Below, piece after piece: positions 1-33,670 of a stretch of DNA of 33,670 nucleotides. Origin of the DNA: Gammaproteobacteria bacterium (GTDB lineage: Bacteria; Pseudomonadota; Gammaproteobacteria; Porifericomitales; Porifericomitaceae); the NCBI GenBank assembly GCA_014238615.1, contig JABAAT010000037.1:1-33670 (forward strand), written 5' to 3'. The first letter of the stretch is position 1; every line of letters starts with the position of its first letter. The notes beneath the pieces were generated by a model that saw only the letters and a program-made list of their open reading frames with translations, ran no database searches and was not told where the DNA came from. Made by a program: the position numbers and the translations under genes.

Positions 1-245
1 CCGGGCGGCTTCCAGCCGCACTGAAAGTTTCACCGGCGGCTTCCAGCCGCACTGAAAGTTTCATCGGCGGCTTCCAGCCGCACTGAAAGTTTCACCGGCG
101 GCTTCCAGCCGCACTGAAAGTTTCATCGGCGGCTTCCAGCCGCACTGAAAGTTTCATCGGGCGGCTTCCAGCCGCACTGAAAGTTTCACCGGGCGGCTTC
201 CAGCCGCACTGAAAGTTTCATCGGGCGGCTTCCAGCCGCACTGAA
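1..245. repeat. Tandem array of 31-32 bp double-dyad repeats
   Basis: About eight head-to-tail units begin at 5, 36, 67, 98, 129, 161, 193 and 225. The last is cut short at about 245, and the array may continue past the left edge. The first four steps are 31 bp and the last three 32 bp; the longer units carry one extra G. Each unit holds two dyads: GCGGCT-TCC-AGCCGC (6 bp stem, 3 nt loop) and TGAAA-G-TTTCA (5 bp arms). The only other variation is C or T after TTTCA, which mostly alternates and hints at a 62 bp higher-order unit. There are no unique spacers, so it is not CRISPR. It lies downstream of glcF. Function is unknown; it could be a minisatellite, a structured RNA if transcribed, or a clustered protein-binding site. 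Confidence 0.95.
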
Positions 246-342
246 GTCTCCCAGGCTCCCACGGCTCTCCCGCTTCCCCCACACCGAGGGGACCTCCTCC
301 CCCCTAATAAGCTGCGTTGAACGGCTTCCTGCACGGCGCGCC
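246..342. other. Gap between repeat array and glcF stop
   Basis: This is a GC-rich stretch with no convincing ORF and no hairpin followed by a T-run. The last partial repeat unit diverges at about 245. If glcF transcription continues leftwards it would read through the repeat array. Confidence 0.5.
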
Positions 343-1611
343 TCACCGATCGAGCAACGGGGCCAGCAACTCGAGCCAATGCAGCACCGGCAAGGGGGTG
401 CCGCGGCGCAGGTGCAACAGGCAACCGATGTTGGCCGTGGCAATGCATTGCGCCTGCCCGACTGTCAATGCTTCCAGGCGCCGCGTCCGCAACGCCCCAG
501 CCATGCGCGGATGCAGCAGCGAGTAGGCGCCGGCGGAGCCACAGCAATCTCCCACGGACGAGTTCGGCGTCAACTCGAAACCCATGCGCTGCATGAGTTC
601 CCCCACCTGGGTAGGCAAAGCCAGCGCATGTGCCTGGGTGCAAGGCACATGCAACGCCACCCGCCGCGGGCCACGCCCCAGGCGCCGCGGCCCCGAAAGC
701 TCCAAGTCAGCAAGTACCTGCACCGGGTCCATTAACAAACCCGCCGCCACCGCGGCACGCCCGGCGTAATCCGGCTCATCCTTCAGGAGGCGGGGATAAT
801 CGCGAATCATGGCCGCGCAACCGCTGGCCGTCACCACCAGGGCGTCGGCTCCCCCTCCCTGCAGCCACGGCCACCAGGCGTCCAGGTTGGCGCGCGCCCG
901 GCGTAAGGCCTGCCGGGGAAATCCCAGGTGGTAATGCAAAGCACCGCAGCAACCTTCACCGCGCACCCGCGGCACGGCAATGCCCAGGTGCCCGAAAAGG
1001 CGCGCCGCGGCAAGGTTGATCGAAGGAGCCAGCACAGGCTGGACGCAGCCTTCAAAGAGCAACATCCGGCGACGCTCCCGTGAGCGGGACACCGGGCGCG
1101 CCGCCGCGGTACGGGGCGGCAGCAACCGGCGATAGCGCCCGGGCAACAGCGGCCGCGCCACACGCAGCGCGGCCACTCCCGGGGCCAGGAAGCGGCGTGA
1201 ACCAAGGCACAGGCACAACAAGCGGCGCAGCAAGCGCCCCCGTAGCGGGCGGGTAGCCTCCACCCGCTCCCGGCCGTAATCCAGCAGGCGGGCGTAACGC
1301 ACCCCGGAAGGACAGACGCCCTCGCAGGCGCGGCAGGTCAGGCAGCGATCCAGGTGGCGGAGCGCGCGTTGCGGCGAGCCCTGGCCTTCAATTAACCGCC
1401 CGATCAGGTAGAGGCGCCCGCGCGGTCCATCCAGTTCATCCCCCGTGACCTTGTAGGTGGGACAGGCGGAATTACAAAACCCGCAATGCACACAGGCGCG
1501 CAACAAGTCGGCGGCCTGTCGCGACCGCGATGCCTCGATGCGTGGAGAACCGTCGTCCAAAACCTTAGAGTCCCGGGTACATGGCACCTCGATTGAGGAT
1601 ACGCTGTCCAT
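343..1611 (-). CDS. glcF: Glycolate oxidase iron-sulfur subunit GlcF
   Basis: Iron-sulfur subunit of the membrane-associated glycolate oxidase (GlcDEF), which oxidises glycolate to glyoxylate and passes electrons to the respiratory chain. I place the start at the ATG at 1611 because AAGG lies 9 nt upstream; this gives 422 residues (E. coli about 407) and overlaps the glcE end by 47 nt. A GTG at 1587 is an alternative. Two ferredoxin-type 4Fe-4S motifs are visible: Cys40/43/46/50 in ACVHCGFCNSACP and Cys90/93/96/100 in CLTCRACEGVCPSG. Two cysteine-rich CCG segments follow in the C-terminal half (GCCGALHYH and DCCGSAG). It is the last gene of the glcD-DUF6231-glcE-glcF operon. The longer frame reaching 1716 adds a non-homologous N-terminus. 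Confidence 0.95.
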   Translation of the reverse strand: MDSVSSIEVPCTRDSKVLDDGSPRIEASRSRQAADLLRACVHCGFCNSACPTYKVTGDELDGPRGRLYLIGRLIEGQGSPQRALRHLDRCLTCRACEGVCPSGVRYARLLDYGRERVEATRPLRGRLLRRLLCLCLGSRRFLAPGVAALRVARPLLPGRYRRLLPPRTAAARPVSRSRERRRMLLFEGCVQPVLAPSINLAAARLFGHLGIAVPRVRGEGCCGALHYHLGFPRQALRRARANLDAWWPWLQGGGADALVVTASGCAAMIRDYPRLLKDEPDYAGRAAVAAGLLMDPVQVLADLELSGPRRLGRGPRRVALHVPCTQAHALALPTQVGELMQRMGFELTPNSSVGDCCGSAGAYSLLHPRMAGALRTRRLEALTVGQAQCIATANIGCLLHLRRGTPLPVLHWLELLAPLLDR

Positions 1612-2698
1612 CAAAGGCATCCTTGATACGACTGTGCAGGGCCGCGAGCCGCGACGGCAAAGGATGAAACAATTCACCACGCGCATTCCCGCCCCGGAAT
1701 AAGGTGGCATGACCATGCTCTTTTTCCGCCAGGGCCCGGAGCACTCGGGGCGTCACGGCACTCCTGATCCAATACTGGGAGCCGCCCCAATCCAGCAGGC
1801 ACTTTCCCGGTGGGGAAAGAAACGGAGTGCCGGGTGGCACCGCAAGGCGCCACAAGGCCTGTTCTCCGGCGAAGAAAGGCAGACGTTGTTCGCGCAATTC
1901 ACTCCAGTAGCGCAACCCATCCGGGTGCCGTTCCAAACCCAGGCGGGTAGCTACAGAGTCCACCAGGCGCGCCACGCCGCTGAGCCGCACATTCAGATAC
2001 TCTCCGTCGATCACAGCCGCCGACAGGGGCGCCCCACGCGCCTCCCAGGTGCGCAACAGTTCAAGCGCCTGGGGCGGCCGGGCCGGACGTCGCAAACTGA
2101 CTTCCATCTCTGGAACAGGCAGCACCCGTATGGAAAGCTCCAGCAACACCCCCAGGGTGCCCAGTGAACCGGTGAGCAGACGCGATAAATCGTAGCCAGC
2201 CACATTTTTCAGCACCTGGCCGCCGCAGCGCAGCTCTTCGCCGCGGCCGTTCAAACAATGCACTCCCAGCACGAAATCGCGGCAGGCACCGGCGTAAGGA
2301 CGGCGCGGGCCGGACAGGCCGCAAGCCACGGTGCCGCCCAAGGTCGCGCCGGGCCCGAAATGCGGTGGTTCAAAGGCCAGCATCTGTCCCTTATCGGCGA
2401 GCACCTGTTCCAGTTCAGCGAGTGATGTGCCGGCACGGGCCACCACCACCAATTCTTCCGGGCGATAACTGACAATGCCCTGGTAGGACCCGACACGCAA
2501 GGCCTCCCCCCTGGTTTGACGGCCGTAGAAACTTTTGCTGCCGCCGCCTTCTATGCGCACCGCCCGGCCACTCGCGCACGCCTCGCGCAGTTGCATGCGC
2601 AAGCTTTCCAGCAGCTCCTCGGAAGCCTTGGAGAAAGCGCCTCTCCGGTGCGGCGGTACGACTTCCCCGCACGCTCCTGCTGTCCCTACCAGCGACAA
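1565..2698 (-). CDS. glcE: Glycolate oxidase FAD-binding subunit GlcE
   Basis: Second flavoprotein-type subunit of glycolate oxidase, about 377 residues (E. coli 350). It aligns throughout with E. coli GlcE: GGGSKSFYGR at 51-60, GQMLAFEPPHFG near 104-115, GGTVACGLSGPRRP at 121-134, then VLKNVAGYDLSRL and a C-terminus ending RGAMYPGL. The start is uncertain. The frame opens with a TTG at 2698, which overlaps the DUF6231 stop. The first ATG, at 2596, would cut into the conserved N-terminal helix, so a non-ATG start is likely. It is translationally linked to its neighbours: its head overlaps DUF6231 and its tail overlaps glcF. Confidence 0.93.
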   Translation of the reverse strand: MSLVGTAGACGEVVPPHRRGAFSKASEELLESLRMQLREACASGRAVRIEGGGSKSFYGRQTRGEALRVGSYQGIVSYRPEELVVVARAGTSLAELEQVLADKGQMLAFEPPHFGPGATLGGTVACGLSGPRRPYAGACRDFVLGVHCLNGRGEELRCGGQVLKNVAGYDLSRLLTGSLGTLGVLLELSIRVLPVPEMEVSLRRPARPPQALELLRTWEARGAPLSAAVIDGEYLNVRLSGVARLVDSVATRLGLERHPDGLRYWSELREQRLPFFAGEQALWRLAVPPGTPFLSPPGKCLLDWGGSQYWIRSAVTPRVLRALAEKEHGHATLFRGGNARGELFHPLPSRLAALHSRIKDAFDGQRILNRGAMYPGL

Positions 2699-3219
2699 CG
2701 GCCAAAGCGCTCGGGATGCGCCCAGTGACGACTATTCAACCAACGCGGTACGGGCCGGGGTGTCCCGCGTGAAGAACGGTAAAAACAAACTGGAGCACCA
2801 TCCGAAGTACGGCAGGACAACTCCAGGCGTAACCCCAGGCCCAACAGGTCGGCATGCCATTGGGCGCCCTCCGGGAATTCCCCTCCGAGTACGGCCAGCA
2901 ACAATTCACGGGCGTAACAATCGCGCAGGCGCGCCACCAGTTGATGCCAGGCGGTCGCCGAGCTGCCCTCGGAAAGCACTTCGGAACGCACCGCAAGCAG
3001 TACCAGGTCGAATTCCCGGCCCAGGCGCGGCAACACGCAAGGCGGCACATCCAGGCGCTCCAGTTCCACGTTGCCCGGCAAACAACAAGGAAAGTCTTCC
3101 CTGGCGCCGACAAGAAGCACGGATGCCGGCCGTAGTTCTTCCAGCAGCTTTTCCCAATGCGTCGTGCAGACGGGCAGCTCGCGCGGCGGCTCCGAAGCAT
3201 CGGCGCACACTTTGCCCAC
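2686..3219 (-). CDS. DUF6231 family protein inside the glc operon
   Basis: A 177-residue soluble protein of unknown function. The GTG start at 3219 abuts the glcD stop directly (TAG then GTG), and GGAG sits 9 nt upstream inside glcD. The C-terminus, WLNSRHWAHPERFGRCRW, matches the conserved tail I recall for DUF6231 proteins of Pseudomonas (WLN-[SA]-K-[YF]-WANPE-x-[WF]-GKYWW). The middle, LRPASVLLVGAREDF followed by a short beta-alpha pattern and EFDLVLLAVRSEVL, resembles a degenerate Rossmann or methyltransferase-like core, but no SAM motif is clear. Its place between glcD and glcE, overlapping both genes' ends, argues that it is co-expressed with glycolate oxidase. The functional link is inference. 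Confidence 0.8.
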   Translation of the reverse strand: MGKVCADASEPPRELPVCTTHWEKLLEELRPASVLLVGAREDFPCCLPGNVELERLDVPPCVLPRLGREFDLVLLAVRSEVLSEGSSATAWHQLVARLRDCYARELLLAVLGGEFPEGAQWHADLLGLGLRLELSCRTSDGAPVCFYRSSRGTPRPVPRWLNSRHWAHPERFGRCRW

Positions 3220-4701
3220 CTACAGGCGCTCCAGTTCGGGGAAGGGCACACGCCCCCCGTGCACATGCATGCCGCCCAGTTCCACGCAGCGCCGCAGCAG
3301 CGGTACGGCCTTCCCGGGATTGAGGCGTCCGGCTGGATCAAAAGCCTGTTTCACCGCATGCAACTGGGCCAGTTCCACCGGGCTGAACTGGCTGCACATC
3401 GGATCCAGCTTTTCCACGCCCACACCGTGCTCACCGGTCACGGTACCGCCTTCGGCCACGCAAAGTTCCAGAATGCGCTTCCCCAACTCCTCCACCCGCT
3501 GCAATTCCCCGGGACGTTGATTGTCATAGAGCACCAGGGGATGTAAATTCCCGTCCCCGGCGTGAAACACATTCACCACGCGCAGATCGTAAAGCCGCGA
3601 CAGCTCGGCGATGCGTTCCAGCACCGCGCCGAGACGGTGACGGGGAATAGTGCCATCCAGGCAGTAATAATCCGGCGCCAGGCGCCCCACCGCCGGGAAG
3701 GCAGCCTTGCGCCCGGCCCACATGCGCGCACTCTCCGCCGCGTCGCGCGCGGTGCGCAGGGAAGTGGCTCGCCGCTTGCGAAAAATGTCGGCGACGTGCT
3801 GCAGTCCGGATTCCACTTCCTCTTCCTCGCCATCGATCTCGCACAAGAGCAACGCGGCGGCCTCGGTGGGGTAACCGGCCTGCATGTACGCCTCCACCGC
3901 CTGGATGCAACCCTGATCCATCATCTCCAGGCCGGCCGGGATGATGCCGGCGCCGATCACATCCGCCACCGCCCGCGCCGCGTCTCCGACATGTCCGAAA
4001 CCGGCCAACAACACCCGGCTGCACGCCGGGCGCGGCAAAAGACGCACGGTGATTTCAACGATCACGCCCAGCATGCCCTCGGAACCGCACAGCAGGGCGA
4101 GCAGGTCGTAGCCCGCCTGATCCAGGGCGCCGCGTCCCAGTTCCAGGGTTTCTCCATCACAATCAAGCAATTTCAGCGCCTGGATGTTATGCACGGTCAG
4201 GCCATACTTAAGACAGTGGACTCCCCCGGAATTCTCCGCCACATTGCCCCCGATGCTGCAGATCACCTGGGAGGAGGGATCCGGGGCGTAGAACAGGCCG
4301 TGCGGCGCCGCCGCCTCGGACAATGCCAGGTTGCTCACCCCCGGTTGCACGCGCGCCAGGCGGGCCCGTACATCCAACTCGAGGATGCGGTTCAAGCGTG
4401 ACAGGCCGAGCAGTACACCCTCGGCATGCGGCAAGGCGCCACCGGACAGACCGGTGCCCGCGCCGCGGGTGACAACCACCGTCTCCAGCTCCCGGCACAA
4501 ACGCAACACGGCGCGCACCTGCTCCACCGTATCCGGCAACACCACGCACAAGGGCAACCTCCGGTAAGCGGTCAGGCCGTCGCATTCGTAAGGCCGCATG
4601 CCTTCCCGGTCGGAAATCAGCGCTTCCGCGGGGAGGATTTCGGCAAGCCGTCGCAGCAATTCGCGGCCTCTGGAGACAGAGCTGGAAAGCTGGGCAACCA
4701 T
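3220..4701 (-). CDS. glcD: Glycolate oxidase FAD subunit GlcD
   Basis: Catalytic FAD-linked subunit of glycolate oxidase, 493 residues (E. coli 499), full length. FAD-binding type 4 motifs are RGAGTGLSGG at 79-88, PDPSSQ at 140-145 and GGNVAENSGGVHCLKYG at 151-167. The C-terminal FAD-oxidase part carries VNVFHAGDGNLHP and GEHGVGVEK. The tail MHVHGGRVPFPELERL matches the GlcD end, which separates it from D-lactate dehydrogenases. The start is the ATG at 4701. It has no clear Shine-Dalgarno, and an inverted repeat sits directly against it. It is the first gene of the operon, divergent from yhdP. No glcC regulator is present in the window. Confidence 0.96.
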   Translation of the reverse strand: MVAQLSSSVSRGRELLRRLAEILPAEALISDREGMRPYECDGLTAYRRLPLCVVLPDTVEQVRAVLRLCRELETVVVTRGAGTGLSGGALPHAEGVLLGLSRLNRILELDVRARLARVQPGVSNLALSEAAAPHGLFYAPDPSSQVICSIGGNVAENSGGVHCLKYGLTVHNIQALKLLDCDGETLELGRGALDQAGYDLLALLCGSEGMLGVIVEITVRLLPRPACSRVLLAGFGHVGDAARAVADVIGAGIIPAGLEMMDQGCIQAVEAYMQAGYPTEAAALLLCEIDGEEEEVESGLQHVADIFRKRRATSLRTARDAAESARMWAGRKAAFPAVGRLAPDYYCLDGTIPRHRLGAVLERIAELSRLYDLRVVNVFHAGDGNLHPLVLYDNQRPGELQRVEELGKRILELCVAEGGTVTGEHGVGVEKLDPMCSQFSPVELAQLHAVKQAFDPAGRLNPGKAVPLLRRCVELGGMHVHGGRVPFPELERL

Positions 4702-4719
4702 GTTAAAGATTATTTTAAC
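4702..4719. promoter_or_regulatory. Inverted repeat abutting the glcD start codon
   Basis: GTTAAA-GATTAT-TTTAAC is a perfect 6 bp inverted repeat with a 6 bp spacer. It lies immediately upstream of the glcD ATG and overlaps the place where a ribosome-binding site would be. It is AT-rich in GC-rich surroundings. On the glc strand it also holds a TAAAAT that could serve as a -10. It is a candidate operator for control of the glc operon; chance cannot be excluded. Confidence 0.4.
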
Positions 4720-4780
4720 GCCTACTCCAAACAGCGCACGAAACAGGCCGGGGCATGATGAAGCGCCCGGCCGCGGGACG

Positions 4781-4789
4781 TGCTAACAT
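4781..4789 (+). promoter_or_regulatory. Extended -10 upstream of yhdP
   Basis: TGC-TAACAT fits the extended -10 consensus (TGn-TAnnnT). Predicted transcription starts near 4796, leaving about 97 nt before the chosen ATG at 4893. No good -35 is visible. The same TGn form recurs before gltX and before the small gene at 23322. Confidence 0.4.
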
Positions 4790-4892
4790 CGTCGCTTTGC
4801 CCCGGGAAGTGCCGCGCCAGGTCATACAGTCGGTGCTCCCCATAAGTGTCGGGCAGGTTTCCACGAATTCCCTTGGGGCTCCTTCCCAACGC

Positions 4893-7800
4893 ATGTCAAA
4901 AGCAACCCAGGGATCTTCCGCAAGGCCGTCACCGCAGCGTATCCTGCGGCTGATCTACACTCCCTGGCTGCTGGTGGCGGCGCTCCTGCTCATCCCCTGC
5001 GCCCTGTTCTCGCTGTGGATGCGCCTGACGGCGGTTTCTCTCCCGGATCACGCTTGGGCGACCGCCCTGCTCAGCGCGCAATGGGGACGGCCAGTGCACA
5101 TTGGAGCCATCCGGGCCGAGATCCGCGGCCTCTGGCAACCGGTCCTGTTCCTTCAGGATGTGCGCACCAGGGACGCCTCCGAAAATTTCCTCCTGGAGAT
5201 CCGGGAGGCCGACCTGGCGCTGAATCCACTGCGCTCCCTGCTGCTGCGCGAACCTCGTTTTTCCCTGTTGCTGCTGCGTGGCGTGCGCCTGCACTCAGAC
5301 ACGCCGCCGCTCGGGCTGCCCTCAGCTGAAGACGCGCGGCCGGGCTCCGCGCGGCCGGAGCTTTGGCCCACGGAGATCAGGATCGACGACCTGGAGATGC
5401 GCTGGCGCCTCCCGGGAAAAAGCGGCGAGAAGCGCGGCGCAGAACAGGCTTGGCGCGCGCGGCGTGTCGCGCTGTGGCGCCGGGGCCACACGCTCCACGC
5501 CCGGGGCAACCTGGAAGCCATGGCGGATGCGCCGGAAAAGCTGCACTTTGAAGCAGAGGCCTTGTGGCATAACCAGCGGCGCCCGGAAACGTTGCGGGCG
5601 CGCATTGCCATACAGGACGGGGGCGCGGAATTCTGGCTGCGGCTGTTACGCGACGCGGGCTTTAAGTATCTTCCGCAAGCCGGCACCGGCCGGGTACGCG
5701 GGCGCCTTGAGGGCCGCTGGCGAACCGGCCGCGGTTGGCGGGCGAATGCCGATCTGCAAAGCACCCACCTGGAACTGGCCCACCGCGGCCGGGGGCTCAC
5801 CCTGCGGGAATTGCACTTGCGCTTGTCCGCGCGCCGCGACGCACACGGCCACGAGCGCTATGCCCTGGATTTGCAGAGCCTGCGCACGGCCTCCGGCGAC
5901 TGGCCGAAGACCCTGCTGCGCGTGACGCGCGACCCGCACGGTGGCTTGGAACTGCATTGCGATGCCCTGGAGCTGGCAACCGCCGTTGACCTCCTGCCCC
6001 TGCTGCCGCTTTCAGACGAACGGCGGCTCCAACTCCCAGGGCAGCTGCCGCGCGGCAGGCTGCGGGAACTGCGCTGGCGGCGCTCGGAACAGGCTTCCGC
6101 GACCTCATCCTGGAGCGCCCTGGTGGAGAATCTGCACCGGGACGGCACCGACGAGCGGTTGGCTTTTCAGGGTCTGCACGGGCGCGTTCAGGGTGCCGGC
6201 GCCGGCGGCAACATGGAATTCCAAGCCCCCAGGATGCGGTTGCTGTTGCCCGAACTCTATCCGGAAGAGCCATTATCCCTGGACGAGGTGCGGGGTTCCC
6301 TGGATTGGAACTTGGATACCGAGCTTCTCATACTGCAACTGAAGCGGGTAGAAGCACGCCTCGGAGTACTGCCCCTGCGCTTGCGTGGCAGCCTGGCCCT
6401 GGATGCTTCAACCCTCGGGGATATGAACCTCAACCTGACCCTGGAAGACGCTCCAATCCAGGAGTTCCTGCGCCACCTGCCCTCCGGCACATTGTCTCCG
6501 GAGCTCTTGGCCTGGCTGCGCGGCGCCCTGCCGCGTGGACGCGTGCAACACGCCCTGTTAAAGATCGCCGGAACACCTGGTGCATGGCCTCTCCCCGAAG
6601 GCGATTTCAAGGTGCGCCTGAAGCTGGCCGACGGCGAATTCCACTTTCACCCCGACTGGCCGCCGCTCACCGAAACCCAGGCGGAACTGATCATGGACAC
6701 GCGCTCCCTGCAAGTGCATATCCAGGACGCCGGGTTACGCGGGGAACTCAAGCTGCGGGGGCATATAGAACTGCCCGAATACGATGGAAACCTGCTCCGG
6801 GTGCGGGCCGACACACAGGGCTCACTGGAGGCCCTGCATCGCCTGCTGCTTGAGGCTCCCCTGCCGACCGCGTACGGCAAATGGCTGCGCACCACGGCGC
6901 TGGACGGCAAACTGCGCCTGGGACTTGAATTAGAGTTGCTCGCACAGCACCTGCAAACATGGCGCGGACTCTTAAGCCTCGAGGACGCGCGCTTACGCCT
7001 GGGCGAGGACCGGGAAGTCCTGCTGGAAGAATTGAACGGCGACCTGGAGCTTACCCAGGCGGGCTTCAGCGCACGGGAGTTGCGGGGCCGCTGGCGTGGA
7101 CTGGAATTACTGTTAGACCTGGATTACGCAACGCGCACCCCTGGGCAATTAAACATCACCGCGCACGGGCGGAGTGACGTGGAACAGCTGCGGCGACTTT
7201 CGGCGCACTCCTCCTCCCTCGCTGGACTCCTGGAGGGCGGGCGCCTGCACGGCGCCGCGGCCTGGAACGCCGCGCTGCGCATCGGCGGCCTGGACCGGAG
7301 TGCGCAGCGCCTGGAAACGCTGCGCCTGCGTTCCGATCTGCGGGGTCTGGCCAGCGACTTCCCCACGCCCCTTGCCAAGGAAAGCGACACGGCGCTGCAC
7401 CTGCGCCTTGACTACCAACGCCGGGCCGAAGCGGAGCAGCGCCTGGAGATCGACCTGGGTGAGGCCCTGCAATTACGTTCCGAAACGCGTCCGGAAGCGG
7501 GACACCTGGTGACGACATGGGACCTGCGCCCGACCGAATTGCCGGTGGGGAAGTGGCTGCCCGTCTGGTCGGAGTGGGCGGATTCCCTGCCGCCCTCGCC
7601 CAGGGCCGCTCCCTCCCCGCCCTTACGCCTCACCCTGAAAACCGAACAACTGGGTTACGGCCCGCTCCACCTGGGAAGCGCGCGCCTCCATGCCGAACGC
7701 GACGCGCTCGGCAACCTGCGCGGCACCCTGGCGGCAGAGCACGCGGACGGCTCCTGGGAACTGCCAAACCAGCCCAACGCGATCCTGCTGGTTGAACTGG

Positions 7801-8801
7801 AACGCCTGCGGCTGCCCCCCCGGAAGACAACGACCGAAACGGCTGAAACGGCGCGCGTTCCTCCTGGAAAACAGGTACCGCGGCGCCCGAAGGCTTCCTG
7901 GAAAGCGCGCCGCCTGCCGCCCATCCACCTGCGCATCGGTGAGCTACACAGCGAGTCCACCCATTACGGCGGACTGGAGGCCCTGTTCCTGGGACATCAC
8001 GACGGCGCCCTGCTGAAACATCTCCGGTTGCAGGGCAAGGACTTTCAATTACAGGGCGAAGCCGCCTGGGAGGGAGCGGGCGGCGCGGATGAACAAACCC
8101 GCCTGTCCCTGGAACTAAGCGCACCGGAGGGCGCCACCGTGCTGCGCCTGTTACGCCGTGAGCCCGGGATCATCGAGGGCGGCGAAACAGCACTGTCGCT
8201 GAAGGCCGGCTGGAGCGGCGCGCCGCCTGACTTCTCCCTGCACCAGGCGCACGGAGACTTGCGCCTTGAGGTCGGTCCGGGAAGCGTCACCAACATCGAT
8301 CCCATCTCCCTGCGCCTGCTCGGCCTGCTGCAATTCAAAAAATTGTTTGACATCCTCAGACTGGATTTCAATGAACTCTTCGGCGAAAGCGGCACTTCCT
8401 TCCAATCGGTCAAAGGCCTCATGGCTTTCTCCCAGGGTGTCGGAGAAAGCAACCTGCGGGTGCAGGCCGATAACTTTCACCTGGAGATAACCGGGCGCAC
8501 CGGGTTAACCGCGCGGGACTATGATCAGACAGCGGTGTTTACCCCATACTTGGGGTCGGGGGTAATCAAGGGGTTCACCCGCCCCCTCGGCGGTCTGGGC
8601 CGGGCCATTAAGTCGCTGCTGGACAGGGTCCTGCTCAACCTGCCGGACAGGATCGACGAGACTCTGCGCCAGGAGTACCGCATCACCGGCAGCTGGGACG
8701 ACCCGGTCGTAGCAGCCCAACGCAAGGTCTCCGGTTCCCCCCTGCCCCTGGGCCCCCCAACGTCACCGGGCACGAATCCGCGCCCCACGCCCGCCCCCTA
8801 A
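4893..8801 (+). CDS. yhdP: YhdP-family AsmA-like envelope protein
   Basis: A large inner-membrane-anchored periplasmic protein of the YhdP/TamB/AsmA-like group. In E. coli YhdP takes part in phospholipid transport to the outer membrane and in ECA homeostasis. From the ATG at 4893 it has 1302 residues (E. coli 1266). One N-terminal TM segment lies at about 21-43 (PWLLVAALLLIPCALF). A long beta-rich region follows, with Leu/Arg-rich amphipathic repeats typical of these bridge-like proteins. The C-terminus holds the conserved block with ITGRTGLTARDYDQ and the tail YRITGSWDDPVV. The frame stays open back to 4755, but the N-terminus before 4893 lacks family features. The Shine-Dalgarno is weak, so the start is uncertain. 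Its stop overlaps the convergent tviB-like gene by 3 nt. Confidence 0.9.
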   Translation: MSKATQGSSARPSPQRILRLIYTPWLLVAALLLIPCALFSLWMRLTAVSLPDHAWATALLSAQWGRPVHIGAIRAEIRGLWQPVLFLQDVRTRDASENFLLEIREADLALNPLRSLLLREPRFSLLLLRGVRLHSDTPPLGLPSAEDARPGSARPELWPTEIRIDDLEMRWRLPGKSGEKRGAEQAWRARRVALWRRGHTLHARGNLEAMADAPEKLHFEAEALWHNQRRPETLRARIAIQDGGAEFWLRLLRDAGFKYLPQAGTGRVRGRLEGRWRTGRGWRANADLQSTHLELAHRGRGLTLRELHLRLSARRDAHGHERYALDLQSLRTASGDWPKTLLRVTRDPHGGLELHCDALELATAVDLLPLLPLSDERRLQLPGQLPRGRLRELRWRRSEQASATSSWSALVENLHRDGTDERLAFQGLHGRVQGAGAGGNMEFQAPRMRLLLPELYPEEPLSLDEVRGSLDWNLDTELLILQLKRVEARLGVLPLRLRGSLALDASTLGDMNLNLTLEDAPIQEFLRHLPSGTLSPELLAWLRGALPRGRVQHALLKIAGTPGAWPLPEGDFKVRLKLADGEFHFHPDWPPLTETQAELIMDTRSLQVHIQDAGLRGELKLRGHIELPEYDGNLLRVRADTQGSLEALHRLLLEAPLPTAYGKWLRTTALDGKLRLGLELELLAQHLQTWRGLLSLEDARLRLGEDREVLLEELNGDLELTQAGFSARELRGRWRGLELLLDLDYATRTPGQLNITAHGRSDVEQLRRLSAHSSSLAGLLEGGRLHGAAAWNAALRIGGLDRSAQRLETLRLRSDLRGLASDFPTPLAKESDTALHLRLDYQRRAEAEQRLEIDLGEALQLRSETRPEAGHLVTTWDLRPTELPVGKWLPVWSEWADSLPPSPRAAPSPPLRLTLKTEQLGYGPLHLGSARLHAERDALGNLRGTLAAEHADGSWELPNQPNAILLVELERLRLPPRKTTTETAETARVPPGKQVPRRPKASWKARRLPPIHLRIGELHSESTHYGGLEALFLGHHDGALLKHLRLQGKDFQLQGEAAWEGAGGADEQTRLSLELSAPEGATVLRLLRREPGIIEGGETALSLKAGWSGAPPDFSLHQAHGDLRLEVGPGSVTNIDPISLRLLGLLQFKKLFDILRLDFNELFGESGTSFQSVKGLMAFSQGVGESNLRVQADNFHLEITGRTGLTARDYDQTAVFTPYLGSGVIKGFTRPLGGLGRAIKSLLDRVLLNLPDRIDETLRQEYRITGSWDDPVVAAQRKVSGSPLPLGPPTSPGTNPRPTPAP

Positions 8802-10084
8802 AGTCTCTGCAGATCCACCCCGTCCGGAAGCTCCGCGCGCGGCAACACCGACTTCACGTCAAACACGACTCCCACTCCCCCCTCCAACAGGGAGCTCACT
8901 CCGACCCAACCGGCCTCCCGAAAAACACGATGCGGAACGGCCAACACCACCGCGTTGGCAGGGCGCAAGGCGGTACGCTCCAGGAGGCGCAAGCCATATT
9001 CTTCGTGGACGGCCTCGGCATCCGCGAGCGGATCATGCAATTGCACCTCCACCCCGAAGGAGGCCAATTCCCGGGCCAGCTCCGCGACCCGCGTATTACG
9101 CGCGTCCGGCACATCTTCCTTGAAGGAAAAGCCGAGCACCGTGACACGCGCACCGCGCACCCGTTCCCCGGCCAGCACCAGGCGTTTTGCGACCATGCGC
9201 GCCACGTACACGCCGATGGAATCGTTGACCCCCCGTCCGGCCAGGATGACGCGCGGCACATAATCATTCAGGCGCGCCTTGTGCGTGAGGTAATAAGGAT
9301 CCACGCCGATACAATGCCCTCCCACCAGGCCCGGCGAGAACGGCAGGAAATTCCACTTGGTGGCCGCCGCCTCCAGCACATCCCCGGTATCCAGTTCCAG
9401 GGTCCGGCAGATCAGCGCCACCTCGTTCATCAGGGCGATATTCAGATCGCGTTGCGTATTCTCCACGACCTTGGCCGCCTCGGCCACACGGATGGACGGC
9501 GCCCGGTGAATACCGGCCCGCACCACCCGGGCGTAAAGGGCGGCCACCTGCTCCAGGGTCCGCGCATCGCGGGCCGCCACCACTTTCACGGTGTTTTCCA
9601 GGTTGTGCTCACTATCCCCCGGATTAACGCGCTCGGGTGAATAAGCGACATGGAAATCCCTGTCGGCACACAGACCGGAGGCCTGCTCCAGCATGGGCAG
9701 ACATTCCTCTTCAGTGGCCCCGGGATAGACGGTGGATTCATAAACCACGATGGCACCGTGCCGCAAACGAGCGCCCAATGTCTCGGAGGCGATGCGCAAC
9801 CGCCCCAGGTCCGGCTCACGCGTGGCGGTGATAGGTGTCGGCACTGCCACGATATGGAAATCAGCTTCCTCCAGGCAGGCGGCATCCGCGCTGAGCGAAT
9901 CCCGCAGCGTTGCCAGCTGCTCCGGCGACGTGATCCCGGAACGATCCCGGCCGTCCCGTAATTCCGCCACGCGCCGCGTATTCACATCGAAACCGATGAC
10001 GCGGTTTTCCTTGGCGAAAGCAAGCAACAGGGGCAACCCCACGTAGCCAAGACCGACCACCGAAATGCAACGTTCCGTGATCAT
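8798..10084 (-). CDS. tviB: Nucleotide-sugar dehydrogenase, TviB/WbpO type
   Basis: A 428-residue UDP-glucose/GDP-mannose dehydrogenase-family enzyme. The NAD Rossmann motif GLGYVGLP is at 11-18, VPTP at 81-84, YSPERVNPG at 148-156, and the catalytic Cys258 lies in GGHCIGVDPYYLTHKA. That last signature and the overall length are typical of the TviB/WbpO branch, which oxidises UDP-GlcNAc or UDP-GalNAc to the uronic acid for capsule or O-antigen. No glycosyltransferase, epimerase or transport gene adjoins it, so it is an orphan here. Its stop overlaps that of yhdP through the shared tetranucleotide CTAA. It starts 144 nt beyond the 3' end of tRNA-Glu and could share that transcript. The exact substrate cannot be set from sequence. 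Confidence 0.88.
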   Translation of the reverse strand: MITERCISVVGLGYVGLPLLLAFAKENRVIGFDVNTRRVAELRDGRDRSGITSPEQLATLRDSLSADAACLEEADFHIVAVPTPITATREPDLGRLRIASETLGARLRHGAIVVYESTVYPGATEEECLPMLEQASGLCADRDFHVAYSPERVNPGDSEHNLENTVKVVAARDARTLEQVAALYARVVRAGIHRAPSIRVAEAAKVVENTQRDLNIALMNEVALICRTLELDTGDVLEAAATKWNFLPFSPGLVGGHCIGVDPYYLTHKARLNDYVPRVILAGRGVNDSIGVYVARMVAKRLVLAGERVRGARVTVLGFSFKEDVPDARNTRVAELARELASFGVEVQLHDPLADAEAVHEEYGLRLLERTALRPANAVVLAVPHRVFREAGWVGVSSLLEGGVGVVFDVKSVLPRAELPDGVDLQRL

Positions 10085-10227
10085 GCCGGCCGCCAGCGCA
10101 CACCGCGCATCCTGTATTCCAGGGAGTGGTTTTTGCTTGTGCTATTGATTGCTATTTCTGCAAAATGCTTCGCGGAATGAGTGCATCACGAATCAAGCGG
10201 TGCAGACCTGTCGTGCGCACGGCAAGA

Positions 10228-10303
10228 TGGCGTCCCCAGGGGGATTTGAACCCCCGTTGCCGCCTTGAAAGGGCGGTGTCCTGGGCCTCTAGACGATGGG
10301 GAC
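10228..10303 (-). tRNA. tRNA-Glu (TTC)
   Basis: On the minus strand the gene starts GTCCCC, and the D-arm holds TCTAGAGGCCCAGGAC. The anticodon arm CCGCC-CTTTCAA-GGCGG gives anticodon TTC. The T-arm is CGGGGGTTCAAATCCCCC, and the acceptor end GGGGAC-G-CCA has an encoded CCA. Length is 76 nt. It follows tRNA-Ala(GGC) on the same strand and presumably belongs to the same transcript, beside the gltX gene that would charge it. Confidence 0.97.
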
Positions 10304-10361
10304 AAAACGGTGTGTGCTAAAAACCCAGACGCTGGGAGCACTCTGAAAGTGCAGGGAAGAC

Positions 10362-10437
<76 letters not shown>

Positions 10438-10490
10438 AGGTACGCGAAACCGCGTGACGGCAATGCCAATCGGGCACCGTCCGGCTGCTC

Positions 10491-10519
10491 ATTCTAGGGG
10501 ATTCCGAATGGAATTCCAA
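10491..10519 (-). promoter_or_regulatory. Promoter of the tRNA-Ala/Glu operon
   Basis: On the minus strand TTGGAA (10519-10514), a 17 bp spacer and TAGAAT (10496-10491) form a good sigma-70 promoter. A G+C-containing discriminator (GAGCAGCC) follows, as is common for stable-RNA promoters. Predicted transcription starts about 45-50 nt before mature tRNA-Ala. Confidence 0.65.
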
Positions 10520-10576
10520 GCGTGCGGAAAAGCCCGCCCCCAGTCCGGCGCACCATGCGGCGACCGTTCGCCATGC

Positions 10577-10592
10577 TGTTATAGTGTGCTGA
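10577..10592 (+). promoter_or_regulatory. Extended -10 promoter giving leaderless gltX mRNA
   Basis: TGT-TATAGT is an excellent extended -10. The hexamer (10580-10585) ends 6 nt before the gltX ATG, so the usual start point falls on the A of the start codon at 10592. No Shine-Dalgarno is present upstream and no -35 is evident, as expected for an extended -10 promoter and a leaderless message. Confidence 0.6.
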
Positions 10593-12013
10593 TGATCCGC
10601 ACGCGCTTCGCGCCCAGCCCCACCGGCCCCCTGCATCTGGGCGGAGCCCGCACGGCGCTCTTCTCCTGGTTACACGCACGTCACCACGGCGGGCGCTTCA
10701 TCCTGCGCATTGAAGACACCGATCGGCAACGCTCCACAACCGCTTTTGAAAGCACCATCCTGGAGGCATTGCAATGGCTTGGTCTGCACGCCGATGAAGG
10801 ACCGTTCCGGCAGAGCGAGCGCGGCGAGCGCTACCGGGAAACCATGGAGCGGCTGTTGGCCGAAGGGCATGCCTACCGTTGTTACTGCACCCCGGGGGAA
10901 CTGGAGCAAATGCGTGCGCGTGCGATCCAGCGCGATGAGAAACCGCGCTACGATCGGAGCTGCCGGCAGGGTAGCGCCCGCGCCGGAAACGACCGCCCCC
11001 ACGTGTTGCGCTTCTGCAATCCATTGGACGGTGAATTGTGCATCGTGGACCAGGTACTGGGTGAACTCCGGTACCACAACAGGGAGCTGGACGACTTCAT
11101 CATCGCGCGGACCGACGGCAGCCCCACTTACAATTTCACGGTCGTGGTGGACGATATGGATATGGCTGTGACGGATGTCATCCGCGGCGCGGATCACATG
11201 AATAACACACCGCGCCAAGTCAATCTTTATCAAGCGCTGGGCTGGGAAACACCACGCTACGCGCATGTGCCGCTGATCCTCGGCACGGACAACGCCCCGC
11301 TCTCCAAGCGCCGCTCTGACACCGACATACTGCACCACCGCGACGCGGGTTACCTGCCGGAGGCGCTGCTGAACAGCCTGGCGCGCCTGGGCTGGTCATA
11401 TGGGGACCAGGAATTGTTTACCCCGGAAGAGCTGATCAGGCTCTTCCGGTTGGAACGGGTGCAGCGTTCCGCGGCGCGCTTCGACCCCGAAAAACTGCGC
11501 CATATCAACCGGCAACATCTGAAGCGTTCATCCAGCGACAAACTGTCCGCGGACCTGGTCAAACGCCTGCGCGCCCTGGACCTGGATCCGGGCGCGGGTC
11601 CGCCCCTGAACCGGCTTGTGGAAGTGCTGCGCGAGCGCTTCTGCACCCTGGGTGAAATGGCGGCGGCGGCCGAGTGCTACTACCGTGATCCCGAACACTA
11701 CGAGGCCGCGGCGGCCGCCCGCTTCCTGAACAATTCCGGCCTGGAGCATCTGCGCGCCTTGCAGCCGCGCCTGACCGCCCTGCACGATTGGCAGGCCCCC
11801 GCGTTACACGAACTCCTCAGCGCCACCGCGACTGAACTGCGGGTCGGCTTTGGCAAGCTGGCCCAACCTTTGAGGGTAGCGCTGTGCGGCAGCGCCGTTT
11901 CTCCACCCATTGACATCACGCTGTCCCTGCTTGGCAGAAAGTCCTGCCTGCGCCGCCTGCAGCGCGCCCTGCAGCAATGTGATCCAAAACGCGAAGAGGC
12001 AGGAGCCCCCTGA
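10592..12013 (+). CDS. gltX: Glutamyl-tRNA synthetase GltX
   Basis: Class I aminoacyl-tRNA synthetase charging tRNA-Glu; 473 residues, full length. The start is set at the ATG at 10592 by homology (MIRTRFAPSPTGPLHLGG). Family motifs are the HIGH equivalent HLGG at 15-18 and RIEDTD at 39-44. Zinc-site cysteines Cys97, Cys99 and Cys124 are seen, then DDFIIARTDGSPTYNF and IRGADHMNNTPRQ. The KMSKS equivalent PLSKR at 236-240 keeps the catalytic Lys but has Pro where KLSKR is commoner, and it is followed by RSDTD instead of HGA. The C-terminal anticodon-binding region is present. It is divergent from its tRNA-Glu substrate. The frame upstream of 10592 runs into the tRNA gene and is not coding. Confidence 0.95.
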   Translation: MIRTRFAPSPTGPLHLGGARTALFSWLHARHHGGRFILRIEDTDRQRSTTAFESTILEALQWLGLHADEGPFRQSERGERYRETMERLLAEGHAYRCYCTPGELEQMRARAIQRDEKPRYDRSCRQGSARAGNDRPHVLRFCNPLDGELCIVDQVLGELRYHNRELDDFIIARTDGSPTYNFTVVVDDMDMAVTDVIRGADHMNNTPRQVNLYQALGWETPRYAHVPLILGTDNAPLSKRRSDTDILHHRDAGYLPEALLNSLARLGWSYGDQELFTPEELIRLFRLERVQRSAARFDPEKLRHINRQHLKRSSSDKLSADLVKRLRALDLDPGAGPPLNRLVEVLRERFCTLGEMAAAAECYYRDPEHYEAAAAARFLNNSGLEHLRALQPRLTALHDWQAPALHELLSATATELRVGFGKLAQPLRVALCGSAVSPPIDITLSLLGRKSCLRRLQRALQQCDPKREEAGAP

Positions 12014-12028
12014 GACGGCTTGCACAGG

Positions 12029-12050
12029 GCCGCGGGCACTCACCCGCGGC
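12029..12050 (+). terminator. Hairpin after gltX
   Basis: GCCGCGGG-CACTCA-CCCGCGGC is a perfect 8 bp stem with a 6 nt loop, 15 nt after the gltX stop. Only a weak T-containing tail follows (AGTTGTCTTC), so it may be an inefficient intrinsic terminator or an mRNA-stabilising hairpin. Confidence 0.55.
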
Positions 12051-12090
12051 AGTTGTCTTCAGATGATGAAAACCGTAGAAAACTAAACAA

Positions 12091-12141
12091 TTATAGTTAT
12101 TATAGGTAACTATAGTATATTATATGGAGAACTATAGTATA
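12091..12141. promoter_or_regulatory. AT-rich block with ACTATAGT palindromes
   Basis: This strongly AT-rich block lies in GC-rich DNA upstream of the five-HTH gene. AACTATAGTATA occurs as a direct repeat at 12108-12119 and 12130-12141, 22 bp apart (about two helical turns). Each copy contains the perfect palindrome ACTATAGT. A related ATAGTTA at 12094-12100 pairs with TAACTAT at 12107-12113 as an inverted repeat. The TATAGT hexamers could also be -10 elements. This is a candidate promoter-operator, possibly for autoregulation by the downstream HTH protein; that link is inference. Confidence 0.5.
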
Positions 12142-12334
12142 GTGATACGGAAAACTTCGGCCAACGGATAACCGCTTTAAGGCGCTGATTCACCAGCGCC
12201 TCCTGGCAAGGATGAACAGCAACCGGTAAAGAGTGCCAAGGCGATAAAAGATAAAGACACTCGAGACTCTCACTCCATAATCTATTCCGGCATTTCGCAC
12301 TTTCTTTAAACCGATCACTCAAAAGGCATGTACC
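12142..12334 (+). promoter_or_regulatory. Leader of the five-HTH gene
   Basis: No ORF here is convincing. A hairpin GGCGCTG-ATTCAC-CAGCGCC lies at 12181-12200 with no T-run. A CATAAT at 12276-12281 is a possible second -10. AAAAGG at 12321-12326 is the ribosome-binding site, 8 nt before the ATG at 12335. If transcription starts at the AT-rich block, the leader is about 190 nt long. Confidence 0.4.
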
Positions 12335-13489
12335 ATGCGTTCAAATAAAATGACCTCCTTATCCACCTCTCGTCTTACCGGTAAAGGCATCGCCTCCCTG
12401 CGCAGGCGGAGCGGGCTCTCCGCCGCCAAGCTCGCCAAGCGCATCGGCGTCTCCGTCAATACCGTCTACCGTTGGGAAACTTCTAAATCCCCGATCAAAC
12501 TTCGGGCGCGCTCCCGCCACGCACTGGACGCACTGCCCGGGGGCTCCACCGGGCGGGCCTCCGCCCAAGCCCAAGGCCAATCCCAAGGCCAGGCCAAACG
12601 CGGCGGCACCTACAGCGGCAGGACCATCAGCGCACTGCGCAGGCAGAGCGGGTTCTCCGCAGCCAGGTTCGCCAGGCGCATCGGTGTCTCCGGCAATACC
12701 GTCTATCGTTGGGAAACCTCTAAATCCCCGATCAAACTACAGGCGCGCTCACGTCGCGCACTGGATGCACTGTCCGGGGGCTTCACCGGGCAGTCCTCTG
12801 CCCAAACCCAAAGCCAATCCCAAAGCCAGGCCCAAAGCCATCCCAAACGCGGCGGCGCTTACAGCGGCAGGACCATCAGCGCACTGCGCAAGCAGAGCGG
12901 TCTCTCCGCAGCCAAATTCGCCAGGCGCATCGGCGTCTCCGTCAATACCGTCTATCGTTGGGAAACCTCTAAATCCCCGATCAAACTCCGGGCGCTCTCC
13001 CGCCGCGCCTTGGATGCCATGCCTAGGGGCTCCACCGGGCGGCCCTCAGCCCAGACAAAGACCCAAAGCCATCCCAAACGCGGCAGCGCTTACAGCGGCA
13101 GGACCATCAGCGCACTGCGCAAGCAGAGCGGTCTCTCCGCAGCCAAATTCGCCAAGCGCATCGGCGTCTCCGTGAACACCGTCTATCGTTGGGAAACCTC
13201 TAAATCCCCGATCAAACTCCGGGCGCTCTCCCGCCGCGCCCTGGATACCATGCCCAAGGGCTCCACCGGGCGGCCCTCAGCTCAGACAAAGACCCAAAGC
13301 CATCCCAAGCGCAGCGGCACATACAGCGGCAAGACCATCAGCGCACTGCGCAGGCAGAGTGGACTCTCCGCAGCCAAATTCGCCAGGCGCATCGGTGTCT
13401 CCGTGAACACCGTCTATCGTTGGGAAGCCTCTCGATCCCCGATCAAGCTCCGGGCCCGATCCCTCCATGCCCTGCGCGCCCTGCAGTAA
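12335..13489 (+). CDS. Protein of five tandem XRE-type HTH domains
   Basis: A 384-residue, highly basic protein of unknown function. After 15 leader residues it consists of five near-identical units at 16-94, 95-177, 178-254, 255-331 and 332-384. Each unit is a roughly 52-residue XRE/Cro-type helix-turn-helix ending in ALDAL or a close variant. Units 1-4 end in a 25-31 residue linker rich in Gln, Ser, Thr, Lys and Arg; unit 5 has none. The recognition-helix segment SVNTVYRWE is the same in all five except Val to Gly in unit 2, so all should read the same or nearly the same DNA motif. Units 3 and 4 are both exactly 231 bp and differ at only about a dozen to fifteen bases by eye, implying recent duplication. 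Acidic residues are few. There is no sensor, oligomerisation or catalytic domain. A good Shine-Dalgarno supports the start. It could be a multivalent repressor or a nucleoid-architectural protein. Confidence 0.9.
   Translation: MRSNKMTSLSTSRLTGKGIASLRRRSGLSAAKLAKRIGVSVNTVYRWETSKSPIKLRARSRHALDALPGGSTGRASAQAQGQSQGQAKRGGTYSGRTISALRRQSGFSAARFARRIGVSGNTVYRWETSKSPIKLQARSRRALDALSGGFTGQSSAQTQSQSQSQAQSHPKRGGAYSGRTISALRKQSGLSAAKFARRIGVSVNTVYRWETSKSPIKLRALSRRALDAMPRGSTGRPSAQTKTQSHPKRGSAYSGRTISALRKQSGLSAAKFAKRIGVSVNTVYRWETSKSPIKLRALSRRALDTMPKGSTGRPSAQTKTQSHPKRSGTYSGKTISALRRQSGLSAAKFARRIGVSVNTVYRWEASRSPIKLRARSLHALRALQ
12380..13486 (+). repeat. Intragenic tandem repeat of 231-249 bp units
   Basis: Five in-frame DNA units start at 12380, 12617, 12866, 13097 and 13328, with lengths of 237, 249, 231, 231 and a terminal 159 bp. 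Similarity is high at the DNA level including synonymous sites, and highest between units 3 and 4. The length differences lie in the linker regions, for example in the runs of CAA/CAG-AGC codons of unit 2. Copy number is likely to vary by recombination. Confidence 0.9.
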
Positions 13490-13546
13490 AGCGGCGTCAC
13501 AACCCGAGTGAAAGGCATACCCGCGTGAGCGGCATTCAGGTGCAGC

Positions 13547-14926
13547 TCAGGATGCCTCGTCACGGGCTGCACGCACTTGGGCGGCGGCATTTCCAGTGTA
13601 GCTCTCCGGCGTGAGTGCCAGGAGTCGTTGCCGAGCCTCCCCGGGAAGCGGCAAGGCGCGGATGAAGCGTCGCAGATCCCCGGCTTTCACCTTCTCGCCG
13701 CCGCGGGTCAGTGCCTTGAGCTTTTCGTAGGGTTGCTCCAGGCCATAGCGTCGCATCACGGTCTGCACGGCTTCGGCCAGGACTTCCCAGGAATCACGTA
13801 GCTCGGCCCGCATGTTTTCCGGGTCGGCTTCTATGCGTTTCAGGCCGCGGCGACAGGCGTTGCAGGCCAGTAACAGGTGTCCCAGGGCCACCCCCAGGTT
13901 ACGCAGCGTGGTGGAGTCAGAAAGGTCCCGCTGCCAGCGTGATACCGGCAGGCTGCGGGCCAGGTGCTCAAGCAGGCTGATCGCAACCCCAAGGTTGCCC
14001 TCTGCCCGCTCAAAATGGATGGGGTTGACCTTATGCGGCATGGTGGATGAACCCACCTCACCGGGGTGCACCTGCTGGCGGAAATAGCCGAGTGCGATGT
14101 AGCCCCACAGATCGCGGCACAGGTCCAGAAGCACACCGGCACAGCGCACCAGAGCATGGCAGTATTCGGCGATCCAGTCATGCGGCTCGATCTGAGTGGT
14201 GCAGGAATTCCACTCCAGGCCCAGACGCTCTACAAAGTCCCGGCAGAGATGCGGCCAGTCACACTCCGGGTAAGCGGCCAGCAACGCGTTGTAGTTCCCC
14301 ACGGCGCCGTTCAGCTTACCCAGCGTCGGCACTGCCTTGAATGTCGCACACTGGCGGCGCAGGCGGCGCTCAAAGACCAGCAGTTCCTTGCCCAGGGTGG
14401 TGGGTGAGGCGGGCTGGCCATGGGTACGGGCCAGCATGGGGAGTTCAGCCCAGGTCCCGGCGCGCGTCGCCAGGTCATCCAACAGGCTTTGCAAGGCCGG
14501 CAGCAGCAGCACCGCCCGGGCCTCCCCGAGGGACAAGGCGTAAGCAAGGTTGTTGATGTCCTCGGAAGTGCAGCCAAAGTGCACGAACTCCAGCGTCTTC
14601 CCCAGGCGCGGGTGCCCGATCAAACGCTCCTTAAGGTAGTACTCCACGGCCTTCACGTCATGTTGCAGGCGGCCTTCAATTTCCTTGACGCGCGTTGCAG
14701 CCGCATCATCAAAATCCCCAGGCAAGGCACGCAGGAAGTCCTCGTCCTCCGGCCGCAACGGCGGCAATTCAGGCAGCGCGGCGTGCGCGACCAGGTGCCG
14801 CAGCCACTCCACCTCAACCCGCAGGCGCTGCCGGAACAGGGCCTTTTCGCTAAACAGGGCGGCCAGTTCCCAGCACTCACCGGCGTAACGTCCGTCCAGG
14901 GGGGAAAGTGCGTCCAGGGGACTCAT
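13547..14926 (-). CDS. purB: Adenylosuccinate lyase PurB
   Basis: Purine biosynthesis lyase acting on SAICAR and adenylosuccinate, releasing fumarate. From the ATG at 14926 it has 459 residues (E. coli 456). It resembles the E. coli form throughout: SPLDGRY near the start, HDVKAVEYYLKE, FVHFGCTSEDINNL, RTHGQPASPTT, the fumarase/aspartase signature GSSTMPHKVNP at about 292-302, SRWQRDLSDSTTLRNLG, and TVMRRYGLEQPYEKLK. The GSS serine is the expected catalytic base and the THGQP histidine the acid. An ATG at 14938 is an alternative start; neither has a clear Shine-Dalgarno. It follows tas by 67 nt on the same strand and probably shares its transcript. Confidence 0.95.
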   Translation of the reverse strand: MSPLDALSPLDGRYAGECWELAALFSEKALFRQRLRVEVEWLRHLVAHAALPELPPLRPEDEDFLRALPGDFDDAAATRVKEIEGRLQHDVKAVEYYLKERLIGHPRLGKTLEFVHFGCTSEDINNLAYALSLGEARAVLLLPALQSLLDDLATRAGTWAELPMLARTHGQPASPTTLGKELLVFERRLRRQCATFKAVPTLGKLNGAVGNYNALLAAYPECDWPHLCRDFVERLGLEWNSCTTQIEPHDWIAEYCHALVRCAGVLLDLCRDLWGYIALGYFRQQVHPGEVGSSTMPHKVNPIHFERAEGNLGVAISLLEHLARSLPVSRWQRDLSDSTTLRNLGVALGHLLLACNACRRGLKRIEADPENMRAELRDSWEVLAEAVQTVMRRYGLEQPYEKLKALTRGGEKVKAGDLRRFIRALPLPGEARQRLLALTPESYTGNAAAQVRAARDEAS

Positions 14927-14993
14927 GGGGACACTCATGTGGGTGCTGACGGACGCGACCGGGATACCCAGTGGAGGCGGACGGCGTCCCGGC

Positions 14994-16043
14994 TCAGGGG
15001 CAGGGGTTGGGATCGCCGAGGTGAATCCGCTCAATACCAGCCAGCACCTCATCCGACAGTTGCAGCCGCGCGCTGTCCAGATCGCTCTGCAGTTGTTCCA
15101 TGGAAGTGGCGCCTATGATCGTGCTGGTTAGAAAAGAACGTGAATGGACATAAGCCAAGGCCATTTGCGCGGGATCCAGGGAGTGCTCACGCGCCAGCTC
15201 AACATAGGACGCGACCGCCTGCTCGGCTCGTTCCCCCAGGTAGCGCTGGAACTGCTGGAACAAGCTCAGGCGGGCGCCCTCCGGACGGGCGCCGTTAAGA
15301 TACTTGCCGCTTAACACGCCGAAGCCCAGGGGCGAATAGGCAAGCAGTCCGGTCTGCTCGCGTTGGGCTATCTCGGCCAGGCCGATCTCAAAAGTGCGGT
15401 TCAGAAGGTTATATGGATTCTGGATGGAAACGATGCGCGGTAATCCCTCCCGTTCGGCGTAACGCAGGTATTCCAGGACACCCCAGGGAGTCTCGTTGCT
15501 GATCCCGATATAGCGGATCAGGCCCTCGCGTACCAACTTCTGGAGCGCCTGCAGGGTTTCCACAATGGGCACGCCGTCATTTCCCTCGGAACGCCTGTAG
15601 CCGAGTTCGCCGAAGAAGTTGGTCTTACGCTCCGGCCAGTGCATCTGGTAGAGGTCCAGGTAGTCGGTGCGCATGCGGCGCAGGCTGTCCTGCACGGCGC
15701 GGCGCAGATTCGGCAGATCCAGGCAGGCCTGACCGTCCCGCAGGTAGGGCAGCCAGGAGGCGCGTGCACTGGCCTTGCCTGCGAGTACCAGCTGGTCGCG
15801 TCCGCCGCGCGCCGCCAACCAAGTCCCAATATGCTCCTCGCTGCGGCCTTGAGTTTCGCTTCTTGGAGGCACCGGGTAAAGTTCGGCGGTATCGATAAAG
15901 TTGACACCGGCTTCCAGCGCCAAATCCAACTGGGCGTGCGCTTCCGCCTCGCTATTCTGCTCCCCCCAGGTCATGGTGCCCAGGCAAACGCGGCTTACCT
16001 CAGGGCCGTTCGCCCCCAGGCGCCGCGGCGGAGGAGCGGTCAC
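14994..16043 (-). CDS. tas: Tas-family NADP(H)-dependent aldo-keto reductase
   Basis: A 349-residue aldo-keto reductase closely matching E. coli Tas in order and spacing. It begins with LGTMTWGEQNSEAEAHAQLD. FIDTAELYPVPPRSETQGRSE supplies the catalytic Asp and Tyr, LVLAGK the catalytic Lys, and YQMHWPER the active-site His. IRYIGISNET, IQNPYNLLNR and the late IIGATSMEQL follow. Its physiological substrate is not established. The start is a GTG at 16043 that overlaps the stop of the peroxiredoxin gene (GTGA), so it is probably translated by coupling. It may share an operon with prx6 and purB. Confidence 0.93.
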   Translation of the reverse strand: MTAPPPRRLGANGPEVSRVCLGTMTWGEQNSEAEAHAQLDLALEAGVNFIDTAELYPVPPRSETQGRSEEHIGTWLAARGGRDQLVLAGKASARASWLPYLRDGQACLDLPNLRRAVQDSLRRMRTDYLDLYQMHWPERKTNFFGELGYRRSEGNDGVPIVETLQALQKLVREGLIRYIGISNETPWGVLEYLRYAEREGLPRIVSIQNPYNLLNRTFEIGLAEIAQREQTGLLAYSPLGFGVLSGKYLNGARPEGARLSLFQQFQRYLGERAEQAVASYVELAREHSLDPAQMALAYVHSRSFLTSTIIGATSMEQLQSDLDSARLQLSDEVLAGIERIHLGDPNPCP

Positions 16044-16672
16044 TCCGGATCCCTTACGACCCGGAAATAGGACTTCAAGGTGCGCCAGCCATCCGGAAAA
16101 CGCTTCTCGGCCTCCTCGTCGGAGAGCGACGGCAGGATAATCACGTCATCGCCCCGGCACCAGTTGACCGGAGTCGCCACCTTGTGCGAACTGGTGAGCT
16201 GCAGCGAATCGATAGCCCGCAGAAGTTCGTCAAAGTCACGCCCGGTGCTCGCCGGGTAGGTGAGCATAAGCCGTATCACTTTTTCCGAGTCAATCACGAA
16301 CACCGAGCGCACGGTCAGGGTGTCGCTGGCCTTGTGGTGAAGCATGCCATAGAGATTGGACACCTTCCGATCTTCATCGGCGATCATCGGGTAATTGGGC
16401 GCGTAGCCCTGTATTTCCCGGATATCCTCGGCCCACGCATGGTGATCCTCCAGGGAATCCACGCTCAAAGCGATGACTTTGACTCCACGCTGCTTAAACT
16501 TCGGTGCGAGACGCGCCATTTCACCCAGCTCGGTGGTGCACACCGGGGTGAAATCCTTGGGGTGTGAAAAAAACACCGCCCAGGTGCCACCGAGCCAATC
16601 ATGAAAATTGATCTTTCCTTCGGTGGTCTCCGCATCAAAATCGGGCGCTATATCTCCAAGTTGCAGGGCCAT
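16040..16672 (-). CDS. 1-Cys peroxiredoxin (Prx6 family)
   Basis: Thiol peroxidase reducing hydrogen peroxide and organic hydroperoxides; 210 residues, the usual Prx6/LsfA length. The peroxidatic Cys45 lies in SHPKDFTPVCTTELG, with Thr42 and the supporting PxxxT/SxxC pattern. The Prx6-type C-terminal extension contains KVATPVNWCRGDDVIILPS and the conserved end FPDGWRTLKSYFRVV. The ATG at 16672 is preferred (GAGG 10 nt upstream); the frame also has an upstream TTG at 16678. It is the first gene of a probable prx6-tas-purB transcript and divergent from pyrC. Confidence 0.95.
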   Translation of the reverse strand: MALQLGDIAPDFDAETTEGKINFHDWLGGTWAVFFSHPKDFTPVCTTELGEMARLAPKFKQRGVKVIALSVDSLEDHHAWAEDIREIQGYAPNYPMIADEDRKVSNLYGMLHHKASDTLTVRSVFVIDSEKVIRLMLTYPASTGRDFDELLRAIDSLQLTSSHKVATPVNWCRGDDVIILPSLSDEEAEKRFPDGWRTLKSYFRVVRDPE

Positions 16673-16707
16673 CGGCAATCATCCTCAGAAGCTTAGGTTT
16701 CGCGGCA

Positions 16708-16731
16708 AATTCAGCAATCAATTCAGCAATC
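16708..16731. repeat. 12 bp perfect tandem duplication
   Basis: AATTCAGCAATC occurs twice in direct succession, in the prx6-pyrC divergent region about 36 nt upstream of the prx6 ATG. It could be a regulatory half-site pair or a simple slippage duplication. A second unrelated 12 bp duplication sits at 19999-20022. Confidence 0.85.
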
Positions 16732-16846
16732 AAGTTTTAGAAAGCCGGTTCAGAGCATCCGCATCCGCTTTCCGGCAACGTACCCGGTGCAGACCACGGC
16801 ACCAAGCCAACCTCTGTGTGCCAAGGCAGCCCCCAATACGATGTAT

Positions 16847-16852
16847 TATAAT
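16847..16852 (+). promoter_or_regulatory. Consensus -10 for pyrC
   Basis: A perfect TATAAT lies within the AT-rich stretch 16842-16870 upstream of pyrC. No convincing -35 is seen at 16-18 bp. Predicted transcription starts near 16859, giving a leader of about 70 nt. Confidence 0.45.
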
Positions 16853-16929
16853 CATAGTATATCTTAAAAAGGCTTCACCCGCTGTCGGCAGCTTGCGGAA
16901 CCGGCACCGGCGCCCCGGAACCGGACACC

Positions 16930-17976
16930 ATGCAAGCATTGACCATCCGCCGCCCGGACGATTTTCACCTGCATCTGCGCGACGGCGCCCTGTTGCGCGC
17001 CGTGGCCGGGGCCAGCGCGGCGCGTTTCGCCCGCGCCTTGGTGATGCCGAATCTGCAGCCCCCGGTGCGTAGTTGCGCCGAGGCCGCCGCCTACCGGGAA
17101 CGGATCCTGGCCGCGCTCCCCGCGCACACGGATTTCCAACCGCTCGCCGCCCTGTTTCTGCACGAAGACATGACGCCTGCCGAGGTGCGGAAGGCCGCTG
17201 CCGCCGAACACGTGCTCGGGGTAAAATACTACCCTGCTGGCGCCACCACGCACACACGGGCCGGGGTGCGCAGGGCGGAGCGCGTCTATCCCGTGCTGGA
17301 AATTTTACAGGAGGTGGATTTGCCGTTGCTGGTGCATGCCGAGGATCCCGCCCCGGAAGTGGACGTGTTTGACCGCGAGGAAGTCTTCCTGGAGCGGACC
17401 TTGGAGCCCCTGGTGCGGCACTTTCCAGCCCTGCGCGTGGTCCTGGAGCATGTCAGCACGCGCGCCGGAGTGGAGTTCGTGCGCTCCGGAGCGGAACGCC
17501 TGGCCGCCACCATCACCGCGCATCATCTGCTGCTGGAGCGCAACAGCCTGTTCCTGGGGGGCCGCCTGCGTCCGCATCATTATTGCCTGCCTCCCCTGAA
17601 GCGCGCCACCGACCGCGCCGCCCTGCGCGAGGCCGCCACCGGGGACTGTCCACGCTTCTTCTTGGGCACCGACAGCGCCCCACACCCGCGCAGCGCCAAG
17701 GAAAGCGCCGCCGGGTGCGCCGGCATCTACAGTGCCTGTGCGGCCCTGGAGCTCTACGCGCAGGTCTTTGAGCAAGGCGGGCGCCTGGAACAGCTGCAGG
17801 CTTTTGCCTCCGAGCGCGGCGCCGATTTCTACCGCCTGCCGCGCAATCAAGGCAATATCACCCTGGAACGGGTGTCCTGGACCCTGCCCTCCGCACTGCC
17901 CCTGGAGGAAGGCGGGGAACTGATCCCCCTGGCGGCCGGAGCCAACTGTCCATGGCGCATTCGGAAACCATCATGA
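16930..17976 (+). CDS. pyrC: Dihydroorotase PyrC
   Basis: Zinc amidohydrolase of pyrimidine biosynthesis converting N-carbamoyl-aspartate to dihydroorotate; 348 residues, the class II PyrC length. The metal ligands are visible: His13 and His15 in DDFHLHLRDG, the carbamylated Lys99 in GVKYYPAGATT, His136 in LLVHAEDP, His174 in LEHVSTR, and Asp248 in GTDSAPH. The N-terminal MPNLQPP loop is present. The 3' end overlaps the start of rnt (ATGA), so the two are translationally coupled. A TATAAT lies about 80 nt upstream. Confidence 0.96.
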   Translation: MQALTIRRPDDFHLHLRDGALLRAVAGASAARFARALVMPNLQPPVRSCAEAAAYRERILAALPAHTDFQPLAALFLHEDMTPAEVRKAAAAEHVLGVKYYPAGATTHTRAGVRRAERVYPVLEILQEVDLPLLVHAEDPAPEVDVFDREEVFLERTLEPLVRHFPALRVVLEHVSTRAGVEFVRSGAERLAATITAHHLLLERNSLFLGGRLRPHHYCLPPLKRATDRAALREAATGDCPRFFLGTDSAPHPRSAKESAAGCAGIYSACAALELYAQVFEQGGRLEQLQAFASERGADFYRLPRNQGNITLERVSWTLPSALPLEEGGELIPLAAGANCPWRIRKPS

Positions 17977-18623
17977 AGGAACCTTCGGAAAATCTCTACA
18001 TCGCCCAACGTTTCCGCAGCTTTTTGCCCGTGGTGGTGGACCTGGAAACCGGCGGCTTTGATACGAAAAGCAACCCCATCCTGGAGATTGCCGCTCTCAC
18101 CCTGCGTATGAATAAAATAGGCGAGCTGGAGCAGGAAACCTGCCTCCTGCGGTGCCTGAAACCTTTCCCCGGTTCAAGGATCGACCCCGCCGCGCTGGCT
18201 TTTAATCACATTGACCCGGACGACCCGAAACGACTCCCCATGGACGAAGGTGACGGCATCCGGGACGTGCTCAAGACGGTGCGCAAGGCTGTGCGCGACA
18301 CGGGCTGCACCCGGGCCATCCTGGTGGGACACAACCCCAGCTTCGACCTCGGCTTCCTGCGCGCCGCCATCCAGCGTAATCGCATCAAGCGGGATCCCTT
18401 CCACCCCTTCAGCACCTTTGACACGGCCACCCTGGCCGGCCTGGCTTATGGGCAGACCGTGCTGGCGCGGGCCGCAGAGGCGGCCGGCATGCACTGGGAT
18501 GAAGACCGAGCCCACTCCGCCCTGTACGACGCGGAGCGCACGGCTACCCTGTTCTGCACCATCGTGAACCGCTGGCACAAGCTGGGCGGCTACGCGCCGC
18601 CGCCGCCCGGTATCGCCGCCTAA
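17973..18623 (+). CDS. rnt: Ribonuclease T
   Basis: DEDD-family 3'-5' exoribonuclease that matures tRNA and other stable RNA 3' ends; 216 residues (E. coli 215). All catalytic acids are present: Asp23 and Glu25 in VVVDLETGGF, Asp125 in GHNPSFD, and Asp186 with His181 in AHSALYDAERT. The family blocks NPFHPF-like DPFHPFSTFDTATLAGLAYGQ and FCTIVNRWHKLGG are also seen. The start is the ATG at 17973, overlapping the pyrC stop as ATGA; the upstream in-frame codon at 17952 is not needed. The pyrC-rnt pair is common in Gammaproteobacteria. Its stop overlaps the convergent deaminase stop (CTAA). Confidence 0.96.
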   Translation: MKEPSENLYIAQRFRSFLPVVVDLETGGFDTKSNPILEIAALTLRMNKIGELEQETCLLRCLKPFPGSRIDPAALAFNHIDPDDPKRLPMDEGDGIRDVLKTVRKAVRDTGCTRAILVGHNPSFDLGFLRAAIQRNRIKRDPFHPFSTFDTATLAGLAYGQTVLARAAEAAGMHWDEDRAHSALYDAERTATLFCTIVNRWHKLGGYAPPPPGIAA

Positions 18624-19969
18624 ACCGCCTGCCCTGGAAACGGGCGCTCCCGGGCGGCGGCGATCCGCCCGCCCCAGCCCCGCGCTTCCTGTAGGATATC
18701 TTCCAAGTCCAAGGTCAACAGCCTCCCCTCCTCGAGCAGGAGTCGACCGGCCACCCAGACATGGCTCACCTGGGAGCGATCGCAGGCATAGATCAACTGC
18801 GAACAAGGGTCATAGACCGGCTGGGTCTCCGGGCGACGCAGATCCGCGATCACCAGATCGGCCTGCTTGCCCGGTACCAGCGAGCCGATCTCGCGATCCA
18901 GGCCCAGCGCCCGGGCACCCCCCAGGGTCGCGGCCTCAAGGACCTGGGCCGCCGGCAGCGCGCTGCTATCCTGCTCTCGCCATTTAGCCAGCAGCGCCGC
19001 ACTCCGCGCCTCTCCCAGCAGGTTCAGGTCGTTATTGCTGGCCGCACCGTCGGTGCCCAGGGCCACGTTCACCCCCGCCTCCAGCAGACGCTGCACCGGG
19101 CAAGCGCCACTGGCCAGTTTCAGGTTGGACTCCGGGCAATGCAGCACGTGCGCGCCGCGTGCCGCCAGCAATTCGATCTCCTGATCCTCAAGCTGCGTGG
19201 CGTGCACCGCCAGCAGCCTCTGATCCACCAGGCCCAGGTCATCCAGCCTGGTCAAGGGGCGCCGCCCGTGGATGCGCAGGGAATCCGCAACCTCCGTGGC
19301 GGTTTCCTGCACGTGCATGTGCAGGGGCAGATCCAGTTCCTCCGCCAGCGCCCGCATGCGCCGCAGGGAATCGTCGCCCACCGTGTAAGGCGCGTGCGGC
19401 GCAGAGGTGCAACTCAGTAAGGCGGAGCCATGCAGTTCGGCATGCACATCGCGCGCGCGCTCCAGGTATTGCTCCACGCCGGAAGCCCAGGCGCTGGGAA
19501 AATCGACCAGCAAAAGCCCCAGCACCGCACGCAGTCCGGCGCGGGCCGCGACGCGCGCGGTTTCGTCAGGGAAAAAATACATGTCATTGAAGCAGGTGGT
19601 GCCGCTGCGGATCATCTCAGCCACGGCCAGACGACTGCCGGCGGCCACGAATTCCGGACTCACCCAGCGTTGCTCGGTCGGCCAGATATGTTCCTCGAGC
19701 CAGGGGCGCAGCGGCAGGTCGTCGGCCAAACCGCGCAGCAGGCACATCGCCGCATGCGTGTGGGCGTTGACCAGCCCGGGGAACAGCACGCGGCCGGGCA
19801 AACGCAGGTGCTTCCGCGCCCGCCGGTGCCGCATTTCCTCCAGCGGTGCCAGCGCCTCGATACGCCCTTCCCGCACGGCCAGGACGTGGTCGCGCAAGGG
19901 CTCACGCGACTCCACGGGCAAAATCCACTCCGGCTCCAGAAGTAAGTCAAGTACAGGCTGTTCGGACAT
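18620..19969 (-). CDS. mtaD: TRZ/ATZ-family MTA/SAH deaminase
   Basis: Amidohydrolase-superfamily enzyme, 449 residues, most like 5'-methylthioadenosine/S-adenosylhomocysteine deaminases, which produce methylthioinosine or S-inosylhomocysteine. Metal-site motifs are FPGLVNAHTHAAMCLLRG (HxH), HMHVQETATEV, LAVHATQ, HCPESNLKLASG and the catalytic Asp in GTDGAASNNDL. The C-terminal beta-sandwich returns with IGSLVPGKQADLVIADL. The start is taken at the ATG at 19969; another in-frame ATG lies at 19987. It stands alone on its strand and converges with rnt. Substrate assignment within COG0402 is uncertain, so the gene symbol is provisional. Confidence 0.85.
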   Translation of the reverse strand: MSEQPVLDLLLEPEWILPVESREPLRDHVLAVREGRIEALAPLEEMRHRRARKHLRLPGRVLFPGLVNAHTHAAMCLLRGLADDLPLRPWLEEHIWPTEQRWVSPEFVAAGSRLAVAEMIRSGTTCFNDMYFFPDETARVAARAGLRAVLGLLLVDFPSAWASGVEQYLERARDVHAELHGSALLSCTSAPHAPYTVGDDSLRRMRALAEELDLPLHMHVQETATEVADSLRIHGRRPLTRLDDLGLVDQRLLAVHATQLEDQEIELLAARGAHVLHCPESNLKLASGACPVQRLLEAGVNVALGTDGAASNNDLNLLGEARSAALLAKWREQDSSALPAAQVLEAATLGGARALGLDREIGSLVPGKQADLVIADLRRPETQPVYDPCSQLIYACDRSQVSHVWVAGRLLLEEGRLLTLDLEDILQEARGWGGRIAAARERPFPGQAV

Positions 19970-19998
19970 CAATCGCGGCTTTCCCATTATCTAATTGA

Positions 19999-20022
19999 AA
20001 ACAACTCGGGAAACAACTCGGG
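19999..20022. repeat. 12 bp perfect tandem duplication
   Basis: AAACAACTCGGG occurs twice in direct succession about 30 nt upstream of the mtaD ATG. Its role is unknown; it could be a slippage product or paired half-sites. Confidence 0.85.
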
Positions 20023-20398
20023 ATAAAGTGTAATCCATGTCACTTCGTGACCATCCATGCACTTAGCCGCGGGTCCTGGACCTGGGGCCGCAGGCGCCTG
20101 CGGCTGCTGGAGCAGCCGGCACGAATGTCACCTGGAACTGGAGTCCACGGCCATGGCACGCGCCATGCGCGACATGGTGGTCGCCCCCCGGCCTCACTAT
20201 CGATCCGCACACCGACCTCCATCAAGAATGACGCGGCCGGAGACTTGGCCGCCTCGGCCAAGCGTTGCTCGAACCCGCCGACCCGCAGGCCGCACGACCC
20301 CCTCTTTGACATCACCCCGGAGGGCCCTGGTGAATGTGCTCGTCACCGCCACGCGTGCTTCCTCATGGGACCGTACAATGCACCCGGGCGGCATTCAC
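20023..20398. other. Non-coding stretch between mtaD and nagZ
   Basis: About 375 bp with no frame I would call a gene: the open frames are Arg/Pro-rich, overlap one another and lack start signals. It holds two overlapping structures. GCCGCAGGCGCCTGCGGC at 20087-20104 is a perfect 18 bp palindrome, and GGCTGCT-GG-AGCAGCC at 20102-20117 is a 7 bp hairpin. They share three bases, so they would compete. No terminator with a T-run was seen after nagZ. It could be a decayed gene, but I cannot name one. Confidence 0.5.
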
Positions 20399-21478
20399 TC
20401 AGGTGCTTAAACGCTCGCACCAGGCGCGCGCCGCGCGCCACCGCGGCAGCGCGCGCAACTCTTCCCAGGCGGGGGCTGCACCCCCGCGGAGTTCCTCGAG
20501 GCGCCCCCAGACCCGCGCCTCCAGCTCCTCCGCCTGCTTCCCCCGGCGCGGCTGTTCGGTGGCCAGTTCTTCCAGGCTTTCCCAGGCTGCCTCAGCGTCA
20601 TGGCACAACACCAGGAGATCACAACCGGCACGGCGCGCCGCGCGCACGCGCGCCGCGGGATCGCCCGCCGTCCGAGCCCCCGCCATGCACAGGTCGTCAC
20701 TGAAGATGAGTCCCTGGAATCCCTGCTCCGCACGTAGCAACCCGCGCAGGATCGCGGGGGAAAAGCCGGCCGGCCGTTCCGGGTCCAGGGCCTGGTAGAG
20801 CACATGCGCCGTCATGAGGGCGCGCAGACCAGCCCTCAGGGCACGCTGGAAGGGCAGTAGATCCTCCTTCAGGGCGGCGCGCGGGCGGGTATCCCGCGGC
20901 AGGATTTTGTGCGAGTCCCCCGGCACCCCACCGTGGCCGGGATAATGTTTGGCTACCGCGACCATACCGGCGGAATGCGCGCCTTCGATCCAGGCCAGGC
21001 CGAGCTCGGCCGTCGCCTCCGGACTTGAGCTGAAGGCGCGTGAGGCCAGCACTCCACCATGGCCGCGATCCAGATCCAGGATCGGGGCGAAGCTGAGATC
21101 CACCCCCACGGCGCGTAGCTCCGCGGCCATCAGCCAGCCCAGGGCGCGCGCCGCCTCCAAGGCTTGCGTACGCTCCCTGGAATACAGTGCACCCAGGGCC
21201 ACGGCGGCAGGCAAGGGGCTGAAGTCGCCGCGCAGGCGTTGCACCCGGCCGCCCTCCTGGTCCACCGTGACCAGCAACGACGGACTGCGCAGAGCGCGCA
21301 GTTCGGAGAGCAGCGCGGTCAGCTGGGCGCGGTCTTGAAAATTGCGCTCAAACAGAACCACGCCGCCGGCCCGGGGATGGCTCAGCAACTCACGCTCGGC
21401 AGGCGTCAGCCGGGGGCCCTCCAGGGTACACAGCAACGTTCCCGGAAACTCCTCCCCCGGGGCGACAACCGACTTCAC
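20399..21478 (-). CDS. nagZ: Beta-N-acetylhexosaminidase NagZ
   Basis: Cytoplasmic glycoside hydrolase family 3 enzyme of murein recycling that removes GlcNAc from GlcNAc-anhydroMurNAc-peptides. From a GTG at 21478 it has 359 residues (E. coli 341). Motifs are VTVDQEGGRVQRLR at about 70-83, the GH3 signature KHYPGHG at 177-183, the general acid/base loop Asp188-Ser-His190, and the nucleophile region IFSDDLCMAGA at about 258-268. The GTG overlaps the stop of the upstream permease (GTGA). The same frame runs open to 22033, but that part is permease DNA in another frame. Its coupling to two peptide-type permeases, and its proximity to a YkuD-fold enzyme and a binding protein, point to dedicated muropeptide uptake. 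Confidence 0.94.
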   Translation of the reverse strand: MKSVVAPGEEFPGTLLCTLEGPRLTPAERELLSHPRAGGVVLFERNFQDRAQLTALLSELRALRSPSLLVTVDQEGGRVQRLRGDFSPLPAAVALGALYSRERTQALEAARALGWLMAAELRAVGVDLSFAPILDLDRGHGGVLASRAFSSSPEATAELGLAWIEGAHSAGMVAVAKHYPGHGGVPGDSHKILPRDTRPRAALKEDLLPFQRALRAGLRALMTAHVLYQALDPERPAGFSPAILRGLLRAEQGFQGLIFSDDLCMAGARTAGDPAARVRAARRAGCDLLVLCHDAEAAWESLEELATEQPRRGKQAEELEARVWGRLEELRGGAAPAWEELRALPRWRAARAWCERLST

Positions 21479-22317
21479 GAGAGCCCGGCGCGCCGCGGCC
21501 CGGGCGCGCTCGAAGCGTTTCTGGATAGCCTGACATCGGCCCGGTCGCGCAACTGGTCGCCCATGATGTTGACACACAACACCAGGATGCAGATGGCCCC
21601 CCCGGGAGCCAACACCAGGTGCGGAGCCACCAGCATGTAGCGGGTACCCTCCAGGACCATGTTCCCCAGGGAAGGGGCGGGCGGCTGCACGCCCAGACCG
21701 ATGAAAGACAGGGTGGATTCCGCGATGATGACACCGGCCAGTTCGAAGGTCACCTGCACGCCAAGCGTGGCCGTCAGCAACGGCAGGATATGGCGTCTCG
21801 CCACGGTGAGCGGCGCCGTGCCCAGGGCATGCCCCGCCTCCACGTGCCCGGCACGCGCCAGGGCCAGGGTCTGGATGCGGGCCAGGCGCGCGAAACTCAC
21901 CCAGCCGGCGAAACACAAGGCCAGTACCGTGTTGAACAGGCCGGGGCCCAGAAAGCCGGTCACGGCGATGGCCAGCAACAGCCCCGGGAAAGCCAAAAAG
22001 CAGTCGATACAAAAGACCACCAGGCGATCGCACCAGCCGCCCAGGCGCGCGGCACAGATGCCCACCGGCAGGCCGATGAGCAGGGACAGGGTCACCACCA
22101 GCAAGGCGATGTACAGGGAATTGCGCAGGCTGAGCAGCAGCCGATGCGCCACCGGCCGTCCCAACTCGTCATGGCCCAGCCAGACCTCCGGGGAAGGCGG
22201 CGCCAGGATGCGCTCCAGCTGCACATGGTAGGGCTCCAGGGGCAGCAGGCCGGCGGCCAGGCTGAGCAATACCCAGGTGCCGAGCATCCACAACGGCAAC
22301 GCGCGCAGCAGCTTCAC
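21475..22317 (-). CDS. DppC-type ABC transporter permease
   Basis: Inner-membrane permease of the peptide/nickel/opine ABC family (DppC/OppC/YejE side), 280 residues. The start is a GTG at 22317 with GGAG 5 nt upstream, overlapping the previous permease stop (GTGA). After the first TM near residues 6-25 comes WLGHDELGRPVAHRLL, the conserved family block (GTDxxGRD-like). Membrane segments follow, then the EAA loop ALGTAPLTVARRHILPLL, and near the end ESTLSFIGLGVQPPAPSLGNML-like (here GNMVLEG), a hallmark of DppC. Its substrate is unknown; the neighbourhood suggests murein peptides. It couples to nagZ downstream. Confidence 0.92.
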   Translation of the reverse strand: MKLLRALPLWMLGTWVLLSLAAGLLPLEPYHVQLERILAPPSPEVWLGHDELGRPVAHRLLLSLRNSLYIALLVVTLSLLIGLPVGICAARLGGWCDRLVVFCIDCFLAFPGLLLAIAVTGFLGPGLFNTVLALCFAGWVSFARLARIQTLALARAGHVEAGHALGTAPLTVARRHILPLLTATLGVQVTFELAGVIIAESTLSFIGLGVQPPAPSLGNMVLEGTRYMLVAPHLVLAPGGAICILVLCVNIMGDQLRDRADVRLSRNASSAPGPRRAGLS

Positions 22318-23258
22318 CCTTGCTCCATGCGAATGCGCGGATCCAGGATCGCGCAGGCAATATCGGTGCACAGGTTCACGCTCACGTAAACCAGGCTGAC
22401 CAAGAGCACACAACCCTGGATCAGGGGGTAATCACGGCCCTGAATGGCTTCCACCATCAGCAACCCCACCCCCGGCCAGTCAAAGACCTTCTCGGTGACC
22501 ACGGCGCCAGTCAACAACGCCCCCAGCTGTAGCCCCAGGATCGTCAGCACCGGCAGCAGGGCGTTGCGCAAGGCATGATGCAGCAGCACCCGGGCCGGCG
22601 CCAGGCCGCGCGCGGTCGCGGCGCGCACGTAGTCCAACTGCAGCACCTCGAGCAAGGAGTTGCGTATCAGGCGCGCCTGCAGGGCGGCAAGGGCCGTGCC
22701 CAGGGTAAAAGCCGGCAACACCAGGGAGGACAGGCCGCGCATGCCGCCCACCGGGAACCAGCCCAAGTGATAGGCGAACAACAGGATCAACATGGGCCCC
22801 AGCCAGAAATTTGGGATCGCCACGCCCAGCATGGCAAACAACATGATGCCCCGGTCACTCCAACGTCCGCGCCGCAGGGCCGCCACCAGGCCCAGCGGCA
22901 TGGCCAGCAGGAAGCCCACCGCCAGTCCCGCCAGGGCCAGCCGCACCGTGCCGGGCAGGCGCTCCCTGATCAATCCAGACACCGAGCGGCGGTGGTGAAC
23001 GGATTCACCCAGATCGCCGACCGCCAAGCGCTGGTAGTAGTCGACCGCCTGCCGCCAAAGGGGGCGGTCCAACCCCAGGCGAACACGCAATTCCTGTCGA
23101 TCGGCGGATGATGCGCTCTCCCCCAGCATGACCTCTACCGGATCGCCGGGGATCACATGCGCGAGCAGGAACACCAGCATGCTCACACCAAGCAGCACCA
23201 GCGCGGCACCGGCCAGGCGGCGTCCCAGGTAAACAGACAATACGGCGCGTCCGCTCAT
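22314..23258 (-). CDS. DppB-type ABC transporter permease
   Basis: Inner-membrane permease of the DppB/OppB/YejB family, 314 residues from the ATG at 23258, which is preceded by GGAGGG at 8 nt. The N-terminal TM (about 13-35) is followed by HVIPGDPVEVMLG, then LGLDRPLWRQAVDYYQRLAVGDLGES, a family signature. The remaining TMs and the EAA loop ARGLAPARVLLHHALRNALLP follow, then VVTEKVFDWPGVGLLMVEAI and DYPLIQGCVL. It forms the partner of the DppC-type permease with a GTGA overlap. No ATPase gene is present in the window. No promoter is obvious in the 51-63 bp that separate it from the divergent two-TM gene. Confidence 0.93.
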   Translation of the reverse strand: MSGRAVLSVYLGRRLAGAALVLLGVSMLVFLLAHVIPGDPVEVMLGESASSADRQELRVRLGLDRPLWRQAVDYYQRLAVGDLGESVHHRRSVSGLIRERLPGTVRLALAGLAVGFLLAMPLGLVAALRRGRWSDRGIMLFAMLGVAIPNFWLGPMLILLFAYHLGWFPVGGMRGLSSLVLPAFTLGTALAALQARLIRNSLLEVLQLDYVRAATARGLAPARVLLHHALRNALLPVLTILGLQLGALLTGAVVTEKVFDWPGVGLLMVEAIQGRDYPLIQGCVLLVSLVYVSVNLCTDIACAILDPRIRMEQG

Positions 23259-23302
23259 CCCCGTGCCCTCCATGCAGGGACTCCAGCGCCCCCGGGAGGT
23301 TG

Positions 23303-23311
23303 TGCTAGAAT
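23303..23311 (+). promoter_or_regulatory. Extended -10 before the small two-TM gene
   Basis: TGC-TAGAAT fits an extended -10, followed by GGCGCG. The predicted transcript start near 23318 is only about 4 nt before the ATG at 23322 and lies after the ATG at 23310, so it decides in favour of the later start if the promoter is real. Confidence 0.5.
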
Positions 23312-23321
23312 GGCGCGTTTT

Positions 23322-23771
23322 ATGAGCATTTCGAACTCTATTGAGGCAGCCTGTCGGCTGGCAGTCCGCTTAGGGGGCGGCATCCTGTTATTGTTCGGCT
23401 TGGTGCTGAGCTGCGCGGTGCTGTGGGAAGCTTGGTCGATCTACAAGGATCCGGCGCGCATTGAGAATTTCAGCGCGGCAGTGGAACAAGGCATGCGGAT
23501 CGATGCCACCCTGTACCACCTGCTCGCCCCCAAATCCACGAACAACAACGATGCGGCGCTCCCCACTCCCACCGACAACGCCCTGGAGGAAGAGGAGGCA
23601 GTCAGAACCTCGTCCGCGAAGCCCGCAATGCCCATGCTGAGCATCAGCTACCTTCTGGGCTGCATTATCCTGCTGTTGTTGCTGCTGTTGATCGCTCACA
23701 TCGCGCTCTCCACGGTGCGCACCGGCGCGCAGTTGATCCTGCAACATTCCTCGAACGCATCCAAAAGCTGA
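23322..23771 (+). CDS. Small two-TM protein of unknown function
   Basis: A 149-residue protein I do not recognise. TM1 lies at about 16-38 (AVRLGGGILLLFGLVLSC). An extracytoplasmic or cytoplasmic region of about 65 residues follows, with a short acidic run (LEEEEA at 88-93). TM2 lies at about 106-130 and is a Leu-rich stretch, and a short basic or polar tail ends the protein. An ATG at 23310 with GGGAGG 10 nt upstream would add four residues. The extended -10 at 23303-23311 instead implies the 23322 start with an almost leaderless mRNA. It lies on the opposite strand, inserted between the YkuD gene and the permeases of the recycling cluster, and converges with the former. A link to murein uptake is only positional. 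Confidence 0.7.
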   Translation: MSISNSIEAACRLAVRLGGGILLLFGLVLSCAVLWEAWSIYKDPARIENFSAAVEQGMRIDATLYHLLAPKSTNNNDAALPTPTDNALEEEEAVRTSSAKPAMPMLSISYLLGCIILLLLLLLIAHIALSTVRTGAQLILQHSSNASKS

Positions 23772-23805
23772 GCCACCGCCGCCGCGCGCCGGCACCCGCT
23801 CAGCT
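23766..23805 (-). terminator. Terminator between convergent genes
   Basis: AGCTGAGC at 23766-23773 and GCTCAGCT at 23798-23805 form an 8 bp stem around a GC-rich 24 nt loop with internal pairing. On the minus strand it is followed by TTTT, fitting an intrinsic terminator for the leuA-to-ykuD transcript. The stop codons of both convergent genes lie in the stem arms. On the plus strand no T-run follows. Confidence 0.5.
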
Positions 23806-24297
23806 CTCCTCGATCAGCAACGGCGTACCCACCGGCACCCGGTCAAAAAGCTCCACCACGTCGGCGTTCGTCATGCGGATGCAGCCTTTCGACCCAGGCA
23901 TGCCCATGGGACTGTCGTCCGGGACACCGTGAAGATAGATGCAGCGCCGGTAGCTGTCCACCTCATCCCCCAGGTTACGGCCCGGCTCGCAGCCCCTGAG
24001 TCGCAGGATACGGGTCAGGATCCAGTCGCGCCGGGGATAACGCGCCGCCAGGGCCGGGCTGTATAATTCCCCGGAGGCACGGCGCGCCACGAACACCGTG
24101 CCGGGGGGACAGCCCGCGCCGAACTTCTCCACCACCTCGTGCAGACCGCGCGGGGTACAGCCGCTGTTCAGCCGTTCCCCCGCGCCGGAGCGCGCCGTGG
24201 ACACCCGGTAGTAGCGAGGCGCCTGGGCGTCGCACCGCAGTCCCAGGCGCTGTAACTTCAGGTTCAGGAACAACCGCGGCGTCACCGGCACGTTCAC
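23800..24297 (-). CDS. YkuD-fold protein, probable cytoplasmic L,D-carboxypeptidase
   Basis: A 165-residue protein of the L,D-transpeptidase (YkuD) family. The active site is intact: His123 in YLHGVPDD and SKGCIRM at 136-142 with Ser136, catalytic Cys139 and Arg141. The N-terminus (MNVPVTPRLFLNLKLQRLGL) has no signal peptide or TM, and there is no LysM or other wall-binding domain. A short cytoplasmic YkuD protein fits the ElsL/LdcV type, known in Acinetobacter and Vibrio as L,D-carboxypeptidases that trim recycled tetrapeptides to tripeptides. The nearby nagZ and peptide-type transporter support this. The GTG start overlaps the binding-protein stop (GTGA). A role in crosslinking is the alternative but would need export. 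Confidence 0.82.
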   Translation of the reverse strand: MNVPVTPRLFLNLKLQRLGLRCDAQAPRYYRVSTARSGAGERLNSGCTPRGLHEVVEKFGAGCPPGTVFVARRASGELYSPALAARYPRRDWILTRILRLRGCEPGRNLGDEVDSYRRCIYLHGVPDDSPMGMPGSKGCIRMTNADVVELFDRVPVGTPLLIEES

Positions 24298-25805
24298 GGG
24301 GCCGGCGGCTCCTTCCGCACCTCGGCCAGGGCCTCGTAGCCGCCGTCTCTCGGCACCCGGTAACCGTGCACCCCGGAACGCACGGCCAGCACCTGGTGCC
24401 GGAACCAGAGCGGTACGTAGGGTAATTCCTGTACCAGGTGGCGTTGCAGCTCCCGGAACAGGCGGCGCTGATGCGCGGCCCCGGCGGCTGTTTCGGCCGC
24501 CTCGATCAGCCGGTCGGCACGCGCGTTCATGAAACGACCGCGATTCGCTCCGGCCGGCGGTGTCGCAGCGCTGTGAAACACGTATCGATAAATCTCCGGC
24601 AGGCGCACGCCCACCCAGTTCAGGCTGTAGAGATCAAAGCGCCCGGCCTTCACGTCGCCGTAAAAAGTACCCCAGTCGTGAGACCGAATGCGCGTCCGGA
24701 TGCCGAGCTTCCGCAGTTGTTGCTGCAGCGCCGTGGCCATGCGGATGCTGTCCGGGTTGGTGGAGGTCTTGAACTCCAGGACCGGCAGGCCGGCGCCGCC
24801 GGGGTAACCGGCGGCGGCGAGCAGGCGCCGCGCGCGCGCTGGATCGTAGGCGGGGATTTCCAAGTCAGGGGCGGCAGCCCAGTGGTCGGGAGCCAACATG
24901 AAACCTTCGACGTCGGCCGCGCCGCGTAGCAGGTAGCGCACCAGGTGCTCCCGGTCCAGGGCGTGCGCGATGGCACGCCGTACACGTTCATCGCCCAGCA
25001 CCGCATGGCGCAGGTTAAATCCCAGGTAGGCAAAGATATCGGCCGGTTCGGTGCGCACCTCCACGCCGGGTTGCCGCCGGAGCCAGGTCAGCAGTTCGGC
25101 GGATAAATCCCCCTGGATGATATCCAACTCGCCGCGCACCAGGCGCAAGGCCCGCACCACCGGATCATCGATGGAATGCAACTCAATGCGGCGCCCATCC
25201 GCAACCCGCTCCAAGGCCAGGCCGCGTTGCAGGCTGCGCTCCAGGAAACGCAGCGGGCCGCTGCCCACGGGCCGCTCCGGCGGGGCCGGCCGGCGCGCCA
25301 GGGCAGCCGGCAGAATGCCCAGGGTGAGACGCGCCGGGAAGTACAGTTCGGGACGCTTCAGGTGAAAATCAACGAATCCCGCGCCGTGCGCCTCCACCCG
25401 CTCCACGAGCTTGGCCAGACCGGCGCGCATGGGGGAAGCGGTGGCCGCATCCAGCACTGAGCGATAGGTCGCCACCACATCCTCAGCGCCCAGAAAACCA
25501 CCGTCATGGAAGCGGCGCCCCTCCCGAAGCAGGCGAAATCGGTAATGCCGCGGCTTCAGCACCTGCCAGGAGGCCAGGTCCGGTACCGGCCGCGCGGCTT
25601 CGTCCAGGCGGGTCAGGCCGCGGTAAAGCAAACGGCAGACGCGCACCGAGGCGGCGTCGGTGGCAAAGCGCGGATCCAACACCTCCGGGCGCCGCGAGAT
25701 GCCCATGTGCACGGCGTCCGGCGACGGTGCATCACAGGCGGCAAGCCAGGCCGTCACCAGCAGCAGCGCCCCCACGCGCCGCAAACCGCCGCTCACGGCG
25801 CCCAT
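24294..25805 (-). CDS. Family 5 solute-binding lipoprotein
   Basis: Extracytoplasmic binding protein of the peptide/nickel/opine ABC class (SBP_bac_5), 503 residues. The ATG at 25805 overlaps the rlmD stop by one base (TGATG). A lipoprotein signal is clear: basic GGLRRVG, a hydrophobic stretch, then lipobox LAAC with Cys24. Asp25 at +2 predicts retention at the inner membrane, fitting a transporter component. Family blocks include ISRRPEVLDPRFATD, LYRGLTRLDE, FHDGGFLGAEDVVATYRSVLD, VRRAIAHALDREHLVRYLL, YDPARARRLLAAAGYPGG and RLFRELQRHLVQELPYVPLWF. With the two permeases it would form an importer lacking only an ATPase in this window. The substrate is unknown; context suggests murein peptides. 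Confidence 0.9.
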   Translation of the reverse strand: MGAVSGGLRRVGALLLVTAWLAACDAPSPDAVHMGISRRPEVLDPRFATDAASVRVCRLLYRGLTRLDEAARPVPDLASWQVLKPRHYRFRLLREGRRFHDGGFLGAEDVVATYRSVLDAATASPMRAGLAKLVERVEAHGAGFVDFHLKRPELYFPARLTLGILPAALARRPAPPERPVGSGPLRFLERSLQRGLALERVADGRRIELHSIDDPVVRALRLVRGELDIIQGDLSAELLTWLRRQPGVEVRTEPADIFAYLGFNLRHAVLGDERVRRAIAHALDREHLVRYLLRGAADVEGFMLAPDHWAAAPDLEIPAYDPARARRLLAAAGYPGGAGLPVLEFKTSTNPDSIRMATALQQQLRKLGIRTRIRSHDWGTFYGDVKAGRFDLYSLNWVGVRLPEIYRYVFHSAATPPAGANRGRFMNARADRLIEAAETAAGAAHQRRLFRELQRHLVQELPYVPLWFRHQVLAVRSGVHGYRVPRDGGYEALAEVRKEPPAP

Positions 25806-27121
25806 CACTCTGCCAAGAACAGCGCCATCGACTCGCAATGGGCCGTATGTGGAAACATGTCAAGCACACCGACCGCCGCGCACAACAGGCCGCGCCGACA
25901 GAGTAAAGCAGCGTCCCGCGCCAGGGTGGCCGAGTCACAGGAAACATACAGCACCCGTTGCAGGCCCTCCAGAGGCATGCCGCGCACCGCCTCCAGGGCT
26001 CCGGTGCGCGGCGGGTCCAGCAGCAGCTTGGAAACCCCGGCACGCAGCAACGCGGCCGGCACCCCGTGCTCCAGGTCAGCCTCCTGAAATTCCAGGTTGT
26101 GCAAGGTATTCGCGGCGGCGTTGGCGCGCGCGCGGCGCAGCAACCCGGACTCCACGTCAAAAGCGCTGACCCGGCCGGCCCGGGTGGCCAGGGGCAGGCT
26201 CAGGTTCCCCAGGCCACAGTAGAGATCGGCGATATGTTCCCCGGCCTCCGGCTGCAGCAATTCCAGCATACGCTCCACCAGCGCATTGTTCACCTCCTTG
26301 TGCACCTGTACGAAATCCAACGGTCCGAATTCCAGGCGCAGGGGGGGATGGGCCAGGCGGTAGGACAAAGGCTCCGTGACGCGCTCCGCATGCAGCGGCC
26401 TGAGACTTTCCGGGCCCGCGGATTGCAGGTAGAAACGCACGGTCGGCATCCCTTCCTCCAGGCGCCGCAGCTCGTCCAGGTCAGAAGCGGAGAGCGGATC
26501 CAAGTGCCGTAGCACGACCGCCAGGCTCATATCGCCGGCGGCCAATTCCAACTGCGGGATACGCGCCCTACCTTGCAGTCTCCCCAGGCAGGCGCCGAGC
26601 GCGGGCAGCAACCGGCTGAGGCGCGGCTCCAGCACCGGGCAGTCCCCAATATCCAACACGCGGTGCCCGGCCCGCTCCCTGAAACCCAGGAACAGCCTGC
26701 CGGATTCTTTCCGCCAGCACACCGCCAACCGCGCACGCCGCCGATACCCCAGAAGCGCCCCGCGCACCGGTGCCAGAACACGCTCCGGAGAGACCCCGGC
26801 CCGCTCCAGGCGTTCCAACAGCACCCGCTGCTTGTGCTCCAGCTGCGCGGCAGGCTCCAGGTGCTGCAAACTGCATCCGCCACAGGCAGGGTAATGCGCG
26901 CAGGGCGCCACGACCCGCAACGGCGAGGCGCTCAGCACGCGTGTCACCTCCCCCTCATCGCGGCGCGCGCGGCGGCGGCGCAGGCGCACCAGCACCGTCT
27001 CGCCGGGCAGGGCGCCGCTGATAAAGGTGACCTTGCCGGCGACGCGCGTGATGCCACGGCCTTCTGGCGACAGGGATTCCACCTGCAACGCGGGCGCCGT
27101 TGACGCGGGCGCGGTGCTCAA
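25805..27121 (-). CDS. rlmD: 23S rRNA (uracil-1939-C5)-methyltransferase RlmD
   Basis: Iron-sulfur, SAM-dependent RNA methyltransferase (RumA/RlmD family), 438 residues. An N-terminal TRAM domain includes VESLSPEGRGITRVAGKVTF. The 4Fe-4S cysteines are Cys74, Cys80 and Cys83 in CAHYPACGGCSLQH, plus Cys161 in IGDCPVLEP. The SAM site is DLYCGLGNLSLPLA, followed by LLLDPPRTGA, and the catalytic Cys lies in VLYVSCDSATLARD. The start is a TTG at 27121, supported by GGAG 8 nt upstream and a 4 nt overlap with the preceding gene (TTGA). A GTG at 27082 would remove the start of the TRAM domain. RlmC/RlmD specificity is inferred from length and N-terminus. Confidence 0.93.
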   Translation of the reverse strand: MSTAPASTAPALQVESLSPEGRGITRVAGKVTFISGALPGETVLVRLRRRRARRDEGEVTRVLSASPLRVVAPCAHYPACGGCSLQHLEPAAQLEHKQRVLLERLERAGVSPERVLAPVRGALLGYRRRARLAVCWRKESGRLFLGFRERAGHRVLDIGDCPVLEPRLSRLLPALGACLGRLQGRARIPQLELAAGDMSLAVVLRHLDPLSASDLDELRRLEEGMPTVRFYLQSAGPESLRPLHAERVTEPLSYRLAHPPLRLEFGPLDFVQVHKEVNNALVERMLELLQPEAGEHIADLYCGLGNLSLPLATRAGRVSAFDVESGLLRRARANAAANTLHNLEFQEADLEHGVPAALLRAGVSKLLLDPPRTGALEAVRGMPLEGLQRVLYVSCDSATLARDAALLCRRGLLCAAVGVLDMFPHTAHCESMALFLAE

Positions 27122-27969
27122 AACGAAGACTCCGGAGTTTCCTCCGGGCGGGAAGAAGTCTCCGACAGCTCCCGCGGCGTCTCATCCACGGGCTCCGACG
27201 GCGGCTCCGCCTCCACCTGCCAATGCTCCAGGAACTCCAACACGTGCGGCCGCTCGTCTTCGGACAGCGCGGCGCGCAGGATCGCCAGCTGACGCCGATA
27301 AGCCTGTGGATTCAAGCCGCCGCGCAGCAAATCGAAACGCAGGTACAGCAGGTAGGTGTTCAGCACATCGATCTCGCAGTAGTTCCGCACGCCCTGCAGG
27401 TTATCCGCCAAGTACTGATCCCACACCGAGGCGCCGTCCATCCCGGACTTGCCGGGCAGTCCCAGCAACAGCGCGATCTCCTGCAGGGACACCGCGGCGC
27501 GGCCATCGTAGTTCGCGAGCACATCCATCAGGTCCACATGCCGCATGCCGTAGCGGTTGACGTACGCGGAGCGGCCGCCGCTCCAGTAGGCGGGCGCGGA
27601 CACGCCGTGCAGCAAGGCGCGGTAATGCAGGACCGGCAAGTCGAAACTGCGGCCGTTCCAGGACACCAGCACCGGCCGGTAACGCTCCAGCAGGCGGAAG
27701 AAGCCGCGCACCAGGTCGATCTCCTCCCCGTCCACATTCCCCAGGCACCACAGTTTGAAGCGCTCGCCGCACTGCAATAACGCCCCCACGACGATGATGC
27801 GTTGCTGGTGCGGTCGCAGCACCTCGCTGGCGCCGCGCGTCTGCAGACTGCGGCGACTGAACATCCAGTCAGCCACCTGCCGATCGGACGCACCCCGCAG
27901 TTCATGGGCCGCGCGCGCCTGGCGCACGTCGGGCACCGTCTCCAGGTCAAACACCAGGACATTATTCAT
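27118..27969 (-). CDS. PolB-like 3'-5' exonuclease
   Basis: A 283-residue protein of the predicted DEDD exonuclease family related to the proofreading domain of DNA polymerase B (COG3298). Visible motifs are VFDLETVP (Asp8, Glu10), VLVSWNGRSFDLPVLHYRALLHG (second acidic motif), DLMDVLANYDGRAAVSLQEIALLLGLPGK, and YCEIDVLNTYLLYLRF (last acidic motif). The C-terminal 40 residues are acidic and low-complexity. The ATG at 27969 has GGAA 7 nt upstream. Its substrate (DNA or RNA) is not established for the family. It lies 34 nt after cysM and overlaps rlmD. Confidence 0.87.
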   Translation of the reverse strand: MNNVLVFDLETVPDVRQARAAHELRGASDRQVADWMFSRRSLQTRGASEVLRPHQQRIIVVGALLQCGERFKLWCLGNVDGEEIDLVRGFFRLLERYRPVLVSWNGRSFDLPVLHYRALLHGVSAPAYWSGGRSAYVNRYGMRHVDLMDVLANYDGRAAVSLQEIALLLGLPGKSGMDGASVWDQYLADNLQGVRNYCEIDVLNTYLLYLRFDLLRGGLNPQAYRRQLAILRAALSEDERPHVLEFLEHWQVEAEPPSEPVDETPRELSETSSRPEETPESSF

Positions 27970-28003
27970 GGAAAGTTCCGTGCAACACGCCGGTCGCGCC
28001 GGC

Positions 28004-28933
28004 TCAGCACTCCGGAAAAACCTTGGTGGAAAGATATCGATCACCGCGGTCGCAGAGAATGCAGACCAGCACCGCGCCTTCCAGCTCCCGGTCCAGGCGC
28101 AGCGCGGCGTGCAGGCAACCGCCCGAGGAGATGCCAGCGAAGATCCCCTCCTCCGCGGCCAGACGCCGCGTGGTGTCTTCGGCTTCCTCGCGGCTCACCT
28201 CCATGATTCGATCGACCCGCCGCGGTTCGTAGATCTTCGGCAGGTAGGCTTCCGGCCAGCGACGGATTCCGGTAATGCAGGAGCCTTCCCGCGGGTGCAC
28301 CCCCACGATGCACACATTCCGAGCGCGCTCCTTCAGGTAGCGGCTCACCCCCATGATGGTGCCGGTGGTGCCCATGCTGCTGACGAAATGCGTGACGCGG
28401 CCGCCCGTGGCGCGCCAGATCTCCGGGCCGGTGCCCTCGTAGTGGGCGCGCGGGTTGTCCGGGTTGGAGAACTGATCCAGGACCCGCCCCTGCCCCTGCT
28501 GCTGCATCGCGCGCGCGCGATCGATGGCCTCATTCATGCCGCCCTCGCGCGAGGTGAGCAGGATCTCGGCCCCGTAAGCGCGCATCGCGGCGCGGCGTTC
28601 GGCGCTCATGTGTTCGGGCATCAAGAGGATCATGCGGTAACCGCGGACGGCGGCAACCATGGCCAGTGCGATGCCCGTGTTGCCGCTGGTCGCCTCGATG
28701 AGCGTGTCTCCGGGGTGAATTTCGCCGCGCTCCTCGGCGCGCCGGATCATGCTGAAAGCCGGACGGTCCTTTACCGAACCGGCCGGATTTTCGCCTTCCA
28801 TCTTGGCGAGCAGCAAATTGTCGCCGCACGGCAGGCGCTGCAGGCGCACCAACGGCGTATCACCGACCTGATCCTCAACAGTCAGGACGGCCGCGGGCAC
28901 AGCCCCATCGTCCAGCGACGTACGCAGACTCAT
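28004..28933 (-). CDS. cysM: Cysteine synthase B CysM
   Basis: PLP-dependent O-acetylserine sulfhydrylase making cysteine; 309 residues. The PLP lysine is Lys55 in NPAGSVKDRPAF. The phosphate loop is TSGNTG at 82-87 (EATSGNTGIALAM), and SSMGTTGTIMG, REGSCITGIRRWPEAYLPKIY and GISSGGCLHAAL follow. The insert and the ITGIRRWP segment fit the CysM branch better than CysK. The ATG at 28933 overlaps the stop of the acetyltransferase (ATGA). The long open frame back to 29245 is not part of the gene. It is embedded in a mixed leuA-led operon. Confidence 0.94.
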   Translation of the reverse strand: MSLRTSLDDGAVPAAVLTVEDQVGDTPLVRLQRLPCGDNLLLAKMEGENPAGSVKDRPAFSMIRRAEERGEIHPGDTLIEATSGNTGIALAMVAAVRGYRMILLMPEHMSAERRAAMRAYGAEILLTSREGGMNEAIDRARAMQQQGQGRVLDQFSNPDNPRAHYEGTGPEIWRATGGRVTHFVSSMGTTGTIMGVSRYLKERARNVCIVGVHPREGSCITGIRRWPEAYLPKIYEPRRVDRIMEVSREEAEDTTRRLAAEEGIFAGISSGGCLHAALRLDRELEGAVLVCILCDRGDRYLSTKVFPEC

Positions 28934-29418
28934 GTGACGCTGCGCGGCAGCGCGATCGGCTTCAGGTGACACCGCAGCAGGTAGGCGTTTTCCTTGCCCC
29001 AGGGCGCCGGGTAATAGGTGCAGCGCACCCCGGCGCGCCGATAGCCGGCCGACAGGTAAAGGTTTAGGGCCCGGGCGTTGGAAGGCCGCACTTCCAGCAG
29101 CATGCTGGTAGCGCCTAAACTCAGGGCGCGCCGCTGCATATGCCGCAGCAGGCGCCGCCCGTGCCCCCTGCCCTGGAAATCGGGCCGCACCGCGAGATTC
29201 ATGAGATGCGCATCCTCCCCGTGCACCGACAGGATGCCATAGCAATACAAATCGCCGCCGGTCTCGCCGACCCGACAGTCACAGCCGCTCTGCAGACAGT
29301 CGCTAAAGAGCTCCGCCGCCCAGGGATACATGTAGAGCGCACACTCGATCTCCCGAACGCGCCGGATATCATGCGCGCGCATGAACCGCAGGCGCCACCC
29401 GGGGAGTACCGTGCTCAC
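28930..29418 (-). CDS. rimI: RimI-like GNAT N-acetyltransferase
   Basis: A 162-residue GNAT-fold acetyltransferase, probably the ribosomal protein S18 alanine acetyltransferase RimI or a close paralogue. The acetyl-CoA loop Gln82-Gly-Arg-Gly-His-Gly87 lies in NLAVRPDFQGRGHGRRLL. LLEVRPSNARALNLYLSAGY is the typical RimI block, and the N-terminal IECALYMYPW corresponds to the RimI substrate-side region (E-x-x-x-x-x-x-PW). The start is a GTG at 29418 overlapping the uracil-DNA glycosylase stop (GTGA). The end is coupled to cysM. Other GNAT substrates cannot be excluded. Confidence 0.85.
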   Translation of the reverse strand: MSTVLPGWRLRFMRAHDIRRVREIECALYMYPWAAELFSDCLQSGCDCRVGETGGDLYCYGILSVHGEDAHLMNLAVRPDFQGRGHGRRLLRHMQRRALSLGATSMLLEVRPSNARALNLYLSAGYRRAGVRCTYYPAPWGKENAYLLRCHLKPIALPRSVT

Positions 29419-30074
29419 GCCGCCCGCCCCAGGCTCAGGGCCAGGCGCAAGTCCTCCCAGGCCTGGGCCTTGGCGCCCGGGGAACGCAGCAGGTAGGCCG
29501 GGTGGTAAGTGACCACGATGGGAGCAGCAAGCTCCGGATGTTCGTGCACCCGGCCGCGCAGGCGCCCCAGGGGGCCCTGCGTGTCCAGCAGGCTGGAGGC
29601 CGCGACCCGCCCCAGCACCAGGATCAGACGCGGACGCAGCCATTCCACCTGGCGCCGCAGGTAGGGGATGCAGGAGGTGATCTCCTCGGGCCGCGGATTC
29701 CGGTTCTCCGGGGGCCGGCACTTGAGGATATTGGCGATGTAAACCTGCTCACGAGACAGTCCCGCGGCGGCCAGCATGTTATCCAGCAGTTTCCCGGCGC
29801 GCCCCACGAAAGGCTCGCCGCGCCGGTCTTCCTCGGCCCCCGGGGCTTCCCCGATGAGCAGCCAGCCAGGCGCGGTGGAACCCACTCCGAACACGGTGCG
29901 CGTTCGCGAGCGATGCAGGGCGCAGCGGGTGCAGGCGGCCACCAGGCGCTCCAGGCGCGCCAGCCGTGCCACCGGATCAGCGGCCGCCGGCGCGGCGCAG
30001 GGCCGCGCACGCCGACGCCAAAGCGTCAGGCCCAGCCTTCGCAGGTAGTAGCCGCGCCGCGCCGCGGAGAGCAC
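29415..30074 (-). CDS. Family 4-type uracil-DNA glycosylase
   Basis: Iron-sulfur uracil-DNA glycosylase that removes uracil from DNA; 219 residues. The four cluster cysteines are Cys48 and Cys51 (ACTRC) with Cys119 (NILKCRPP) and Cys135 (ITSC). Motif A is GEAPGAEEDRRGEPFVGRAGKLLD and motif B is VVTYHPAYLLR. The N-terminal region of about 35 residues is basic and poorly conserved. The start is a GTG at 30074, four bases after the leuA stop. A strong link to the leucine pathway is not expected; the gene probably rides on the leuA transcript. Confidence 0.92.
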   Translation of the reverse strand: MLSAARRGYYLRRLGLTLWRRRARPCAAPAAADPVARLARLERLVAACTRCALHRSRTRTVFGVGSTAPGWLLIGEAPGAEEDRRGEPFVGRAGKLLDNMLAAAGLSREQVYIANILKCRPPENRNPRPEEITSCIPYLRRQVEWLRPRLILVLGRVAASSLLDTQGPLGRLRGRVHEHPELAAPIVVTYHPAYLLRSPGAKAQAWEDLRLALSLGRAA

Positions 30075-30078
30075 CGGC

Positions 30079-31623
30079 CTAGAGACCCTGCTGCGGATGT
30101 CGCCGCGGCGCCGCGTGCGTCATGATGCGGTTCAGGGCGGTGAGGTACGCCTTGGCGGAAGCCACCACGATATCGGTGTCGGCCCCCTGTCCGTTCACGA
30201 TCACGCCGTCCCGGGCCAGGCGCACGGTCACCTCCCCCTGCGCGTCGGTACCGCTGGTCACGTTACTGACCGAGTACAGCAGCAGCTTGCACCCGCTCCC
30301 GACCATGCTCTCGATGGCCCGGAAGGTGGCGTCCACCGGCCCGCTGCCTGTGGACTCGGCGTGCCGCTCCGACTCATCCAAGGTCAACGCGACCCGCGCC
30401 CGCGGCACCTCACCGGTCTCCGAGCAGACCCGAAGCGCCACCAGGCGCACCCGCTCGTCCCCCCTATGCTCCAGGTCCGAAATCAGGGCGAGCAGATCTT
30501 CGTCATAGATGGCGTGTTTCTTATCGGCCAGCTCCTTGAAACGCCGAAAGGCCTGGTTCAGCTCCTCCTCGCTCGACAGCTGCGCGTCCAATTCACGCAG
30601 GCGCGCCGCAAAAGCATTGCGCCCGGAATGCTTGCCGAGCACGATGCGGTGATCATGCCAACCCACGTCCTCGGCGCGCATGATTTCGTAGGTTTCGCGA
30701 TGCTTCAACACACCATCCTGGTGGATGCCGGCCTCATGCGCAAAGGCATTCGCGCCCACGATGGCCTTGTTCGGCTGTACCGGAAAGCCGGTGATACCGG
30801 AGACCAACCTTGAGCAGTGCAGGATCTCGCGGGTATCGACGCCCGTCTCGCAGGAGAACAGGTCACGCCGGGTGCGCACGGTCATCACGACCTCCTCCAG
30901 GGCGGCGTTGCCGGCGCGCTCACCGAGGCCGTTAATCGTGCACTCCACCTGGCGCGCCCCGTGCAACACCGCCGCCAGGGAATTGGCCACCGCCAAACCC
31001 AGATCGTTATGGCAATGCACCGAGAACACGGCCCGATCCGCATTCGGTACGGTCGAACGCAGCCGCTGCATCAATTCCCCGAACTCCTGGGGCAGGGTAT
31101 AGCCCACCGTGTCCGGAATGTTGATGGTCCCCGCGCCCGCCTCGATCGCGGCCTCCACCACCTGGCACAGGAAGTCAAACTCAGAGCGCCCGGCATCCTC
31201 CGGGGAGAATTCCACATCCTCCACGAACTCACGCGCCTGCCGCACCGCGGCCACCGCCTTTTCCAGTACCTGCTCCGGGCTCATGCGCAGCTTTTTGCTC
31301 ATGTGCAGGGGAGAGGTGGCGATGAAGGTGTGAATACGCGGCCGCTGCGACGTACGCAGGGCCTCCGCGGCCCGGGAGATATCTTCCGGCACGGCGCGCG
31401 CCAGGGCGCACACGCTACTCTTCTCCACCGCCTCGGCGACGGCCCGCACCGCCTCAAAGTCCCCATCGCTGGCGGCCGGGAAACCGGCCTCAATGACATC
31501 CACCCGCAGCCGCTCCAGGGCCTTGGCGATGCGCACTTTCTCCTCCCGATTCATGGAGGCGCCGGGACTCTGCTCACCGTCGCGCAGAGTGGTATCGAAG
31601 ATCTTCAGGGAATCACTAGACAT
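30079..31623 (-). CDS. leuA: 2-isopropylmalate synthase LeuA
   Basis: First committed enzyme of leucine biosynthesis, condensing acetyl-CoA with 2-oxoisovalerate; 514 residues, full length. The TIM-barrel motifs are [16 protein letters not shown] near the start, [11 protein letters not shown], and the metal ligands in [41 protein letters not shown] and LGKHSGRNA follow. A C-terminal leucine-sensing regulatory domain is present ([18 protein letters not shown]), so feedback inhibition is expected. The ATG at 31623 has AGGA 8 nt upstream. An attenuator with a leader peptide lies at 31767-31866. leuBCD are not adjacent; leuA heads a mixed operon. Confidence 0.96.
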
Positions 31624-31766
31624 GGCTTTATCCTAAAACAGCGTCCACCGCCCCGCCAGGACGGCAGGGAGTTAATGAGGGGGCATTCCGGCCACGGCGC
31701 GAACCCCAAACTCCGGGAACACCCGGCACGGGCCGAAAGCGATAAATAAAGGTGACGATGTAAGAG

Positions 31767-31788
31767 AAAAAACTGCCCCTCAGGGCAG
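31767..31788 (-). terminator. Attenuator terminator upstream of leuA
   Basis: On the minus strand CTGCCC-TGAG-GGGCAG is followed by TTTTTT. This is a textbook intrinsic terminator about 145 nt before the leuA start codon. Its 5' arm is exactly codons 27-28 of the leader peptide (Leu-Pro) and its loop holds the leader stop codon. A second copy of CTGCCC at 31835-31840 could pair with the same 3' arm. Confidence 0.8.
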
Positions 31789-31866
31789 CAGCGATGACAG
31801 CAGTGCAGGCGCGCACCACGCGGCGGCGCACCACGGGCAGGGACAAAGACCACTTGAGGCATACAT
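31780..31866 (-). CDS. Leucine-rich leader peptide of the leuA attenuator
   Basis: A 28-codon ORF beginning MYASSGL and ending PALLSSLLP-stop. Codons 22-27 read Leu-Leu-Ser-Ser-Leu-Leu, all four Leu as CTG, just before a TGA inside the terminator loop. Such an arrangement is expected for leucine-dependent attenuation of leuA: a ribosome stalled on these codons covers the 5' arm of the terminator and lets transcription continue. The ATG falls at +1/+2 relative to the TATAAT at 31879-31874, so the mRNA would be leaderless; no Shine-Dalgarno is possible. A second ATG at 31862 opens another frame without this logic. Confidence 0.65.
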   Translation of the reverse strand: MYASSGLCPCPWCAAAWCAPALLSSLLP

Positions 31867-31873
31867 ACCCAGA

Positions 31874-31879
31874 ATTATA
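31874..31879 (-). promoter_or_regulatory. -10 of the leuA leader transcript
   Basis: A perfect TATAAT on the minus strand, ending 7 nt before the leader-peptide ATG at 31866. No -35 close to consensus is seen at 16-18 bp, which may point to activator dependence. Transcription from it would give a leuA leader of about 244 nt. Confidence 0.55.
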
Positions 31880-31930
31880 CACCGGGAAAACGCGGAACCC
31901 CGACAAAGCACCCCCGGCACACGGACCACG

Positions 31931-31981
31931 GCCGGCCCCTCGGCGACCGGGGACACCGCCCCAGGGCCGGCAGCGAGGACC
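31931..31981. repeat. Inverted repeat between nuoN and the leu promoter
   Basis: GCCGGCCC at 31931-31938 and GGGCCGGC at 31974-31981 are perfect 8 bp arms around a 35 bp loop that also contains complementary GGGG and CCCC runs. It may terminate or process the nuo transcript, but no T-run follows on either strand. The rest of 31982-32135 shows no gene. Confidence 0.4.
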
Positions 31982-32135
31982 ACGGGCCCAACAGCAACAC
32001 TCGCGCCCGGGCCCACCGCATCCGATTTCTTCATGGCCCCCCAATTGAAGCGATGGCTCCACCCCCTTGCGGCCACTGTCCCGGGACGGCCTTCAAAGTC
32101 CCAAGATCACCCGGGGGCCGAGCCGCCCTCCTCCC

Positions 32136-33590
32136 TCAGCGGCCGCCGCCCAGGGCGGCCAGGCTCAGATCCATCAGGGGGGCCGGCCACAGGCCCAGGC
32201 ACAGCACGAGCAGCACGTTGCAACTTAACACCACGTAATAGGGGGAAGCGTGCCGCCGCGGCAGACTGCGCGGCCCGGGCTCGTCGAAAAAGACCAGCTT
32301 GACCAGGCGCAGGTAGAAATAAACTCCGATCACCGAGGAGAGCACCGCCGCCACCGCCAGCAAGATGTAACCCGAGCGCACCACTTCCAGCAACACGAAC
32401 CACTTGGCCCAGAAGCCCGCGAAGGGCGGCACCCCGGCCAGGGAAAACATGAGCAGCCCCAGCAACGCGGCCGAAACAGGATCGCGCCGCGCCAAGCCGG
32501 CGTACTGCTCCAGGTGCACGGCCTCAACATTGGACCGGCCGAGCGCCAGGATCAGACCGAAGGCGCCGACACTCATCAGGGCATAGACCAGGACATAGAA
32601 CATGGCCGCGGCGAAGCCGATGCCCCCCCCGGCGATAGGTCCAAGCAGCATGAACCCCATGTGCGCAATCGTGGAATAGGCAAGCATGCGCCGCAGGTCG
32701 GACTGGGCGATGGCGACAATGTTGCCGAAGAACATGGACAGCACCGCAAACGGCACCAGGAGATAACCCAGCTGTAAGCCCACCGGCGCGGCCACCTCGT
32801 ACAACAGGCGCGCAATCAAGCCAAAGGCCGCCAGCTTTGAAGCACTGGAGATGAACAGTGTGACCGATAACGGCGCCCCCTGGTAAACATCCGGCACCCA
32901 CATATGGAAGGGCACCACGCCCAGCTTGAAGGCAATCCCGGCAAGGATGAACACCATGGCAAAAACAAACGAGGCCAGGTATTCGGCGCGGTCGACATTC
33001 GCCGCCAGGGAACCGGCGATCTCGGAGAATTCCAGGGAAGCACTGAGCCCGTAGATCAGCGAGAACCCGTAAAGTATGATCCCGGACGATATCGCACCCA
33101 GCACGAAGTACTTCATGCCGGCCTCCACGGCGGCCGGGCGACGGGACATGGCCACCAGGGCGTACAGGGACAGCGACATCAACTCCAGCCCCAGGTACAG
33201 AACCGGGAGGTTATGCGCCGAGACCAATACCGAGGCACCCATCAGCGCGGAGAGCATCAGCACGTAGTACTCGCCCTGCCAGATGCGGTGGCCCCACAGG
33301 TAGTCGCGCGCGTAACACAGCGTCGCCAGAACGCACAGGCCGACGCCGCCTTTCAGCACGGAGGCCATGAGATCCGCCTGGTAGCCGCCCCGGAAAGCCA
33401 TTTGCACCACCCCCACCCCTTTCAGCACCAGCAGCAAATAGACGAAGACCACGAGCAGGGTGACCCGGGGGATCGTTTCATAGTCCTCGGACTCGATGAA
33501 GACGCTGAGCAGCAGCACCCCACACACGGCCACGAGCAGAAACACCTCGGGCAAAGCCAGGGTCAGATCGCGCAGCAATTCCTCAATCAT
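32136..33590 (-). CDS. nuoN: NADH-quinone oxidoreductase subunit N
   Basis: Membrane subunit N of respiratory Complex I, a proton-translocating antiporter-like subunit; 484 residues from the ATG at 33590. It is highly hydrophobic with roughly fourteen TM segments. Conserved features are LYLGLELMSLSLYALVA with the key TM5 Glu, EAGMKYFVLGAISSGIILYG, and FKLGVVPFHMWVPDVYQGAP with the TM7 Lys. SDLRRMLAYSTIAHMGFML and LAGVPPFAGFWAKWFVL with the TM12 Lys complete the set. An in-frame GTG at 33602 is an alternative start. By convention it is the last gene of a nuo operon that must extend beyond the right edge. Confidence 0.97.
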   Translation of the reverse strand: MIEELLRDLTLALPEVFLLVAVCGVLLLSVFIESEDYETIPRVTLLVVFVYLLLVLKGVGVVQMAFRGGYQADLMASVLKGGVGLCVLATLCYARDYLWGHRIWQGEYYVLMLSALMGASVLVSAHNLPVLYLGLELMSLSLYALVAMSRRPAAVEAGMKYFVLGAISSGIILYGFSLIYGLSASLEFSEIAGSLAANVDRAEYLASFVFAMVFILAGIAFKLGVVPFHMWVPDVYQGAPLSVTLFISSASKLAAFGLIARLLYEVAAPVGLQLGYLLVPFAVLSMFFGNIVAIAQSDLRRMLAYSTIAHMGFMLLGPIAGGGIGFAAAMFYVLVYALMSVGAFGLILALGRSNVEAVHLEQYAGLARRDPVSAALLGLLMFSLAGVPPFAGFWAKWFVLLEVVRSGYILLAVAAVLSSVIGVYFYLRLVKLVFFDEPGPRSLPRRHASPYYVVLSCNVLLVLCLGLWPAPLMDLSLAALGGGR

Positions 33591-33670
33591 GCGCGCCGCC
33601 ACCTGTCACAACATACCCGAACACCCCCCACGGGAGGGCTGTTACCAGGTTTTCGTAATGACATTTCATC
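33591..33670. other. Right-edge segment upstream of nuoN
   Basis: Eighty bases in which the expected end of nuoM on the minus strand cannot be recognised with confidence. The frames either close quickly or lack NuoM-like hydrophobic sequence, so nuoM probably ends outside the window. GGTGG precedes the nuoN ATG as a possible ribosome-binding site. Confidence 0.4.

Follow-up and report, generated by a model that had tools for sequence, protein, structure and literature searches.

Regulators of the XRE (Cro/C1-type) class normally carry a single helix-turn-helix (HTH) domain and dimerise on a palindrome. A eukaryotic precedent for a chain with several HTH units is Drosophila Pipsqueak, in which tandem PSQ HTH repeats read a repetitive DNA motif. 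In bacteria, the Wolbachia prophage WO regulators (wmk, WD0508) contain two XRE HTH domains per chain (PMC6736233; PMC11376236). The HTH controller protein C.Esp1396I controls its own gene via operators with GAC-TATA-GTC symmetry (PMC3758141). Two tandem XRE HTHs are also present in Pseudomonas plasmid proteins (P0001; L030, positions 3001-3441), which are small chains with no other domain found. The L030 open reading frame has matches in 129 plasmid records, and it is absent as a gene from its annotation table.

The window, that is, the whole stretch of 33,670 nucleotides analysed here, contains a gene whose product carries five XRE-type HTH units (Table 1). The gene is intact and uses codons within the native range: the in-frame score of 0.173 lies within the 0.159-0.354 of 16 neighbouring genes, and the other frames tested scored negative. 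Its flanks are housekeeping genes, with gltX upstream and purB downstream and convergent, and no toxin, endonuclease, methylase or phage gene was recognised beside it among the open reading frames of the window. As computed from the sequence, the protein has a pI of 12 and a net charge of about +70. Its 384 residues include only 9 that are acidic (5 Glu, 4 Asp) and no Cys.

Table 1. Features of the five-HTH gene and its upstream region (window positions).
Feature	Position	Strand	Basis
Five-XRE-HTH protein, open reading frame, 384 aa	12335..13489	+	open frame, ATG start
HTH unit 1	12380..12538	+	Pfam, unit alignment
HTH unit 2, recognition helix V>G	12617..12775	+	Pfam, unit alignment
HTH unit 3	12866..13024	+	Pfam, unit alignment
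HTH unit 4, 96% DNA identity to unit 3	13097..13255	+	Pfam, unit alignment
HTH unit 5, C-terminal	13328..13486	+	Pfam, unit alignment
Linker 1, Q/S/G-rich, basic	12539..12616	+	low pLDDT
Linker 2, Q/S-rich	12776..12865	+	low pLDDT
Linker 3	13025..13096	+	low pLDDT
Linker 4, near-copy of linker 3	13256..13327	+	low pLDDT
Phased TATAG array, proposed operator cluster	12089..12142	+	TRF, shuffles, genome scan, PWM scan
Sigma-70-like match TAGAAA-16-TATTAT, overlaps array	12076..12103	+	weak evidence
Sigma-70-like alternative AAGACA-16-CATAAT, nearer start codon	12254..12281	+	weak evidence

The Pfam models HTH_3 and HTH_31 each matched five stretches of the protein above cut-off, and Pfam identified no domain other than the XRE HTH. 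The units that were tested singly also passed both cut-offs, with 36-37 bits against 23 for HTH_3. Each unit is 53 residues long, with starts at residues 16, 95, 178, 255 and 332, and linkers of about 23-29 residues, rich in Q, S, K and G, follow units 1-4. The recognition segment reads GVSVNTVYRWE in units 1, 3, 4 and 5 and GVSGNTVYRWE in unit 2, and most positions of the HTH core are invariant across all five. These results bear out an earlier sequence-only reading, which had claimed five XRE-type units with the same recognition segment and a single substitution in unit 2, joined into a flexible, basic chain without any other domain. That reading had also claimed near-identity at the DNA level, which holds for units 3 and 4 (95.7%) and not for units 1, 2 and 5, which have clearly diverged: all other pairs show 76.5-88.3% identity in DNA and 76-83% in protein. 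Its proposal of a recent expansion or gene conversion agrees, as to expansion, with the equal 231-nt repeat and near-identical linkers of units 3 and 4, a pair that looks recently duplicated. Tandem Repeats Finder (TRF) described the gene as 4.5 copies with a period of 231 bp (score 1428). Since the end units are the most diverged and the middle pair the most alike, the pattern would fit stepwise unequal crossing-over, and the gene is consistent with growth from one XRE-type HTH domain through successive internal duplications. In the unit pairs computed, dN was lower than dS (for example, 0.13/0.41 for units 1 and 3, and 0.025/0.10 for units 3 and 4).

A single unit is predicted to adopt a compact, four-helix, lambda-repressor-like fold. 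The AlphaFold2 model of unit 4, made from an eight-row alignment, has four helices and a pLDDT of 89. Its best Foldseek matches were XRE proteins, among them repressors, antitoxins and controllers of restriction-modification systems: the CapH N-domain, HipB, HigA2, C.BclI, C.Kpn2I and P22 c2, all with probability 1.0, TM-scores of about 0.6-0.75 on the query and E-values of about 0.008-0.03, none below 0.001. When the full chain was modelled alone, the five HTH modules reached a pLDDT of about 75-83 (overall mean 63.7), and the linkers were of low confidence and modelled as disordered.

The HTH_3 scores of single units and the fold of the unit model place the units in the XRE/Cro-C1 HTH superfamily, but five HTHs per chain depart from its typical architecture of one. 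The units share domain and fold with XRE factors (HTH_3, PF01381; HTH_31, PF13560), whereas the protein has five units, a charge of +70 and neither a dimerisation nor a ligand domain. The Pseudomonas plasmid proteins differ in having two mutually diverged units in 146 residues. The Wolbachia wmk-type regulators, which we liken by their published description, have two units and belong to another bacterial lineage and a prophage setting. Pipsqueak, with an unrelated HTH type and a BTB domain, is an analogy only. Restriction-modification (RM) controller proteins have the XRE fold in common with the units, C.BclI and C.Kpn2I being among the best structural matches, but they are single-HTH dimers. 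Assignment to this group was rejected, as it calls for linked endonuclease and methylase genes, and RM genes were not recognised among the open reading frames of the window.

We found no second multi-HTH homologue in the genome itself (1.67 Mb) or in 4 genomes of the order, and no multi-unit homologue in 369 genomes of the class, 398 of the phylum, the GTDB genome contigs (one single-HTH match), phages or plasmids; IMG/VR returned single-HTH proteins only. These searches were samples or scans seeded with exact peptides, which could miss a distant homologue, and the genus is represented by one genome. The HTH array was not found in the gltX neighbourhood of the two order relatives in which it was read, and the family and order searches did not find the gene elsewhere in those relatives. 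All related open reading frames examined from the 369 class genomes carry one HTH. The sequences of the class closest to the unit (about 30-32% identity) are the single C-terminal XRE HTHs of SWIM-zinc-finger proteins. These resemble the units in the strand-helix pattern around 'K[LI]KL' and in the basic low-complexity stretch before the HTH, but differ in that one HTH ends a larger protein.

In three of the loci compared (L011, L012 and L013), an SNF2-type helicase gene is followed by one for a SWIM-zinc-finger protein that has a basic tail and ends in an XRE HTH. This conserved pair spans several families of the class; L057-L060 probably belong to the same group. The single-HTH SWIM protein of L012 (1-2514), from one genome of the class, also lies just downstream of gltX, on the opposite strand. 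This position may possibly reflect a shared insertion site, the source of the unit, or chance.

Our literature search for bacterial proteins with HTH domains in tandem or in multiple copies did not turn up a named family. The earlier reading likewise knew of no named family with this architecture, and the five-unit chain was not found elsewhere. XRE chains with two units do exist, so the architecture extends a known tendency and is not wholly alone.

Upstream of the gene, 190-245 bp from its start codon, lies an array of five TATA(G/T) elements, AATTATAGTT (12089), TATTATAGGT (12098), AACTATAGTA (12108), TATTATATGG (12118) and again AACTATAGTA (12130), with an additional TATAG at 12138. The TATA cores start at 12092, 12101, 12111, 12121 and 12133, giving spacings of 9, 10, 10 and 12 bp, each close to a turn of the helix, and TRF independently reported periods of 10 and 22. 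The shuffle tests were devised after the array had been noticed. With dinucleotide shuffling, none of 20,000 intergenic sequences and one of 20,000 versions of the AT-rich 71 bp reached a five-element chain. With the motif left floating (7-mers with one mismatch), the counts were 0 of 300 and 0 of 1000, respectively; within the 71 bp, alternative motif settings yielded 0.003-0.02. A scan of the genome (1.67 Mb) located the pattern TATA-N4-8-TATA-N4-8-TATA at this one place. Because a GC-rich genome is expected to contain few such patterns by chance, the absence elsewhere is weak evidence, and the information lies in the occurrence upstream of this gene. The sequence ACTATAGTATA has two exact genomic copies, both in the array, and the PWM scan of the window revealed no further cluster.

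A perfect ACTATAGT palindrome occurs at two of the elements, which lie 22 bp apart. A pair of heads could therefore sit on each palindrome in a dimer-like manner, a reading just as possible as a single head on each element. The AAC-TATA-GTA-type palindromes are similar in form to the GAC-TATA-GTC of C.Esp1396I, although the outer GAC/GTC is replaced by AAC/GTA or AAT/GTT. The phased cluster lends unexpected support, at the level of sequence, to the earlier suggestion that the protein binds with avidity where copies of one motif are clustered.

Other repeats and leader features were also recorded. A 31/32-bp tandem repeat opens the contig (window 2-245; 7.8 copies; TRF consensus CGGGCGGCTTCCAGCCGCACTGAAAGTTTCAT), and contig C56 begins with the same repeat on the other strand (8-121). 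The two contigs probably adjoin across it. As a candidate binding cluster this repeat was rejected since it bears no resemblance to the upstream array and was found only at the two contig ends. Between the array and the start codon, the leader holds a perfect 8-bp hairpin, AGGCGCTG-ATTCAC-CAGCGCCT (12180-12201). Folding of the leader (12140-12340) was only slightly better than that of shuffles (z -1.45), and no Rfam family other than tRNA was present in the window.

Our model suggests that the five-HTH protein is a lineage-specific, multivalent XRE protein that binds the upstream array and controls its own gene, a reading to which we give an even chance. Its parts differ in strength. Multivalent DNA binding is likely, and autoregulation through the array is about evenly balanced. 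The primary specific target would be the TATAG array, where several heads on adjacent, helically phased sites along one DNA face would provide avidity, and the linkers would let neighbouring units occupy successive major grooves. The geometry would allow this, since the elements lie 31-41 angstroms apart and a linker of 23-29 residues could reach across up to about 80 angstroms or more. Occupancy of the array may repress or tune the promoter; repression would be the plausible sign, given the sigma-70-like matches of both strands with which the array overlaps. When the protein is abundant, its high positive charge may add non-specific coating and bridging of DNA. Bridging or condensation is possible, on the grounds of charge and valency.

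A stricter version of the model, which we consider unlikely, has five modules binding the five elements in register, protein and operator having expanded together into a self-limiting switch. Its logic would be comparable to that of zinc-finger arrays, and the register of one head per element is speculative. Several points speak against array binding in general: the lack of homologues leaves the array without a phylogenetic footprint, TATA-rich DNA upstream of a gene may also serve as promoter, and the array, about 190 bp from the start codon, has only a candidate link to a promoter.

The main rival, less probable than the array-binding model but deserving serious weight, is that the protein is a histone-like, nucleoid-associated bridging or condensing factor, whose weakly specific heads coat and cross-link the genome. 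It would have no dedicated operator, and the array would merely be an AT-rich promoter region; such a role may coexist with autoregulation. The extreme pI and charge with few acidic residues, the linkers modelled as disordered and the lack of a motif cluster elsewhere in the genome to mark a regulon all suit this explanation. However, non-specific binding does not require a recognition helix that is nearly identical among the units, the phasing of the array would be a coincidence, and core nucleoid proteins are usually conserved, whereas this gene is absent from relatives of the same order. That absence, shared by every collection searched, and the stepwise repeat expansion would also suit an orphan gene of recent origin that does little or nothing, an HTH fragment that unequal crossing-over has expanded and that is now drifting. 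We find drift improbable given a frame that is intact over five units, dN/dS below 1 between units, native-range codon usage and a largely invariant HTH core.

The two remaining explanations concern the gene model and its name. Repeat units could have been created or miscounted in the draft, as the genome is in 75 contigs and tandem repeats are a known assembly risk. An assembly error is nevertheless unlikely at this gene, and we regard a repeat count that is purely artefactual as very improbable. The longest exact internal repeats, 69 bp and 63 bp, are shorter than the usual read length, so the units should be resolvable by ordinary reads. Every unit also has private substitutions, and a collapse would hide copies, not invent diverged ones.

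We can hardly credit membership in an XRE antitoxin, Xer-activation or phage-repressor family (MqsA, HipB, NadS, RstR, VC1465), even though the whole protein exceeds the NCBIfam cut-offs of TIGR03830 (124.5 against 61.8), VC1465_fam (92 against 70), couple_hipB (88 against 71.65), RstR (88.5 against 80) and NadS (76.6 against 60). These passes arise because five repeats are summed; a single unit, at 18-30 bits, falls short of them all. For the MqsA family (TIGR03830), a unit reaches 28-30 bits and the Cys-free protein cannot hold the CxxCG zinc motifs. For the VC1465/Xer activation factor (NF040522), it reaches 23-24.5 bits. The gltX and purB neighbours likewise offer no recognised partner of the kinds sought. 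An automated pipeline would probably misname the gene as MqsA, VC1465, HipB, RstR or NadS, and the locus illustrates an annotation trap in which scores summed over repeats exceed the cut-offs of several unrelated models for antitoxins and phage regulators.

If the five-HTH protein does read the upstream array, this would show that internal duplication can provide bacteria with DNA readers of the repeat-array type. Five heads facing a five-element operator would then be a system in which to dissect avidity, linker length and site spacing.
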